From: a bacterium
GTDB lineage: Bacteria > Bdellovibrionota_C > UBA2361 > RFPC01
Assembly: GCA_009926305.1 (NCBI GenBank)
Contig: RFPC01000001.1
Span: 1 to 64,000, forward strand
DNA length: 64,000 nucleotides
Direction of reading: 5' to 3'
Shown: one piece after another, positions 1 through 64,000 of the stretch
Numbering within the stretch: position 1 is the first letter of the stretch
How the letters are laid out: each line of letters begins with the position of its first letter
The notes under the pieces: model-generated
Databases searched by the model: none
What the model saw: only the letters and a program-made list of their open reading frames with translations
What the model was told of the DNA's origin: nothing
Made by a program: the position numbers and the translations under genes

Positions 1-1
1 C

Positions 2-877
2 TTAAATGATAAACCTGTTAGCTTTGTAAGGCAGGATGTTCGGGAAGACTTTGAGCTAAGAGGATTAGTAAATTGTTCCTGCTGTAAAAATAAGCTCACG
101 GCTGCCTTTTCAAAAAGTAAAACTGGCAAGAAGCATCCCTACTATAAATGTGCCACTAAGGGATGTGATTACTACGGGAAAAGCATCAGAAAGGCTCAAC
201 TTGACGATGATTTTAATGTACTAGTTGCTGACATTAAACCTTGTACTGAGATTGTAGAGCTTGCTGAAGCGATATTTGATGATGTTTGGCAAAGTGCAGC
301 CAATGACCAAGAGAAATCAAAGAATAAGGCTATTAACGAGCATAAAACCTTAGAAGCTAAGTTAGAAGTTATTACAGATAAAATCGCTACAGCTTCCAAT
401 GATACAGTTGTCAGGCAATACGAAAAGATTATTGAAAAACTTGGAGTTGAGATTGAAGAATTAGAGCGAAAAATTAATGATGACTATGACTATTCAATTC
501 CTTATCGAACTTCCAGAGAACAAGTTTTTCAAATTTTGCTAAACCCTGAATATGCTTGGAAAAATTATGACGTTTATCAGAAACAACGCTTCTTTAATTT
601 TATATTTGAAGCAAATTTAGAATATGACAGAAACAATGGTTATCGAACTCCCCTAACTACCTTACCTTTAAGGATATTTGAGGAGTTATCAACCAATGAA
701 TCTGGTGAAGTGGAGGTGGGGAGAATGCGACCCCACCTCCAGGGCAGGCATCTTAAGTCTCATGGAGCATCCACCACGAGAAAGTCAGGGGCCTACGCTC
801 TCGCTTTGCATGATTGCAAAGAACGAATCGCACTGTATTCGCAATGCTCTGGAGAGTGCTTCTTCCTTGTTTTCTGA
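2..877 (+). CDS. Serine recombinase, C-terminal part (5' truncated by window edge)
   Basis: The frame is open from base 2. It encodes a recombinase zinc ribbon near the start (CSCC, then a second Cys pair in KCATKGC), followed by a charged coiled-coil region (about residues 95-165) and a hydrophobic/aromatic tail. This is the usual C-terminal layout of large serine recombinases, which cut and rejoin element ends. The catalytic N-terminal domain lies outside the window. The region is visibly AT-richer than the genes that follow, which suggests transferred DNA. From about base 740 the frame overlaps the next gene in another frame and no longer looks like recombinase sequence, so the natural C-terminus was probably lost or altered at the element junction. 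The family call is fairly sure; whether the element is active is unknown. Confidence 0.75.
   Translation, partial: LNDKPVSFVRQDVREDFELRGLVNCSCCKNKLTAAFSKSKTGKKHPYYKCATKGCDYYGKSIRKAQLDDDFNVLVADIKPCTEIVELAEAIFDDVWQSAANDQEKSKNKAINEHKTLEAKLEVITDKIATASNDTVVRQYEKIIEKLGVEIEELERKINDDYDYSIPYRTSREQVFQILLNPEYAWKNYDVYQKQRFFNFIFEANLEYDRNNGYRTPLTTLPLRIFEELSTNESGEVEVGRMRPHLQGRHLKSHGASTTRKSGAYALALHDCKERIALYSQCSGECFFLVF
711..741. other. 11-bp inverted repeat, possible element attachment site (tRNA/tmRNA-3'-end-like)
   Basis: TGGAGGTGGGG (711-721) and CCCCACCTCCA (731-741) are perfect inverted repeats around a 9-nt spacer. Read on the minus strand, the T-arm-like loop and the CACCTCCA end resemble the 3' end of tmRNA or tRNA genes, which integrases commonly use as attachment sites. 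It lies exactly where the recombinase sequence stops and chromosomal-type sequence begins. No U-tract follows, so an intrinsic terminator is less likely. The att interpretation is inference. Confidence 0.4.
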
Positions 878-2087
878 ATTTATTCTTGTAGATACCGGTT
901 CTTGCGATGATACGGCAATCATCGCTCAGGAGTTTGGAGCAACTGTGATTCATCAGCCATGGATGAATGACTTTTCATTTCACAGAAACACTTCTCTGTC
1001 TCACGCCACAGGAGATTGGATTTTAGTGCTTGATGCAGATGAAGTTATTGACGAATCGCAACACAAGTACCTTCGCGAGCTTCTGCAGGGGGAGAAGAAG
1101 TGCTACCAGTTTATCCAACGCCACTATACCAACGATCATCGTCTCAGTCGTTTTCAGCCCGCTCGAGGGAGCTATCCTCACAGGGAAAAGCAGTACGTAG
1201 GCTTTTTCGATAGTTACTTGTGCCGGTTATTCCCGAATAATCCGAAAATTCGTTATGAGAATTGTGTCCATGAGCTTGTAGAGCCTTCAATCCTTAGAGA
1301 GCATGAACTTCAGTTGGAGAAGTGCTCTATCATTCTTCATCACTACGGGAACACTCCCGAGCTTATAGAGAGAAAAAAGAGAATGGGGCTTTATGCAATG
1401 CTCGGTGAGCTCAAGCTGAAAGAACAACCAGAAGAGTGGAAAAATTTATTTGAGCTAGGAGTGGAGCACAACACCGGCGGTCGGTTAACCGAGAGTGCAG
1501 AATACTTCCAGAAAGCGCTTGTTCTGAATCCTGAAAATATCAGCATTTCAGTTAATTTGGGATTCGTTCTTACTGAGCTTTGCAGGTTTCAAGAGTCAGA
1601 AGACGTTTTGTTATCAGCACTGCAAAGAGCTCCTCATAGCCCCGAGGCGTTGTGTAATCTTGCGGTAAACTACATGCGTCAGGATAAAGAAGATCTCGCA
1701 ATTCCTCACTTGAGAAAAGCGATAGCCCTCAATCCAAATTACATAAATGCCTACGCGAATCTTGGACGTGCATTTTTTAAAATCGGTGCGATAGCAGAAG
1801 GTACTCAGGCATACGAGCAGGGAATAGTGAGAGCGCCACGGAATTCAAAGATACTGCTTCAGTTTGCAGTGTCACTTCTTGATGTTGGAATCCTGAAAGA
1901 GGCCAGAACCGTCCTAGAGGCGGTCATTCGACTCTCCCCAGATGACGCACCAGGGTGGCAACTGATGGCAGTTGCCCTGGAGCGGCTTGGGCTCCCGAAA
2001 GAAGCGAAATTCGCCACTGAAAAAGTGGAAACACTCCTTGCTGACACGCGTTCGCTCAAACCATCTTCAACTCGTAGGGGAGCGTAG
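762..2087 (+). CDS. Family 2 glycosyltransferase with C-terminal TPR repeats
   Basis: A GT-A fold glycosyltransferase domain occupies about residues 10-230: an N-terminal LSLCMIAKNE strand, VDTGSCDD for nucleotide binding, and the metal-binding DAD in LVLDADEV. Several tetratricopeptide repeats follow (about residues 230-420, for example the ALNPNYINAYANLGRAFF unit). This architecture is common for cytoplasmic transferases acting on glycans or glycoproteins; donor and acceptor cannot be predicted. I chose ATG 762 because family members begin a few residues before the first strand, although the frame is open back to 678 across the inverted repeat. There is no clear Shine-Dalgarno sequence. The native upstream region may have been replaced when the neighbouring element inserted. 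441 aa. Confidence 0.85.
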   Translation: MEHPPRESQGPTLSLCMIAKNESHCIRNALESASSLFSEFILVDTGSCDDTAIIAQEFGATVIHQPWMNDFSFHRNTSLSHATGDWILVLDADEVIDESQHKYLRELLQGEKKCYQFIQRHYTNDHRLSRFQPARGSYPHREKQYVGFFDSYLCRLFPNNPKIRYENCVHELVEPSILREHELQLEKCSIILHHYGNTPELIERKKRMGLYAMLGELKLKEQPEEWKNLFELGVEHNTGGRLTESAEYFQKALVLNPENISISVNLGFVLTELCRFQESEDVLLSALQRAPHSPEALCNLAVNYMRQDKEDLAIPHLRKAIALNPNYINAYANLGRAFFKIGAIAEGTQAYEQGIVRAPRNSKILLQFAVSLLDVGILKEARTVLEAVIRLSPDDAPGWQLMAVALERLGLPKEAKFATEKVETLLADTRSLKPSSTRRGA

Positions 2088-2289
2088 CTCGTTCTACAGA
2101 GAAAGATGATGTTTTACTATTTTCCATTTTCCGTATTTCAAAGATGACAAATGGGTCAGATTCTCATCGTAATAGGAGTCGCTTCGGCTGGTTAGCCAAG
2201 CCGCGGGGGACGGTCCGTTCTTTGGTCGGGGTTCTTCGGGCTTGTTTGCGAGGATGGACGGAAAAGTGTGCGTGATGCATTTAGGGCAT

Positions 2290-2317
2290 TTAGCACACCA
2301 ATACTTTTGTGTATGAT
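2290..2317 (+). promoter_or_regulatory. Sigma-70-type promoter of the HU gene
   Basis: TTAGCA (2290-2295) and TATGAT (2312-2317) are separated by 16 bp and lie 36 bp ahead of the HU start codon. They match the -35 and -10 consensus at 4/6 and 5/6. A ribosome binding site (GAGGGG, 2341-2346) precedes the GTG start. Confidence 0.5.
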
Positions 2318-2353
2318 TGCCAAATAAGGCTAATGATAAAGAGGGGTTGAACT

Positions 2354-2668
2354 GTGAACAAGTCTGAGCTGATAGAGAAGCTAGCTGATAAAACGGGTCT
2401 TAACGTCATTCAGGCAGAGGAGGTAGTGAACCTCATTTATAAAAAGATGAGGGATACCCTCGTTGGTGGAGGTCGAATAGAGATTCGAGGCTTCGGTAGC
2501 TTTGTTGTTAAAGAGTATGATTCCTATCAGGGGAGAAACCCAAAGACTGGTCAACGTATTGATGTTCCCAAAAAGAAACTTCCCTTTTTCAAGGTGGGGA
2601 AGGAGCTTAAGGAGCGTATTGACCAGATAGAAGATCAAGAAGATTCTGGTGCATCTGTTTCGCATTAA
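2354..2668 (+). CDS. HU/IHF-family DNA-binding protein
   Basis: Small basic DNA-bending protein of 104 aa. The N-terminal helical dimer part begins MNKSELIEKLADKTGL. The beta-arm carries the family signature GRNPKTGQ with the conserved proline that intercalates into DNA, followed by the C-terminal helix (KVGKELKERI). It ends in a short acidic tail beyond the usual 90-95 residues. The start is GTG 2354, supported by GAGGGG eight bases upstream and by the family length. It probably contributes to nucleoid structure; HU versus IHF subunit cannot be decided from sequence alone. Monocistronic with its own promoter. Confidence 0.95.
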   Translation: MNKSELIEKLADKTGLNVIQAEEVVNLIYKKMRDTLVGGGRIEIRGFGSFVVKEYDSYQGRNPKTGQRIDVPKKKLPFFKVGKELKERIDQIEDQEDSGASVSH

Positions 2669-2925
2669 ACACTGAAATCAACGTTTCCATCCTCTCGTGT
2701 TGTTATTTTAGAGCAATTCTTTATAGCTTGCCCTGTGCAAGGGGGCGCCGTTTGAGCGTTAGACAGGGCCTTTGCGGGTTGGAGAGGAGTATTAATTTTT
2801 CTTTAGTTTTCGCCCATTTCTGTCGAAGATTTAATTTGTGAAGTAATATGGCGGGGGAGTGAGATTTGGTGTGTAATAGCGCTAAATCAGTAGGGTAGCA
2901 CTTGCTCTTTGGAGAAGGTAGAGAG

Positions 2926-3312
2926 ATGTCAATTGATTTCTTGCAAGATTTAGAACGAGCGGTAGACAACGGGAAAGCATACTTTGGGTGTCCGAATATC
3001 GGTAGGAACCAGTGGAAGATTAGTGAAGTCGCGGAAGAGGTAGAGAGAATAGCGGTTCGGACTGCTAACAACAAAAAGATGGCTGTTAATGTCGTTCGCC
3101 TTTTATCAAAACTCGATGCGCTTGTTGGAAACTCTTATTTGGTACCAACAAAGATAGGTGAGCCCGGTCCACGGGGAGAGCCAGTTGTAGAATGGTCAGT
3201 GGTAGAGACGCGAGAAGCTGCTGAGATGATGAAAGATCTTCGCCGAGGTCCTGCTCCCTTTTTTGCAATGCAGGTAGAGAAAGTGATCGAGCCGGCAGAG
3301 GCTATTGAATAA
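2926..3312 (+). CDS. Hypothetical protein, 128 aa
   Basis: Start at ATG 2926, preceded by GGAGAAGG; the frame is open 24 bases further upstream. The protein is soluble, with no signal peptide or membrane segment. It has helical stretches (FLQDLERAVDNGKAYF; VAEEVERIAVRTANNKKMAVNVV) and a central Gly/Pro turn (GEPGPRGEP). I do not recognise the family. It stands alone on the plus strand, with short intergenic spaces on both sides. A real gene is likely from the good ribosome binding site and typical codon use. Confidence 0.6.
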   Translation: MSIDFLQDLERAVDNGKAYFGCPNIGRNQWKISEVAEEVERIAVRTANNKKMAVNVVRLLSKLDALVGNSYLVPTKIGEPGPRGEPVVEWSVVETREAAEMMKDLRRGPAPFFAMQVEKVIEPAEAIE

Positions 3313-3447
3313 ATTGAGAGCCTTTTCAGCAGGTTTTTCCTTAGGTCTTGAGTCTAATCGCTATTTAATCAAATAGTCCAATGGTGTATTGTCTGGTGAA
3401 GAGGAAGCCAGTAGCAGTACAAGATTTATCAAACGAGAAGGGTGTTC

Positions 3448-3807
3448 ATGGACAAGCAGTTTAAGCCACGAATAGTGCGTATCGAAGAAGCACTGGAGAG
3501 CCGCTATTCAGCTGGCATACGTCCGTTGTCTTGGGATGATCGTCGAGCAGGTTTCGATAAAGTTCGGACTGCTGATGGTGAGGAACTAACGCTTCTGAGT
3601 GGGGGTCAGCAAAGTACGCCACAGCCTGGATGGGAGATACTGCTCACCGCTGAAGAGGCAGTCGATGCTACTGAATTGAATATCCCTTCCGAGCGTGGAA
3701 AAATTGCTTGTTACGCTTGGACCTTGTACGGGCTTGGAACTCCGCACAGAGAGGGCCACAGAGAGGGCCACGGAGAGAGCCACGGAGTGAACGGCACACA
3801 GAACTAA
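3448..3807 (+). CDS. Hypothetical protein with His/Gly/Glu repeat tail
   Basis: 119 aa from ATG 3448 (GAGAAGGG just upstream). The body (about residues 1-98) is soluble and unrecognised. The C-terminus is a low-complexity His-Arg/Gly-Glu-Gly tail encoded by four 12-bp tandem units, which could bind metal or simply reflect recent repeat expansion. It may be co-transcribed with the preceding hypothetical gene, but a 135-bp gap separates them. Confidence 0.5.
   Translation: MDKQFKPRIVRIEEALESRYSAGIRPLSWDDRRAGFDKVRTADGEELTLLSGGQQSTPQPGWEILLTAEEAVDATELNIPSERGKIACYAWTLYGLGTPHREGHREGHGESHGVNGTQN
3744..3791 (+). repeat. 12-bp tandem repeat, 4 units, in coding sequence
   Basis: Four consecutive 12-mers of the form (c/g)cac(a/g)gag(a/t)g(g/a)(g/a) encode HREG/HGES-like units at the end of the gene at 3448. 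Units 1 and 2 differ by one base; units 3 and 4 are slightly diverged. Because 12 is a multiple of three, copy-number change keeps the frame. Confidence 0.8.
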
Positions 3808-3836
3808 TACGTGCCTTCTGAACTCAATAGCTCCTA

Positions 3837-3870
3837 CCTTTAAGGGGCCTTTAAGGGGGCCTTTAAGGGG
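3837..3870. repeat. 11-12-bp tandem repeat, 3 units, intergenic
   Basis: Three copies of CCTTTAAGGGG(G) lie 30 bp after the preceding stop codon and are followed by TTTT. Parts of neighbouring units (CCTT/AAGG) can pair, so the array may form a hairpin and act as a weak terminator between the convergent genes. Confidence 0.7.
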
Positions 3871-3946
3871 TTTTGCATATCTTGTTGTCTCTTTCTCACA
3901 CAATTCGTGCTGCTCTCAGGTGTTATCGCCCTGTAAATATGCTGAC

Positions 3947-4750
3947 TTATGGATCGGTAGTCGAACAGACCTCTAGTCGAATGATGGGCTGCTCGTCAAA
4001 TAAGATTGGGAACTCAGGTGCGATGGCAGTGTAGAAACTTCTCGGAAACGACATATCTGCGAGATATAATCTCCCAAGGAGATCTGTGTGATTTGTGAGG
4101 CACTCTAATGGTGCACCCAGAGCCATTGTGGAAGACGCAAAGAGTCGTTCTCCGTTAGGTTCTCCCGTCTCAAGATTCACTCCATGCGGCGCAAGAATGC
4201 AGTGAACCGGCGTACTCAATTCATTCAAGATAGAGATACTTTGATTGATGAATTCTTGTTCCTGTGGCGGGCGGATTGCAATCGGAAATTCGATATCAGA
4301 ACCCCCGAAGATAATATTATGACATTCCTGGATTAGGTCGACGACTAAATCGTTTTGGTCAGTGGTACTCCAAAACTCGACTTTCATTCCGTACGCTTTG
4401 GCACTCTCGAGAGCGTTCGCGATATAAGAGAGCGGCTGGTCCTCGGGGTGACCAAGAACGAGAATCACTATATCTGACCCAGCATTTTTTAGATGTCGAA
4501 GGCAATTTATTGCGATATTTCCGCAAAATGTGTCTCTTACTAAACCGCAGATGAGACCACCAGCAGCGGACAACCCTAGCGCATACCGAACTACCATAGC
4601 GAGTCCGTAGGCTGGTCCTTCAGCCAAGGCTGGAGGCGAGAGGTGAAAGCCATCTCTCAGTGATAAAAAGCCGTTCGAGAGAGCCTGGTAGGAAGCAGTA
4701 GGAACTCGTGTTCCATCGTCTTTTTGAAAGTATTTTCCCGAGTGGCTCAC
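3947..4750 (-). CDS. YjeF N-terminal-domain protein, degenerate active site
   Basis: The fold outline of NAD(P)HX epimerase (YjeF_N) is recognisable over the full 267 aa: an N-terminal segment like VPTASYQAL, the second Rossmann strand and helix (INCLRHLKNAG), a TG-like turn (LETGEPNG, near 193-200), and the closing LYLADMSFPRSFY block. However, the family's GxGNNGGDG substrate loop is replaced by GLVRDTFCGN (69-78), and the Asp of the DIPSG motif is lost (ILAPHG, 185-190). Epimerase activity is therefore doubtful, and no kinase domain is fused. Such relics can act as binding proteins, as in the AIBP/Edc3 branch. The start is GTG 4750 with a poor ribosome binding site. It converges with the hypothetical genes to its left. 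Confidence 0.7.
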   Translation of the reverse strand: MSHSGKYFQKDDGTRVPTASYQALSNGFLSLRDGFHLSPPALAEGPAYGLAMVVRYALGLSAAGGLICGLVRDTFCGNIAINCLRHLKNAGSDIVILVLGHPEDQPLSYIANALESAKAYGMKVEFWSTTDQNDLVVDLIQECHNIIFGGSDIEFPIAIRPPQEQEFINQSISILNELSTPVHCILAPHGVNLETGEPNGERLFASSTMALGAPLECLTNHTDLLGRLYLADMSFPRSFYTAIAPEFPILFDEQPIIRLEVCSTTDP

Positions 4751-4832
4751 TGTATGTCTCTATTGGTTTATTTCAGAGTCTGCAATATGTAGTATCACCC
4801 CAATAAGAATTCAACAAAAGGCAAAAGTTTCT

Positions 4833-5858
4833 ATGATAGACAAAAAAGGCCCAGCAGTTGCCATCGTAGGGGCAACGGGTGTTGTTGGCAGTGAGATGCT
4901 TAGGATTCTCGAAGAGAGGCAGATTCCAGTCGGAGAGCTCTGCCTTTTTGCCTCTAAGGAGTCAGCTGGAGAACTCTATGCCTTTCATGGAGAAGAAATC
5001 GAGGTGGAGGAGCTTGCAGAAGACTCCTTCTCAGGCGTTAATTATGCGCTTTTTGCACTCGACTCAAAGCTTGCTGAAAAATATGTTCCTCTGGCGCTCG
5101 AGGCAGGAGTTACGGTAATTGATAATTCGAGTGTCTACCGCCTAGACGAGAAGATTCCCCTCATTGTTCCTGAAGTAAATGGCGAGTTGCTCTCAGCTGA
5201 GCATCAACTCATCGCGAATCCGAACTGCACCACAGCTCAGCTTGCTCCCGTACTTGCAGTAATGCATCGTGCTGGAATATTGAAACGGGTAGTTGTATCA
5301 ACCTATCAAGCGGTTTCTGGAGCAGGGAAAGAGGCGCTTGATGAACTTTGGGAGCAAACAAGAGCAGTTTTTACTCAGACCGCTATTCCTAATGAAGCCT
5401 TTCAATATCAAATTGCATTCAACTGTATTCCTCAAATTGATGTGATGCTAGAGAGTGGATACACGAGAGAGGAAGAGAAGGTTATTGAGGAAACACGAAA
5501 GATTTTGGGAATTCCCGACCTTCCTATAACGGTGACGGCAGTGCGAGTTCCTGTTTTTCATAGTCATGGTGAGAGTGTCAATGTTGAGCTGCAAGAACCG
5601 GTTTCCCGTGATGAGTTAATCGCGCTGTTTGAAGCCGAGGATGCGCTTGAGGTATTTCCCCATCATGAGGATTTTCCGTTACAGATTGATGCGGCTACGC
5701 GTGACCCCATTTTTGTGGGAAGGATTCGAAAGGATGAGTCAGTCCACTCTGGCTTCGACCTTTGGATAGTTGCTGACAATCTACGAAAGGGGGCCGCCTT
5801 AAACGCGGTGCAGATTTTAGAAAAAGTGTTATCGCTTAAAGAAGAGAGTTCGGCGTAA
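4833..5858 (+). CDS. asd: Aspartate-semialdehyde dehydrogenase
   Basis: Reduces aspartyl phosphate to aspartate semialdehyde with NADPH, the branch point for lysine/diaminopimelate, threonine and methionine. The N-terminal dinucleotide motif GATGVVGSEML is at residues 13-23 and the catalytic cysteine (NPNCTT) is Cys132. The substrate-binding region VFHSHGESVNVEL and the C-terminal LWIVADNLRKGAALNAVQI block are typical. 341 aa is normal length. truA begins three bases after its stop, so the two are one transcriptional unit. Confidence 0.96.
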   Translation: MIDKKGPAVAIVGATGVVGSEMLRILEERQIPVGELCLFASKESAGELYAFHGEEIEVEELAEDSFSGVNYALFALDSKLAEKYVPLALEAGVTVIDNSSVYRLDEKIPLIVPEVNGELLSAEHQLIANPNCTTAQLAPVLAVMHRAGILKRVVVSTYQAVSGAGKEALDELWEQTRAVFTQTAIPNEAFQYQIAFNCIPQIDVMLESGYTREEEKVIEETRKILGIPDLPITVTAVRVPVFHSHGESVNVELQEPVSRDELIALFEAEDALEVFPHHEDFPLQIDAATRDPIFVGRIRKDESVHSGFDLWIVADNLRKGAALNAVQILEKVLSLKEESSA

Positions 5859-5861
5859 AGC

Positions 5862-6620
5862 ATGAGAAAAATTCGACTCGTTATTGAGTATGATGGGAAG
5901 AAGTTTTCTGGTTGGCAGATTCAGCCTGAGGTACGAACAGTACAAGGCGAGCTCCATCAGGCGCTTCAAACGGTCCTGCGGTCAGAAGCAGTCTCCCGTC
6001 CAATCGCTTCCGGCAGAACTGACGCTGGAGTCTCAGCAAGACGACAAGTGGTGTGTTTCGAAGCTCCTGTTGAAGAGGAAATGCTTCGTAAGATTCAGGT
6101 TGGAGTAAGTAGTATCCTGAAATCGGAAGTGTCGGTGTTATCAGCGTCATTTGTCAGTGATGAATTCCATCCCATACATGATGTGATGAGAAAGCAATAC
6201 TCGTATGCCGTATGGAATCATCCGAGTCCCCCAGCATTGCAATTTGGGTACGTCATGCATGTTATTGAACCACTCGATATAGATATCATGAGGCACGAAT
6301 CAGAATGTCTAATCGGTACGCACGATTTTTCGAGTTTTCGCGGACATGGTTGTGGAGCGAGGTCCCCAGTGCGGTGTATTGAAGAGATTACTATTGAGCG
6401 GCGCGGAGAGTTGGTGCTCTTCGAATTCCAGGGCAAGGGGTTTTTGAAACAGATGGTTCGAAATCTTGTCGGGACACTTATTGAGTATGGAAGGCGCTCT
6501 GGAAAGCTCCAGTCATGTCGGGAGGTGTTGGAGTCATGTGATCGCCGGTGTGCCGGGCCTACGGCTGAACCGTGGGGCCTCAGTCTTGATTGGGTTGAAT
6601 ACCCCGAGGGAAAACTCTAG
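5862..6620 (+). CDS. truA: tRNA pseudouridine(38-40) synthase TruA
   Basis: Converts uridines 38-40 in the tRNA anticodon arm to pseudouridine. The catalytic aspartate is Asp54 in ASGRTDAGVSA. The FSGWQIQP N-terminus and the C-terminal FLKQMVRNLVGTLIEYG motif are both family hallmarks. 252 aa is full length. It is separated from asd by three bases, an arrangement seen in many bacteria. Confidence 0.95.
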   Translation: MRKIRLVIEYDGKKFSGWQIQPEVRTVQGELHQALQTVLRSEAVSRPIASGRTDAGVSARRQVVCFEAPVEEEMLRKIQVGVSSILKSEVSVLSASFVSDEFHPIHDVMRKQYSYAVWNHPSPPALQFGYVMHVIEPLDIDIMRHESECLIGTHDFSSFRGHGCGARSPVRCIEEITIERRGELVLFEFQGKGFLKQMVRNLVGTLIEYGRRSGKLQSCREVLESCDRRCAGPTAEPWGLSLDWVEYPEGKL

Positions 6621-6641
6621 GAAGCAACGGAAAATGGTGCT

Positions 6642-7343
6642 TTAGGGAATGAATATAGCTCGCACAGTTGCGACCACTAACAGCCCGCATTGATAGAGCT
6701 CTTGCCCAAATATCTGTAATCCATCATTCCCCCCAACCAGCCAAAGGATTAGAAGTGATGTGATACATGCATTTGCTGCAAAGATATATCCGAGTGCAAC
6801 AAAGTACCCTCCTTTGATACCCGTCAGGTCCGTTTGAATAGGGGTGGCATCTTTGAGTTGTAGATAGAGTTCTGTTCCATGGATGGCTGCCAAAAAAAGG
6901 AGAGCCCCTTCCGTATTGGCATGATGGAGAATCGGGTAGAGTAACAGTCCGATAAAGGTAATGACGGGAAGGAAATAGGGTGCCAGTGAGATAAAAGCAT
7001 TATATTCAGCCGTGTCCTGAGTATAGCTGTACTGAAAGGAACCAGACATCCCTTTCAATTTCAACTTTTTCCATTTGTTCCCAACGAGCAGGGCGAGGAG
7101 TGCATGTTTATACTCATGAATCAGCACTGATATCTGGCCTCGGAGGAGTGTGTATCCAAACCACCATCCAAGGAGAAGTCCAGCTAGGAGGAGCCAGAGC
7201 GTAAAGCTATCGGCAGTTGAGATGACCTGGCGTGCGGTGGAGAGGCCTATCAGCGCAAGAGGAAGTGAAAAGACATAGGAGAAGAAAAAGGCAACGCCCC
7301 CAATTTTTACCTTACGCTTTCTCACGCTCCATCGAAGCAACAC
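6642..7343 (-). CDS. M50-like membrane metalloprotease homologue
   Basis: 233 aa with four to six hydrophobic segments (about 18-40, 48-66, 122-140, 145-155, 180-205, 212-230). The sequence LIHEYKHALLALLVG contains an HExxH zinc motif within a membrane helix, as in site-2-type (M50B) proteases. A third zinc ligand is not obvious; the LAPYFLPV segment lies where family members place a conserved helix. The start is GTG 7343 with GAGG six bases upstream. It converges with truA. Protease activity is inferred; some members of this group are non-proteolytic. Confidence 0.65.
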   Translation of the reverse strand: MLLRWSVRKRKVKIGGVAFFFSYVFSLPLALIGLSTARQVISTADSFTLWLLLAGLLLGWWFGYTLLRGQISVLIHEYKHALLALLVGNKWKKLKLKGMSGSFQYSYTQDTAEYNAFISLAPYFLPVITFIGLLLYPILHHANTEGALLFLAAIHGTELYLQLKDATPIQTDLTGIKGGYFVALGYIFAANACITSLLILWLVGGNDGLQIFGQELYQCGLLVVATVRAIFIP

Positions 7344-7496
7344 AGATTCCTCTTTTGACCCTTTTGGAGTGTTATAGTGGCCAGTGACTCCTGCGTAGCG
7401 TAACAGTCCCGACCATGGATCAGAAGAGAGAGAAACCCCTCTGCCTCTTATTATGACGCTTGATACCAGTGATAGAACGACTGCAACTCTTCTCGC

Positions 7497-7679
7497 TTAG
7501 TGCGGAGGGGAGATTAATGCCTTCGCTAACGTCACACTGTTAGGTTTATACGTTCCGTTCATGAGTTGTTGTTTCAACAATCTGAGACGGACAGCTCGTT
7601 CCGCATCGCTTTGATGGAGGAACCGTTCAGACACCTCTTTGATACGAGGGTTTAACTTCGGTATTGTCTTATCATTCAT
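7497..7679 (-). CDS. FlgM-like small protein (putative anti-sigma factor)
   Basis: 60 aa from ATG 7679, supported by CGGAG seven bases upstream. The C-terminal half, LRLLKQQLMNGTYKPNSVTLAKALI, reads like the conserved end of FlgM (…L+..I.nGtY.vd...iA..l), which binds and inhibits the flagellar sigma factor. The N-terminus is short and polar, as in FlgM, which is partly unfolded. No flagellar gene is near. The match is short, so the assignment is tentative. Confidence 0.5.
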   Translation of the reverse strand: MNDKTIPKLNPRIKEVSERFLHQSDAERAVRLRLLKQQLMNGTYKPNSVTLAKALISPPH

Positions 7680-8005
7680 TGTACTACTCCGGACCAAATC
7701 TTCGAGGATTTTGACTTCCGTGTATTATATTAGTGGATTTCCGTACCCTCGTGACTCAGCACCTTTTCTCTCAAAATAGAATTGCTCCGTTTCGATGTTT
7801 CCATCTAAACAAGAAGTCGACCACTCTTCGGTTTTGCTAAACTTTTGGTGTCTAAATAGGTGGAAATTTCTGTGGCAATTTAAGACCTCGTCTTTCTCCG
7901 AGATTGGCGTAGCGAGCGTGAATTTTGCTTACATGACGAATGGTCAGGCTATAGAAAGCGCTAAAAGAATGTGTGTAATGACGTAATTGCTGCTACGAAA
8001 TCCTT
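7680..8005. other. Intergenic region, divergent from FlgM-like gene
   Basis: This 326-bp gap has no convincing gene. A perfect minus-strand -10 hexamer (TATAAT, complement of 7724-7729) sits 45 bp upstream of the FlgM-like start, but no good -35 is visible. A 63-codon plus-strand frame at 7795 lacks a ribosome binding site and recognisable content. Confidence 0.4.
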
Positions 8006-9193
8006 TTACTCTACTGCAATATCCAGTGCTTTCAGAGCTGGTAGAGGTTGGCCTTCAAGGAGTGCTAAGAAAGCCCCTCCACCAGTCGAGATAAAATCGA
8101 ATTTGTGTGCAAGTTCGAGTTTATGAATCGCTGCATCGGTATCACCACCCCCGACAATTGTTACCCCAAGAGCATTCCCTACGCTCTCGACCATGCTCTC
8201 TGTGCCTGCGGCAAACTCCTCATGTTCAAAGGCTCCCATTGGGCCATTCCAAACAATAGTAGCTGCATTTTGAACGGCCTCTTGAAAGAGGATTCGTGAT
8301 GCTGGTCCTACATCAAGCGCCATGCAGTCAGCGGGAATTTCTTGCACCGTAACATTTCGTGATAGTCCTTGGCTCTTCAGACCTGGGGCAACGACAACGT
8401 CAACAGGGAGGTACAGTTGACCACCTCTTCTTGCAATTTTCCCGAGAATTTCGAGTGCTTGTGGAAAGAGCGCTGGCTCATAGAGAGAGCGACCCATTTG
8501 AATACCCTGAGCAGCCAGGAAGGTATTCGCCATCGCGCCCCCCACAATCACTTTATCCGCTTTTTCGCATAATCTCGTCAGTACACCGAGTTTGGATGAG
8601 ATTTTTGCTCCGCCTACAATGACGCATAATGGCCGCTCAGGCTGAATAAGTGCCTTCTTGAAATAATCGAGTTCTTTCTGCATGAGCAGTCCTGGAACTT
8701 TAACGGTCATGTAAGAGGGCACGCCAACAACGGATGCATGAGCACGATGTGCTGTTCCAAAGGCATCATTCACGTAAACATCAGCGAGCGAAGCGAGTGA
8801 CTGGGCGAATGCTTCCTGGTTTTCTTTTTCATTTTTATGAAAGCGTAGGTTTTCTAGAAGAATGATCTGGTTCGGAGATGCCTTTTCTACCAACTCAATG
8901 ACGGCAGCACCCACGCAGTCGGGAGCTAACTGAACAGGGTATCCCGCTTCAGTCTCGAGAGCTTTTGCCACTGGAGCGAGCGAAAAGGAGTCATCACGTT
9001 TCCCTCCAGGTCTTCCCAAGTGCGATGCGACAATAGGGATCCCTCCCTTCTCAATAATGAGCCGAACAGTCGGCGCAAAAGACTTGATGCGATGACGATC
9101 TGTAATCTCACCTTTCTCATTAAGCGGAACATTCAGATCGGCTCGGACAAAAACTCTTTTTCCTTTAAGGTCAATATCGTGAATGGTGTTCAT
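8006..9193 (-). CDS. pgk: Phosphoglycerate kinase
   Basis: Glycolytic and gluconeogenic transfer of phosphate between 1,3-bisphosphoglycerate and ADP. The N-domain substrate motif VFVRADLNVPL, the hinge/nucleotide motif VIVGGAKISSKL, and the C-terminal GGGDTDAA and FISTGGGAFLALLEG blocks are all present. 395 aa from ATG 9193 matches the family; the frame extends 17 codons further upstream, but that extension is not family-like. Its start lies 52 bases after the stop of the Nif3 gene, suggesting co-transcription. Confidence 0.96.
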   Translation of the reverse strand: MNTIHDIDLKGKRVFVRADLNVPLNEKGEITDRHRIKSFAPTVRLIIEKGGIPIVASHLGRPGGKRDDSFSLAPVAKALETEAGYPVQLAPDCVGAAVIELVEKASPNQIILLENLRFHKNEKENQEAFAQSLASLADVYVNDAFGTAHRAHASVVGVPSYMTVKVPGLLMQKELDYFKKALIQPERPLCVIVGGAKISSKLGVLTRLCEKADKVIVGGAMANTFLAAQGIQMGRSLYEPALFPQALEILGKIARRGGQLYLPVDVVVAPGLKSQGLSRNVTVQEIPADCMALDVGPASRILFQEAVQNAATIVWNGPMGAFEHEEFAAGTESMVESVGNALGVTIVGGGDTDAAIHKLELAHKFDFISTGGGAFLALLEGQPLPALKALDIAVE

Positions 9194-9244
9194 AAAGTCT
9201 TCAGTATAGTAAGGGTTTGGTAAAATAAGCGTTGCGTTACTCAA

Positions 9245-10054
9245 TCAGATACCAGTCGGCTCGTCCAGAAATATGCACTGAATTTTTGCGTTCTTCTCAA
9301 GAAATTTTCCTATCGCCCGCACCCCGAAGGTCTCGGTGTGATAGTGGCCCGCAAAAATGGCATTCATTTCTTCCTCTTGAGCCAGGTGGTATGCCTCATG
9401 CTTTGGTTCGCCTGAGAGAAAAGCGTCACACCCCAGCGCTTTCGCTTCGGGAATGAGCGAACTCGCTGATCCTGTCGCGATGCCTATTCGAGAGACATGC
9501 TCTGGACCGAACAGAAGTGAGCAGGTCATTCCTTTTTGCGCCTTCTCTGGAATAATTCGACTGAGGAGATGTGATTCGAGTTGAGACCTTTCAAGAGTCT
9601 GGGGGAGTATTCCAACGACGCCGATTGTCGCTCCAAGAGCCGAAAAAGCAGGTTGTATATCAGTAAGCTCAAGGAGCCGTGCAATCTCCGATGCATTTCC
9701 CACTGTCAGATTTCCATCCAGAGGGAGGTGGCACGAATAAAGAGAACATGTGCCGTTTATTAACGTCCTTATTTTCTCTCCCGTCTTCCCTATCACCATT
9801 GGTGAAGGAGCGGTTCCCCAGAAGAGTCCATGGTGAGTGATAAGAAGGTCGCATTCTTGTCGAATGGCTTCTCGTATTATCGATACCCCTGCATCAACTG
9901 CTAATCCGACCTTTTTTACGATAGCCTCGCTGTTGGCTTCAACTTGAAGTCCGTTCCAGGCGATATCCGCAGCAGTAAATCGATCGGGATCGAGCAATTC
10001 GTCTAAAAGTTGCGTTATATCCGCCAGGCGAACTGCTGTGTGAGAAGTATCCAT
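9245..10054 (-). CDS. Nif3-like dinuclear metal centre protein (DUF34)
   Basis: 269 aa with metal-binding LLITHHGLFW near residue 75 and GHYHTETFGV near the C-terminus, the two halves of the dinuclear site in the hexameric Nif3/YbgI family. WNGLQVEA near the N-terminus and the strand LGCDAFLSGEPKHE are also typical. The biochemical role of the family is unsettled (a GTP cyclohydrolase I type 2 label is often used in databases). Followed by pgk on the same strand. Confidence 0.9.
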   Translation of the reverse strand: MDTSHTAVRLADITQLLDELLDPDRFTAADIAWNGLQVEANSEAIVKKVGLAVDAGVSIIREAIRQECDLLITHHGLFWGTAPSPMVIGKTGEKIRTLINGTCSLYSCHLPLDGNLTVGNASEIARLLELTDIQPAFSALGATIGVVGILPQTLERSQLESHLLSRIIPEKAQKGMTCSLLFGPEHVSRIGIATGSASSLIPEAKALGCDAFLSGEPKHEAYHLAQEEEMNAIFAGHYHTETFGVRAIGKFLEKNAKIQCIFLDEPTGI

Positions 10055-10182
10055 AATTCAAGATGTTACGAGTTTTCTTTCCGCATCTCAACCCATTGGT
10101 CGTTCATTCTCCGGGAGAGTTGGAAATAGTTTGGAAGGATGATAGCCTTCCGTCCGCATTGTTTTCCTAAGAGAAGGACAAA

Positions 10183-11037
10183 ATGGGTTGGTTTACGAGA
10201 AGCAAAGCACCAAAGCCGCAGGCAGAAGAGAACGAACGGGTTCAGATGCCAGACGATATTTGGACCAAGTGTCCTCGTTGCGGAGCGATTCTCTATACGA
10301 AGGAGCTACGCCGCACATTAGGCGTTTGTACTCGGTGTGAATATCACTTCAGACTTACGGCTCAACAGCGGATCCCCGTGGTTGTCGATAGACACTCTTT
10401 CTCGGAAATCGATAAAGAATTGAGAACGAGTGACCCGTTAAATTTTCGAGACAGCAAGAAGTACAAAGAACGGGTCAAGAAGGCTGAGAAATCGAGTGGT
10501 TCTCCAGAGGCCGTAATCACCGGTCGTGCGCGTGTCCAAAATATTCCGGTTGTCCTAGGCGTATTCGAGTTTGGATACATGGGTGGGAGCATGGGCTCAG
10601 TGGTCGGAGAGAAGCTTGCTCGAATCGTTGAGATCGGAGTTGCCGAGCGCAGGCCAGTCATTATCGTAAGCGCCTCAGGCGGTGCTCGTATGCAGGAAGG
10701 GATTTTCTCGCTGATGCAGATGGCGAAAGTTAGCGCAGCTCTCGGTCGGCTAGGTCAAGAGCGGGTCCCCTACATATCAGTTCTTACCGATCCTACAACG
10801 GGAGGGGTCGCCGCATCATTTGCGATGCTTGGGGATGTAATCATCGCTGAACCAAAGGCGCTCGTTGGTTTCGCAGGGCCGAGAGTTATTGAGCAGACTA
10901 TTCGCCAGAAGCTTCCTGAGGGATTTCAGCGCTCCGAGTTTTTACTGGAGCATGGGATAGTCGATATGGTGGTGGAGAGGGCCGATCTCAAGGAGGAGAT
11001 TGCGGGTCTTCTGACGAATTTTGGTTTTAAAGCCTAA
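10183..11037 (+). CDS. accD: Acetyl-CoA carboxylase carboxyltransferase subunit beta
   Basis: Carboxyltransferase half of acetyl-CoA carboxylase, the committed step of fatty acid synthesis; it partners AccA. A four-cysteine zinc ribbon (Cys30/33 and Cys49/52) is followed by the crotonase-like domain with GGSMGSVVGEK, SASGGARMQEG and the acyl-CoA-binding LTDPTTGGVAASFAMLGD. 284 aa is normal. Ribosome binding site AGAAGGA precedes ATG 10183. accA is not in the window. Confidence 0.97.
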   Translation: MGWFTRSKAPKPQAEENERVQMPDDIWTKCPRCGAILYTKELRRTLGVCTRCEYHFRLTAQQRIPVVVDRHSFSEIDKELRTSDPLNFRDSKKYKERVKKAEKSSGSPEAVITGRARVQNIPVVLGVFEFGYMGGSMGSVVGEKLARIVEIGVAERRPVIIVSASGGARMQEGIFSLMQMAKVSAALGRLGQERVPYISVLTDPTTGGVAASFAMLGDVIIAEPKALVGFAGPRVIEQTIRQKLPEGFQRSEFLLEHGIVDMVVERADLKEEIAGLLTNFGFKA

Positions 11038-11415
11038 ATAAAACATCGGAATACCTCTGAAGCCTCTCTAGGCGTTATCGGTGATACCAGTTGAACCTGC
11101 ATTCTTCACAGGAGGAGCCCAAATCATTCGGCTCATGGCTCTTGTATTCAAAAGGTCAGAGCCCCAGCTGCTGTTTAGCGCACTTTCCCAAAACAATCGA
11201 AGCTGATCGACAAGTGAGTTATTTCATCCCTTTTGAGACTGCCATTTTCGCGTTTATACTCCACGAGGAAGGTTCTTATCTCGTCATAATCCGAGCGCCA
11301 CGTTTTTTCGTCGACAGAGAAATAGAAAGGTTGCGGTCTGTAATAGGTGGTCTATTGCCTTAGGAAGTCCGTGTTCAGGGCTGCGCTGAGAGTCAGCACA
11401 AAAGGGGGATGTCAA
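11038..11415. other. accD-lptD intergenic region
   Basis: 378 bp with no recognisable gene. A 90-codon frame (TTG 11091 to 11363) is open but has no ribosome binding site or family resemblance; I treat it as probably non-coding. The region presumably carries the lptD promoter, though I cannot place one with confidence. Confidence 0.3.
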
Positions 11416-13995
11416 TTGAAATCAGCAGAGCAGGGAAGAAGAGGAGTCTTGCGTCAATCAGAAGCGAGAGGAGCGGACCGTGTCGTGTTCACGGTTTTTT
11501 TTCGCGTTCCCCTGATGTTTATAACAATAGTCATCATGTTCGTTGTTATGCCCCTTTCTCTCTTTGCCCAAGTAATTGCGCCTGACGAGAAGGAAATTTT
11601 TCGAGAGGACTCTGATAGATTTCAAGAGCAGCTTTCTAAAAAAAGAAAGTCTCTCATGACTCCGACGGTGTCTGGTGGTGATCAAGTAGATTTCTCGGCA
11701 CCAATTGTAAATTTCAATCAAGAAGAAAATATTATTTCCGGTTCTGATGGAGTGCTTATTTCGGGGCAGGATTTTCGGATTCAAGGTGAACGAGGAAGTG
11801 TCGATCTCGATACGAACGAAGCAAGCCTAGAGGAAAGAGTCGTCTTAACAGGAGAGACAACAAATATTGCCGCAGAAAAAATGCAGTTTAATCTTAATTC
11901 AGAGGTAGGCGAATTCGAGCAAGCGACCTTTACTCTGGAAGACTCAGCGTTTCAATTCTCTGCTGAGAGAGCCAAAAAGTTAAATGATGTCGAATTTGAA
12001 ATGAGTGACTGCTCGCTCACTACGTGTTCGTGTGAGGATGGCTCTATCCCGTGGAAGCTCAGCGCCTCGCGGGTGACGGCTGAGCGAGAGGGCTATGCCC
12101 ATGCGTATAACCCGGTATTTGAATTTCAAGGCGTCCCGCTATTTTATGCCCCATGGTTGGCTGTTCCGGTAAAGCAAGAACGGTCCAGTGGTCTGCTGGT
12201 ACCAGAGTTCGGGTATAGCAACAGAGATGGGTTCAACACTCGACTTCCATTTTTTTTCGTAGTGGATGAGTCAACCGACATAACTCTTGCACCATTTGTT
12301 CAGACAGAAACCCGTTTTGGAACCGAGTTGGAGTATCGCGAAGCATATTCGTTGCGTTCTTCTTTTGAGGGGAAGTTGTTTTATTCGGATGAGACGCCTC
12401 GAGATGGAGAGTTGCGAGGAACCGATATCAGTAATATTGCGGAGCCAGAAATAGATGATAATCGTTTGGGACTGTATGCGAAGCAGCAGTGGAGCAACTC
12501 GCCTTCTTCTTCAGTGCCGTTGAGCTTGGTATCAGATATTCACTGGGTGAGTGATACGCTCTTGCTTCGCGAACTGAATGCATCGGAGATAGGTCTCCCG
12601 AGTAGTCGGTACGCTACTTCGCGAATTGCCTTGCGTGGTCAGTTTGGAGATTTTGTCTCTTCCTCACTGGTTGGAGAGTGGAACGAAGCGCTTGTCACCC
12701 CACAAGATACCACCTTTCAACGCCTTCCAGAGTTCTCGTTAAATATGGCGAAGAGTTATCGTCCGTTTGGCTACAATCCTTATGGCTTGAAGGTGCTTCC
12801 AAAGCTCGATTTTCGCGCGGTCAATTTCCAGCGCGACAATGGATATGATGGTATTCGATACAATGTGAGCCCCTCTGTGCGAATTCCTCTGCGCTACAAG
12901 AATTATTTCAATAGTAGTCTAGAGATGGCAGCTCATCATACGGTGTATTCTCTCGATGAAGTGACTAATCCTGCGGGAGGAGCGGATCTTGATGATTCGA
13001 ATAGTCGTGACCTCTTTATCCTCAACTATCAGATAGGGACGGCACTTGAGCGGATCTATGACGTTTCTTCGGACAGCTTCTTAAGGACGATGACGAGTCT
13101 TGGAGCGCGAAATCAAGGGAGTATACTAAAGCGAGTAAAGCATACGATTGAGCCGCGAGTCTCTTTTTCTTATGTTCCAGGCACGAGTCAGTCGGATCTG
13201 CCACTCTTTGATTCTTTCGACCGAGTAAGGAAGAAAAGCGTTATTACCTATGAGTTAATGACCCGACTTCTTGGAAGCTTTGACTCCTTGAGCCCAGCAG
13301 GGGGAGGAATCGAGGAGCTTTTACCAGATACGGAGCAGTTTGAAACACTCGATACGCTCTCACCACTTTCTGGCTTTGATCGAGGCATGAGTGGTTCGGT
13401 GGGCGGTCTGACCGGAGGGATGGGAAGGAGCCGAGGAATTTCACGGAGAGGACGGAAGAACATTCGGCAACTCGCATCCTTCCGCTTGGTACAAAGTTAT
13501 GATTATACCGAAGACCAAGAGGATCTCGATCCCAACCGAAGACCGTTCTCTGATTTGGGGGCGCAATTCTACTTGACGCCGACAAGTGATTTTGGTCTTG
13601 GGCTTTCGACAAATTATAATCCCGAGACGGGTGATGTCTCTTCTTGGTCGGTTGAGTCTCATTTCTTTGATGATAGAGGTGACAGTGTACGAGCGCGGTA
13701 TACTTCAGTCGATGGTAGTGTTGGACAATTTGAAGGAAACCTCGAGCTTGTGTTAGCTCCGCGGGTGAAGTTGGGATACTACGCGCGATTCGATGAGCGA
13801 ACATCCGAGTTTATTGAGCAACAGTCTGCACTTCGATTCTCGAGTGCATGTGATTGCTGGCACATCGATCTTGGTTTCACTGAGCAGTTAAACCCGAATA
13901 GAGAGGCGGTTCTTTTCCGATTTTTCTTGAAGGGCCTCGGTGACTTTACTCAGAACTTTGGGTTTAATCGACAGGGGAATTCGCAAATCCCTTAA
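11416..13995 (+). CDS. lptD: LPS-assembly protein LptD
   Basis: Outer-membrane beta-barrel that, with LptE, inserts lipopolysaccharide into the outer leaflet. Following a charged N-region and a signal segment (RVPLMFITIVIMF, ending near LSLFAQ) comes an OstA-like beta-jellyroll domain (IISGSDGVLISGQD to about residue 190), then a long barrel with many aromatic alternating strands. Cysteines Cys199/204/206 and Cys812/814 sit where E. coli LptD forms its inter-domain disulfides. I chose TTG 11416 (GGGGG seven bases upstream); the frame runs to 11347. 859 aa. No LptE is adjacent. Its presence shows an LPS-containing diderm. Confidence 0.9.
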   Translation: MKSAEQGRRGVLRQSEARGADRVVFTVFFRVPLMFITIVIMFVVMPLSLFAQVIAPDEKEIFREDSDRFQEQLSKKRKSLMTPTVSGGDQVDFSAPIVNFNQEENIISGSDGVLISGQDFRIQGERGSVDLDTNEASLEERVVLTGETTNIAAEKMQFNLNSEVGEFEQATFTLEDSAFQFSAERAKKLNDVEFEMSDCSLTTCSCEDGSIPWKLSASRVTAEREGYAHAYNPVFEFQGVPLFYAPWLAVPVKQERSSGLLVPEFGYSNRDGFNTRLPFFFVVDESTDITLAPFVQTETRFGTELEYREAYSLRSSFEGKLFYSDETPRDGELRGTDISNIAEPEIDDNRLGLYAKQQWSNSPSSSVPLSLVSDIHWVSDTLLLRELNASEIGLPSSRYATSRIALRGQFGDFVSSSLVGEWNEALVTPQDTTFQRLPEFSLNMAKSYRPFGYNPYGLKVLPKLDFRAVNFQRDNGYDGIRYNVSPSVRIPLRYKNYFNSSLEMAAHHTVYSLDEVTNPAGGADLDDSNSRDLFILNYQIGTALERIYDVSSDSFLRTMTSLGARNQGSILKRVKHTIEPRVSFSYVPGTSQSDLPLFDSFDRVRKKSVITYELMTRLLGSFDSLSPAGGGIEELLPDTEQFETLDTLSPLSGFDRGMSGSVGGLTGGMGRSRGISRRGRKNIRQLASFRLVQSYDYTEDQEDLDPNRRPFSDLGAQFYLTPTSDFGLGLSTNYNPETGDVSSWSVESHFFDDRGDSVRARYTSVDGSVGQFEGNLELVLAPRVKLGYYARFDERTSEFIEQQSALRFSSACDCWHIDLGFTEQLNPNREAVLFRFFLKGLGDFTQNFGFNRQGNSQIP

Positions 13996-14077
13996 TAGGT
14001 GATGGAAGTCTGTTCAAGCAGTTCTCTCTTCTGCCGTTTCATGTTAGTTTTGCTGGGAATTAGACGGAGGTAATGCC

Positions 14078-15118
14078 ATGCGAGTGCTTGTAACCGGAGG
14101 AGCCGGATTCATCGGAACGAATCTTGTGCGATTGCTGCTTGAAGAGCGACCCTCGTGGGAGGTTGAGGTGTTAGATCTACTCACCTATGCAGGAAACTTT
14201 GATAATGTCTCGGAGCTGATCGACGGAGAACGCATCGCTTTTCATAAAAAAGACATTACTGTGGCATCTGATGTTCAAGAAGTTTTTCAAGATGCCCAGT
14301 ATGATATTGTTTTTCACCTTGCAGCAGAGAGTCATGTTGATCGCTCTCTGTATGCAGCGAGTACTTTTGCCGCGACTAACGTTCTTGGAACTCAGCATTT
14401 AGTGGATGCTTCGCTTCAAAGTGGGGTGAAGCGGTTTGTACATGTTTCGACTGATGAGGTCTACGGTTCGATGGGGCCAGAGGATCGAGCAACTGAGGAC
14501 TATCCTATAGTTCCCTCAAGCCCTTACTCAGCGTCGAAAGCGTCTTCCGATCTCATGGTGCTGGCTGCACACAAATCACTCGGGCTGCCGGCGGTAGTAA
14601 CCCGTTGTACAAACAATTACGGAGCGTACCAGTTCCCAGAGAAGTTCATCCCTCTCTTTATCACGCGCGCTATGCGGGATGAAGCACTTCCGCTCTACGG
14701 GGATGGAAAGCAGATGAGAAGTTGGATACACGTTACGGATCATTGCAGAGCGCTTCTTGAGTTGGCAGAGCATGACGTGGTGGGGGAGGTGTTCAATATC
14801 GGTGGGTTTGAGGAGGCAGAGCTTACTAATATTCATGTTGCCAGGCAGATTCTCAGTGCGCTTGGGAAACCAGAGTCTCTCATTCAGCATGTAACCGATC
14901 GACCTGCGCACGATCGCAAGTATGCCGTGGATAGCTCCGCATTAAATCGGCTAACAGGATGGAAGCCTCAAGTGTCATTCGCAGACGGCATTGCTGAAAC
15001 CATTCGGTGGTATGAGAACAACGAGGCATGGTGGCAGGCTATTATCAGTGGCTCTTATCAGCAGTTTTATGAGAAGCACTACGGCGCGCGCCACACAACT
15101 TCCTCCACGGAGTCCTAA
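14078..15118 (+). CDS. rfbB: dTDP-glucose 4,6-dehydratase
   Basis: Extended SDR enzyme producing dTDP-4-keto-6-deoxyglucose. It has the Rossmann motif GGAGFIGTNLVR, STDEVYG, the catalytic YSASK, and the family sequence CTNNYGAYQFPEK. 346 aa from ATG 14078 with GGAGG upstream. It overlaps the next gene by one base (TAATG), so the two are translationally coupled. rfbA and rfbC partners are absent from this window. Confidence 0.95.
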   Translation: MRVLVTGGAGFIGTNLVRLLLEERPSWEVEVLDLLTYAGNFDNVSELIDGERIAFHKKDITVASDVQEVFQDAQYDIVFHLAAESHVDRSLYAASTFAATNVLGTQHLVDASLQSGVKRFVHVSTDEVYGSMGPEDRATEDYPIVPSSPYSASKASSDLMVLAAHKSLGLPAVVTRCTNNYGAYQFPEKFIPLFITRAMRDEALPLYGDGKQMRSWIHVTDHCRALLELAEHDVVGEVFNIGGFEEAELTNIHVARQILSALGKPESLIQHVTDRPAHDRKYAVDSSALNRLTGWKPQVSFADGIAETIRWYENNEAWWQAIISGSYQQFYEKHYGARHTTSSTES

Positions 15119-16044
15119 TGAAGCTGTGTGTTTTCGGTGCTTCAGGGCAGCTTGGAAAGGAATTGCTAGCCCCTGGGATCAGCCCATATCAGGTCGTCGG
15201 TTTTGACGAGATTCATGGTGATGTTACTTCTCTTGAAGTGGTGCGGGATATCATTCAGCGGGAGGCGCCTGATGTCGTGGTAAATTGCGCAGCGTATACC
15301 GCTGTTGATAGGGCTGAAGAGGAGAGAGAGATTGCGTTTGCTGTTAATGAAGGAGGGGCCAAAAACCTTGCGATTGCAGCGAAGGAGTTTTCCACTCGAC
15401 TCATTACCGTTTCCACTGATTATGTATTCGGGGGTGACTCGCAGCAGCAGCTCTGTGAACCGATAAAAGAGGAAAGCCCCAGTGACCCATGTAATGTGTA
15501 TGGAGCCTCTAAGAGAGCTGGCGAGTTAGCTGCGTTAGAGGTGTATCCGGAGGGAACGCTCGTTGTTCGCACATCATCGCTTCATGGAGCCTATGGAGCA
15601 AATTTTGTACACACGATTCTCCGACTACTTGAGGAGCGAGAGGAGCTATCAGTAGTAAACGATCAATACATGGCTCCAACGTGGGCTGGTTGGTTGGCCC
15701 ATGTGTTGTTGGAGCTCTCTTCAAAAGAGATAACGGGCTATCTCCATGCATCCTCACGTGGTGCTATTACGTGGTATCAGTTTGCCGAGGCGATTAGGAA
15801 TATGGCTCAGTTCTCTACTCAGGCACCAGCTATCCTTCATCCCATTACTACTCGTGATTATCCTACCCCAGCAAGAAGACCTCGGTACTCGGTGCTTGAT
15901 TGCTCCAAGCTAGATCGGATTATCTCGGGGGTGGTTATTGATTGGGAAGAAGGACTTCGCGCACATCTACAGGAGCTTGGACGGGTATCATTTGAACAAG
16001 TAGCCCAAGAGACGAACTATGGAGGAGAGAACAATGACGACTGA
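15118..16044 (+). CDS. rfbD: dTDP-4-dehydrorhamnose reductase
   Basis: Reduces dTDP-4-keto-L-rhamnose to dTDP-L-rhamnose. It has an N-terminal GASGQLGKEL NAD(P)H motif, NCAAYTAVDRAEEE, STDYVFGG, and the catalytic YGASKRAGE. 308 aa. It starts within the stop of rfbB and overlaps the manC start, placing all three in one operon. Confidence 0.93.
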   Translation: MKLCVFGASGQLGKELLAPGISPYQVVGFDEIHGDVTSLEVVRDIIQREAPDVVVNCAAYTAVDRAEEEREIAFAVNEGGAKNLAIAAKEFSTRLITVSTDYVFGGDSQQQLCEPIKEESPSDPCNVYGASKRAGELAALEVYPEGTLVVRTSSLHGAYGANFVHTILRLLEEREELSVVNDQYMAPTWAGWLAHVLLELSSKEITGYLHASSRGAITWYQFAEAIRNMAQFSTQAPAILHPITTRDYPTPARRPRYSVLDCSKLDRIISGVVIDWEEGLRAHLQELGRVSFEQVAQETNYGGENNDD

Positions 16045-17131
16045 GGTAGCGGCGGTAATTCTTGCTGGAGGGCAGGGGGCTCGGTTTTGGCCCTTGAGTA
16101 GAAAAGACTTTCCGAAGCAGTTTCTCTCGCTTGGAGAAAGCGGTGATAGTTTGATTCAGGCAACGGTCAAACGACTTGAACCACTCATCCCTCGTGAGCG
16201 CATAGTCGTTATTACCGCCCAGCACTTAGTATCATTGGTGGAAGAGCATACTCCTGGAGTGCAGATATTAGCTGAGCCTTTCGGGAGAAATACGGCAGCG
16301 GCAATCGCTCTGGGAGCGAAATGGCTTTCGGATCAAGGTTTCGATGGAGTGATGATCGCGTTGCCAGCTGACCATGCGGTGAAAAGTGATGAAAAATTAA
16401 TCCAGACACTGCGGGCAGCGACAGCTCTTGCGGCATCGAGTGATGAGCTTGTTACCATAGGTATTCAACCTGACCGTCCTGATACTGCCTTCGGCTATAT
16501 TCAGAGGGGCGCGCCCTTGGAACAAGAAAGCAGTGGAACAAATAGCGGAGGAAGGGTTTACTCGGTAAAGCGATTTTTTGAAAAACCAAACGAGCGGCGA
16601 GCAAGGCAATATATTGAGAGTGGTGATTTTTACTGGAACAGTGGAATGTTCGCTTGGAGACCTGAGGTTTTTCTAGACGCGTTAGAGCGCTTTTTGCCAG
16701 AGATGTATGCTGAGTTTTGTGCCGTGGAGTTTCCAGCTGAATGTGAGCAGGTAACAGATGTTGTTGAGGGGCTTTATTCGCGTATTGAATCGATATCGGT
16801 CGACTTTGGCATTATGGAACATGCAAAGAATGTGAAGGTGGTAGAGGCCTTTGATTATGGGTGGAATGATGTCGGTTCATGGGACGCATGGGCGGAGCAT
16901 TTTCAAGGTGACTCTGAGGGTAACCTTTTAAAAGGTGATTGCATCTCTCTCGATGGCTCTGGCAATATTGTTTCCTCGGATTCAGGTCGCTTTGTAGCTC
17001 TTGTTGGCACAGAAGACCTTGTTGTGGTTGATGCGAAAGATGCCACGTTAGTGTGCCCTCGTTCTCGAGTGCAGGATGTGAAGAAAGTCGTTGAGTATCT
17101 GAAGAAGCAAAAGCGGGAGGAGCTCATCTAG
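16034..17131 (+). CDS. manC: Mannose-1-phosphate guanylyltransferase
   Basis: Makes GDP-mannose, the precursor used by the gmd gene downstream. The nucleotidyltransferase signature LAGGQGARFWPLSRKDFPKQ is at the N-terminus; FGRNTAAAIALGA, ALPADHAV and FEKPNERRARQYIESG follow. 365 aa, ending after a short beta-helix part (SGRFVALVGTEDLVVVDA) without the isomerase domain of bifunctional ManC/AlgA proteins. ATG 16034 is preferred over the in-frame ATG 16019, because GGAGGAGAG between them is a strong ribosome binding site. Confidence 0.93.
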   Translation: MTTEVAAVILAGGQGARFWPLSRKDFPKQFLSLGESGDSLIQATVKRLEPLIPRERIVVITAQHLVSLVEEHTPGVQILAEPFGRNTAAAIALGAKWLSDQGFDGVMIALPADHAVKSDEKLIQTLRAATALAASSDELVTIGIQPDRPDTAFGYIQRGAPLEQESSGTNSGGRVYSVKRFFEKPNERRARQYIESGDFYWNSGMFAWRPEVFLDALERFLPEMYAEFCAVEFPAECEQVTDVVEGLYSRIESISVDFGIMEHAKNVKVVEAFDYGWNDVGSWDAWAEHFQGDSEGNLLKGDCISLDGSGNIVSSDSGRFVALVGTEDLVVVDAKDATLVCPRSRVQDVKKVVEYLKKQKREELI

Positions 17132-17283
17132 CGCGGTCATAGGACTGTGCTCACACAACCCCCTAAAATCATTATGCTATTAGGAGTTTTCTGGAATTTG
17201 TTTCTTTCAACTTCTTTTGAAAAGGCACAGATTATCGAAAACTCTGTCGCAAGGTTGCGACTTTTCTCTTGGCAATTATATAG

Positions 17284-18294
<1,011 letters not shown>

Positions 18295-18318
18295 GCGAAG
18301 AAAAAGAGCAGCCAGATC

Positions 18319-19290
18319 ATGAGGATTCTCGTCACAGGAGCGTGTGGTTTCGTGGGTCCGTATCTGGTGAAGGCGCTCCAGGATCTTGGTGGGCATGAGG
18401 TTGTGGCATCGGTCCATAGCCACGCGTTAGGTGATAGGGCGGCCTGTGAAGGGGAGTCTTTAAAAAGCCTCGCTTCCAGCGTGGTAGAGCTTGATGTAAC
18501 TGACAAGATGGCGTGCGGCGAGTTAATCGGAGAACTTCGCCCAGATTGCGTCTATCATCTTGCGGGGCTAGCTTTCGCACCAGATGCTGCCGCTCATTTT
18601 GAACGAGCGTTGTCAGTGAATGTGCAAGGGCCGTTCAATGTGTGCCAAGCACTTGCTGACCATTGTCCCGAAGCTCGGATGATCTTTGCGAGTTCGGGTG
18701 AAGTCTACGGCGCAATCTCTGACGATGAGCTCCCAATTCGCGAGGAACAGCCGTTACGACCAATGAATCCGTACAGCCTAACAAAAGCTCAGGCAGAGGA
18801 CGCATTGTGCTATTTTGGACGTCGTACTGGACTGCAAATCGTGATAGCACGACCATTCAATCACTTTGGTCCAGGCCAGTCAGAGAAGTTTGTAACAGCT
18901 GCGTTTGCCTCTCAACTGGCGCGAATTGCCGTTGGCAAACAGCCGCCTCAACTCAGCGTTGGGAATCTTGAAGCACGGCGTGATTTTACTGATGTGCGAG
19001 ATATCATCGATGGCTATGTTTCGCTCTTAGGGGTAGAAGCAGGGAATTATAATCTCTGCTCGGGAAAAGCCCCTTCGATTCAAGAGCTGCTCGACATTCT
19101 GATAGAAGAGAGTGGTATTTCAGTCGAGATTCAACAAGATCCGGAACGCATGCGCCCAGCCGAGGTGGCGGAAGTGCGGGGGTCTTACGACAAGATTCAC
19201 ACCGCGTGTAATTGGATGCCAAAACGGGAGTTAAGAGAGTCGCTGCGTGACCTGTACCGGTATTGGCTTGAGAAAGAGCAATCATCGTAG
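18319..19290 (+). CDS. rmd: GDP-4-dehydro-6-deoxy-mannose reductase (Rmd type)
   Basis: Extended SDR enzyme with TGACGFVGPYLVKAL, HLAGLAFAPDAA, SSGEVYG, the catalytic YSLTKAQAE, and RPFNHFGPGQ. Lying 24 bases after gmd, it most likely completes GDP-D-rhamnose synthesis by reducing the Gmd product. A related 4-reductase (for example toward GDP-6-deoxy-D-talose) is possible. The 323-aa length and motifs separate it from the GDP-fucose synthase branch, though not decisively. Confidence 0.8.
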   Translation: MRILVTGACGFVGPYLVKALQDLGGHEVVASVHSHALGDRAACEGESLKSLASSVVELDVTDKMACGELIGELRPDCVYHLAGLAFAPDAAAHFERALSVNVQGPFNVCQALADHCPEARMIFASSGEVYGAISDDELPIREEQPLRPMNPYSLTKAQAEDALCYFGRRTGLQIVIARPFNHFGPGQSEKFVTAAFASQLARIAVGKQPPQLSVGNLEARRDFTDVRDIIDGYVSLLGVEAGNYNLCSGKAPSIQELLDILIEESGISVEIQQDPERMRPAEVAEVRGSYDKIHTACNWMPKRELRESLRDLYRYWLEKEQSS

Positions 19291-19370
19291 TGCCCATCTT
19301 GAATGGTGCTAAGAAAGTAGACTTTTTGAAGAGAGATTGAGTAAGATTAAGGCGTTACGGGAGATTAATA

Positions 19371-20075
19371 ATGAAATTATCGGTCATCATCCCCTGCTAT
19401 AATGAACGTCACACGATCCATGAGATTGTAAAGGTGGTTCAGGAGAGTCCGGTCTTTGTAGATGGCATCGTAGAGCCAGAGTTGATCATCGTTGATGATT
19501 GTTCGACTGATGGTACGAGGCAGATACTTCGCGATGAGATGGAGTCCCGCGTTTCAAGAGTTATTTATCATGATCAAAACCAGGGAAAGGGAGCGGCTCT
19601 TCGCACTGGATTTGAGCACGCAACTGGGGATGTGATCATTGTTCAGGATGCTGACCTAGAGTATGACCCCCGAGAGTATGGAATTCTCTTAGGCCCAATT
19701 CTTGAGGATAAAGCTGATGTTGTTTTCGGCTCTCGCTTTATGGGAAGCGGCCCTCATCGAGTAGTTTATTTCTGGCATATGATCGGGAATAGAGTACTTA
19801 CGCTCTTATCGAATATGTTTACGAACATTAACCTGACTGATATGGAGACCTGCTACAAGCTCTTTCGAAAGGAGGTGCTTGCTGGAATCATCATAGAGGA
19901 GAATCGCTTTGGCTTTGAACCAGAGATTACTGCCAAAATAGCCAAAGGACGATGGCGTGTTTATGAGGTTGGTATCTCGTATTATGGCCGAACGTATGAA
20001 GAGGGAAAGAAGATAGGCTGGCGAGACGGAGTTCGCGCAATTTATGCGATCATTAAGTACAATGTTTGGAAGTAG
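19371..20075 (+). CDS. Family 2 glycosyltransferase, dolichyl-phosphate-mannose-synthase-like
   Basis: 234 aa, a GT-A domain with no membrane tail: [14 protein letters not shown] at the start, VDDCSTDGT, the metal-binding DADLEYDP, and [12 protein letters not shown]. This resembles the catalytic part of polyprenyl-phosphate hexose synthases, which load a sugar onto a lipid carrier. ATG 19371 follows a weak GGGAG. Its end overlaps the start of the HAD-UbiA gene, so it belongs with the lipid-linked arabinose genes. Confidence 0.85.
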
Positions 20076-21550
20076 ATTTGGTGGAGCATCAAAGCACACA
20101 GAGGGAGCAGGAGAGCGATTCCTCAACAGCAAACGTAGCGGTACCTTTGTGTGTTGATCTCGACGGGACGCTTGTAAAAACCGATCTCTTCTTTGAAAGC
20201 ATCGTACTGCTACTCTGGAAGAGTCCGTGGCGCATTTTCGAGTTGTTCATTTCCCTGCTGAAAGGTCGTTCATGTTGTAAGGCGTGGATAGCAGAAGAGG
20301 TGCTTCCTCGTTTTGAGCTCTTGCCGTATCGCGAAGATGTACTTGCGTATATCCAACAGGAGCGTGAACGCGGCAGGAAAATTATTCTGGCTACAGCGAG
20401 TCATGCTCGTGTAGCAGAAGGGGTTGCTGGTCATCTCGGTCTGTTTGATGAGGTTCATGCAACGACGGCTGAAAGGAATTTAAAGGGAAAAAATAAGGCA
20501 ACCTTTTTGCGAGAACGATTTCAGGTCTATGAATATATTGGCGACTCAGGAGCCGACCTTTCTGTATGGAAGAGTGCAAGCGGTGCGGGAATTGTAGAGT
20601 CTCGAGCTCGTCTCACTCAGAGCGCTTTGGCACTGCATCCAAACGCGAAGCGGTTTTCTTCTGGTCGCAAGCCTTTTGCAGGGCTTCGAATGTTACGGAT
20701 ACATCAATGGGTCAAGAATCTCCTCATATTCTTGCCTATATTGATGGCGCATCGAATCTCAGAAGTTCAGCTGATGGGGCAAGCCTGTATTGCATTCCTC
20801 CTTTTTTCCATGACGGCTTCAGCGGTGTACATTTTCAATGATCTTGGCGATGTCGAGAATGATAGAACACATCATTTGAAAAAGAAGAGGCCGCTGGCAG
20901 CGGGAGATATCTCAATACCATTTGCTATTGGTACTGGTATCGCCTTGCTTGTAACAGCACTAGCCCTCTCGACGCTTCTCCCGCTTCAGTTCTCCTTGGT
21001 ATTGATTGGATATTTTATTCTTACATCGGCATATTCTCTTGCGTTAAAAACAGTTGCGGTCCTCGATGTTGTTACTTTGGCTTCATTGTATACCGTTCGG
21101 ATTATTGCAGGTGGCGCTGCTACCGGAGTGCTGGTCTCGGAGTGGTTACTGACGTTCTCTCTCTTTATCTTTTTCAGTCTTGCATGCATGAAGCGACTAT
21201 CTGAGTTGTTAGGACTTGCGAAGAGAAACCTCACACAGACAGTTGGTCGTGGATATCAAGCTGACGACATTGAGCAGATGGCCATTTTCGGTTCCGTCAG
21301 TGGATATCTCTCCGTTCTCGTGCTTGCACTCTATATTAATTCTCCGACTGTAACGAAGCTATATCAGTCGCCTGCCTTCTTATGGCTTCTTTGTCCAGTA
21401 CTCCTCTTTTGGATTACGCGCATTTGGCTCCTTGCTCGTAGAGGCGAGGTGCATGAAGATCCGATAGTGTTTGCTTTGCGAGATCGGGTAAGTTACCTCG
21501 TGTTTGGACTGGCATTAGGAATAATGCTGTTAGCAAGTACACTGGCTTAG
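20066..21550 (+). CDS. HAD phosphatase-UbiA prenyltransferase fusion, decaprenyl-phosphate phosphoribosyltransferase-like
   Basis: Residues about 25-195 form a HAD domain ([22 protein letters not shown]). From about 205 on is a polytopic UbiA domain with [15 protein letters not shown] and the prenyl-diphosphate/Mg motif [10 protein letters not shown]. The UbiA half matches enzymes that transfer phosphoribose from PRPP to polyprenyl phosphate (Rv3806c type). The HAD half could remove the 5-phosphate from the product. DprE1- and DprE2-like genes follow directly, supporting a polyprenyl-phospho-arabinose pathway. The start is ambiguous: TTG 20066 is the longest, and GTG 20081 with GGAAG upstream is equally plausible. 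494 aa from 20066. Confidence 0.85.
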
Positions 21551-21576
21551 CCTTTAGAGGAAAGGGAAAATCCCTC

Positions 21577-22935
21577 ATGAACCGTTCCGAAATTGACAGT
21601 GCGTATTCATTCCGAGAAGGCAGTTGCTCATGGGGACGGTATCCCACGGCTATTCATCATGAGCATCCGCTCCAATGGCGGACAGAGACGCTTCTCTCTG
21701 AATTTACAGACAAGCAGATAAACCTCCTTCCCTTCGGTAAGGGTCGCTCGTATGGGGACGTCTGCCTCAATGATGAAGGAGCGCTGCTCACCACTGGACT
21801 TCTTGATCGAATCATCACATTTGATCCCAGCACTGGAGTTCTTGAAGCTGAAGCAGGCATGACGCTTGAGCAGCTTCTTCGCTTTGCCGTCCCAAAAGGT
21901 TGGTTTTTGCCCGTTAGTCCTGGCACTCAGTTTGTCACCTTGGGTGGAGCAGTTGCGAATGATATCCATGGGAAGAATCATCATTGCGCGGGCACTTTCG
22001 GCCGACATGTTTTGAGCATAGAGCTTGAGCGCTCAGAAGAGGGGGTTGTTGTGTGTAGTCGTGAGGCTCATGGAGACCTTTTCGCAGCGACAGTCGCTGG
22101 ACTCGGACTAACGGGACTCATAAGAACTATAACCCTTCAACTGAAGCGGATAGAATCCCCATATTTTGACGTCGAGACAATAAAATTTGATCGCTATGAA
22201 GAGTTCTTTGAAATAGCTTCAGAATCGGATCAAAGCTATGATTACACCGTGGCATGGATTGATTGTGTGAATCGGTCTCCGCACCTTGGAAGGGGCCACT
22301 TCATGCGGGGAAACCACAGTCCTGCTCAATCTTCGAGTGAGCTCTTAAGGACGGCTCGACGTTCTTTTCTCAGTGTCCCCGTTTCTTTTCCCCGTTTTGT
22401 TTTAAGCAGGAAGACAGTCTCTCTTTTTAATCACCTGTATTATCATCGTCAGCGAGAGAAGATAAAAGTGACACGTGAGCATTACCGCCCATTTTTCTAT
22501 CCCTTGGACAGTGTTAGAGGGTGGAATAAGATTTACGGCAGAGGTGGATTCCTGCAGTTTCAGTGCGTGATTCCTGTTGAGAAGAAAGAGGAGGGAATTG
22601 GAGCGATTCTTGAGCGAGTCGTTGAGAATGGAAAGGCGTCTTTCCTCGCTGTGATCAAGGAGTTTGGCGAAATCCGCTCGCCAGGAATGTTAAGTTTCCC
22701 ACGACCTGGAGTGACGCTGTGCCTGGATTTTCCGATGGAGGGTGCTTCAACCCTCAGGCTTTTTCACCAACTTGAAGAGCTGGTCTGTGGATATGATGGT
22801 GCTTTGTATCCAGCAAAAGATGCATGTATGCGACCTGAGAGTTTCCAAAAGTTTTTTCCAAGACTAGAGGAATTTAAGCGATGGAAAGATCCGAAGTTTT
22901 CTTCTTCTTTCTGGCGTAGGATGCAAAATATCTAG
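21577..22935 (+). CDS. dprE1: DprE1-like FAD-dependent decaprenylphosphoryl-ribose oxidase
   Basis: Oxidises the 2'-hydroxyl of polyprenyl-phospho-ribose. The FAD-binding (PCMH type) part includes FGKGRSYGDVCLND, VSPGTQFVTLGGAVANDIHGKNHH and GTFGRHV. The C-terminal part retains YPAKDACMRPESFQKFFP; its lysine corresponds to the active-site Lys of mycobacterial DprE1. 452 aa matches the family. It lies between the phosphoribosyltransferase and the DprE2-like SDR, which supports the function. Confidence 0.88.
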   Translation: MNRSEIDSAYSFREGSCSWGRYPTAIHHEHPLQWRTETLLSEFTDKQINLLPFGKGRSYGDVCLNDEGALLTTGLLDRIITFDPSTGVLEAEAGMTLEQLLRFAVPKGWFLPVSPGTQFVTLGGAVANDIHGKNHHCAGTFGRHVLSIELERSEEGVVVCSREAHGDLFAATVAGLGLTGLIRTITLQLKRIESPYFDVETIKFDRYEEFFEIASESDQSYDYTVAWIDCVNRSPHLGRGHFMRGNHSPAQSSSELLRTARRSFLSVPVSFPRFVLSRKTVSLFNHLYYHRQREKIKVTREHYRPFFYPLDSVRGWNKIYGRGGFLQFQCVIPVEKKEEGIGAILERVVENGKASFLAVIKEFGEIRSPGMLSFPRPGVTLCLDFPMEGASTLRLFHQLEELVCGYDGALYPAKDACMRPESFQKFFPRLEEFKRWKDPKFSSSFWRRMQNI

Positions 22936-22947
22936 GAGCTAGAAGTA

Positions 22948-23688
22948 ATGACTCGATCGATTCTCATTTTTGGCGCTACCTCTCGGATTGCGGAGTGTGT
23001 TGCAAGAAAGTATGCCGAGCAAAAAGCGAGTATTATTCTTGTTGGAAGAAATCAAGAGAAATTGGGGGCTATATCGCAAGATCTCTTGATGCGCGGTGCA
23101 AATGATGTCCAGTATTATCAACTCGATCTTGCAGCGATAGGGGATATCCAAGAGTTTTTTACACAAAATTCAAAATTGAGTTCTGTCGTTGATACGGTAT
23201 TAGTCGCACATGGTGTATTACCCAATCAGCAAGATATACAGAATTCGTGGACGCTGATACGGCAGAGTTATGAAGTGAATCTGATGAGTGCTATGTGTAT
23301 CGCTACAGAGGTAACTCAGTGGTTTGAGGAGCAAGGGAGAGGCACGCTTGCTGTCATCACCTCTGTTGCAGGTGACAGGGCAAGAAAATCGAACTACATC
23401 TATGGAGCAGCTAAGGGAGGACTTTCTCTTTTCCTCCAGGGATTAAGGAATCGATTTGGTAGTACCCCTATTCGCATTATCGATATTCGTCCCGGTTTTG
23501 TGGATACCCCTATGACAGCTCACTTGCCCAAGGGGCCATTGTTTGCAGAGCCTGAAAGAGTGGCTGAAGGAATTGTAAAGGCAATCGATAGAGGTGCTGA
23601 TATTGTATACTTACCGTGGTTTTGGCGCTGGATACTTCTTTGTATTAGGCTTATCCCTGAAGTAATTTTTAAGAAGTTATCGTTGTGA
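22948..23688 (+). CDS. dprE2: DprE2-like SDR, keto-arabinose reductase
   Basis: Short-chain dehydrogenase of 246 aa with FGATSRIAECVARKYAEQ and the catalytic YGAAK preceded by ITSVAGDRAR. The altered glycine motif (GATSRIA) and the C-terminal hydrophobic end (WRWILLCIRLIPEVIF) are typical of DprE2, which reduces the 2-keto intermediate from DprE1 to give polyprenyl-phospho-arabinose. It starts 12 bases after dprE1 and overlaps the next gene by four. Confidence 0.87.
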   Translation: MTRSILIFGATSRIAECVARKYAEQKASIILVGRNQEKLGAISQDLLMRGANDVQYYQLDLAAIGDIQEFFTQNSKLSSVVDTVLVAHGVLPNQQDIQNSWTLIRQSYEVNLMSAMCIATEVTQWFEEQGRGTLAVITSVAGDRARKSNYIYGAAKGGLSLFLQGLRNRFGSTPIRIIDIRPGFVDTPMTAHLPKGPLFAEPERVAEGIVKAIDRGADIVYLPWFWRWILLCIRLIPEVIFKKLSL

Positions 23689-24698
23689 GAATTATTTTTT
23701 CTACATTTCTCTTTCTCTTATTCGGCTATGGGTGTGCGCTACCGCCTTCGCAATCTTCCACAAGCCCATATGTTTCAGTTAACGACAGTGCTCTGATCGA
23801 AGCGGTTAGGGATGGGCTTGGGTATGCCAACCAAGGTCGTTTTATCAATGCTGAATTCTCGTTTCGAAAGGCGCTCTTTTATTCTCCTGAGAATTTTGAC
23901 GTGCAGCTCAATCTGGCAACGGTACTGGGTGAACAAAGAATATATAGTGAGGCGAAAGCACTTCTACGCCATCTGCTCTTAAAAAGTCCAGGAGATATGC
24001 GAGTTTTGGGCGCGGTGGCTCGTCTAGCAGTCAGTGAAGGTGATTATGAATCCGCCAAGAGGTTTTATCATAAAATTCTTGAAGTGATAGTGACAGCTGC
24101 TACACCAGAAAAATATGATTCAATTCGGAGGAATGTTCTTCTTAGCCTTTCTACGATTGCTTTTCGTTTAGGAATGGAAGAAGAAGCACTTTGTAACTCT
24201 GAGCTGGCGCTTCGGGATTTAGGAAGAAATGTGGAGCAGAGTGCACGGCACGCAAATTTGTTGCTCGCAACTGGCCATCTTGATCAAATGCAAGAATATC
24301 TCGAATCTTTGCAGATCGAACCGCTGCCACAAGCACTGCTCCATCAAAAGGTCTTGTTATCATTTGAGCTTGGTGATGATGATGAAGCGGCCTCGCTCTG
24401 TGAAGCGGTGCTCCTGCAGGGGGTAAGGAGTTCGAAGTTTGAAGTTGACTGTCTCTGGATTATTGCTCTCGCAAGAGAATTTCAAATTCTAAGGAGTGAT
24501 GGTGTCGATATCTCAGAATCAGTAAAAGCTCGTGGTTTTAGTCTCCCGCATCGAGAATATGCTCAAGAGGATTTATTTACATCATTCCGCTTAATGGATG
24601 AATTGCTCACTATTCAGGATCAAGTGGCGGTAGGTCAGGTGCAAGATGGTCAGTTATTTGCTTATCCCGGAAAAAAGGAAGCTGAGCAGGCGGCATGA
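23685..24698 (+). CDS. TPR lipoprotein
   Basis: 337 aa starting with GTG 23685, overlapping the previous stop. The N-terminal segment FLFLLFGYGCALPP is a lipoprotein signal (lipobox ending at Cys17). About residues 35-130 carry tetratricopeptide-like helices (GLGYANQGRFINAEFSFRKA; NLATVLGEQRIYSEAKALLR), with further helical repeats to about 250. It is probably anchored in the periplasm facing the envelope. Coupling to the glycan genes hints at a role in assembly or export of the glycan, but its function is not known. Confidence 0.8.
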   Translation: MRIIFSTFLFLLFGYGCALPPSQSSTSPYVSVNDSALIEAVRDGLGYANQGRFINAEFSFRKALFYSPENFDVQLNLATVLGEQRIYSEAKALLRHLLLKSPGDMRVLGAVARLAVSEGDYESAKRFYHKILEVIVTAATPEKYDSIRRNVLLSLSTIAFRLGMEEEALCNSELALRDLGRNVEQSARHANLLLATGHLDQMQEYLESLQIEPLPQALLHQKVLLSFELGDDDEAASLCEAVLLQGVRSSKFEVDCLWIIALAREFQILRSDGVDISESVKARGFSLPHREYAQEDLFTSFRLMDELLTIQDQVAVGQVQDGQLFAYPGKKEAEQAA

Positions 24699-24816
24699 TT
24701 GCTGTTAGAGGTTTCCCTCGTATCCTGATTTCCTCTCGTAACCTGGTTGGATTTCGGGATGTATCAAGATGTTTTCTCGATTGGTTCGGAAAGAACCCGA
24801 GAGCGGAGCGCTTGGC

Positions 24817-26427
24817 TTAATCAGTATATCGGTGAGAGATGTTTTTTTCGGCGCTTCCGTAAAGAGAGAGGACGTCTTTTGGATGTATGAGGGCCTTTGA
24901 GAGGCGGCTGATAGAGGGATCAAATCCATTCGGCTTCGCAAAGAGCATTTGGAGAGCATCAGCGGTAATCTGGGCGGTTGATACAGCATGAATACGATTT
25001 CCGAATGGTCCAGTCGGACCGAATTTTCCCATGGGAATATCGACTAACGAGCACGTGTCGGTAATAACCCAAGCATCAACATAGGGCGAGGAAAGTGCTT
25101 TTTCAGCAAACTCACCAACAGCCTGCATATGAGAAACCATTCCGATGAATAATTTCGAACCGGTAAATCGCCTTCTTCTCAGTTTCTGAGTTGGATCATC
25201 AAGAATCTGCTGTCTTTCAGATTCTGTGAGATGCCCATGCTTGGCAAGTGCTCCTGCTAGGATCATAGAGGAGAGGGAGGAACCGATATCATCTGAGCCG
25301 AGAGCAATGACGGGGAGCTCAGTGCTCTTATCCATTAAGAGCCGACTATCGACACTAGCATCGTTCCTCTTTTTTACAACTGCGACCTCTGCTTGTTCTA
25401 TCCCAATCAGATCTCCGAGGAATTTATTCCTCGCATATGCGGAGTTGTCTGGACTAATGAATCCAACCGAAGGTTGTTGAAATAGAGACCTTCCCCTGAG
25501 CCAGTTTACTCCATTCACTCCGTTTCGCAGTTTAAGGTGTTTTTGCATATACGGTAAGACGGCAGCGGAGGGAAAAACAGCTTCGATTTTGAAGTTTCCA
25601 TCAGACACCAGACCAAATTGTTTAAAGTGGGGGTCAAATGTCAGCAGCCTGTTTACTCCGACCGCTTTGAGCCGCGCTATATATTCGGGATACATTGCGG
25701 CTTCACGTATATCACGAGTAGGTCGGTCGCTACGCATTGGAAAATAGGGAGAAATTACCGTGATATCACTGCAGTGATTTTGTTTCGCAGCAGTGCAGAA
25801 GCCGCTTAATTCTCCAATGCAAAGGTTTGGGCTTTTGGAGGGATCAATAAAGATGACGAGGTGATTCTTTCTAACATTTGGCAGTCGAAAGTTTTCTCCC
25901 CCGTCTGCATACCTGACAGGAGTCCAGTGCGAGAGCTTCACATTTTGGGCGTCTGCTTCTCGGCCAAGGTTAGCGCGGATGGCAGAGATTGTTCTCTCAG
26001 CGTAATTATTCGCAAGACCGATTGCAAAAAATCGTACATTCGAGAAGTCTGCTCTGGGGCCCTCTTGGCTGGATGCCTTAAACAGTTGTTCTTCAAGTGA
26101 GCTCCGGTGCAAGTTATCGAACTCTCGCATATCTTCAAGAGCGCGCTTCCACTGCGGGCTATTGGGTCGTAGTTGAAAGCTTCCATTCCCTGAGTGAACG
26201 GGAATTGAGTCTTGTCCTACTTCTTTTGTAAGTTCAGTTATACGTTTACTCAGGGCTTTCACTTCTTCAGGAGAGAGGGTATCAGGAGACTTCCCAATTC
26301 GAGCGAGTCCACTCGGAGACAGGATGAACTCTACATCGCTACGATCAAGATTATTTATGTTTTCAAGCGTTGCCTTTTTCCCAGGTCTTTCAGGAGAGGG
26401 GATATCGCCTTGTGGAGTTGAATACAT
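24817..26427 (-). CDS. Ribose-phosphate pyrophosphokinase-like protein with N-terminal extension
   Basis: 536 aa from ATG 26427 (the frame continues to TTG 26496). After about 120 residues of unrecognised, partly polar sequence comes a two-domain phosphoribosyltransferase-like region: RYADGGENFRLP, ITVISPYFPMRSDRPTRD (equivalent of PYYGYARQDRK), LLTFDPHFKQFG, FISPDNSAYARNKFLGDL and VAVVKKRN. The PRPP-binding loop, normally VDDMIDTGGT, is ALGSDDIGSSLSS here, so catalysis is uncertain. Ordinary PRPP synthetases are about 315 aa. It converges with the polyprenyl-arabinose genes, whose first enzyme should use PRPP. It may be catalytic, or regulatory like PRPP-synthetase-associated proteins. Confidence 0.75.
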   Translation of the reverse strand: MYSTPQGDIPSPERPGKKATLENINNLDRSDVEFILSPSGLARIGKSPDTLSPEEVKALSKRITELTKEVGQDSIPVHSGNGSFQLRPNSPQWKRALEDMREFDNLHRSSLEEQLFKASSQEGPRADFSNVRFFAIGLANNYAERTISAIRANLGREADAQNVKLSHWTPVRYADGGENFRLPNVRKNHLVIFIDPSKSPNLCIGELSGFCTAAKQNHCSDITVISPYFPMRSDRPTRDIREAAMYPEYIARLKAVGVNRLLTFDPHFKQFGLVSDGNFKIEAVFPSAAVLPYMQKHLKLRNGVNGVNWLRGRSLFQQPSVGFISPDNSAYARNKFLGDLIGIEQAEVAVVKKRNDASVDSRLLMDKSTELPVIALGSDDIGSSLSSMILAGALAKHGHLTESERQQILDDPTQKLRRRRFTGSKLFIGMVSHMQAVGEFAEKALSSPYVDAWVITDTCSLVDIPMGKFGPTGPFGNRIHAVSTAQITADALQMLFAKPNGFDPSISRLSKALIHPKDVLSLYGSAEKNISHRYTD

Positions 26428-26591
26428 ATTAATCTTACTTTGATGCCACCCTAGGGAATAGTGACGCTGTTCTATTGTGGTTGCGCTTTCAACCAAGTAG
26501 CCTAACGCCTTCTATTTTTTAAGTAAAGTAATAGCCTTTTGAGCGGAACTTCTCTTTGGAACTTTTTTTCAGTAGACTCAGGTAATTACCT

Positions 26592-28445
26592 ATGATCATG
26601 CTTGTTTTTGCCTGTCTTGCCCTGCTCGCCGGGCCACTTCTTTACCAGTTGGTGAACCGTAGTCCGCGGGCTCTTAACGCGATCGATGGCTTTGTATTTG
26701 TTTCAATCAGCGGGCTGTTAATCATCCATCTTCTGGCGGAGTCGGATGAGTCTTTTGGATTTTTAACCCTTGGAGTGCTTGCACTCGGTCTCTTTGGACC
26801 GCTTTTTTTGGAGCGTTTCTTTCAGCGTATTGAGCACGAAGTGCACATCGCCACCATGATTCTTGGGGCAGTTGGGTTTCTGATTCATACCTCGATTGAT
26901 GGTGCTGCCCTTGCGTTGAATCACGGGGAAGGAATCGTGAGTTCATCTCGCACGTCTTTGATTTCTCTTGCTCCTGCTATTGTCATCCATAGACTTCCTG
27001 TTGGACTTACTCTTTGGTGGCTTTTAAAGCCTCGCTTTGGAATTCCAATTGCTTTTCTTGCTCTTACCTGTGCTGTTGTGGCGACTTTTGGAGGATACGT
27101 TCTTGCAGGCAGCCCCGTAGTGCAATCTTTGGAATATACCTTCCCTTGGGTAGAGGCATTTGTTGCGGGTTCTATACTGCATGTTGTTTTGTTTCGCTTT
27201 CATTTGCATGGAGATGAGCATCACCATATGCATGAGGGTCATGGAGCAGAAGCTCATGGGTCAGGTCATAATGATGCGCACGCTCTTTTGGGAGAGCCAG
27301 CTCGGGGGGTAGAGAAGTGGATCAGTAACGAGGGAATAGGGAATCTTTTAGGAATTCTCCTATTAACTTTTATCTTTTTCTCTATGCCCGCCTCTCATGG
27401 TCATCACCATAGTGAGGTCTCTTTTTTCAGCAGTTTTCTGGCATTGGCCTCTGACAGTGCGCCAGCGCTTCTGTTTGCCTATTTCGCTGGCATTTTTATT
27501 TATGGATTCTTCCCTGAAAGCTCTGTGCAATGGATGAGAAAAGGTGGCAGGGTGCGTCAGGCAGCGAAGGGAATGATGGTAGGGCTGCCCCTTCCAATCT
27601 GTAGTTGTGGCGTATTGCCATACTACCAAGCGTTAGTGAAGAAAGGTGCTCCACCTGCTGCTGCGGTTGCTTTCTTGATAGCGACGCCTGAGTTGGGGCT
27701 TGATGCGGTCTTCCTGTCTCTTCCTCTCCTCGGGAAGGAGCTGATGGTAATACGCCTAGTTGCGAGTGCATTGATTGCATTTGTGGTAGCAGCGATCGTT
27801 TCACGGTTCATCACCCAAAGAAAGACGCTGCCAGTTTTGAATGAGGCTCTTCCCCCGTCATTGAATCAGAGGATAAAAAGAGGAGCTCATTTTGCGTTAG
27901 TCGAACTTGTAGATACGACAGCACCATGGATGTTACTTGGGCTAGTACTTGCTGCCATGGCAGGACCTGTAGTCCAAGAGTTTGGGATTTCTCAACTTCA
28001 TCCCATACTAGAGGTGTTTCTCTTTAGTGGTATCGGAATGGTTGTGTATGTGTGTGCCTCAGGTGCTACTCCGCTGGTTGCTGCATTGCTTGTTGCAGGG
28101 GTATCACCCGGTGCAGGACTCGCATTCCTTCTCACTGGACCTGCTACAAACATAAGCACTTTTGGAATTTTATCGGAGCTTCACGGTAAAAAAATAGCAT
28201 TTCTTTTTGCTGCGTTAATGTTGCTCCTCGCGTTGATGGCAGGGGTGGTCACGAACCTCATGCTTCCAGAGTACTCTGGTATTATCGATCTCGGATCGGA
28301 AGTACACCATGTCGAGCAGGGGCTTTTCCCTGCCCTCCGCAGCATAGCCCTAGCGTTGGTAGCGCTCCTTTTCCTTGCTTCTTTTGCAAGACAAGGCGGC
28401 AGAAAGTTTTTTGGACATGTGTTGGGGGATCAAGTCGGCCATTGA
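26592..28445 (+). CDS. Large metal permease, SO_0444/ArsP-type with ZIP-like N-terminal half
   Basis: 617 aa polytopic membrane protein. The C-terminal half (about 290-615) is a DUF318/ArsP-type permease with the hallmark PICSCGVLPYYQALVKKGAPP and a second half-repeat (VCASGATPLVAALLVAGVSPGAG). The N-terminal half (1-205) has about seven hydrophobic segments, one with IHTSIDGAALAL, resembling the helix IV metal motif of ZIP transporters. The two are joined by a His-rich loop (from about residue 203, HLHGDEHHHMHEGHG). Export or handling of Cu/Zn or a related metal is likely; the substrate is not proven. Relatives of the SO_0444 type are usually shorter. No linked metal regulator is seen. Confidence 0.75.
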   Translation: MIMLVFACLALLAGPLLYQLVNRSPRALNAIDGFVFVSISGLLIIHLLAESDESFGFLTLGVLALGLFGPLFLERFFQRIEHEVHIATMILGAVGFLIHTSIDGAALALNHGEGIVSSSRTSLISLAPAIVIHRLPVGLTLWWLLKPRFGIPIAFLALTCAVVATFGGYVLAGSPVVQSLEYTFPWVEAFVAGSILHVVLFRFHLHGDEHHHMHEGHGAEAHGSGHNDAHALLGEPARGVEKWISNEGIGNLLGILLLTFIFFSMPASHGHHHSEVSFFSSFLALASDSAPALLFAYFAGIFIYGFFPESSVQWMRKGGRVRQAAKGMMVGLPLPICSCGVLPYYQALVKKGAPPAAAVAFLIATPELGLDAVFLSLPLLGKELMVIRLVASALIAFVVAAIVSRFITQRKTLPVLNEALPPSLNQRIKRGAHFALVELVDTTAPWMLLGLVLAAMAGPVVQEFGISQLHPILEVFLFSGIGMVVYVCASGATPLVAALLVAGVSPGAGLAFLLTGPATNISTFGILSELHGKKIAFLFAALMLLLALMAGVVTNLMLPEYSGIIDLGSEVHHVEQGLFPALRSIALALVALLFLASFARQGGRKFFGHVLGDQVGH

Positions 28446-28740
28446 TGGGTTGCCGTACTTTTAAGCTGTTATGGAAATCGTCCCTTATTCTGCGCCACGT
28501 GGTGAGCACTGATGCATGTTGAAGTTTATCAATACCAGTAAAGGGGACTCTCTATGTTCTCAAGCCAAAGAGGAAGGGTGTGCGAGCATCCCACCATTAC
28601 TCGGGAAGGTCGTGCAGAAGGCTTCCCACGTGATCGGAGAGTCAACCGAGCGTTCAAAGGAATACAGTCCTGTGGGCAATAGAATGCTAGAGGCAATAGA
28701 GTGCTAAGACAAAGCGAGACAGGTCAGCTCGGGAACGAGT
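28446..28740. other. Intergenic region without a clear gene
   Basis: 295 bp between convergent genes. Two overlapping short plus-strand frames exist (28516-28707, and 28554-28682 with AAGGGG upstream), but neither resembles a protein family. A 16-bp near-perfect direct repeat (GCAATAGAATGCTAGA / GCAATAGAGTGCTAAG) lies at the right end. No terminator with a U-tract is visible. Confidence 0.3.
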
Positions 28741-29166
28741 TTAATCTTCGTCGTCGTCTGCTGGAAAATAGTCCTCTGATGAATCGAGCTCTTCGGTTTT
28801 TCTAAACCCACGCTCTTTCCTTTCGAGCATCTCCTTGGCTTCAACGGTGTACTGAGCAACAGGACGAGCTTTCAGTCTTGCATAGGGGATATCTTCTCCC
28901 GTCAGTTCACAGATTCCATACGAGTCATCATCGAACTTTGCTAACGCTCTTTCAATCTTATCAAGAAGCTTCTGTTCTCTACTGCCAAGCTTGTGCAGAG
29001 AGGCTTGTGAGATTTCTAATGATGCGATGTCAGCACTATCACCTGAGAGTTCATTGAGCTCAGAGAGAGAATCATCTTGACGTTTCAAGAGTTGGTCGAG
29101 GATTCTTTTCTTGTCAGCAATAAGAAGTTCTTTAAGTTCAGTAAGTTGTTTCTTTGTTAGAGCCAT
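28741..29166 (-). CDS. DksA/TraR-family protein lacking a complete zinc finger
   Basis: 141 aa with the DksA layout: N-terminal helices (LTKKQLTELKELLIADKKRI), a coiled-coil tip region (about 40-75), then the globular part YGICELTGEDIPYARLKARP. Canonical DksA has four zinc cysteines; here only the first remains and CxxC is CELT, as in the zinc-independent DksA2 type. It probably binds the RNA polymerase secondary channel and modulates rRNA and stress promoters with ppGpp. The tail is strongly acidic (SSEDYFPADDDED). A start codon at 29166 gives family length. Confidence 0.85.
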   Translation of the reverse strand: MALTKKQLTELKELLIADKKRILDQLLKRQDDSLSELNELSGDSADIASLEISQASLHKLGSREQKLLDKIERALAKFDDDSYGICELTGEDIPYARLKARPVAQYTVEAKEMLERKERGFRKTEELDSSEDYFPADDDED

Positions 29167-29598
29167 TGCGTTTTACCCTTGATGGTATGAGCTGATGTTT
29201 CTGCATCAGACCTTTCGGTATACTACACCGCCAATCCGAATTCTGAGAAGAGATGGAGTATCCTACCCGTAGAAGGATGTAAAGACTTTAGGGGCTTACG
29301 GCTGCGAAAACGAGATGCCACAAACATGAGTTTCGCACGGAAAGTCTGGAAAGAGAGCGTAATTTCAATTTGTTATAGCTGCGTTGGTTCTCTCCGTTGC
29401 TCTCTTGGCCGTGGATGAGACCTCATGATGAGGGAGGGAGGATTTGGGAAATCCTCGAAACAACACAAGGCTCATTGCCGAAATGCTGTTTTACTATATT
29501 ACGGGTTAGTGGGCTGACGCAGCGCAAAACTCATTTTAGAGTAACGGTACTTGCCCCTATTCAGGGAGCATTGGTTGTGTAGCACCGAAGGAGTTGCC
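29167..29598. other. Intergenic region with nested inverted repeats
   Basis: 432 bp between divergent genes, with no supported gene (a 61-codon frame at 29397 is not protein-like). It holds nested inverted repeats: AGACTTT (29283-29289) with AAAGTCT (29341-29347), and inside them TGCGAAA (29303-29309) with TTTCGCA (29331-29337). Together they could fold as a two-part stem in an RNA leader or small RNA. Confidence 0.35.
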
Positions 29599-31278
29599 AT
29601 GTCTTTTCGTTTTCTATTGAAACTTCAACACGCTCTTATTGTTCTGATTTTCTGCGTTCTCTGGATAAGTCAAGCGAATGCGATTTCAGTGAAGGCAAGG
29701 GTTGAAGGTCAGCAACTCCTTGCTACCAGTGGCAGTCAAGTGAGTGTCTCTAAGAATGATGGACGTCAACGGATCAAAATATCTGGTAGCTCTGCTCGGG
29801 TTCTCCTTCGAAGTGATGAGATTGGTACTTTTTCTGGACCAGTTGTAGTGGGTATCAAAAACGGCAAAAAGGTATATTCGGTTAAAAAAGCGATAAGACT
29901 TGGAGTATGCTCTAGCCCTGAGAGTGTAGCACTTGTTGGAGTCAAAAAGGGGAAGCCTCGTGGAGGTGGTAATAAAAGAAGGGTTGTGAATTTAGGCGCG
30001 CTCAGGCTTGTAACCGATGAACAAGAAAACTCCCTCGGATTTTACACTCCTCGCCGGCGTCTTGGACGCCGTCAAATGGATGCCTCGGTATCTGCACCAG
30101 TCAGCTCTGAGTGCGTGCCAGAGGGCAATGGTAGAAATTTAGGGCTTGTCAGCCAGCAAAACACGTCTTTTAGCGTCTCGAGCTTTTTAGGAAGAGCTGT
30201 TTCGGAGTTTGATCTGGATGGAGATGGGCTTCCGAATAGTCTCGATATCGATGTAGATAATGACGGTATCCTGAATCCTTATGATGCAGATTTTTCTGCG
30301 CCAAGTGACTCATTCCGCTTATTCTCGAACCTGAAAGTCAATATGTCCGATGTGGTGAATTATCATACAGGTGAGGTGAGTTCGACTGATATCAACTCCC
30401 TTATGTCGAGCACAGCAACGCTTGCCATCGAAGTAAAAGCTTTAGAGGGAGGGATTCAAGAGAGCGAACTTGACTGTGGTGCTCTGACGTATTGTTCAGT
30501 GGGTGGTACGGGAACTGCACCACCGAACAGTGGAGCGCCCTTTCCAGGACTCGCGGGTGAAGCGTTTGACCTCGATGGCGATGGGTTTGGCACTATTACT
30601 CGAGGTGGCACAGGAGACTTTCAGTTAGCACCCGGGGCAGGGTCTGCTGATATAAAAGCAGGAGATGTTCTCGTTCAGACCGTGAGTGATTCTTCTACAT
30701 CAACGGTGACATCGTACACAGGCATGTTGGATTTTATTTTTAATACGACACCTGCGCTTCGTAGTGTTTCCGTAAACGGTGGTGGCGCGCTGGTTATCTC
30801 GTATCCAGCTGATGAAAACATCTCTGGCTCAGCGAACAACTGTTTCTCAGCACCTGCTTTGGGGGATGTCTCGCTGGAGCTTGAGAGTTGGAGGCCTCAA
30901 CGAGCGGGGGTATTAGGAGCGGGTGAGGCTGCTATTATGGATATCGGAAGTTCTAATATCGTGATTGATATTCCGAATGCTCCGTGTTCTGGCAGTGGAG
31001 GTTGTTCTGGCTCTGGTCTAGGGCTTTGCGGAGCAGCCTTTTATTCAACATCTGATACGAACCTAACGACGGCACCTGAAGGGCTTCAGGATATACTTGG
31101 AGATGTCTCGGCTGACCCGGCAAATACGTTCACTTTTTCAATTGATGTCAGTGGTTGTCTTGCTGATGGTAGCCTTGCTTGGAATGCGGGAGAGAAGGTG
31201 TTTCTCGATCTGCAGATGAGAAATAGCGTAGGTGATAACAGTGCAGTGAAGTTTTGCGTTCAACGGGCAGCGACGTAG
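29599..31278 (+). CDS. Secreted protein with calcium-binding-type (thrombospondin-3-like) repeat
   Basis: 559 aa from ATG 29599 (GAAGGAG just upstream). The signal peptide has core ALIVLIFCVLWI and a likely cleavage after QANA (residue 25). Near residues 210-235 the sequence FDLDGDGLPNSLDIDVDND is a Dx(D/N)xDG repeat as in thrombospondin type 3 and EF-like calcium loops; a second FDLDGDGFG is near 330. The rest is Ser/Gly/Thr-rich beta sequence with paired cysteines, suited to an extracellular or periplasmic adhesin-like protein. No anchoring domain is recognised. Function unknown. Confidence 0.75.
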   Translation: MSFRFLLKLQHALIVLIFCVLWISQANAISVKARVEGQQLLATSGSQVSVSKNDGRQRIKISGSSARVLLRSDEIGTFSGPVVVGIKNGKKVYSVKKAIRLGVCSSPESVALVGVKKGKPRGGGNKRRVVNLGALRLVTDEQENSLGFYTPRRRLGRRQMDASVSAPVSSECVPEGNGRNLGLVSQQNTSFSVSSFLGRAVSEFDLDGDGLPNSLDIDVDNDGILNPYDADFSAPSDSFRLFSNLKVNMSDVVNYHTGEVSSTDINSLMSSTATLAIEVKALEGGIQESELDCGALTYCSVGGTGTAPPNSGAPFPGLAGEAFDLDGDGFGTITRGGTGDFQLAPGAGSADIKAGDVLVQTVSDSSTSTVTSYTGMLDFIFNTTPALRSVSVNGGGALVISYPADENISGSANNCFSAPALGDVSLELESWRPQRAGVLGAGEAAIMDIGSSNIVIDIPNAPCSGSGGCSGSGLGLCGAAFYSTSDTNLTTAPEGLQDILGDVSADPANTFTFSIDVSGCLADGSLAWNAGEKVFLDLQMRNSVGDNSAVKFCVQRAAT

Positions 31279-31441
31279 TGCCAAGATTCGAGATTTGGTG
31301 CTCCAGGTCGTCAGTCATGATAGCGCGATTTACGGCAAGTGATGAACCCTATTGGTATTGGAGCACAGCGGATAGTGGGTCACCGCTCATTTCGATAGTA
31401 TGAGAGATTTTCGAAGATTATCTTAATAGGCATATGCTCTG

Positions 31442-34400
31442 CTAGCTGATTCGGCTTAGCTGAATAGTGACGTTACTCTCCCCGATAACAACTGTCTTCT
31501 CAATATCGGCATTTTCGAGTTTTGGAAGACGTTCTGCGGTGAGTGTTTCTTGAGTGATATAGTTCTCGTGTGCTGCTAACACCTGATCGCCTCCCTGCAC
31601 TGCAAGTGCTATGCGATCAGAGATATTAAAATCAGCCTCTTTTCTCAGTTCCTGAATCTGTCTGACGAGATCTCTCGCAAGCCCCTCGATCTTGAGCTCT
31701 TCAGAGATATTAAAATCAAAGGTCAGAACAGCTCCCTTTACTGCTTCAACATCGGCGCCTTCTTTCCCAACGTAAACCACTTGAGCCTCGTCGTGTTCAA
31801 GAACGAGTTCATCAATGTTTATTTTCCCATCGTCATCGATCGTAAAGTTTCCACTTTTTAAGGCACTAAAAATTCTCTTTGCATCCTTCCCATATCTCGG
31901 GCCGATAAGCCGAGAGTTGGCTTTTCCGATTCGTTCTCCAATCAGAGATGGGTCTTTAATGATTGCTATCGACTTAACATTTAGCTCTTCTTGAATAGCC
32001 GGAAGCTGACTCTCCAAGCTAAGCTCTTCCAGAATGGCGAGTTGGAGTTCTTGGAGTGGCTGGCGTACTCGGATGCTCGCTTTTGAGCGAAGCGACAGGC
32101 CAGCTGAAATGATTTCACGAGCTAGCGCGACTCGTTTTGAGAGATCTTCGTTGCACCGCGTACCATCGATAGTTGGCCAAGCCGACATATGCACACTTTC
32201 AGAGTTGCCGAGTGCTTTCCAGACTGATTCTGCAATAAAGGGACAGAACGGACTGAGGATCTGAGTGAATCGTTGTAGGGTAGTATACAGCACTGAATAA
32301 AAAGCGAGCTTGTCGGGAGAGTTTTTCTCAGGCGCCCAAACCCGTTGTCGGCTCCGACGAATATACCAGTTATTGAGCGTATCGAGAAATTTTGGAAGGT
32401 ACTTGGCAGCTTCATGAACGTTGTATTCATCGAGTTCTTCTTGTACCTGTCTAATCGTAATCTCAATTTCAGAAAGGATGAATCGGTCGAGATCTGTTAG
32501 GTGTGATTCGTGCTGAGTGAGATCGAGTTGTTCGCTATCGATCTCATCGATCTCAGCATAAGTCGTGAAGAAGCTCAGGGCATTCCAGAGCGGGAGCGAG
32601 AGGCTCTTTACCATTTCTTCCACTCCATCATCTCGGAAAGCGAGATCTGCCATCTGTACGGCATGTGACGAGAGCAGGTAGGCACGCAGGGCATCTGCCC
32701 CATACTTTTTCATTAACTCCATTGGATCGGTATAGTTCTTCAGAGACTTAGAGATTTTTTTCCCATCAGCAGCGAGGAGCGTCCCGTGTACGAGGCAATT
32801 CTGGAACGCAGGACGATCAAAGAGAGCGGTGGATAGGACATGAAGATAGTAGAACCAACCTCTTATTTGTCCTGTGTACTCCACTATGAAGTCAGCAGGG
32901 AAGTGAGAGCGAAAGTGCTCTGCATGTTCAAATGGATAGTGAAACTGTCCGTATGGCATCGACCCTGACTCGTACCAGCCGTCGAGGACTTCTGGGACTC
33001 TTGTCATCTGACTTCCGCACTGCTCACATGCAAAGTGAATAGTATCGAGATTCTCTTTATGGAGATCCTCAAGAGTGCTTCCTGCTTTTGTTTCGAGTTC
33101 TTCGAGAGAGCCCAGCACTACACGGTGGCCGCAGTCTGATTGAGAACATTCCCAGACTGGAATTGGAGTTGCCCAGTAGCGATTCCTTGAAATATTCCAA
33201 TCCCGAGCATTCTCTAACCACTTTCCGAAACGACCTTCCTGAACACTTTCTGGTTTCCAAGAGATAAGCGCATTATTTGCTATGAGCTTCTCTTTGATTT
33301 TCTCTACACTAAAATACCAAGCATCGACTGCTCGATAGATGAGGGGGTTCCTGCACCGCCAGCAATGCGGATAGTTATGCTCGATGGTTTCATCTCGAAC
33401 AACCAGTCCTTGCTCTTTCAAATATTTAATAATGTCTGGATTTGCCTCATGGACGTTGCGTCCCGAAAAGTGAGAGACCTCATCAGTAAACTCTCCTTTT
33501 TCATTCACCGGTGCGATGACTCCGATATTGTGAGAACGGCACGTCCAGTAATCGTCTTCACCGAACGCGGGTGCGGTATGCACAATTCCCGTTCCATCCT
33601 CGGTCGACACAAAATCGGCTGAAATAACGCAAAATCCATTTGGATTCTGATCGCGAAAATACGGAAGAAGCGGCTTATATTTCATGCCGAGCAGCTCTTT
33701 CCCGAGAGTTACCTTTTGAATTGTAGGTTCTTCACCGAACTCTTTCGCAAATGACGAAACAAGTGCTTCTGCCAGTATGAATGTTTCTTTTTCTACCGTT
33801 ACGAATGCATAGGAGATGTCCTCTCCGACTGCGAGTGCAAGGTTAGACGGGAGCGTCCATGGAGTAGTCGTCCAAGCGAGAAAATACGTATTCGCATCTG
33901 TTTCAGACTGGAATTTGACAGTAATCGCTCTATCTTGTTTGGGGCGTGTCGCGTCATCTAGCCGTGTATCTGAGATTGAGAGGGGAGTTTCGCACCGATA
34001 GCAGTAAGGGTTTACCCGGTAGTCTTTATAGATGAGGCCTTTCTTGTAGCACTCAGCGAAAGACCAGATGACAGACTCCATGAACTCTCGAGACGCAGTG
34101 CTATAGGGATTGCCGAAGTCGACCCATCGTCCGAGCTTATCTATATAAATCTCCCATGAATCGTTAAATTCGGAGACAATTTTCCGACATTCGTCGTTAA
34201 AAGCTTTTACCCCGAGCGTACTTTCAATCTCTGTTTTCTCTTTTATCCCGAGATTTTTCTCGGCCAGTGTTTCAATTGGGAGACCATGGCAGTCCCATCC
34301 CCACGACCTTGGGACGTAGTAACCACGCATCGTTTTGTATCGTGGAATAAGATCTTTCAAAATAGATACGAAGATAGTGCCGTGATGCGGATTCCCCGTT

Positions 34401-34555
34401 GGGAATGGGGGACCATCGTAGAAGACAAACTCTTCCCCAGAGGCTTTATTTTTTTCAACAGTTTGTTCGAAAGTCTTTTCCTCTTTCCAGCGAGCAAGGA
34501 CCTCTGTTTCCATTTCGGGGAATGATGGCTGGGAGCTGACTTTTTGGAATTTCAA
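31442..34555 (-). CDS. ileS: Isoleucyl-tRNA synthetase, type 2, with altered HIGH motif
   Basis: Charges tRNA-Ile. 1037 aa from TTG 34555, chosen because GAGG lies five bases upstream and FQKVSSQPSFPEMETEVL matches family N-termini; the frame extends nine codons further. The HIGH signature appears as HHGT (TGNPHHGT), losing the last histidine. The second signature is KKISKSLKNY. The editing domain (AFGEDDYWT) and anticodon-binding helices are present. Length and motifs fit the eukaryotic-like IleS2 class, often associated with low mupirocin sensitivity. No T-box or other leader is evident upstream. Confidence 0.95.
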   Translation of the reverse strand: MKFQKVSSQPSFPEMETEVLARWKEEKTFEQTVEKNKASGEEFVFYDGPPFPTGNPHHGTIFVSILKDLIPRYKTMRGYYVPRSWGWDCHGLPIETLAEKNLGIKEKTEIESTLGVKAFNDECRKIVSEFNDSWEIYIDKLGRWVDFGNPYSTASREFMESVIWSFAECYKKGLIYKDYRVNPYCYRCETPLSISDTRLDDATRPKQDRAITVKFQSETDANTYFLAWTTTPWTLPSNLALAVGEDISYAFVTVEKETFILAEALVSSFAKEFGEEPTIQKVTLGKELLGMKYKPLLPYFRDQNPNGFCVISADFVSTEDGTGIVHTAPAFGEDDYWTCRSHNIGVIAPVNEKGEFTDEVSHFSGRNVHEANPDIIKYLKEQGLVVRDETIEHNYPHCWRCRNPLIYRAVDAWYFSVEKIKEKLIANNALISWKPESVQEGRFGKWLENARDWNISRNRYWATPIPVWECSQSDCGHRVVLGSLEELETKAGSTLEDLHKENLDTIHFACEQCGSQMTRVPEVLDGWYESGSMPYGQFHYPFEHAEHFRSHFPADFIVEYTGQIRGWFYYLHVLSTALFDRPAFQNCLVHGTLLAADGKKISKSLKNYTDPMELMKKYGADALRAYLLSSHAVQMADLAFRDDGVEEMVKSLSLPLWNALSFFTTYAEIDEIDSEQLDLTQHESHLTDLDRFILSEIEITIRQVQEELDEYNVHEAAKYLPKFLDTLNNWYIRRSRQRVWAPEKNSPDKLAFYSVLYTTLQRFTQILSPFCPFIAESVWKALGNSESVHMSAWPTIDGTRCNEDLSKRVALAREIISAGLSLRSKASIRVRQPLQELQLAILEELSLESQLPAIQEELNVKSIAIIKDPSLIGERIGKANSRLIGPRYGKDAKRIFSALKSGNFTIDDDGKINIDELVLEHDEAQVVYVGKEGADVEAVKGAVLTFDFNISEELKIEGLARDLVRQIQELRKEADFNISDRIALAVQGGDQVLAAHENYITQETLTAERLPKLENADIEKTVVIGESNVTIQLSRIS

Positions 34556-34754
34556 GGAAACCTCACAAAGATAGTTCAACAATTTTAATAAGGTATCGTA
34601 AAAGCTCTGGTGGATGCAACGTTTGTGTTTCAGGGATTTTGTCTTTAAGTCGCTGGAAAGGCCTTGCTATCAGATTCCCTCTGGTCAATTCATGCGCTAT
34701 CAGTGCAAAATAGACCAGTCGGGTTTTAGGTGCACGTTGTTAGAGGAGAGGTTG

Positions 34755-34979
34755 ATGTATTGGGCATATCATACACTGGGAGTCCTCCCTGGAGCATCTC
34801 GCGAAGAAGTAAAGAGGAATTATCGTCGGCTTTTAATGAGCTATCATCCTGATCGGCTTCTTCACGCGCAACAGTCTGATGATGAAAAACGGAGAGACCT
34901 TTTGCGTTTTCATGAAGTGCAGCAGGCGTGGGAAGCGCTTGATCGTGAGTTTGTTCGTATAGAGAAGAATGCTGCGTAG
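34755..34979 (+). CDS. Small J-domain protein
   Basis: 74 aa from ATG 34755, preceded by GAGGAGAGG. It is almost entirely a J domain: helix I YHTLGVLPGASREEVKRNYR, helix II RRLLMSYHPDR with the essential HPD, and helix III FHEVQQAWEALDREF. Such minimal J proteins stimulate DnaK-type ATPase activity, with targeting that cannot be predicted. The frame is open upstream to 34614, but that part has no family resemblance. It is divergent from ileS. Confidence 0.8.
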   Translation: MYWAYHTLGVLPGASREEVKRNYRRLLMSYHPDRLLHAQQSDDEKRRDLLRFHEVQQAWEALDREFVRIEKNAA

Positions 34980-35340
34980 AGGAATGGCGATACTGCGGCG
35001 GTGTAGCATTGCGGTAGAGTTAAAAACAAAATACTCCAGCCCGTACTGTTAGTTGTGCCCTTACTGCTATTTGGGCTGAGATTTTCCAATGTAGACCCTT
35101 TCACCAAGACTTAGATTTCAATCCTTCTCGGGGTGAAGTTGCTCGTAAATAACTTGGAGTGGTGGTTTTTCATTTGGTGAGTGGGTCCTTCTATTTTCCA
35201 ATCACTGAGTCGTTTGTTCCCCGATGCATCGCCATCTGAGCTTACCTGACAGTGGTAGAGAGCCACTTCTGACGAAGATAAGGAAAAGATTTCCAGAAAA
35301 ATTTTCTGAATTTCATTGAAACAGAAACCTTTTATTGAAA

Positions 35341-35551
35341 GTGTCCAGAATGGGCGCCCAGTAAAAACAGGGGGTTATCTGGAATTCATAAAAAAAATAT
35401 CTCTCTAATGATAAAAATCACGTTCATCCTTACGTTCGCCAAAATAAAGCCGTTTATCATTAGTATGAGGCGGAGCTAACGCTTCGCTGTCTCTCCAAAA
35501 TAATACCGCGCCCGTTGAAAGGGTGGCCTCCCGCGGCCGCCCTTTTTTTTT
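35341..35551 (+). ncRNA. Candidate structured small RNA
   Basis: No protein frame exists in the 780 bp between the J-domain and Hsp20 genes, yet the region is rich in pairing. TCCAGA/TCTGGA (35344-35349 / 35378-35383) encloses the palindrome TGGGCGCCCA. An 11-bp perfect inverted repeat follows, CTAATGATAAA (35405-35415) with TTTATCATTAG (35453-35463), and then a strong intrinsic terminator. Nothing upstream on this strand obviously needs that terminator. I do not recognise it as 6S, SRP, RNase P or tmRNA. No convincing promoter was found, so the 5' end is a guess. Confidence 0.35.
35518..35551 (+). terminator. Intrinsic terminator
   Basis: GGGTGGCC (35521-35528) pairs with GGCCGCCC (35535-35542), with one G-U pair, a 6-nt loop and nine T residues following. 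The stem is extended by AAA/TTT. It is a strong rho-independent terminator on the plus strand. Confidence 0.9.
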
Positions 35552-35610
35552 GTAGGCAGGGAGGGAGGGGCGACTCCATCCCATCCTCTCTAAAACGTTG
35601 CTTTTGCCCC

Positions 35611-35639
35611 CTTGAAATTTATTCCAACGATGACCATTA
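35611..35639 (+). promoter_or_regulatory. Heat-shock (sigma-32-type) promoter of Hsp20 gene
   Basis: CTTGAAA (35611-35617) is a perfect sigma-32 -35 element. After 14 bp comes GACCATTA (35632-35639), close to the CCCCATNT -10 consensus. It lies about 125 bp ahead of the Hsp20 start, with no intervening gene. Confidence 0.65.
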
Positions 35640-35763
35640 GGTATTTAGGCGGAAGAGATGAGTCGACTCCATCATACGCTCGTAACATGAAATAGAGTAC
35701 TACAGTCTATCTCTCTGAATGGAGAGAGTTAAAAGTTCTGTAACTGAATGGTGGAGGAATAAA

Positions 35764-36285
35764 ATGGTAGGATTTGGAAGAGGCTATGTCAGGCCGTATA
35801 GACGGGTAGCGCAGTATGCACCTACGCTTAGGAGTGTTAGCCCTTTAGGGTTGAGTGAGGATGTATTACGAGATTTTTTTAACCTTGCTGAGCCGATGCT
35901 TAACCAGCGAACAATGAGCCAGCGAACAACGAGCAATATCCCGACTGAAAATTTCTTCGTGAATGTAACTGATGGGGATTCAGCGTATACATTAGCAGTT
36001 CAGTTACCAGGACAAAAGAAAGAAGACGTCGAGATAGCGCTCGAAGAAGGAGTGCTTCGCATTACCGTAAAAAGCGAGGAAGAAGGGGAGATTTTACCGT
36101 CTGAAGAGAGTACCTCTGAGCGCGTTCTTCTGAAAGAATGGGCGCCAAAGATGGGTACGCGCTCTTTTACCCTTCCGAAAGATGCAGATCCTGAAAAGGT
36201 TGGGGCCATAATGAGCGATGGAATCTTAACTCTAACAATTGGGAAACTTGAAGAGCAGCAAGCGAAGCGAGTTGAGATTCATTGA
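35764..36285 (+). CDS. Small heat shock protein, Hsp20 family
   Basis: 173 aa from ATG 35764 (GGAGG six bases upstream; the frame is open to 35719). Alpha-crystallin domain about residues 60-165: the first strand around FFVNVTDGDSAYTLAVQLPG, EEGVLRITVKSEEE, and the terminal DGILTLTIGKLEE, followed by a short C-terminal tail. An ATP-independent holdase binding unfolding proteins. An unusually basic, aromatic N-terminus (GRGYVRPYRRV) may serve oligomerisation. A sigma-32-type promoter upstream and a strong terminator downstream make it monocistronic and heat-induced. Confidence 0.93.
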   Translation: MVGFGRGYVRPYRRVAQYAPTLRSVSPLGLSEDVLRDFFNLAEPMLNQRTMSQRTTSNIPTENFFVNVTDGDSAYTLAVQLPGQKKEDVEIALEEGVLRITVKSEEEGEILPSEESTSERVLLKEWAPKMGTRSFTLPKDADPEKVGAIMSDGILTLTIGKLEEQQAKRVEIH

Positions 36286-36375
36286 TACCAAGGGAAATGG
36301 AGTGAAAGAATACCTCAATATTCTTTCCTTGCATGATGCCTGCAAGGTGTGACGGTGAAAGTATCTGGAGATACG

Positions 36376-36417
36376 AAAAAGCGGCTAGCCAGGAGTTTGT
36401 CTGGTTAGCCGCTTTTT
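36376..36417. terminator. Bidirectional intrinsic terminator
   Basis: AAAAAGCGGCTAGCCAG (36376-36392) pairs with CTGGTTAGCCGCTTTTT (36401-36417), 17 bp with one G-U, around an 8-nt loop. A/T runs on both flanks let it act on both strands, between the convergent Hsp20 gene and the secreted-protein gene. Confidence 0.92.
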
Positions 36418-36460
36418 GAACGTGATAGATTACGGTCCATCTAAACGATTTTGCCCACGT

Positions 36461-36832
36461 TTATCTGCCTCGCCGTTGGTTTACACACTCTCCAGTGACC
36501 TCCAGTGCACAGATAGTCAGTCCTAAAATGCCTGTCTGGTGGAAAAGACCCACAGCAAGTCTATCAATCATCCTCCGATTCAAGCCATTAAAGGATCCAC
36601 AGATCTCTGCCTGGCTTTGCGAGACTAAGTGATGAAATATCCAGGCAGAAGAGCCCGGTGCATCTTGTGCAAACGCAGCAAGATAAAGTTGATTTACTGG
36701 TTCGGCTAAGCAAGTGGTATCTGATTGAGTTGGCGAAGAGTCTTGTTCTTGGGCACTTGCAAAAGTGGTTGCAGGTAACAATAAAAGTGCAGCAGTGAAA
36801 AGAACAAAAGAGTAAAGAGCGGTGCGTTTCAT
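36461..36832 (-). CDS. Small secreted protein, four cysteines in mature part
   Basis: 123 aa from ATG 36832, preceded by GGGGG. A clear signal peptide (MKRT, hydrophobic core ALYSFVLFTAALLLLP, likely cleavage after FASA near residue 26) is followed by a mature part of about 97 residues with four cysteines and a basic end (NQRRGR). The cysteines could form two disulfides in the periplasm. I do not recognise the family. It shares a bidirectional terminator with Hsp20. Confidence 0.65.
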   Translation of the reverse strand: MKRTALYSFVLFTAALLLLPATTFASAQEQDSSPTQSDTTCLAEPVNQLYLAAFAQDAPGSSAWIFHHLVSQSQAEICGSFNGLNRRMIDRLAVGLFHQTGILGLTICALEVTGECVNQRRGR

Positions 36833-37133
36833 AAAATCCCCCGTTAAAACGATAAACAACCTTGGACTGTCGAGTTTTAAACTCTCGAGTCTTTTTCCAA
36901 CTCCCCTCAGGATCGTTATGTCAGCAGTACGGAGAACGTTACATAGTCGCGCTAAGCCATTGATTATGCGGCATTATGTATGAGAATGCTGCTTATAAGG
37001 GGCGTGTTGGGAGAACTCCTCATTATGTCAAAAATATATCTGAATTCGGCACCAACTTTACATTATAACCAGGTTTTACTATCTCTATTCCATACGGGGT
37101 CTGAGATGAATTCTGTTTGGGGAATAGGAGGTT
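36833..37133. other. Divergent intergenic region
   Basis: About 300 bp between divergent genes. It contains the palindrome GAGTTTTAAACTC near 36872-36884 and a TATAAC (37064-37069) that could be the -10 element of the gene at 37134, without a good -35. No RNA or protein gene is evident. Confidence 0.3.
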
Positions 37134-38354
37134 ATGAACTTAGAGCACGATAATCGTTTGCCAGAGAGCAAAAATGGAGTATCCAGAGAGAGCTTGCCGA
37201 AAGCCGTCCAGAGTATCCACGAGCAACTCATGGCAACGGGGTTTGTTGATTCCTCGAGTCGGAAACCAAGTCTTTATCAGATTGGAACAATTACAGCTGA
37301 AGATATCCTATCGGGGTATAGAAAGCTCGATGGAGGAGCTATTGAATTCTCCCTACCAGAAGGTGTTTCAGTACAAGAGGCAGGAGAGTTGCTGAATACC
37401 CTTGCTGAGCAAAAAGGGATGAGCTCACCAGTATTTGATGTGACTCATCAGAGATTTTGGGAAGAGAATGAATCTACTGAAGGTCAGGGAGTCATTTCAA
37501 ACCGAATCTATCACTTTCGTATTATACCAGAAGCAGCCTCTAAATCCCGTCAGCAACAAGTCCAAGACCATGGGGCTCCCGTTTCTATAGGAGTGGTAGC
37601 ACTAGCTGAAGCATGTGAAAAAATACAGACAGAGAATACAGCATCTCTTCTTTGTGATGGGTTTGGACACAATGCACTGATTCGAGGTGCTACGAGAGGA
37701 GTGGTGCTGGGGGCTGATTCTTTGAACGGTGTGGGAGTATATACATGCAGTGATTCTATCGCTGTAAAAGGGATTGCATTCGCTGCTTCAGTATTTGAAG
37801 CAGAAGCTACACTACCAATAGTAGGTGAGCAGTTTCTCGGTGGTTTTCAGAAGCTTGATAACGGCCTCATCTCTTTAAGTATTCCATCCGAGCATTCCGT
37901 CGTTGAGCTTGCGGCAGCACTGAATGCCGCGGCTCACACACGTGGACTCGGAAGTGATGTCTTTTTTCTTGATGATGACGCGAGGTCATTCTGGGAAGAG
38001 CATGAGGCAAATGAAAAGACGAGAACAACTCCTGGTCTTACGTATTCATTCGCTATTGATCACGATTTCGTTCAGGCATCTCGGGACTCACAGGTAGGTC
38101 AGCTGGGGGAGCTTGCCCCACTCGCAGTCGTGGCATTGGCTGAGGGATGTCAGAGGCTGAGTAGTCACAATAAGCAGAGCATCTTTGAACGTGAGGGAGG
38201 GAGTCCTCTGCTGGTACGATGTCAGACTACCGATAGGTTGCTCTACTCCTTTCCCCAAGTAGGAGTAGACGTCAGTAAGGATGATGGAGCCCCATATCAA
38301 CATGTGGCTGCCGCGCAACTGATGGATAAAACGCCCATTAAGCCGTCGGTGTAG
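37134..38354 (+). CDS. Hypothetical protein with two tandem copies of an unknown domain
   Basis: 406 aa, start ATG 37134 with GGAGG immediately upstream. The protein contains a duplicated unit of about 113 residues. Residues 61-172 (GYRKLDGGAIEFSLPEG … VGVVALAEACEKI-like end) match residues 237-351 (GFQKLDNGLISLSIPSE … AVVALAEGCQRL). Shared landmarks are KLD.G.I..S+P, a FWEE(N/H)E motif, a Y.F.I strand and VVALAE.C. There is no signal peptide, membrane segment or recognised family, so it is probably cytoplasmic. The copies have diverged clearly, so the duplication is old. It converges with the arginine operon. Confidence 0.65.
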   Translation: MNLEHDNRLPESKNGVSRESLPKAVQSIHEQLMATGFVDSSSRKPSLYQIGTITAEDILSGYRKLDGGAIEFSLPEGVSVQEAGELLNTLAEQKGMSSPVFDVTHQRFWEENESTEGQGVISNRIYHFRIIPEAASKSRQQQVQDHGAPVSIGVVALAEACEKIQTENTASLLCDGFGHNALIRGATRGVVLGADSLNGVGVYTCSDSIAVKGIAFAASVFEAEATLPIVGEQFLGGFQKLDNGLISLSIPSEHSVVELAAALNAAAHTRGLGSDVFFLDDDARSFWEEHEANEKTRTTPGLTYSFAIDHDFVQASRDSQVGQLGELAPLAVVALAEGCQRLSSHNKQSIFEREGGSPLLVRCQTTDRLLYSFPQVGVDVSKDDGAPYQHVAAAQLMDKTPIKPSV

Positions 38355-38381
38355 GCCGCCACTACAGAGAATGACTGCTTA

Positions 38382-39278
38382 CTAACTCTTTTCGGCAATT
38401 AACAACGTGCCTGATCCCTCATTGGTAAAGATCTCGTTGAGGAACGCATCTGGTTTTAAGCCGTTTGCAATGTGAGCTCTTGGAACTCCCCGTTTCAAAA
38501 CCTCAATACAGTTTTGAATTTTTGTATGCATTCCACCCTGAACGGTACCATCAGTCAGGAGTTCTTCTGCTTGGGTCAGTGTGATTTCTGAAAGTAGCGA
38601 GGTCGGGTCATTTATGTCACGCATCACTCCATCGACGGGCGAGAGCAAACAATACTTTTGAGCTCCAACAGCTTCTGCAATTCCTGCTGCTAGTGTATCA
38701 GCATTAATGTTTAAGATTCTGCCCGTAGTATCTGAAACGAGTGAGCAGATAACAGGGACAAACCCCTTTTCTAAAAGAGAATACAGCACGTGAGGATCAA
38801 TTCCTTTCAGGTCTGCAACTTCACCAAAATCAACATTCTGTTCCTGCTGAGTCTCAACATTTGATACCGTTTGAGGAGGGCGCTTAAAGGCTTTTGCGAG
38901 TCCTCCATCAATCCCACTCATTCCAATCGCTGGAACTTCCTCTGCATTCAACGCCGCAACAAGATCGGTATTTACTGTTCCAGCAAAACTCATCTTTGCA
39001 GCTTCCAGCATCCCAGGAGAAGTAATTCGCCTTCCATTAATAAACTCAGACTCGATCTGCAACCTATCGGCTAGAGCATTTGCCTGAGGACCACCGCCAT
39101 GCACAATGATAAGCTGTATGCCCAGCTGGTAGGCAAGCGAGAGCTGCTCCATGAGATTTTTGAGGTGTTTGCCTGGTTTGCATATCTCACCCCCTAACTT
39201 AATCACGAATATTTTCCCCTTATAGGCTCGTATATAGGGAATTGCGGTCTTTAAGAGTTGTAAATCTACTTCAGTCAT
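38382..39278 (-). CDS. argB: Acetylglutamate (possibly succinylglutamate) kinase
   Basis: Second step of arginine synthesis, phosphorylating N-acyl-glutamate. Amino acid kinase fold with FVIKLGGEICK, the glycine-rich IIVHGGGPQANALADRL, NGRRITSPGMLEAAKMSFAG and ILNINADTLAAGIAEAVGA. 298 aa. It overlaps argF' by eight bases and is the last gene of the leftward operon. Because the adjacent transcarbamylase looks succinyl-specific, this kinase probably acts on the succinyl form, as reported for Bacteroidetes; that is inference from context. Confidence 0.93.
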   Translation of the reverse strand: MTEVDLQLLKTAIPYIRAYKGKIFVIKLGGEICKPGKHLKNLMEQLSLAYQLGIQLIIVHGGGPQANALADRLQIESEFINGRRITSPGMLEAAKMSFAGTVNTDLVAALNAEEVPAIGMSGIDGGLAKAFKRPPQTVSNVETQQEQNVDFGEVADLKGIDPHVLYSLLEKGFVPVICSLVSDTTGRILNINADTLAAGIAEAVGAQKYCLLSPVDGVMRDINDPTSLLSEITLTQAEELLTDGTVQGGMHTKIQNCIEVLKRGVPRAHIANGLKPDAFLNEIFTNEGSGTLLIAEKS

Positions 39279-40287
39279 TTTGTATCACTCCATCGTCATT
39301 AGTAAAAATCCATTCAAGAATAGAGAGCTGTGCCCAGAGTCGATTCTCAGCCTGTTCAATGATTGCCGAATTTTTGTGGTCAAGAGCCGCATCAGTCGCT
39401 ACGAGGTTTCTCCGTATCGGCATGCAATGTAAGAGGCGCGTCTCTTCTTGTAGCAGAGGCGCATCCACCATCCAGTGCGCGTGCCGTTCGAAGTCTTGGC
39501 GTTGCCGCTCTGGCTGATTATAGAGCGAGCTCGCTCCCCAGCTTTTTACATAAACGATTTTTGTATCATCTGGTAAGCTGCTCGGATCATGGCTTTGGGC
39601 GAATGTGCCTCCGAGGAATGTGGTGGTTTCTTTCGCGTACTGAATAAACTCAGTGTGCAATTCATACCCCTCTGGAGCACACACCGTGATATTCATGCCA
39701 AGGTGTGCTGCAGCGAAAATCGCTGAGTGGGGAACGGCAAGCGGCAAGGGTTTGATGTGCGGAGCCCATCTGAGACAGAAATTCTTTGCCTTCGGTTCGG
39801 TGCAGATTTCTTTGATTGTCAACATGTCAGCTAACATCTGACACGGATGCTCAACCGCTGATTCAAGGCTCATAACTGGAACAGTTGACCAATCCTCGAA
39901 GCGGCGTAAGGTGGTGTCTTGCACATCTTCCGTAACTGACTGAAGTTTTGCGAAGCTTCGAAGTGCAAGCGCATCCACATAGCGAGACATCACTCGTACC
40001 GCATCTTTCAAATGTTCAGGTCTGTCACTATCCATTCGAATGCCGAGCTGCTCTTCAAAAGCCCAAGAAGATTCTCCTGGGGTAATTGAAAGTGCTTGGC
40101 CTCCACATCGAGCCATTGCGGCCTCGAAAGAAAGTTTGGTTCTCAAAGATGGATTCATAAATACCATTCCGAGAATTTTCCCTGAAAGGTCAGGATATCG
40201 CCGTTCATATTTCATCAGAGACGCTGCTTGGAGCAGTGAGAGCAGTGTATCAAGAGAACATCGCTTGGCTTGTGTATAGTGCTTCAT
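39271..40287 (-). CDS. argF': N-succinylornithine carbamoyltransferase (ArgF' family)
   Basis: Transfers carbamoyl phosphate to N-acylated ornithine, giving N-acyl-citrulline. The carbamoyl-phosphate motif is FMNPSLRTKLSF. The acyl-ornithine-specific features, which ordinary ArgF lacks, are Trp75 in ESSWAFEEQ, the HPCQMLAD block, KSWGA, and HCMPIRRN. Aligned by eye with Xanthomonas acetylornithine transcarbamylase, its specificity residue Glu92 corresponds to Pro90 here, as in the Bacteroides fragilis succinyl enzyme (also Pro90). The start is ATG 40287 (338 aa), overlapping argD by four bases; upstream codons in the same frame belong to the argD region. Confidence 0.88.
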   Translation of the reverse strand: MKHYTQAKRCSLDTLLSLLQAASLMKYERRYPDLSGKILGMVFMNPSLRTKLSFEAAMARCGGQALSITPGESSWAFEEQLGIRMDSDRPEHLKDAVRVMSRYVDALALRSFAKLQSVTEDVQDTTLRRFEDWSTVPVMSLESAVEHPCQMLADMLTIKEICTEPKAKNFCLRWAPHIKPLPLAVPHSAIFAAAHLGMNITVCAPEGYELHTEFIQYAKETTTFLGGTFAQSHDPSSLPDDTKIVYVKSWGASSLYNQPERQRQDFERHAHWMVDAPLLQEETRLLHCMPIRRNLVATDAALDHKNSAIIEQAENRLWAQLSILEWIFTNDDGVIQND

Positions 40288-41459
40288 GTCAGGCCTTCTC
40301 CAATGTCGGCTAGCGCCTCGGCCAGTTGTTTCGCATGCGTTTCCTCGACCTGATAAGAGGGAAGAAGGCGCATCACGTTCGAGACGCCACTTGTTCCCGC
40401 AAGAATTCTTTTGTCTCTGAGTCCAGTCACGACGCGTTGTGCTGGTGCTGATAAGACGAGACCAAGGAGACAGCCATGTCCGCGTATCTCTTGCACAAGA
40501 GAGCAGCACGAAAGCTCGCTGCGGATCGCGTCTTCAAATCTTTGGACTCGTTCCATGAGATGTTCATTCGAGATGATTGATATTGTTTCAAGAACGGCGG
40601 CACTCGCTAGTGGTCCTCCACCAAAGGTGGATCCGAGATCTCCAAGTGCAATTTCTTGAGCAATCTCGGCGGTAAAAAGAACTGCTCCGACCGGGAATCC
40701 ATTTGCTAGGCTTTTTGCTGTTGTGCTCATGTCCGCTTCAATGCCGTGCGTGAGCATTGAACTATCTCGGTGACCATGTCCATTAACATACGGGACTCCT
40801 GTGCGGCCTACTCCTGTTTGCACCTCATCAAAAATAAGAAGTGTTCCCGTTTTGCTCGTCTGCTGTCGAAGCGCAATAAGGAATTCATTCTCGATCGTAT
40901 TAACTCCACCGATACTCTGAATGGGTTCAATAATCACGGCTGCACATGTCTGATCAATCTTCTCAAGCTCAGCGATATTATTCGGTTCTAGGAAGAGGAC
41001 ATTCCCAGTCCACCCTGGTGTTTTTGCATGCCACGATGGGTCGTCTGTAGCAGCAGCAGCCATTGTGGTTCTGCCGTGCCATCCCCCTTTGAATGCCACG
41101 ATTCGCGAACGTCCCGTGAGTTGAACAGCCAGTTTGAGTGCGTTCTCGTTCGCTTCAGCACCAGAATTGCAAAAGAATAGGGAACTCATTCTGTTGTTCG
41201 CAAAGGTGAGTAGAGCTTCGGCGGCTTTGTTCCGAATCGAGAGGCGAGTAAGATTCGAGTAGAAGAAGAGTTTTTCTGATTGGCAAGCAATTGCTTGCTG
41301 AATTCGAGGATGATTGTGTCCGAGTGCACATACGGCGTGCCCGCCGTAAAGGTCGAGATATGTATTTCCATCAGAACCAGTCACATATGCCCCGCTTCCG
41401 TGGGTAATTTCAAAGGGGTACTGGGGATATGTATTTACGAGAGGAGCTATCGCATCCAT
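40284..41459 (-). CDS. argD: Acetylornithine (N-acylornithine) aminotransferase
   Basis: PLP enzyme of class III converting N-acyl-glutamate semialdehyde to N-acyl-ornithine. It has YLDLYGGHAVCALGHNHP, the phosphate-binding NSGAEANENALKLA, the aspartate in LLIFDEVQTGVGRTG, and the PLP lysine in TTAKSLANGFPVGAV. 391 aa, ATG 41459 with AAGGA upstream. It is coupled to argF' by an ATGA overlap and lies 23 bases after argC. Confidence 0.94.
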   Translation of the reverse strand: MDAIAPLVNTYPQYPFEITHGSGAYVTGSDGNTYLDLYGGHAVCALGHNHPRIQQAIACQSEKLFFYSNLTRLSIRNKAAEALLTFANNRMSSLFFCNSGAEANENALKLAVQLTGRSRIVAFKGGWHGRTTMAAAATDDPSWHAKTPGWTGNVLFLEPNNIAELEKIDQTCAAVIIEPIQSIGGVNTIENEFLIALRQQTSKTGTLLIFDEVQTGVGRTGVPYVNGHGHRDSSMLTHGIEADMSTTAKSLANGFPVGAVLFTAEIAQEIALGDLGSTFGGGPLASAAVLETISIISNEHLMERVQRFEDAIRSELSCCSLVQEIRGHGCLLGLVLSAPAQRVVTGLRDKRILAGTSGVSNVMRLLPSYQVEETHAKQLAEALADIGEGLT

Positions 41460-41482
41460 ACGTTATTCCTTTCTTGATTTAC

Positions 41483-42559
41483 TTAGTAGGGACGAGTGCC
41501 AGGGATCATCAAGCCGCGTTCCTCCGGGAGCCCGCACATCAGGTTAAGATTTTGAATGGCTTGTCCAGCCATGCCCTTAACCAGGTTATCAATTGCAGCC
41601 ATGACAATGAGCTTTTTATCATCTATGGCTACCGAGAGGTCACAAAAGTTTGTGCCGACTACCGGTTGTAGATGTGGTGGCGATTTGCGAAAGCGAATAA
41701 ATGGATGTTGGGCGCTGAAAGCCTCGAAGGCGTCAACGACTTGATCCGCATTCAGACTCGTCTTGTTGTGCACATGCGTTGTAACGTAGATGCCACGTGC
41801 AATCGGAAGGCTTTGTGCAATAAAGCTCGTCTCGCACGATGGTAATCCGATGTGTTTCAGGCATGAACTGATCTCTGGTACGTGCTGGTGAGAGAGAGGC
41901 TTATATGCCGTATAGCTCGCATGCCGGGTTGGGTGATGAGTGCCCTCTTTTAGTTCTCGACCTGAGCCAGAAGAACCTGTTTTTGCGTCGAATGCTATGA
42001 AGGCTGGCTTGATCAGAGAGGCAATCGGAGCCAGTGACAGGATTGAGGCAGTGGCCAGACATCCTGGGTTGGCAATATGAGATGCAGTTGAGACTGAATT
42101 GCTCGCGAGTTCGGTAAGCCCATAGACGAACTTTGTCGCTAACTCCTCATTACGAGGCGTTCCAGGGTAGAATTGCTGATGTAAATCTTGTGCCGATAGT
42201 CGATGCGCTCCTGAGAGATCGATAAACTTCATATTGAGCAGTGAGCGTGTCGGCTCTAGAGCTTCTCCTGTTTTACCGCTCACTTCATGTGGAAGAGCAC
42301 TAATGATTATGCGATGTGGATGCTCTTTAATCGCATCGATATCTAACTCACTTGAGAAACGAAGCGTATCATAGAATCCAAGCAAGTGCGGGTGGATATC
42401 TGTTACGAGTTTTCCGACCTGAGTTCGCGAATTGATTGAAACAACTTTCACATCAGGGTGGTGTGCCAAGAGTCGAAGCAGCTCTCCTGCGCCATACCCA
42501 GTGCCGCCGAAGATTGCTACTGCAACTGTTGGAGTCGTCAATGTATCGTCAATAGTCAT
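41483..42559 (-). CDS. argC: N-acyl-gamma-glutamyl-phosphate reductase
   Basis: NADPH-dependent reduction of N-acyl-glutamyl phosphate. The dinucleotide motif is FGGTGYGAGELLRLL, the catalytic cysteine is in HIANPGCLATASILSLAP, and the substrate region is KTGSSGSGRELKEGTHHPTRH. 358 aa from ATG 42559; it begins five bases after the stop of the P-loop gene, so the two are tightly coupled. Confidence 0.94.
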   Translation of the reverse strand: MTIDDTLTTPTVAVAIFGGTGYGAGELLRLLAHHPDVKVVSINSRTQVGKLVTDIHPHLLGFYDTLRFSSELDIDAIKEHPHRIIISALPHEVSGKTGEALEPTRSLLNMKFIDLSGAHRLSAQDLHQQFYPGTPRNEELATKFVYGLTELASNSVSTASHIANPGCLATASILSLAPIASLIKPAFIAFDAKTGSSGSGRELKEGTHHPTRHASYTAYKPLSHQHVPEISSCLKHIGLPSCETSFIAQSLPIARGIYVTTHVHNKTSLNADQVVDAFEAFSAQHPFIRFRKSPPHLQPVVGTNFCDLSVAIDDKKLIVMAAIDNLVKGMAGQAIQNLNLMCGLPEERGLMIPGTRPY

Positions 42560-42563
42560 AATA

Positions 42564-43655
42564 TTACTCTGTTGATGGAATACACGGTGTCGCTTTTTCT
42601 TGAATACATTGATTCGCAAAACTGATCAGTTCTTCTGTATTCTTTCTGGCATTGATAGCTCGAACTCCGAGTTCGCGTTCAATGTAGTTAATCCCAGCAA
42701 GGTTATCTGTTGTTGGACCTGATATGATTTGAGGACGCAGCCCGAATCGTTCCTTTAAGAGTTCTACTCCGCCCCAGGCTCCTACTGGATCATTCGCGCA
42801 TAAGACAAACGTGGTAGCCATCTGCATGAGCGTAGCGTCTGAAAGAATCTCTTTCACACCATACGTTCCCAGAATTCCATCTCCGAGTTCTGCTACGATG
42901 ACATCCACCCCTTCTTCAATCAGTGTATGAAAGACGAGGTGGGCCGTCGGAACAGCGGATTCGCTATCGGTGGTAACAACGCCAGCATCGATAAACGTGT
43001 GTGCAGTATCTGCCCCGTAATCCTCCATCTCAAGAATATCCCGTAATAGAGAAACTCCAGTCAGCTTGCAAGCACCAACAGTAAGCCCTGAGTTTTTCAA
43101 GCCGCGTATCATGCGTGCGCAAACACTCGTTTTCCCCGCCTGCATGCAAGTGCCTGCAACGAAAACTACTGGTACTTTCCTTGAGAAGTTTATTTCTTGC
43201 CCATTCGGCCATTGTAATGCACCGTGTTGTGCCACGTGAGCGGGCTCTCCCTGGCGGCTTTCAAACTGAGGAAAAACGAGGATGCTTCCCAGCACCTCGA
43301 AGTCAAAAGGTTTGCCTACTTGTGGGTTTGCAGAAGTACATTCTCCGATTACTCCCCCCATATTAAGGACCTGGAGCCTATCCCCAATCGAGATTTTATC
43401 GGGGACCCTTCCTGAATACCCATGCAAGGCATCTCGGTGCCCGAGGGTGCCAGCGAGTACTTCTCCAGCATGCAGCCTGATTCGGCGTCCAGAGAGGTTT
43501 TCAATTTCATTATAGGTTGTTTTTTCTCCGTGGATCTTGCCAGCAAGTACGTATCCCGGTTTGGCAATAACTTCCTCAGTGATTCGTGCTTCACGTGTAA
43601 GTGAGACGTTTTTAGTGGATGATGATATTTTATCAAGTATTATTCTTCGCATCAT
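42564..43655 (-). CDS. P-loop protein of unknown function embedded in the arginine operon (DUF1611-like C-terminal domain)
   Basis: 363 aa in two parts. Residues about 25-130 are a beta-rich domain full of glycine turns (GYVLAGKIHGEKT; RIRLHAGEVLAGTLGHRD). Residues about 160-355 are a nucleotide-binding domain with P-loop GTCMQAGKT (168-176), a KLTG switch, a Walker-B-like strand ending in Glu257 (VIVAELGDG) and CANDP near 287. The second part resembles dethiobiotin-synthetase/DUF1611 folds; one DUF1611 protein, DgcN, has been described as a D-glutamate N-acetyltransferase. Position between argR and argC, five bases from argC, implies a role in arginine synthesis or its control. It could supply the otherwise missing N-acylglutamate. 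Two adjacent ATGs (43655, 43652) are possible starts. Confidence 0.7.
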   Translation of the reverse strand: MMRRIILDKISSSTKNVSLTREARITEEVIAKPGYVLAGKIHGEKTTYNEIENLSGRRIRLHAGEVLAGTLGHRDALHGYSGRVPDKISIGDRLQVLNMGGVIGECTSANPQVGKPFDFEVLGSILVFPQFESRQGEPAHVAQHGALQWPNGQEINFSRKVPVVFVAGTCMQAGKTSVCARMIRGLKNSGLTVGACKLTGVSLLRDILEMEDYGADTAHTFIDAGVVTTDSESAVPTAHLVFHTLIEEGVDVIVAELGDGILGTYGVKEILSDATLMQMATTFVLCANDPVGAWGGVELLKERFGLRPQIISGPTTDNLAGINYIERELGVRAINARKNTEELISFANQCIQEKATPCIPSTE

Positions 43656-43668
43656 TATCTCCAGCCAG

Positions 43669-44094
43669 TTACAGAAGTTTCTGAGTTAAGAAATCAAGAG
43701 CGGGTGCTTGTTGAGACGGATCATCAAAGGCGAGAAAAATTGTGTCATCCCCAGCGACTGTTCCAATGAGCCCTTCAATAGACACGGCATCAATCTCAGC
43801 TGCCACTCGTTGTGCCGCACCGAGTTTTGTTCGTACAACAATCATGTAGGGGCCAGCAGGTATGATAGCATCAGTAAGACCTTCAGGGAGTTTTTCCTTT
43901 AATGCAGAGGGCGGAAGATAACGACCTGAAAATTTTATTATCCCCAGTTCTTGTAAGTCTCGGCTGATGCTTGGTTGTGCCGCTGAGAATCCAGCTGCTT
44001 TCATCGCATCACAGATCTCTTGTTGCGAGTAGTAAGGGGACTCCGTTAAGAGTTCTACAAGGGCTGTTTGACGGGCTTCTTTAGAATCTGGCAT
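43669..44094 (-). CDS. argR: Arginine repressor ArgR
   Basis: 141 aa. N-terminal winged helix-turn-helix (YSQQEICDAMKAAGFSAAQPSISRD, with the recognition serine-arginine pair SISRD) and a C-terminal arginine-binding/hexamerisation domain (IEGLIGTVAGDDTIFLAF; GDD contacts arginine in the family). The start is ATG 44094 with AAGGA eight bases upstream; the frame is open 16 codons further. First gene of the leftward operon and next to two ARG boxes, so it is likely autoregulated. Confidence 0.93.
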   Translation of the reverse strand: MPDSKEARQTALVELLTESPYYSQQEICDAMKAAGFSAAQPSISRDLQELGIIKFSGRYLPPSALKEKLPEGLTDAIIPAGPYMIVVRTKLGAAQRVAAEIDAVSIEGLIGTVAGDDTIFLAFDDPSQQAPALDFLTQKLL

Positions 44095-44144
44095 CAGGTC
44101 AATCCTTCTTGTGGTCTTGGTCTGGAGAGGATAATCCCCCATAT

Positions 44145-44180
44145 TAAATATTTATTCAATATATTTTGCATATTTATTCA
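44145..44180. promoter_or_regulatory. Tandem ARG boxes (ArgR operator)
   Basis: Box 1 TAAATATTTATTCA (44145-44158) and box 2 TGCATATTTATTCA (44167-44180) each match 13 of 14 positions of the E. coli ARG-box core TGAATWWWWATTCA. They are 22 bp apart, two helical turns, as expected for a hexameric ArgR. They sit in the only gap between divergent argR and argG and should control both operons. Confidence 0.85.
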
Positions 44181-44226
44181 ATTTAGGCTAGCTTTTGCCC
44201 GTATGCTTCATTAAAGAGGAGATGAG

Positions 44227-45411
44227 ATGAATAAAGTCGTTGTTGCCTACAGCGGGGGGCTCGATACGAACTACTGCGTGAAGTATCTTCAAGAAAAGGG
44301 ATATGAGGTTATCACCGTAACGGTGAATACGGGCGGATTTTCGCCTGAGGAACTCTCTCGGATTGAATCAGTTGCTTATGAGGCTGGGGCGACTCGACAC
44401 GTTACTCTTGATGCCGTCCAAGAGGTGTTCGAACGGTTTGGCACGAGAATTATTCAGGGGAATATACTACGGGGTGGTGTATACCCGTTGGTGGTAGGAG
44501 CTGAACGAGTTATTCAAGCAGAAAAAATCGTAGAGATTGCAAAAGAGATTGATGCAATCGCAGTAGCACACGGCTCAACAGGAGCTGGAAACGATCAGGT
44601 TCGATTTGACGTCACCTTTCAAACACTGGCACCTGAGCTGGAAGTGATTGCGCCCATCAGAGAGCTTCGACTGACTCGAGAGGAGGAGACGGAGTACTTG
44701 AAAGCGCGTGGCCTTGAAATTTCTGCTGCGAAAAAGAAGTACTCAATCAATCAAGGAGTTTTTGGTGTGACCATTGGAGGAGGTGAGACCCACGACCCGT
44801 GGCAAACAGTTCCTGAAGAGGCATACGTTCTGACCCGTTCGCTTGCAAGGGTGAGTGATGCTCCACGTGAGGTGGTGGTGGGATTTGAGAAGGGAGTCCC
44901 TGTCACTCTCGATGGCACCGATATGGCTGGGCACGAGATCCTCGCCATGCTGAATGCGATTGGGGGCGAGTATGGCTACGGGAGAGGCGTTCATGTCGGC
45001 GACACGATTCTTGGAATAAAGGGACGGATTGCGTTTGAAGCACCAGGGATGTTAGCGCTCATCCGAGCCCATCAGGAGCTTGAAAAGATTGTCCTCAGTA
45101 AGAGCCAACTCGAATGGAAGCAGACCGTTGCCCAGACTTATGGCACGTTCATGCACGAAGCGAAGTGGTATGAACCGCTCATGAGAGATCTGGAAGCGTT
45201 CTTTGATTCTTCACAACAGAAAGTCACAGGGTTAGCGCGTCTCCGGTACGAGAAGGGGCACTGCATTATCACTGGTGTTCAGGCTGATAAATCAGCCCTC
45301 TCTGCGGGAACGCTCTACGGGGAGGAGTCCTCTCTCTGGAGTGGAGAAGAAGCCCGTGGTTTCTCAAAGATTTACGGCATGGGGTCTGCCATCTTGCATC
45401 GGATCGGGTAA
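44227..45411 (+). CDS. argG: Argininosuccinate synthase
   Basis: Joins citrulline and aspartate with ATP. The N-type ATP pyrophosphatase motif VVAYSGGLDTNYCVKYL is at residues 5-21. VNTGGFSPEEL and HGSTGAGNDQVRFD are recognisable, and the sequence style resembles the Bacteroidetes form rather than the E. coli form. 394 aa; AGAGGAG precedes ATG 44227. First gene of the rightward arginine operon, directly after the ARG boxes. Confidence 0.95.
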   Translation: MNKVVVAYSGGLDTNYCVKYLQEKGYEVITVTVNTGGFSPEELSRIESVAYEAGATRHVTLDAVQEVFERFGTRIIQGNILRGGVYPLVVGAERVIQAEKIVEIAKEIDAIAVAHGSTGAGNDQVRFDVTFQTLAPELEVIAPIRELRLTREEETEYLKARGLEISAAKKKYSINQGVFGVTIGGGETHDPWQTVPEEAYVLTRSLARVSDAPREVVVGFEKGVPVTLDGTDMAGHEILAMLNAIGGEYGYGRGVHVGDTILGIKGRIAFEAPGMLALIRAHQELEKIVLSKSQLEWKQTVAQTYGTFMHEAKWYEPLMRDLEAFFDSSQQKVTGLARLRYEKGHCIITGVQADKSALSAGTLYGEESSLWSGEEARGFSKIYGMGSAILHRIG

Positions 45412-45452
45412 GATCTACGTCGGCTCGAAGGAAGAAAAGGAAAGGAGTTCTC

Positions 45453-46955
45453 GTGGTCAGTAAGACAGTCTCTGAGTTTGTTGTTTCACCCCAGCAGATG
45501 CAGCTTGATATGAAGATGGTTGCCTCAGATATCTGGGGAACAAGAGCACATGTGTTGATGCTTGCACGAACGAAAATAGTTTCGCAAAGTTCTGCAGTAG
45601 CAATTCTGCAGGCGCTGGCGGACATTGAGCGGTTGAACGAGCAAGGGAATTTTTCGATTGATCCAAATCGAGGAGCACAGCTTACGCTCGAAAAAGAGAT
45701 CGTCGAACGGGCAGGAGAGAAAGCTGGTCTATCAGCGCATACCGCGCGGAGCCGTAACGACCAGGTGATGGTAACGGAGCTCCTCTTCTTGCGGGAGGAA
45801 GCGTGTGAACTTGCGATACAGTTAGAGCATGTAATCAAGCAGCTCATAACCTTTGCAGAAGAGCATATTGATTGGGTGATGCCCGGGTATACCCACATGC
45901 AGCCAGGGAAACCAACAACGGTTGCACAGTGGTGTCTTATGTACTGTGGGGGGTTTGTTCGTATTCATAAAGCGCTTTTCTCGCTCTTATCGCGCTATGA
46001 TCAGTGCCCTCTTGGCTCAGTAGAATCATTCGGTACTTCTTGGCCTATTGACCGCGAGTATACGGCTGAGCTTCTTGGATTTGAAAAGGTGTGGGAAGTG
46101 CCACTTGATGCGATCAGTCACCGAGGCTTTTTCCAGTACGAGTTGCTGCAGATACTTTCCGTTGGTGCGATAGAGCTTTCAAAGTTTGCAACCGATACCT
46201 TACAGTATGCGACGTTTGAATATGGATTTCTCGAGTTGGGAGACTCTGTGGCACAACGACTTCACCCAATTACGGGAAGCTCAGTCATGGCACAGAAGAA
46301 GAATCCCGATGCCCTCGAATTACTTCGAGCATCTGGGAATCAGGTCGCAGGCTCGATGCTTGCAGGCTTTGAGCTCCTTTCAGGACTTCCAGCCGGATAC
46401 AATCGAGATGCAAGAGAGTTAAAAGAATACGTGGAACTCGGGCTGAGGAAGTTCAAAACTGGGCTGGGAGTGCTCACAGAAGTACTCGGGAGCATGCGCT
46501 TTCACCGTGAGCGTATGGAAGTGCTCGTGAAGCAGAACTATTCCTTAACGACAGACGTAGCTGATTTTGTTTCGCAGACGACTGGTCTGCCGTATCGGCT
46601 CGTGTATAAGATTGTAGGGCAGGCAGTGAACGATCTCATGGAGAGAGGTCTTCCCTTGGAAGACCTTCGGGAGTCAGATCTGGTGCGTTATGCCGAGGAG
46701 CTCGGCACTTCGCTCAGTGTGAATCCAGAGGACCTCAAAGAGGTCCTGAAGCCTCAAGTGGCTCTATCTCGGAGAAAGCACCGTGGGGGACCAAGTGAGG
46801 AGGCTACCAAGCTCTCTGTTGAGCTTTTCGTGAAGGAGTGGGAAGCGTGCAAGGGGGCCCGTGAGGGTGTCCGTCTCAGAATCCAAGAAGCTGTCCATCG
46901 GACTGCGAGTGAAGTGGCTCGTGTTCTTGGGGAGAGTGAAAGAGTTTCAGAATGA
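45453..46955 (+). CDS. argH: Argininosuccinate lyase
   Basis: Last pathway step, splitting argininosuccinate into arginine and fumarate. Fumarase-fold signature TGSSVMAQKKNPD, plus HTARSRNDQV and GYTHMQPGKPT. 500 aa is somewhat longer than the usual 460, with an extra C-terminal region (VSRRKHRGG-type sequence to the end). The start is GTG 45453, with AAAGGAG five bases upstream. Overlaps the next gene by four bases. Confidence 0.94.
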   Translation: MVSKTVSEFVVSPQQMQLDMKMVASDIWGTRAHVLMLARTKIVSQSSAVAILQALADIERLNEQGNFSIDPNRGAQLTLEKEIVERAGEKAGLSAHTARSRNDQVMVTELLFLREEACELAIQLEHVIKQLITFAEEHIDWVMPGYTHMQPGKPTTVAQWCLMYCGGFVRIHKALFSLLSRYDQCPLGSVESFGTSWPIDREYTAELLGFEKVWEVPLDAISHRGFFQYELLQILSVGAIELSKFATDTLQYATFEYGFLELGDSVAQRLHPITGSSVMAQKKNPDALELLRASGNQVAGSMLAGFELLSGLPAGYNRDARELKEYVELGLRKFKTGLGVLTEVLGSMRFHRERMEVLVKQNYSLTTDVADFVSQTTGLPYRLVYKIVGQAVNDLMERGLPLEDLRESDLVRYAEELGTSLSVNPEDLKEVLKPQVALSRRKHRGGPSEEATKLSVELFVKEWEACKGAREGVRLRIQEAVHRTASEVARVLGESERVSE

Positions 46956-48070
46956 ATGTAATCGAAAAGCTACAGGCTCTGATTCAGATACCTTCAGAGA
47001 GTTCCCATGAAGAAGCAATAGCACAGTGGCTCTTTCGTTATCTGAAAGATGCTGGTGTTCAGCCGGAGCAAAAAGAGAATAATGTTTTCTGTCGCATCCC
47101 CGGAAAAAATCAAACGAAAGCAATAATCTTCAATGGACATACGGATACCGTTTCGGCTGGAACGCTGAGTGAATGGGGTTATCCCCCCGTGGGAGCAGAT
47201 GCTGGTGTAGTTGCAGATGGTCGAGTATATGGGCTGGGCGCGAGTGATATGAAAGCGAGCCTTGCCGCTTTTTTAGAGCTTGTGGATCGATATCGAGATG
47301 AAGTGCCGCCGCTTGATCTATTCTTTTCGTTCGTGCGAGAGGAGGAGACGACAGGACGGGGGTCTCGCGAATATGTGCAATATTTTCAAGAGAACTGGCA
47401 GAGTCGTTATGAAGATGTCATTTGCATTGTTGGTGAGCCAACGGGATTTGAGTACATAGAACTTGGAAATCGTGGAGTGCACCATGTTGAGCTTGTCATT
47501 GAAGGGGTGGCTTGCCATGCCTCTCAAGCAGCGGGGAAGACCACCAACGCTCCTGAACTTGCATTTGAAGCGATGAGCCGAATAGAGGAGCTCAAGAAGG
47601 AGTGGGGGAAGTCATTTGTGCATGAGCAGTTGGGCAAGCCAGCGGTAACGATGACAGGGATCCGCTCAAGTGAGAGTTCTGTGAATAGTGTTCCGTCGTC
47701 TGTGTTACTTCGGTGGGATATTCGAACTACGCCAGAACTACATCCTCAGGTGAAGAGTCTTATGGAGGATGCGCTCGGCGATCTTGGGAAGGTGGTAGGA
47801 TTACGTGATCCGTGCCAGTGTGCATTTTGTCCGATAGATAGTTCGCTTGTCCGTGCGTTTGAAGCGGCACATCCCGCAGTTGAGCACCGAATTGCACGAG
47901 GGGGGAACGATTGTGGTAGTTTTATCGAAGTGGGGATTCCTGCGGTGACATTTGGTCCTGGCAAAAAAGAAGTCATTCACCAGATGGATGAGTATGCTCC
48001 TGTGCAAGAGCTTGAGCGAGCGTGTGAGGAGTACGACAAGGTTATTCAGGCATTTGCTTCTTGTCGATGA
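46952..48070 (+). CDS. M20-family deacylase (N-acyl-citrulline or N-acyl-ornithine deacylase)
   Basis: 372 aa zinc-dependent metallopeptidase-like enzyme of the ArgE/DapE group. Metal ligands are in IIFNGHTDTVSAG and GASDMKASLAAF; the catalytic glutamates are in FVREEETTGRGS; the dimerisation-lid region contains ACHAS; FGPGKKEVIHQMDE is the final metal-binding histidine region. Coupled to argH (ATGA overlap), it should remove the acyl group. With a succinyl-specific ArgF', the expected substrate is N-succinylcitrulline, the counterpart of ArgE' in Xanthomonas. Annotation as DapE is an alternative but fits the context less well. Confidence 0.85.
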   Translation: MNVIEKLQALIQIPSESSHEEAIAQWLFRYLKDAGVQPEQKENNVFCRIPGKNQTKAIIFNGHTDTVSAGTLSEWGYPPVGADAGVVADGRVYGLGASDMKASLAAFLELVDRYRDEVPPLDLFFSFVREEETTGRGSREYVQYFQENWQSRYEDVICIVGEPTGFEYIELGNRGVHHVELVIEGVACHASQAAGKTTNAPELAFEAMSRIEELKKEWGKSFVHEQLGKPAVTMTGIRSSESSVNSVPSSVLLRWDIRTTPELHPQVKSLMEDALGDLGKVVGLRDPCQCAFCPIDSSLVRAFEAAHPAVEHRIARGGNDCGSFIEVGIPAVTFGPGKKEVIHQMDEYAPVQELERACEEYDKVIQAFASCR

Positions 48071-48203
48071 GAGGAACGGTGTAATCGCTAACAAATTGAT
48101 ATTTCTGACAAATCTAAATTTCCATATCCGATACTGCCCATAGCGATCGTATCCCTCGAATGGTACAAGAAAGGGAGGTCTTTTCGTTTCAGTAATTAGG
48201 GAT

Positions 48204-49217
48204 ATGAACACACATCAGAAAGTAACAACCGAGAACCTACCAGCGGGGAATTCCTGTGGCCCGTTCGCTCGCTGTTTCTTCTCGAACATGGTGGACTATG
48301 CAGGCCTTTTCCCTCCAGCTGGTCTTCCGCTGGAAGTGGCAGTCAAGAATTTTCTTAAGTACCGAGAGTCTTCATCCAGTTGGATCCTCTCTCGGTTCGT
48401 TATTACTGCCGAATCTTTCCGTTCGCTTCAAGACGATCTTCTGGCTCATTTCTCTGCGGACAATCCATTTCGGATTTCTCTCCTTGTCGGAGATTCTGAT
48501 AGCGAAATTGCTGAAGTCTTCTCTCTTGTCGAACGCAGTGAGGGGCGTGTTCTGTTGGATATGATTGAGTGTCGAATTCAAGAGCATAGCAATAGTCTTG
48601 ACGTGTTGCGTAACAAACATGAATTTCTTATCAGTAGTCACTTCGCAGAAGGTTTATCCTCAATATTCTTCGAGCTCGCTCTTCACTCGGACTGGGAGGA
48701 GAGCATGAAAAAAGTCGTAGAGGAAATAGCAGCGAGGAATAGTGAGTCGAGGCTGCTTTCTGGATTTAAGTTGCGTTGCGGTGGAATACAAAACCATCTC
48801 ATCCCTTCCCCGGAGAGCATAGCGATAACCCTTGAAACGGTTTCGGCTCACGCAGTTCCTATCAAGTTTACGGCAGGGTTACATCATCCCTTTCGACACG
48901 CTCCACGCTCAGAGGAGGGAGGACGTACAGAGTTAGTTCATGGATTTTTTAATGTCTACTTCGCCGCACTCGTTGCTTTTCTTCGCAATGAGCCAGCCTC
49001 AGCACTTGTTCCTATTCTCAGTGCTACCGTTCTCAGTGCTACCGAGGATAACGTGGAACTGCCAGTCTTTGACGCATCCTCGGTCTCTTGGTTTGGGCAT
49101 CGTCTCCTGTTTTCTGAGATAGAGAAGGCTCGGCACGAGCTTGTGCTTTCGTTCGGGAGCTGTAGTTTTGAGGAGCCGGTGATGGATGCAGAGAATCTCG
49201 GTTGGATGAAACAATAA
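48204..49217 (+). CDS. Unknown protein of the tyrosine-catabolism cluster
   Basis: 337 aa, soluble, no signal peptide. Landmarks are FSNMVDYAGLFPPAGLPLEVAV near the N-terminus and GFKLRCGG (about 192-199) followed by PIKFTAGLHHPFR (about 225-237), resembling the strands of a TIM-barrel-like enzyme with basic and aromatic active-site residues. I have no named function. It precedes fumarylacetoacetase by 14 bases and HPPD follows, so it probably serves tyrosine or homogentisate breakdown. A 15-bp tandem duplication lies within it (49015-49044). The ribosome binding site is weak. Confidence 0.7.
   Translation: MNTHQKVTTENLPAGNSCGPFARCFFSNMVDYAGLFPPAGLPLEVAVKNFLKYRESSSSWILSRFVITAESFRSLQDDLLAHFSADNPFRISLLVGDSDSEIAEVFSLVERSEGRVLLDMIECRIQEHSNSLDVLRNKHEFLISSHFAEGLSSIFFELALHSDWEESMKKVVEEIAARNSESRLLSGFKLRCGGIQNHLIPSPESIAITLETVSAHAVPIKFTAGLHHPFRHAPRSEEGGRTELVHGFFNVYFAALVAFLRNEPASALVPILSATVLSATEDNVELPVFDASSVSWFGHRLLFSEIEKARHELVLSFGSCSFEEPVMDAENLGWMKQ
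49015..49044 (+). repeat. 15-bp perfect tandem duplication in coding sequence
   Basis: TTCTCAGTGCTACCG occurs twice back to back and duplicates the peptide around ILSAT/VLSAT without changing frame. Confidence 0.9.
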
Positions 49218-49231
49218 GGGAGCAGAAATTC

Positions 49232-50500
49232 GTGGTACAAAAGTCATTTGTTAAGGTTGCAGAGAGCTCTCACTTTCCGATTCAGAACCTTCCGTATGGA
49301 GTGTTTTCTCGTGATGGAGGCGCACCGCATATCGGGGTTGCCATCGGAGAAGAGATACTTGATCTGACAGTACTCCAACAAAAAGGAGTTCTGGAGGGAG
49401 ACTATTTTCAATCGCCTACCCTGAATCGGTTTATGCAGGAGGGGAAAAGTGAGTGGCAAAAAGTAAGGCGTACAATACAACAGTTGCTTGATGAGAGTTG
49501 TGCAATCATCCAGTCAGATGCCTCTTTATTGAAAGAGGTTCTTGTAAAGCAGAGTGAAGTTCAGCTCTTACTCCCGATCGAAATTGGAGACTATACTGAT
49601 TTTTACTCCTCGAGAGAACACGCAACAAATGTCGGGAGCATGTTCAGAGATCCGAATAACGCCCTCCTTCCGAACTGGTTACATGTTCCCGTAGCATATC
49701 ACGGACGGGCAAGTTCGGTTGTGATCTCTGGGACCGATATCCGTAGACCATGTGGACAAACGAAAGCTGATGATAAGGAGCTCCCGTCTTTTGGGCCGTG
49801 TCGACTCATGGACTATGAGCTCGAACTTGGACTGATCATCGGGAAAGAGAACGCACTCGGTGAGCCGATTTCAATACAAGAGGCAAACGATTATATATTC
49901 GGCATGGTGCTCGTGAATGACTGGAGCGCGCGTGATATTCAGAAATGGGAATACGTACCACTCGGCCCATTCCTTGCGAAGAACTTCGCAACTTCTATCT
50001 CCCCGTGGATCGTTACTATGGACGCCTTGAAAGAGTTTAAGGCTGCTGGTCCCAAGCAAGATCCTGAGCCGCTTCCGTATTTGCGTCAGGGGGGAGAGAA
50101 TGGATTTGACATCCAGTTGGAGGCATATTTAACGACTCCTGATCTCAGGCAGCCTGAAGTGATTACCAGAACGAATGCGCGCAATCTGTACTGGAGCCCT
50201 GCCCAACAGATTACTCATCATGCTAGTAATGGCTGTAGTTTACGGGTAGGGGATTTAATAGCCTCAGGAACTATCAGTGGAACGGATCCTGATTCTTATG
50301 GCTCGCTATTAGAGGTAACATGGAAGGGGACTCGCCCAATTCAACTTCCTTCAGGGGAAACGCGTACCTTCTTAAGAGATGGAGACACCTTAACCCTCTC
50401 AGGGTATGCAACAGGGAATGGCTATACTATAGGGTTTGGAGAAGTGAGCGGGAAGATCTTGCCAGCATGCATTGATGAACAACTGATTGTTGAGAGATAG
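49232..50500 (+). CDS. fahA: Fumarylacetoacetase
   Basis: Hydrolyses fumarylacetoacetate to fumarate and acetoacetate, the final step of tyrosine breakdown. The N-terminal domain begins SFVKVAESSHFPIQNLPYGV. The catalytic C-terminal domain has DFYSSREHATNVG, FGPCRLMDYELELGLIIG, NDWSARDIQKWEYVPLGPF and SGTISGTDPDSYGSLLE, with the expected metal-binding acids. GTG 49232 is preferred from family alignment and GGGAG upstream; the frame extends to 49202. 422 aa. Confidence 0.94.
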   Translation: MVQKSFVKVAESSHFPIQNLPYGVFSRDGGAPHIGVAIGEEILDLTVLQQKGVLEGDYFQSPTLNRFMQEGKSEWQKVRRTIQQLLDESCAIIQSDASLLKEVLVKQSEVQLLLPIEIGDYTDFYSSREHATNVGSMFRDPNNALLPNWLHVPVAYHGRASSVVISGTDIRRPCGQTKADDKELPSFGPCRLMDYELELGLIIGKENALGEPISIQEANDYIFGMVLVNDWSARDIQKWEYVPLGPFLAKNFATSISPWIVTMDALKEFKAAGPKQDPEPLPYLRQGGENGFDIQLEAYLTTPDLRQPEVITRTNARNLYWSPAQQITHHASNGCSLRVGDLIASGTISGTDPDSYGSLLEVTWKGTRPIQLPSGETRTFLRDGDTLTLSGYATGNGYTIGFGEVSGKILPACIDEQLIVER

Positions 50501-50511
50501 GAGGAAGAGAC

Positions 50512-51594
50512 ATGAGTGATAATCCACTACGCATGAAACGCTTTGGTCCCGTTACGTTATATGTTGAAGATGCACGGGGTGAAGCTGAGCGACTATCCGA
50601 ATTAATGGGAATGGATATTGCGTATGTCCCTGAAAAGGAGGAGGAGCCTGTCTATGGCATTGAAGCGGAGGATGTTCTCTTCATTCTTGATAGTAGAGAT
50701 GATGCGTCTCTCTTAGCGCGACAATCAGGCAACTTTATTCGTGAAATCGGTATTCGGGTTGAGAATACAAAGGAGGCTCTCACAGAAATCGGGAAGAGAA
50801 CAGACCAACCTTCAGGCATTTGTGATGTCACTGGAGTGGGACATCTCAAGGCACCACATGACGGTGGGCTATTTTTCCGTTTTCTTGAAGATGATCAAAC
50901 ACCTTATTTGGGGATGACTCCAAACCCTCATCTTCAGCGCGCCTCCTCGCATGCATTTCAGCGAATTGATCATATCGTAACGAACACACAGAAGATTCTC
51001 CCCGTGATTGATTTCATGAGAGATGTTTTTGGAATGAAAAAAGTGAATGAGTTTACTATTCGAGTAGAAGCGGACGAATTTATGGCCTCGCTCTACAGTG
51101 AAGTCATGGGCTTGTATGGAACGGAAGAGGCAATTCTTTTCCCGGTTAATGAACCTCTAGCGGGAGATGACGAGTCTCAAATTCCAGCTCAACTGAGAGA
51201 AATGGGAAGGAGCCACGCACAGCATATAGCGCTGGCCACTGATAACATCATTGGCTCTATTCAGAGCCTCAGAGCTCGGGGTCTTGGATTCCTAGAGTTT
51301 CGGAATCAAAAGCATGCAGAGTGTTACTATGATGAGGTGCCAAAGAGGCTTGGAGATATCACTCCAGAAGAGGCATTCGATACACTGAAGCGACTTGGGA
51401 TTTTAGTGGACAAGTGTGGAGAGGGATATTTACTTCAGTTATTTTCTAAGCGGATGTTTCCAGGGAGAAGTGTGCCATTTATTGAGATCATTCAGCGGGC
51501 AAGTGATGTAATCGGATGTTTCGGTGATGGAAACTTTGCTGCGTTAGCCGAGTCATTAGAATACTCAATGCGTTCAGAAAGCCTGGAATCCTAG
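50512..51594 (+). CDS. hppD: 4-hydroxyphenylpyruvate dioxygenase
   Basis: Fe(II) enzyme converting 4-hydroxyphenylpyruvate to homogentisate. Two vicinal-oxygen-chelate domains; the iron ligands are His154 (RIDHIV), His238 (AQHIAL) and Glu325 (FIEII). The closing GCFGDGNFAALAESLE helix is the family C-terminal gate. 360 aa. It starts 11 bases after fumarylacetoacetase, preceded by AGGAGG. The intervening homogentisate dioxygenase and isomerase are not in this window. Confidence 0.92.
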   Translation: MSDNPLRMKRFGPVTLYVEDARGEAERLSELMGMDIAYVPEKEEEPVYGIEAEDVLFILDSRDDASLLARQSGNFIREIGIRVENTKEALTEIGKRTDQPSGICDVTGVGHLKAPHDGGLFFRFLEDDQTPYLGMTPNPHLQRASSHAFQRIDHIVTNTQKILPVIDFMRDVFGMKKVNEFTIRVEADEFMASLYSEVMGLYGTEEAILFPVNEPLAGDDESQIPAQLREMGRSHAQHIALATDNIIGSIQSLRARGLGFLEFRNQKHAECYYDEVPKRLGDITPEEAFDTLKRLGILVDKCGEGYLLQLFSKRMFPGRSVPFIEIIQRASDVIGCFGDGNFAALAESLEYSMRSESLES

Positions 51595-51673
51595 GTGTTC
51601 GTTGTACGTAAATTTATATATTCCTATGCTCCGTTGGAGCCGGGATGTAATGAGAGGATGGAGAAGATAGGAA

Positions 51674-52327
51674 ATGTTACATTCGAAGATTAAAATCCAA
51701 GTAGCGAAGGTCTGTATTCTTATGAGCTTCGCTGTTATGTCTGCGATGCTCATCGCTTGCAGTGGAGTGAGCGCACCCTCAAAAAAAGAACTTATTAAGA
51801 ACTTTTATCTTACCGAAGCGGCTGTGCTTGTGAGTCCGCATCACCTCAGGAAAGCAATGATGAAGGGAAAGAGTGATTTTACTCTTGTTGACTTAAGGAG
51901 TGCTGAGGAGTATCGCAAGGCTCATATTAAGGGTGCGCTTAACATTCCTGCATACTCTTCGCCAGATAAGTCAGCCTATGATCAGGTTGAAAGAATAGTC
52001 GGGGCCTTTCGAGAGCTTCCTCAAGATAAAGATATTATTGTTTACTGTTACAGTGAGCCGTGCATGACGGGAAGAAAGATAGGGAAAGTGCTTGCTGAGC
52101 ATGGGATTTATGTACGTCATCTTGGTGTTGGTTGGAACGAGTGGCGTTACCATTGGACTACCTGGAATCATGAACACGAATGGAGTCAAACGAAGGTTGA
52201 AGATTATGTGACGACCGATCGACAGCTCAACTCGTCAGTTCAAGTCAATGGGGCACACTCTTCGGCGAATGACAATCGAAAGGGGAGCTTAGATGCCTGC
52301 GTTGCAGAATCGGAGCTTGGCTGCTGA
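51674..52327 (+). CDS. Rhodanese-domain lipoprotein
   Basis: 217 aa. The N-terminus is a lipoprotein signal (core FAVMSAMLIAC, lipidated Cys near residue 29). A rhodanese fold follows (about 60-160: FTLVDLRSAEEYRKAHIKGALNIP and the active-site loop CYSEPCMTGRK with its nucleophilic cysteine). A WNEW/WTTWNHEHEW aromatic stretch follows, with a polar C-terminal tail. It probably handles sulfane sulfur, or serves as a redox protein, in the periplasm. Confidence 0.8.
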   Translation: MLHSKIKIQVAKVCILMSFAVMSAMLIACSGVSAPSKKELIKNFYLTEAAVLVSPHHLRKAMMKGKSDFTLVDLRSAEEYRKAHIKGALNIPAYSSPDKSAYDQVERIVGAFRELPQDKDIIVYCYSEPCMTGRKIGKVLAEHGIYVRHLGVGWNEWRYHWTTWNHEHEWSQTKVEDYVTTDRQLNSSVQVNGAHSSANDNRKGSLDACVAESELGC

Positions 52328-52400
52328 AAAGAAAGAATGGATGAGCCATTAAGCTCGAATCTCGTTGCAACTCAGAAAAAGAGTCGTGTCTGATTACAAC

Positions 52401-53171
52401 TTATCGACAGGTATATCCACCATCAATGATCAGCTCTGATCCAGTGATAAATTTTGCTTCTTTCGATGCAAGGTAGAGCGCTCCGTAAGCGATATCATCT
52501 GGCTCGCCAATGTGTCCGATTGGATGCTTTTCGGCGATTAATTTTTTACCTGCCTCGTTGTTTAGCCCCTGACTCTCAAGATGGTGTTCTACCATGGGTG
52601 TCCAAATATACGCTGGATGAATTGAGTTTACGCGTATTCCATCTTTTGCATAGAGCAGGGCATCTGTTTTTGTCATCAATCGGACAGCCCCCTTTGATGC
52701 ATGATACGGAGGAACATCATCTCCACCGATCAGACCATAGATTGAGGAGAGATTCACTATGCTACCTCCGCCATTTTCTATCATTTTAGGAATGATATGT
52801 TTTGTGCAAAAGAAGACGCCCTTTACATTCACAGCTTGAACTGCATCCCATTCTTCTTCTGTGATTTCGTGTGTTGGCTTATTAGCGCCAGCAATTCCCG
52901 CGTTATTAATTAGTATCGTTGGGGCTCCAAAGTCTTGTTGAATTTTTCTGAAAACAGTTTCTACTTCTCTTTCTTTGGAAACATCCATTTTAAAGAAGCT
53001 GGCCTTTCCATTATAGTGGCGTATTTTGTCACATAAGCTCTCTCCTTGATCTTCAAGGATATCTGTTACCGCAACAACTGCGCCCTCTTTGGCGAATAGC
53101 TCTGCAGTAGCTCTCCCGATTCCTAGAGCACCACCAGTGATGATTGCAATCTCATTATCGAGTCGTTGCAT
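52401..53171 (-). CDS. Short-chain dehydrogenase/reductase
   Basis: 256 aa classical SDR: GGALGIGRATAELFAKEG, NNAGIAG, the catalytic serine in NLSSIYG, YHASKGA, and C-terminal FITGSELIIDGGYT. The start is ATG 53171, with GGGGG nine bases upstream; the frame is open to 53300. The substrate cannot be predicted; relatives include cyclohexanol- and 3-oxoacyl-type dehydrogenases. Divergent from ppsA. Confidence 0.9.
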   Translation of the reverse strand: MQRLDNEIAIITGGALGIGRATAELFAKEGAVVAVTDILEDQGESLCDKIRHYNGKASFFKMDVSKEREVETVFRKIQQDFGAPTILINNAGIAGANKPTHEITEEEWDAVQAVNVKGVFFCTKHIIPKMIENGGGSIVNLSSIYGLIGGDDVPPYHASKGAVRLMTKTDALLYAKDGIRVNSIHPAYIWTPMVEHHLESQGLNNEAGKKLIAEKHPIGHIGEPDDIAYGALYLASKEAKFITGSELIIDGGYTCR

Positions 53172-53315
53172 GCTATTTCCCCCTTGTAAGTAATTTGTGC
53201 TGCGCCTCGCATCATGAAAGGAAATCAGTGCGCTGAGTATGATGAGCATCAATTTCTTTTCGTTGAAGAGAGTGCAGAGTGAGCCAGAAAAAAACAGCAA
53301 TGAGAGGAGGAGATT

Positions 53316-55745
53316 TTGAGTGACTATATTCGGTGGCTAGAGGACGTTTCTCATGAAGATACTGCTGAGGTAGGAGGAAAGAACGCTTCTCTTGGAGAAC
53401 TGTTTCGAGAATTAACAAAAGACGGCATACAAGTGCCCTATGGATTCGTCATTACCGCAAGTGCCTATCGTAGGTTTCTCCGGGTTGCTCAGATTGAGGC
53501 TCGTATCATGCAGCTTCTTTCAGTGCTTGATACAAAAGATCTTTCTGATCTGCAAAAACGTGCACGAGCAATACGTGAGTTAATTATATCTGCTAGTTTT
53601 GATGATGTATTGAGGGGTGAGATTACTCAAGCATATGCGCATCTTTGCAAAGAGTCTGGCTCACCTGTTGATGTAGCTGTTCGTAGTTCTGCTACTGCTG
53701 AGGATCTTCCCGAGGCAAGCTTTGCAGGGCAGCAAGAGAGTTTTTTGAATGTCTCCGGGGAGCGAGCGTTACTTCAGGCCTGTAAGCAGTGTTTTGCATC
53801 TCTATTTACGGAAAGGGCGATTTCATATCGAGTTGAGCAAGGCTTTGATCAAGATGATATTGCTCTCTCAGTAGGTGTACAGCGCATGGTCCGTGCAGAC
53901 CTTGCTTGCTCAGGAGTCGTCTTCACACTTGATCCAGATTCTGGATTTCAAGACGTCGTACTTATAACTGGGGTGCACGGTCTTGGTGAGCCATTAGTGC
54001 AGGGAAAAATTTCACCAGATGAGTTTTATGTTTTTAAGCCAACGCTCCGTGATGGATATCGTGCAATTCTTGCCAAAAATCTTGGTACAAAGTGGAATAA
54101 GATGGTCTATTCTGAATCAGGTCAAGCTACCACAACAACAATACGTGCTTCCTATGCTGAGCGCTCACGTTTTGTATTAAATGATGATGAGGTGCTCTTA
54201 CTCGCTGAATGGGCATGCCGAATAGAGGATCATTTTTCTAAGAAACTTGGGCGACCGGCTCCCATGGATATAGAATGGGCAAAAGATGGTAATGATGGAA
54301 AGTTATATGTCGTGCAAGCAAGACCCGAAACGGTAGTCTCTCAGCGCGAGCAACATCTGCTCCAAACATATCGACTAAAGCAAGTGGGGGAGGTTCTCCT
54401 GAGTGGACAAGCTATTGGTCAGCGAGTCGGTCATGGAGCAGTACGGGTATGTCCTGATATATCTCGAATGTGTGAATTTCAGCAAGGTGAGATCCTTGTG
54501 GCAGATACAACCGATCCTGATTGGGAACCTCTCATGGAGAAAGCGAGTGCTATTATTACGAATCGTGGTGGACGCACGAGTCATGCGGCGATCGTTAGTA
54601 GAGAACTTGGTGTTCCTTGCGTTGTTGGAACAGAGTTTGCCACTGACACGCTCCGAGATGGTCAAGAAGTAACCGTATCGTGCTCGGAAGGAGAGGTAGG
54701 AAAGGTGTATAAGGGTCTCATTGAATTTGAGGTGGAGGAAGTCTCCCTTCCAAGTTTGCCTACAACGAGTACGAAAGTCTGTTTAAATGTTAGCGAGCCT
54801 CGTAAAGCATTTACCCATGCAGCATTGCCGAATGACGGAGTTGGTCTAACGAGAATTGAATTCATTCTTGGCTCATACATCGGCATTCATCCACGGGCCC
54901 TGATTGATTTCGAGCAGATTAAAGATCCCATAACCCGAAGAGAGATTGAGAAGCTCACCTGGAGCTATCCTCGTAAAGCAGAGTTCTTCATAGAGCGCTT
55001 GGCTCAGGGAGTCGCCATGATAGCAGCAGCGTTCTATCCAAAGCCTGTGATCGTACGATGTAGTGATTTGAAATCAAATGAGTATGCCAGACTTCTCGGA
55101 GGAGAACAGTTCGAACCAGCGGAGGAAAATCCGATGCTCGGATGGCGAGGCGCTTCGAGATACTATGATGAAAGATTCCGTTCTTGTTTTGAGCTTGAAT
55201 GCGAGGCGATTAAGAGAGTCTTTTATACTCTTGGCCTCAAAAATATTATACTGATGGTTCCATTTTGTCGCACGCCAGAGGAGGGGAGAAAGATTATTGA
55301 ACTCTTTAATGATTTTGGGATTCATCAAAGTGATATTCCCATTTATGGTATGTGTGAGATTCCCTCGAATATACTCTTGGCGGATGAGTTTCTTGAAATA
55401 TTTGACGGACTGAGTATTGGTTCTAATGATCTGACACAGCTCGTGCTTGGCGTCGATAGGGATTCTGCATTAGTAGCTCACCTCTTTTCAGAGGTAGAGC
55501 CATCTGTTCAAAAGCTCATACGAGAAGTGATTCAGTCTGCACATCGGCATGGAAAATACATTGGACTTTGTGGAGATGCACCCTCTTCGAATCCAGATAT
55601 CCTTCGTTTTCTCGTTGAAGAGGGTATTGATGCTATTTCAGTTACACCAGATGTTCTCCTGAAGACGCGTATCGCTGTTTCTGCACTAGAAGATGAGACG
55701 AAACCTGAATCATCTGTGTCTTTGGCGCAGGTTCAAGTTCAATAA
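53316..55745 (+). CDS. ppsA: Phosphoenolpyruvate synthase
   Basis: Makes PEP from pyruvate and ATP for gluconeogenesis. N-terminal ATP-grasp region (EVGGKNASLGELFREL; VRSSATAEDLPEASFAGQQESFLNV). The phosphohistidine is in GGRTSHAAIVSRELGVPCVVG. The C-terminal PEP-binding barrel has GWRGASRYY, MVPFCRTPEEG, SIGSNDLTQLVLGVDRDS and GLCGDAPS. 809 aa is full length. The start is TTG 53316, supported by GAGGAGG five bases upstream. In this island it may feed glycan storage together with the phosphorylase. Confidence 0.94.
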   Translation: MSDYIRWLEDVSHEDTAEVGGKNASLGELFRELTKDGIQVPYGFVITASAYRRFLRVAQIEARIMQLLSVLDTKDLSDLQKRARAIRELIISASFDDVLRGEITQAYAHLCKESGSPVDVAVRSSATAEDLPEASFAGQQESFLNVSGERALLQACKQCFASLFTERAISYRVEQGFDQDDIALSVGVQRMVRADLACSGVVFTLDPDSGFQDVVLITGVHGLGEPLVQGKISPDEFYVFKPTLRDGYRAILAKNLGTKWNKMVYSESGQATTTTIRASYAERSRFVLNDDEVLLLAEWACRIEDHFSKKLGRPAPMDIEWAKDGNDGKLYVVQARPETVVSQREQHLLQTYRLKQVGEVLLSGQAIGQRVGHGAVRVCPDISRMCEFQQGEILVADTTDPDWEPLMEKASAIITNRGGRTSHAAIVSRELGVPCVVGTEFATDTLRDGQEVTVSCSEGEVGKVYKGLIEFEVEEVSLPSLPTTSTKVCLNVSEPRKAFTHAALPNDGVGLTRIEFILGSYIGIHPRALIDFEQIKDPITRREIEKLTWSYPRKAEFFIERLAQGVAMIAAAFYPKPVIVRCSDLKSNEYARLLGGEQFEPAEENPMLGWRGASRYYDERFRSCFELECEAIKRVFYTLGLKNIILMVPFCRTPEEGRKIIELFNDFGIHQSDIPIYGMCEIPSNILLADEFLEIFDGLSIGSNDLTQLVLGVDRDSALVAHLFSEVEPSVQKLIREVIQSAHRHGKYIGLCGDAPSSNPDILRFLVEEGIDAISVTPDVLLKTRIAVSALEDETKPESSVSLAQVQVQ

Positions 55746-55763
55746 GAAGAGATTGCTCATATG

Positions 55764-55991
55764 CTAATCGCGTAATTCCATCTCACAGTGGGGACATAAA
55801 AAAATGTCTGGATTACTCATTGGTGGCTCTTCATCCGTTATATCGAGTTCATCAGTGTAGTTAAAAAGTTTGCCACATCTTGAGCAGGCAACAGCAATTG
55901 TATCATCTTTCCGATTGAATTGATCTGAGGTTCGAAGCGTTACATTTCGCTTCCTAGTCTTTTGTCCAAATGACTTCAATTTGTGCACCAT
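55764..55991 (-). CDS. Small zinc-ribbon protein
   Basis: 75 aa from ATG 55991, six bases after the cfa stop. Two CxxC knuckles (VACSRCGKLF and FLCPHCEME) enclose an acidic segment, a rubredoxin-like/zinc-ribbon pattern. The basic N-terminus (KSFGQKTRKRN) could bind nucleic acid. Function unknown; probably co-transcribed with cfa. Confidence 0.7.
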   Translation of the reverse strand: MVHKLKSFGQKTRKRNVTLRTSDQFNRKDDTIAVACSRCGKLFNYTDELDITDEEPPMSNPDIFLCPHCEMELRD

Positions 55992-55996
55992 ATATA

Positions 55997-57256
55997 TTAC
56001 GCCTCTTTCTGAAATAGAACTTGATAGAGTTGACATGGCCCCGTTCGAAAGCTCGCTTCCACACTGTAGAGATAAAATTCCCACATTCTCATGAAGCGCT
56101 CGCTATACTGTCCTCCAAGCTTAAGAACCTGTTCTCGATGTTTATTGAAATTTGCTCTCCAATGAGCAATTGTATGGACATAGTGCTCACGAAGATTTTC
56201 AATATGAGTGATGATAAGCCCTGCTCTTCGCATCTCATAAGTAATCTCCTCAAGTCTTGGAAGATAACCACCTGGAAAAATATATTTCATAAGCCATGGG
56301 TCGGAACCTTCCTCGGGGGCACTAGCCGTAGAAATTGTATGGAGAAGCCCACGTCCACCAGGGCGAAGCACTCGTCGAATCATCCCCATGAATTGTGAAT
56401 ACGATTGTCTCCCCACATGTTCAAACATGCCGATGCTTACAAAGTAATCAAAGGTCCCATCGAGTTCGCGATAGTCAAGAAGAAGTGCCTTGGCTCGATT
56501 GGACATTCCTTTTGGGCCGAGGACATTCTTTACATAGTGATATTGTTTTTGGCTCAGGGTAATGCCTGTGGCATGAATATTTGCAAAGCGTTGAGTAATA
56601 TAATGAAGCATGCCACCCCAGCCACATCCAACATCAACGAGAGATGCATCGCTATCTCTAATGGCAAGCTTATCTGCAATCAGGGAATATTTATTTTGTT
56701 GAATCTCGAAAAGTGTTTCATCAGGTGAACGTTGATAGCCACATGAGTATGTCATTGACCTATCGAGCATATATGAAAAGAAGGTGTTTCCAAGGTCATA
56801 ATGATCTCTAACATTCTTGCTGCTCGAAGTCAGTCGGGTTGGACTTCGAAGGAGATGCTGCAACAAAATGCGTAGCCGTGTTTGTATGTCTTCTCGAATA
56901 TGCTCCCACAGCTTATTCTGAAATAAAATGCAGAAAAAATCTCCAAGAGATCCATGGAGAATCTCCCATTCTCCATCCATGTAGCTCTCTCCGAGGCCAA
57001 GTGAGCCTTGTTGGATAAGCCGTATAAAGAGGTTCTCGTTATGAATACGCCAAGTGCAATCATAGCCAGAGTTTTGTCGCCCATATGTTTGCGTTTTTCC
57101 GTTGGGAAACACGATTCGTAATGTCCCATAATGAATCTGCTGCAGTAATCTGTGTGCAGCAATTGGAACTACGGGAAGAGCTTTTGATGATACTACTCGC
57201 AGTTGGGGACTATGCGTAATATCCTGTTGCGCCTGTTTTTCAATTAAAAATCCCAC
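55997..57256 (-). CDS. cfa: Cyclopropane-fatty-acyl-phospholipid synthase
   Basis: SAM-dependent methylene transfer to unsaturated membrane lipids, typical of stationary-phase and acid stress. A SAM motif VDVGCGWGGMLHYI lies in the C-terminal methyltransferase. SKNVRDHYDLGNTFFSYMLD, MTYSCGY, and HYVHTIAHWRANFNKH are family blocks. 419 aa; the N-terminal domain is slightly longer than E. coli Cfa. It precedes the small zinc-ribbon gene by five bases. Confidence 0.93.
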   Translation of the reverse strand: MGFLIEKQAQQDITHSPQLRVVSSKALPVVPIAAHRLLQQIHYGTLRIVFPNGKTQTYGRQNSGYDCTWRIHNENLFIRLIQQGSLGLGESYMDGEWEILHGSLGDFFCILFQNKLWEHIREDIQTRLRILLQHLLRSPTRLTSSSKNVRDHYDLGNTFFSYMLDRSMTYSCGYQRSPDETLFEIQQNKYSLIADKLAIRDSDASLVDVGCGWGGMLHYITQRFANIHATGITLSQKQYHYVKNVLGPKGMSNRAKALLLDYRELDGTFDYFVSIGMFEHVGRQSYSQFMGMIRRVLRPGGRGLLHTISTASAPEEGSDPWLMKYIFPGGYLPRLEEITYEMRRAGLIITHIENLREHYVHTIAHWRANFNKHREQVLKLGGQYSERFMRMWEFYLYSVEASFRTGPCQLYQVLFQKEA

Positions 57257-57470
57257 TTTAACCCCCCTTGTTTCATATCTTGTGACTGATTAACCGAGAT
57301 GAATTGGTTTGTCGGTGATTTGTATCATTGTTCATCAGGGTGGTGTTTCTAGACGATCGCGATCATGGTAGCTGACATTGGCAAATTCTATTCTTTCTTA
57401 CGATTGAGATTGTACAAAGGATAGCAAGCAGGAAAATCAACCGATGCTGTTCCTTCTTGGAGGAAAAGGG

Positions 57471-57908
57471 ATGAACTTTGAAGCCTATATCGATAGTACA
57501 CGTATATTTATTAGTGACGTTGCTAGTGAACTTGGAACGCCACAGGATATCGATCGAGCTTTTCGAGTTACAAGGGCAGTGTTCGCTGCTCTGCGTGAGA
57601 GATTGACCAAAGAAGAATCTTTCGATCTCATCTCACAACTTCCATTTCTTTTAAAGGCGCTTTACATCGATGGCTGGAATCCTAGTCGACAAAAGGTAGC
57701 TGAGGGACGGCACATCTCTGATTTTGTAGCGACTGTACGACAAGCAGATATGCGCTCAATGTCAAAAGATTTTGGTAATGATCATTCTGCACAGACTTCA
57801 ATAGAGGCTGTATTTCGGGTGCTCAAACAGAAAATTAGTAACGGAGAAGTGGCGCATATAGCAGGTGGATTTCCGAAAGAATTGAAGAGTTTCTGGTTAA
57901 ATGCCTAA
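57471..57908 (+). CDS. DUF2267 family protein
   Basis: 145 aa from ATG 57471 (GGAGG seven bases upstream; the frame is open to 57444). The helical pattern RVTRAVFAALRERLTKEES and ISQLPFLLKALYIDGWNPSR is the DUF2267 signature. The biochemical role of this family is unknown; it is often found beside Hsp20 and other stress genes, as here. First of a three-gene operon (14- and 5-base gaps). Confidence 0.85.
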   Translation: MNFEAYIDSTRIFISDVASELGTPQDIDRAFRVTRAVFAALRERLTKEESFDLISQLPFLLKALYIDGWNPSRQKVAEGRHISDFVATVRQADMRSMSKDFGNDHSAQTSIEAVFRVLKQKISNGEVAHIAGGFPKELKSFWLNA

Positions 57909-57922
57909 AGAGGGGGAAGAGA

Positions 57923-58255
57923 ATGGCGATACGCGAGTTAGAGAAGCAAGAGTGGCAACAGTATTTTTCTCATCTGCCTCAAGCAGGGCAGTATGAAGAG
58001 TTTCAGATTGAGGTGATTTCACCACGAATAGGTGCTCAGGTTGATGCCGCCTGGGAGCCATTTAAAAATATGAAATATGATCCCTCAAACGATGAAATTG
58101 AGATTCTATCACCAAAAGTTGGACACTTCATTCGATCTCCTCAACAGGTTACCGTCGAGGCTAATAATTCTGGAGCTGAGATTATGGAAGTTATAGATAA
58201 GGAGCAAACAAAGTTCATTATAAGCCTACGTACAGCAAAGAAACTTGAACGATAG
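57923..58255 (+). CDS. DUF5335 family protein
   Basis: 110 aa, ATG 57923 with GAGGGGGA upstream. MAIRELEKQEWQQYF at the N-terminus, AAWEPFKNMKYDPSNDEIEI, and the IRSPQQVTVEA block match the small DUF5335 family, which is found with DUF2267 and Hsp20 genes. No catalytic motif is visible. Function unknown. Confidence 0.75.
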   Translation: MAIRELEKQEWQQYFSHLPQAGQYEEFQIEVISPRIGAQVDAAWEPFKNMKYDPSNDEIEILSPKVGHFIRSPQQVTVEANNSGAEIMEVIDKEQTKFIISLRTAKKLER

Positions 58256-58260
58256 AGACA

Positions 58261-60276
58261 ATGAGCATGCCGGCAGGAAGGAATGGTGCGACCGGAGCTC
58301 TCTCCGCACGTCTTCGATTAGAAATGGTTGAGAAGCAGATTCGTGCTCGAGGAATTCATTCTGCAGCAATTCTGTCCGCTATGCAGGTAGTTCCTCGAGA
58401 AGAATTTCTTCCGATCGAGAGTCGTGGTCTTGCATATAAGGACCAACCCGTTCCAATCGGCCACGGGCAAACAATTTCACAACCATATATTGTGGCTCTG
58501 ATGCTTGAGTTGCTTGGTCTCAAATCCACCGACACAGTACTTGAGGTCGGCGTTGGGAGTGGCTATGCAATTGCTATTATCAGTCGGATCGTGACTCGAG
58601 TGTATGGAATTGAATGGCATGCTGACTTAGCGATACATGCCTGTGAGCGAATTCAGAAGCTTGGGTATGAAAATGTAGTTGTTCAGCAAGGAGATGGCTC
58701 CCAGGGATTGCCAGAGAAAGCTCCCTTCGATGCAATTCTTGTATCAGCAGCAGGATGGAGTATTCCAGACGTGCTTCGTAGACAGTTGAAGATAGGTGGG
58801 AAGATGGTTCTTCCTGTCGGTAAAAAGTACGACATACAAAAACTCTTGTGTATTCAACGAGTCAGTAAAGAAAGATTTATTGAAAAGGAGCATGGGTCAG
58901 TACGGTTTGTGCCACTCGTTGGGAGTGCTGGTTGGGACTCGAGGCTTGCTCCCCAGGTAAAGAGCAACGGTACTCTTCCTAAGCTTATTCATGAGGTTGC
59001 TATTCCTTTTGATGACATCTATGGAGATCACTTGGATGGGCTCATAGAGCGCATCGGAGAGAGTCGTATAGTTTTAATAGGTGAAGCAACTCATGGAACA
59101 TCGGAATTTTACACTATACGTGCTGCCATCACTGAGCAGCTAATATCCCGGAAGGGATTTACCATTGTCGCGATTGAAGGTGATTGGCCAGATGCATATT
59201 ATATAAACTCCGACTTACAGGGGAATAAAGAGCATCGACAAGAAGGATTTATTCCCTTTGGTAGATTTCCAATATGGATGTGGAGAAATGCTGAAACGGC
59301 TCGTTTTCTCTGTTGGCTAAAGAGCTATAATTCTCAAATAAAAGAACCAGAAGACCGGGTACTATTTGCTGGACTTGATATTTATAGTCTCCATTCATCG
59401 ATGACAGCAGTTCTTCGTATCCTTGAGCAGATAGATGTGCCGTTGGCTAATAAGGTTCGAGCGCGATATGAGTGTCTGACTCCCTGGGAAGAAGAGCCAA
59501 GCGATTATGGAAGGGCGGTCTTATCTGGAATACGAAAGGATTGTGAAGAGCAAGTTCTCTCTGTTCTACAAGAGCTACTGGAGTGGAGACTTCAACTCAA
59601 TAGCAATGGTCATAAGAAAAGTGACTTAATGAATTTGTTGCAAAATGCCCGCATTGTCGCTAATGCAGAGGAGTATTACCGAAGTCTTTATTGTAGCTCC
59701 ACGAGTTCATGGAATCTTCGTGATCAACACATGTTTGATACTCTGAATCAGCTACTAGAGGGTAATGGAGGGACTTCGCGAGCCGTAGTCTGGGCTCATA
59801 ATTCGCATATCGGAATAGCATCTGCAACAGAGATGGGAAAGCGTGGGGAGTTCAATCTTGGTCAGTTATGCAGAGAGGCTTTCAAGGAGAAAGCATATCA
59901 TATTGGCTTCGGCCTGAATGGAGGTGTGGTAGCAGCTGCTTCCCATTGGGGTGGTAAGCTGGAGAGAAAAAAAATTCATCCAGCTATAAGTGGAAGTTAT
60001 GAAAACATCTTTCACGAATCACACGTACCAAGATGCTTTCTTCCTCTGCGGGAGCCTGCACGTAAGGAGGTATGCGAGGAGCTCAAAGAATCTCGACTCG
60101 AGAGAGCGATTGGTGTCATCTACAGACCAGAGCGAGAGCGATCCAGCCACTATTTTCACGCAGTTCTACCAGAGCAGTTTGATGAATATGTATGGTTTGA
60201 TACTACAAAACCAGTTACCCCCCTTCCAGAAGTAGAATCGCATGGAGCACCTGATATCTTTCCCTTTGGACTATGA
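58261..60276 (+). CDS. Fusion of protein-L-isoaspartate methyltransferase and erythromycin-esterase-like domain
   Basis: 671 aa. Residues about 15-225 are a PCMT domain: PREEFLP, GQTISQPYIVALM, the SAM motif LEVGVGSGYAIAI and the following DAILVSAAG. Residues about 240-655 are an erythromycin-esterase-like (EreA/DUF) domain with its conserved His/Glu residues: IGEATHGTSEFY, EGDWPDAYYIN, WAHNSHIGIA and GEFNLGQL. The two domains would repair isoaspartyl damage and perform an unknown hydrolytic step; the Ere-like part need not be an antibiotic esterase. It follows DUF5335 by five bases. Fusions like this occur in several bacteria, but the role is unclear. Confidence 0.85.
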   Translation: MSMPAGRNGATGALSARLRLEMVEKQIRARGIHSAAILSAMQVVPREEFLPIESRGLAYKDQPVPIGHGQTISQPYIVALMLELLGLKSTDTVLEVGVGSGYAIAIISRIVTRVYGIEWHADLAIHACERIQKLGYENVVVQQGDGSQGLPEKAPFDAILVSAAGWSIPDVLRRQLKIGGKMVLPVGKKYDIQKLLCIQRVSKERFIEKEHGSVRFVPLVGSAGWDSRLAPQVKSNGTLPKLIHEVAIPFDDIYGDHLDGLIERIGESRIVLIGEATHGTSEFYTIRAAITEQLISRKGFTIVAIEGDWPDAYYINSDLQGNKEHRQEGFIPFGRFPIWMWRNAETARFLCWLKSYNSQIKEPEDRVLFAGLDIYSLHSSMTAVLRILEQIDVPLANKVRARYECLTPWEEEPSDYGRAVLSGIRKDCEEQVLSVLQELLEWRLQLNSNGHKKSDLMNLLQNARIVANAEEYYRSLYCSSTSSWNLRDQHMFDTLNQLLEGNGGTSRAVVWAHNSHIGIASATEMGKRGEFNLGQLCREAFKEKAYHIGFGLNGGVVAAASHWGGKLERKKIHPAISGSYENIFHESHVPRCFLPLREPARKEVCEELKESRLERAIGVIYRPERERSSHYFHAVLPEQFDEYVWFDTTKPVTPLPEVESHGAPDIFPFGL

Positions 60277-60395
60277 GCAAACGGTTTGTGATAGGGCAAA
60301 AGGAGCAACCTACTGCTCCAATTTTGCAGATAGTTATTTTCAATGGGAATGAATATTTACCTTCTCAACTCATGTTGAGGCACTTAGGGTAAATT

Positions 60396-60902
60396 TTATC
60401 CCAGAATAGGGTTCATAGCTTCCTCGTTGAGAGAGTGGGTAGATATGTTTGTTAATTCACGATCAATATTTTTTTCATCATTGAGCATATGACCCACAGT
60501 CTCCATGATCTTTTTATACCCTAGGGTTTTCGCGTAGGCTTGGCAGGTGCCAAATCCAGAGATGTCATGATGGTTAAGATGTTGAATGGAGACGGCAATT
60601 CCAGCTTCTCGGACTTGAAGGTCGGTTGAGCGACTAATGATTTCAGTCGCCTCATGAATGAGACCACGGGTCGCTTCGCATCCTTCTCCCCCAATATCAG
60701 CGTCAAGCTCAAGGAAGATATTTTCCAATGTCTCAAGATGATGTCGAGTCTTTTTCTGAAGCTCTTCAATGACTTTTCGAAGTTCGGGTGTTTTCGCTTC
60801 TTTCAGCAAAGTCGGAAAGAAGCCAAGTTGTCGATTTGCTGAATCGTATCGGTCTCTGAGTTGTTCAATAAAGAGGTCCTTCAAGTTTGCAATCTTACTC
60901 AT
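60396..60902 (-). CDS. YciE-type ferritin-like protein (DUF892)
   Basis: 168 aa from ATG 60902 (GGAG six bases upstream). DUF892 signatures: LKDLFIEQLRDRYDSANRQL, TRHHLETLENIF with metal-ligand-like His/Glu, IQHLNHHDISGFGTCQAYAKTLGY. The four-helix bundle has ferritin-like spacing and may bind a di-metal centre. Stress-induced in many bacteria; exact function unknown. Confidence 0.85.
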   Translation of the reverse strand: MSKIANLKDLFIEQLRDRYDSANRQLGFFPTLLKEAKTPELRKVIEELQKKTRHHLETLENIFLELDADIGGEGCEATRGLIHEATEIISRSTDLQVREAGIAVSIQHLNHHDISGFGTCQAYAKTLGYKKIMETVGHMLNDEKNIDRELTNISTHSLNEEAMNPILG

Positions 60903-61025
60903 ACTAAACTCCATTGATAACTTGCTACGCTATTGTGAATTTAATTGTGATGTTATTGAGCAATCGTGTCAGTGATAACGATCAGCTTATGGTACTAGAA
61001 GTATCATCTGGCAAGTGGAGCAGAG

Positions 61026-62225
61026 ATGAATCAAAGCCTGATGAATCATAGCCTGTACAGAGCTCCTCGTAATGAGAGAATTGCTCTTGCCAAAGGGTTG
61101 ATGGAAGATTTTGTGAATTCAACAGGGCTACTCGGAGATCCTGCCACAAGTCGGCGCTATCTATGGACCGATGCATTCGCAGTCTGTAACTTGGTCTCAC
61201 TCTATCGCCTTACTCAACAAAAGAGATTCTTACAATTAGCTCTGAAGCTTGTGGTACAGGTTCATGAGGTCTTGGGACGTCATCGTGAAGATGATATCCG
61301 AACAGGATGGTTGAGCGGTTTTAATGAGCATCAGGGCCGAAAACATCCAACAAGTGGTGGTTTGCGAATTGGCAAGAAGTTAATGGAGCGACATGCCACT
61401 GAGTCATTTGATGAGCAGCTAGAGTGGAGTCGTGATGGACAGTATTTTCATTATCTTGCAAAGTGGGCTCACGCACTTTCCGTAATTGGTTACGAGACAG
61501 GAGATAAGACATATCATAGGCAGGCATACGAGCTCATTAAAGCCACCTTACCCAAGTTTCTCTATCAAACTGCATCTTCGATGAATCGTCGAATGTATTG
61601 GAAGATGAGCATTGATCTCTCTCGTCCACTCGTCTCATCAATGGGGCATCTCGATCCTCTCGATGCTCTTATAGTGGTTTATCAGATCCAGAGGAATTAT
61701 TCCGAAAGGAAGGAAGATTTTGAATCTGAGCAAGAGAGCTTGATGGAGATTTGCGGTCATTCGACGTGGAGAACGACAGATATGCTCAGTATTGGTTCTC
61801 TTATGATTGAAGCGTATCGAATGGGACAGCTCATTATGCTTGGAGAGACTCTTGATGTTTCACTCCTCTATGAAGTTATTCATGGAGCCTATGAAGGGCT
61901 CTCAGAGCTCGAAGGGGTAGATTGGGATACTAACCCGGAGCTCCGCTTGGCTTTCCGAGAGTTGGGACTCGTTATCGGACTCAAAGCCATTGGGCGTTTT
62001 TCTGAATTGGTACTTCAAGAGAAAGGTCTGCGAGATGTTCTTGCAAAATCTCTAGTCGCCTTTGAACGCTTCTTGCCCCTTGTTGGAGTAATAGAAAGTT
62101 TCTGGTTAGCTCCTGAGCATAGGCTAAATAATACCTGGATTCAGCATGTAGACATAAACGAGGCAATGCTTGTTACTACGCTACTACCCGATGGATTTCT
62201 TGAGTTAGAACCTGAAGAGAGTTGA
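61026..62225 (+). CDS. Unknown helical protein, possible alpha/alpha-toroid enzyme
   Basis: 399 aa, no signal peptide or membrane segment. Repeated aromatic helical stretches (RRYLWTDAFAVCNLVSLYRLT, then FHYLAKWAHALSVIGYETGD and MGHLDPLDALIVVYQIQ) look like the hairpins of six-helical-barrel enzymes such as GH-type or lanthionine-cyclase folds. I recognise no catalytic motif. It lies between the YciE gene (divergent) and the second Hsp20, 95 bases before it, so a stress context is likely. GGAG-like sequence (GTGGAG) precedes the start. Confidence 0.65.
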   Translation: MNQSLMNHSLYRAPRNERIALAKGLMEDFVNSTGLLGDPATSRRYLWTDAFAVCNLVSLYRLTQQKRFLQLALKLVVQVHEVLGRHREDDIRTGWLSGFNEHQGRKHPTSGGLRIGKKLMERHATESFDEQLEWSRDGQYFHYLAKWAHALSVIGYETGDKTYHRQAYELIKATLPKFLYQTASSMNRRMYWKMSIDLSRPLVSSMGHLDPLDALIVVYQIQRNYSERKEDFESEQESLMEICGHSTWRTTDMLSIGSLMIEAYRMGQLIMLGETLDVSLLYEVIHGAYEGLSELEGVDWDTNPELRLAFRELGLVIGLKAIGRFSELVLQEKGLRDVLAKSLVAFERFLPLVGVIESFWLAPEHRLNNTWIQHVDINEAMLVTTLLPDGFLELEPEES

Positions 62226-62320
62226 TCGATATCATAGGCGAAAATAAAGAGCAGATTTACAGTTTTGGATATCGGGTTGACCCGTCTTAAAAGAACACAA
62301 TACTTAAGGAGGTATTCAAA

Positions 62321-62794
62321 ATGACATTTCTACCATCGCTCTTTGAGCCTAGGTCCCGTCTTTCATCATTCTTTCCATCTCTACGCCGTGAGCGTTATGG
62401 TGATGTTGAGGATGTAATGGAGAATCTATGGAGTCAATTTCCCGTTCCTGCATACACCATAGGAGTGAATGGAAAGCGGTTTCCGATAGACATCGAGGAG
62501 CAAAATGATAAGTACGTTATTCAGGCTGAGATGCCGGGTATTAGCAAAGAGAACATTGATATTACTCTGAAGGATAAGGTGCTAATTGTCCGATATGAAC
62601 AAGGTGAAGAAAAGGAGGAAAAGGGGAAAAGCTATCTTTGTCGCGAATGCTGGAAAGGATCATCATCGCGTTCAGTCATGTTGCCACATGCAAAGGGAGA
62701 GCAGGATGTCGAGGCAACATTACGTGATGGCGTATTAAAAATTGAGGTGAAGAAGGAGCCAGCTGAGGTTTCAAAGAGAATTGCTATCCACTAG
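62321..62794 (+). CDS. Small heat shock protein, Hsp20 family (second copy)
   Basis: 157 aa, ATG 62321 with a near-perfect AAGGAGG nine bases upstream. Alpha-crystallin domain about residues 48-150 (FPIDIEEQNDKYVIQAEMPG; VLIVRYEQGEE; DGVLKIEVKKE) and a C-terminal IAIH tail. It differs clearly from the copy at 35764. I could not find an equally good sigma-32 promoter here. A strong hairpin follows its stop. Confidence 0.93.
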   Translation: MTFLPSLFEPRSRLSSFFPSLRRERYGDVEDVMENLWSQFPVPAYTIGVNGKRFPIDIEEQNDKYVIQAEMPGISKENIDITLKDKVLIVRYEQGEEKEEKGKSYLCRECWKGSSSRSVMLPHAKGEQDVEATLRDGVLKIEVKKEPAEVSKRIAIH

Positions 62795-62820
62795 TTGAAA
62801 ATATTTCGATAGTACGAGGA

Positions 62821-62854
62821 TGGAGTCTCTTCCTAAGAGACTCCACTTTGTATT
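62821..62854 (+). terminator. Intrinsic terminator after second Hsp20 gene
   Basis: TGGAGTCTCT (62821-62830) pairs perfectly with AGAGACTCCA (62836-62845) around a 5-nt loop; a T-rich tail (CTTTGTATTTT) follows. Confidence 0.8.
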
Positions 62855-62940
62855 TTGAATTGGTGATATAACCCATCAATCGGGAGAAATTACTTTGAAA
62901 GAGTGTAAGATAACTATTCTCTTGTCATAACCATTCTTCG

Positions 62941-64000
62941 ATGACTATCGCATATTTTTCGATGGAGATTGCCCTCTCTCCGGAGATGCCAACATATAGT
63001 GGAGGCCTAGGCGTTCTAGCGGGAGATACCATCCGAAGCGCGGCTGATGCGGGCATACCAATGGTCGGGATTACACTACTACATCGCAAGGGATACTTTT
63101 TACAAAAAATTTCAAAAGAGGGAATACAATTTGAATATCCATCTCCATGGGAGATAGAAAAAAAGCTTGTTGAGCTTTCGCCTCAGGTGTTCGTTGAGCT
63201 CTATGATCGAGTGGTTCATATACGCGGTTGGAGATGGGATTATTGTGGATTGCAGGGCAAGATCCCAGTGTTTTTTCTTGATACGCGTCTAGCTCATAAT
63301 AATGAAGAGGATCAAAAGCTCACTGATTATTTATATGGTGGGGCTCCTCACTATCGTCTGTGTCAGGAAATAGTTCTTGGAATCGGAGGAGTAAGGCTGT
63401 TAAGAGCACTTGGGTACAATTCAATCGAGCGATTCCATATGAACGAGGGACATTCAAGCTTGCTTGCTGTTGAGCTTCTACGAGAAGAAATGGACAGGAT
63501 GCAGGTATCTGAGGTGACGCCTTTAATCCTTGACCGTGTCAGAAAACGTTGTGTTTTTACCACACATACTCCAATACCAGCTGGTCATGACCAGTTCGAT
63601 AAACAGATGGTCGAAGAAGTCATGTGCGATACGAGGATACTTGAGTCAGCACATCTCTTTTCGCAAGGGAAAACGCTGAACCTTACCTCTGTTGGTTTTG
63701 AACTAAGCCATTTCATCAATGGAGTTGGGAAGCGGCATGGTGAAGTTACTCGACAACTCTTTCCGAACTATTCTATTGAAGCCATAACAAATGGGGTGCA
63801 TGCAGCAACGTGGGTATCGAGTGCTTTTCGTGACCTGTTTAGCCGATATATTCCACGATGGGAATCAGATAACGCAAGTCTTCGATACATATTGAATGTG
63901 CCCTTGGAGGAGATTTGGATGGCACATCAAAGTGCAAAGAGAGAGCTTCTTTCTTTTGTTTGCCAACATGCAAAACGTGAACTGAGAGAAGATATATTTA
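62941..64000 (+). CDS. glgP: Alpha-glucan (glycogen) phosphorylase, N-terminal part, cut by window end
   Basis: The frame is open from ATG 62941 to the right edge (353 codons). It starts MTIAYFSMEIALSPEMPTYSGGLG and continues with VLAGDTIRSAADAGIPM and GYF, RFHMNEGHSSLL, and FTTHTPIPAGHDQF. These are hallmark sequences of the short, unregulated glycogen/starch phosphorylases, which release glucose 1-phosphate using PLP. The PLP lysine lies beyond the window. No strong ribosome binding site precedes the ATG. Its place beside ppsA and stress genes suggests a storage-glycan function. Confidence 0.93.
   Translation, partial: MTIAYFSMEIALSPEMPTYSGGLGVLAGDTIRSAADAGIPMVGITLLHRKGYFLQKISKEGIQFEYPSPWEIEKKLVELSPQVFVELYDRVVHIRGWRWDYCGLQGKIPVFFLDTRLAHNNEEDQKLTDYLYGGAPHYRLCQEIVLGIGGVRLLRALGYNSIERFHMNEGHSSLLAVELLREEMDRMQVSEVTPLILDRVRKRCVFTTHTPIPAGHDQFDKQMVEEVMCDTRILESAHLFSQGKTLNLTSVGFELSHFINGVGKRHGEVTRQLFPNYSIEAITNGVHAATWVSSAFRDLFSRYIPRWESDNASLRYILNVPLEEIWMAHQSAKRELLSFVCQHAKRELREDIF

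Follow-up and report, generated by a model that had tools for sequence, protein, structure and literature searches.

The succinylated arginine pathway is documented mainly in Bacteroidetes. There and in Caldithrix the N-acylglutamate synthase (BT3761, Cabys_1732) is a GNAT of about 190 aa, encoded in the order argR - synthase - argG - argC - argD - argF' and partnered with a succinylornithine-type transcarbamylase; in Bacteroidetes operons the GNAT occupies the slot between argR and argG/argC. A Bacteroides GNAT of this arginine-operon type was inferred by GapMind to be an N-succinylglutamate synthase (PMC7311316), and according to a review of 2015 the enzyme that succinylates glutamate had yet to be identified (PMC4490483). 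Most Holophagaceae were reported in 2024 to lack an N-acetylglutamate synthase (PMC11561045). The first arginine step seems to be missing in many genomes, and the structurally unrelated synthase proposed here would, if the reading is true, fill this gap across many phyla.

In this work we analyzed an arginine cluster in a window of 64,000 nucleotides (positions 1 to 64,000 of contig RFPC01000001.1, Bdellovibrionota_C) and a 363-aa protein encoded in it, referred to below as X. It is quite probable that X is the first arginine enzyme here, a non-GNAT N-acylglutamate synthase and most likely an N-succinyl-L-glutamate synthase. That X supplies the missing first step is very probable from its slot beside argC, its mutual exclusion with ArgJ, the GNAT-free operons and the gap already reported for taxa that have X. 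From this context we infer that X is the catalyst, that succinyl is donated and how the reaction would proceed. X resembles the Bacteroidetes/Caldithrix synthase in its slot and in its transcarbamylase partner, but the latter GNAT is unrelated to the 350-aa beta plus P-loop protein. Likewise, ArgJ, ArgA, the short NAGS and the CG3035-type NAGS have the proposed step, glutamate N-acylation, in common with X but are unrelated to it in sequence and fold.

Arginine locus of the window

The X gene (42564..43655, minus strand) is an open reading frame of 363 codons for amino acids. It lies 13 bp after the stop codon of argR (43669..44142, minus strand), whose product matches the Pfam models Arg_repressor and Arg_repressor_C above cut-off. 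At its 3' end TAA is followed by TATT and then by the likely ATG of argC at 42559. Thus, the initial annotation placed X correctly between argR and argC, but the spacing to argC is 4 bp in the sequence and not five bases. On the same minus strand follow argC itself, encoding N-acylglutamyl-phosphate reductase (41483..42559; TIGR01850, 314 bits, cut-off 234), argD for acylornithine aminotransferase (40284..41459), argF' for a knotted transcarbamylase with the N-succinylornithine signature (39271..40287; NF003384, 345 bits, cut-off 288) and argB for a 298-aa N-acylglutamate kinase without a fused GNAT domain (38382..39278). The divergent plus-strand genes are argG (argininosuccinate synthase, 44227..45411), argH (argininosuccinate lyase, 45453..46955) and a gene for an M20 deacylase of the ArgE/DapE family (46952..48070), a likely desuccinylase that scored 170 bits with TIGR01910, 138 with TIGR01900 and 111 with TIGR01892, all below cut-off. 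The argD, argB, argG and argH genes were assigned by profile matches. The gene content of the cluster agrees with that described initially.

Two ARG-box-like sites, TAAATATTTATTCA (44145..44158) and TGCATATTTATTCA (44167..44180), were found by pattern match between argR and the divergent argG. The pair agrees with a control of the two operons by ArgR; the pattern was picked after inspection of the sequence, and its zero chance expectation is optimistic. Beyond the arginine genes, the region 48204-51594 encodes a 337-aa protein without a Pfam match, followed by fumarylacetoacetase- and HPPD-like genes, and this gene order is also kept in a congener (G002, locus L026).

Predicted fold of X and its relation to DUF1611

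No Pfam or NCBIfam model among those searched matched X above cut-off, and X belongs to an uncharacterised family without a named function. PDB sequence searches gave nothing significant. The AlphaFold model built from 42 sequences (mean pLDDT 95, pTM 0.92) replaced an earlier model from 8 sequences (pTM 0.60). In the predicted structure the N-terminal domain (residues about 1-127) is all beta except for one helix turn, and residues about 160-355 form an alpha/beta P-loop domain of the BioD/HypB type, with the Walker A motif GTCMQAGKT at residues 168-176. Both the beta-rich N-terminal domain and the P-loop domain noticed earlier are therefore seen in the sequence and in the model.

Foldseek matched the P-loop domain to HypB (E 1.6e-6) and BioD, dethiobiotin synthetase (E 2.2e-6), with probability 1.0; the TM-score against the top matches was about 0.38 on the query, with alignments of about 200-260 columns. 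For the beta N-domain no match stood out in the fold search, a viral fold search with X gave weak matches only, and a test for the GNAT fold found no GNAT match, the fold being beta plus P-loop. By fold and Walker A motif, X falls within the SIMIBI superfamily of P-loop NTPases (BioD/MobB/HypB-like). BioD, MobB and HypB are the closest relatives of its C-terminal domain in both sequence and fold and have the same GT-x4-GKT spacing; the GKT is invariant in the X family. The invariant residues of the family alignment include K9, Y48, E52, R57, R74 and N98 in the N-terminal part and R134, K175, T176, K197, D206, D212, E256, D259, D289, D317 and N335 beyond it. Each of the two domains contains polar invariant residues, which resembles the pattern of an enzyme. 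It should be mentioned that other superfamily members (L037:6105-7307 and L015) have apparently lost the Walker A lysine.

The initial annotation had compared X with DUF1611, to which the D-glutamate N-acetyltransferase DgcN belongs. The second part is correct: DgcN (NF041892) is a DUF1611 protein, with the family structures 7xrj, 2obn and 2g0t. DgcN acts on glutamate, and it has in common with X a P-loop C-terminal domain with a GT-x-GK core, which reads GKK in DgcN and GKT in X. The likeness of X itself to DUF1611 did not hold. X scored 13.3 bits against PF07755 (cut-off 25), and the best of 42 X orthologues reached E 2.4e-4. The DgcN model was absent from the NCBIfam families listed for these 42 orthologues, the window's X and the Myxococcus X, and hhalign of X with DUF1611/DgcN gave 8% probability (E 0.004) over the C-terminal part only. 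Furthermore, Myxococcus genomes contain both X and a separate true DgcN, and the window's genome contains no DUF1611 match. Membership of X in DUF1611/DgcN is thus rejected on the basis of Pfam, NCBIfam and hhalign, and this co-occurrence also speaks against it; at most, the two have in common a P-loop fold class. A literature search on Myxococcus NAGS and DUF1611 gave no paper that identifies X. Plasmid-borne X paralogues of Paracoccus (L149:3965-5017) and Sulfitobacter (L150:3902-4999), adjacent to ABC transporter ATP-binding genes, are annotated as DUF1611 though they score below the Pfam cut-off.

Distribution of X and of the known first enzymes

Full-length X orthologues were found in eight genomes of a set of 58 relatives, the window's own included, and all of them adjoin argC. 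When GTDB genomes were scanned, 156 relatives were found, and 80 loci were kept. They come from about 12 phyla or lineages: Bdellovibrionota, Myxococcota, Acidobacteriota, Planctomycetota, Armatimonadota, Elusimicrobiota, Gemmatimonadota, Gammaproteobacteria, Eiseniibacteriota, Verrucomicrobiota and two archaeal MAG lineages. Geothrix and other Holophagaceae are among the bearers of X. In 75 of the 80 loci, X is followed directly by argC in the same orientation; only 77 of the loci have downstream DNA, so that the ratio is 75 of 77: in L050, L099 and L116 the contig ends after X, and L105 and L118 have downstream DNA without argC. This arrangement is not due to chance. Upstream of X, the neighbour was argG in 70 loci, argR in six and argB in one. 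In the tree, X is set apart from its paralogues except for one very long-branched plasmid protein. The phyla are intermixed within X, which suggests that the operon has been passed between lineages. One Myxococcus-like arginine cluster comes from a record labelled Comamonas sp. KCTC 72670 (L077, BNCN01000006.1), which may be mislabelled.

X might instead be an auxiliary enzyme of the operon that catalyzes another reaction, e.g., carbamoyl phosphate supply or an aid to deacylation. Proteins with BioD-like folds act on carboxylates and CO2 by means of ATP, and such a fold was found for the P-loop domain. However, a separate M20 deacylase gene co-occurs with X in at least 48 of the 80 loci, X abuts argC, which belongs to the acylglutamate part of the pathway, and it is the first step that is missing; we regard this explanation as very improbable.

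Comparison with the known first enzymes revealed that ArgJ is absent from all eight relatives that have X and present in 27 of 31 without X, all with argC above cut-off (Fisher p 8e-6). Among 146 Myxococcota, X was found in 50 genomes, ArgJ in 56 and both in none (p 2e-14); these tests are not corrected for phylogeny, and Myxococcus is overrepresented. In another 49 X genomes we detected a single ArgJ, in a Woesearchaeota MAG, and a single short NAGS above cut-off, in a Diapherotrites MAG (E. coli, the positive control of the latter search, was detected). A search of the X operons with 20 GNAT queries found no GNAT.

The exclusion of ArgJ also bears on the alternative that X senses arginine or has a regulatory role, as a P-loop ATPase that modulates ArgR or ArgB. 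This role could be suggested by argR, which adjoins X in the window as well as in six further loci, but most loci have argG and not argR upstream. Mutual exclusion with ArgJ is not expected of a regulator, and the invariant polar residues in both domains also argue against it. There is little chance that X is a regulator.

Four relatives with argC have neither X nor ArgJ, and for two of these (G003 and G026) another known solution was found. G003, from the same family as the window's organism, has two LysX/ArgX-like ATP-grasp paralogues, which lie adjacent to each other beside argC/argB/argD homologues (L125:7086-10486) and point to probable LysW-type synthesis of arginine and lysine. In G026, a NAGS-type GNAT is located directly upstream of argC and overlaps its 5' end (L128:4792-6232); sister genomes have ArgJ. 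G010 is represented by a short contig, and in G035 (argC at C56:47842-48858) the search found no first arginine enzyme. The LysW-type arginine route was also considered but does not appear to be open to the window's organism: some relatives have a LysXYZ cluster, in which a LysX-like ATP-grasp gene adjoins a second argC, but only a single argC above cut-off is present in the window's genome, so that no LysY for this route is seen.

The absence of ArgJ, ArgA or a GNAT-type first enzyme from the window's cluster, pointed out in the initial annotation, was borne out. Whole-genome searches found no ArgJ and no match to its Pfam model PF01960, X included, and none of the nine GNATs of the genome came near the cut-offs of the ArgA, short-NAGS and CG3035 models. 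One of these, a divergent GNAT (L024) on contig C40 of the window's genome (G000), has to be weighed as the synthase, in which case X would have a different operon role. It is about 33% identical to GNATs of Bacteroidetes arginine operons and weakly matches PRK07757. In the tree, however, L024 falls outside the clade of arginine-operon GNATs (split 100/99, long branch), and an ABC transporter adjoins it. Four X genomes (G002, G007, G012, G032) are without it, and between the congeners G000 and G001 its identity is 40%, as against 70% for X. We consider it improbable that L024 is the synthase. The initial annotation had named a conventional synthase elsewhere in the genome as evidence against its proposal; L024, given its divergence and its place in the tree, answers to this only weakly, and there is no ArgJ. 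In another relative, G006, an L024-related GNAT gene is located between argG and argH.

Acyl group and proposed reaction

Three residues distinguish acetylornithine from succinylornithine transcarbamylases (PMC4581275). According to this rule, the succinylornithine enzymes have A/S/P/V/Q at Glu92, P at Asn185 and V/I/E at Lys302 in the numbering of the Xanthomonas enzyme (PMC4581275). The ArgF' of the window has P, P and V at these positions, and its best PDB match, 3l04, also has P at the Glu92 position in its chain. The full succinylornithine pattern was found in 57 of 65 distinct X-linked ArgF' homologues. The M20 deacylase of the window scored higher with DapE-type models than with those of acetylornithine deacetylase. 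Judging from these signatures, and from the GNAT in the corresponding slot of Bacteroidetes operons that is proposed to form N-succinylglutamate, the acyl group in the X pathway is probably succinyl.

The synthesis of N-acetylglutamate by X, and not of the N-succinyl compound, appears unlikely. It could account for some X-linked ArgF' that depart from the signature (Lys302 is kept in L027 and L045) and for the ordinary OTC in two X operons (relatives G034 and G037), in which the acyl group is unreadable. Yet the marks of the acetyl enzymes, Glu92 and Asn185 (PMC4581275), occur in none of the 65 X-linked knotted ArgF' homologues. Since succinyl is the likelier group, a failure of X to complement an E. 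coli argA mutant would be compatible with its being the synthase.

The function proposed initially, a glutamate acyltransferase, is well supported by genome context and is refined here to succinyl; a descent of X from DUF1611/DgcN is not supported. As an N-succinylglutamate synthase, X would acylate glutamate at its amino group, and its P-loop would bind either ATP or the phosphates of CoA. If ATP is used, the carboxylate (succinate) would be activated as an acyl phosphate and then transferred to the glutamate amine, as the BioD-like fold suggests; if CoA, the transfer would be direct from succinyl-CoA. We lean slightly toward X representing a new enzyme class, a P-loop and possibly ATP-dependent N-succinyl-L-glutamate synthase that starts the succinylated arginine pathway in several phyla, such as Myxococcota, Acidobacteriota, Elusimicrobiota, Gemmatimonadota, Planctomycetota, Gammaproteobacteria and others. 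If so, the arginine pathway through succinyl intermediates reaches beyond Bacteroidetes, predictions of auxotrophy would be corrected, and a large P-loop family would gain its first function. X is present in cultured species of Myxococcus and Geothrix and is directly testable there.

A distant X-like P-loop protein was also found in a phosphonate-type cluster of a Priestia megaterium plasmid (NZ_CP085446.1; L151:1682-10370), together with genes for an OTCase, two ATP-grasp amino-acid ligases, TPP enzyme subunits, an M20 peptidase, a luciferase-like monooxygenase and PEP mutase. This cluster gives a hint that the wider family may take part in the chemistry of capped amino acids.
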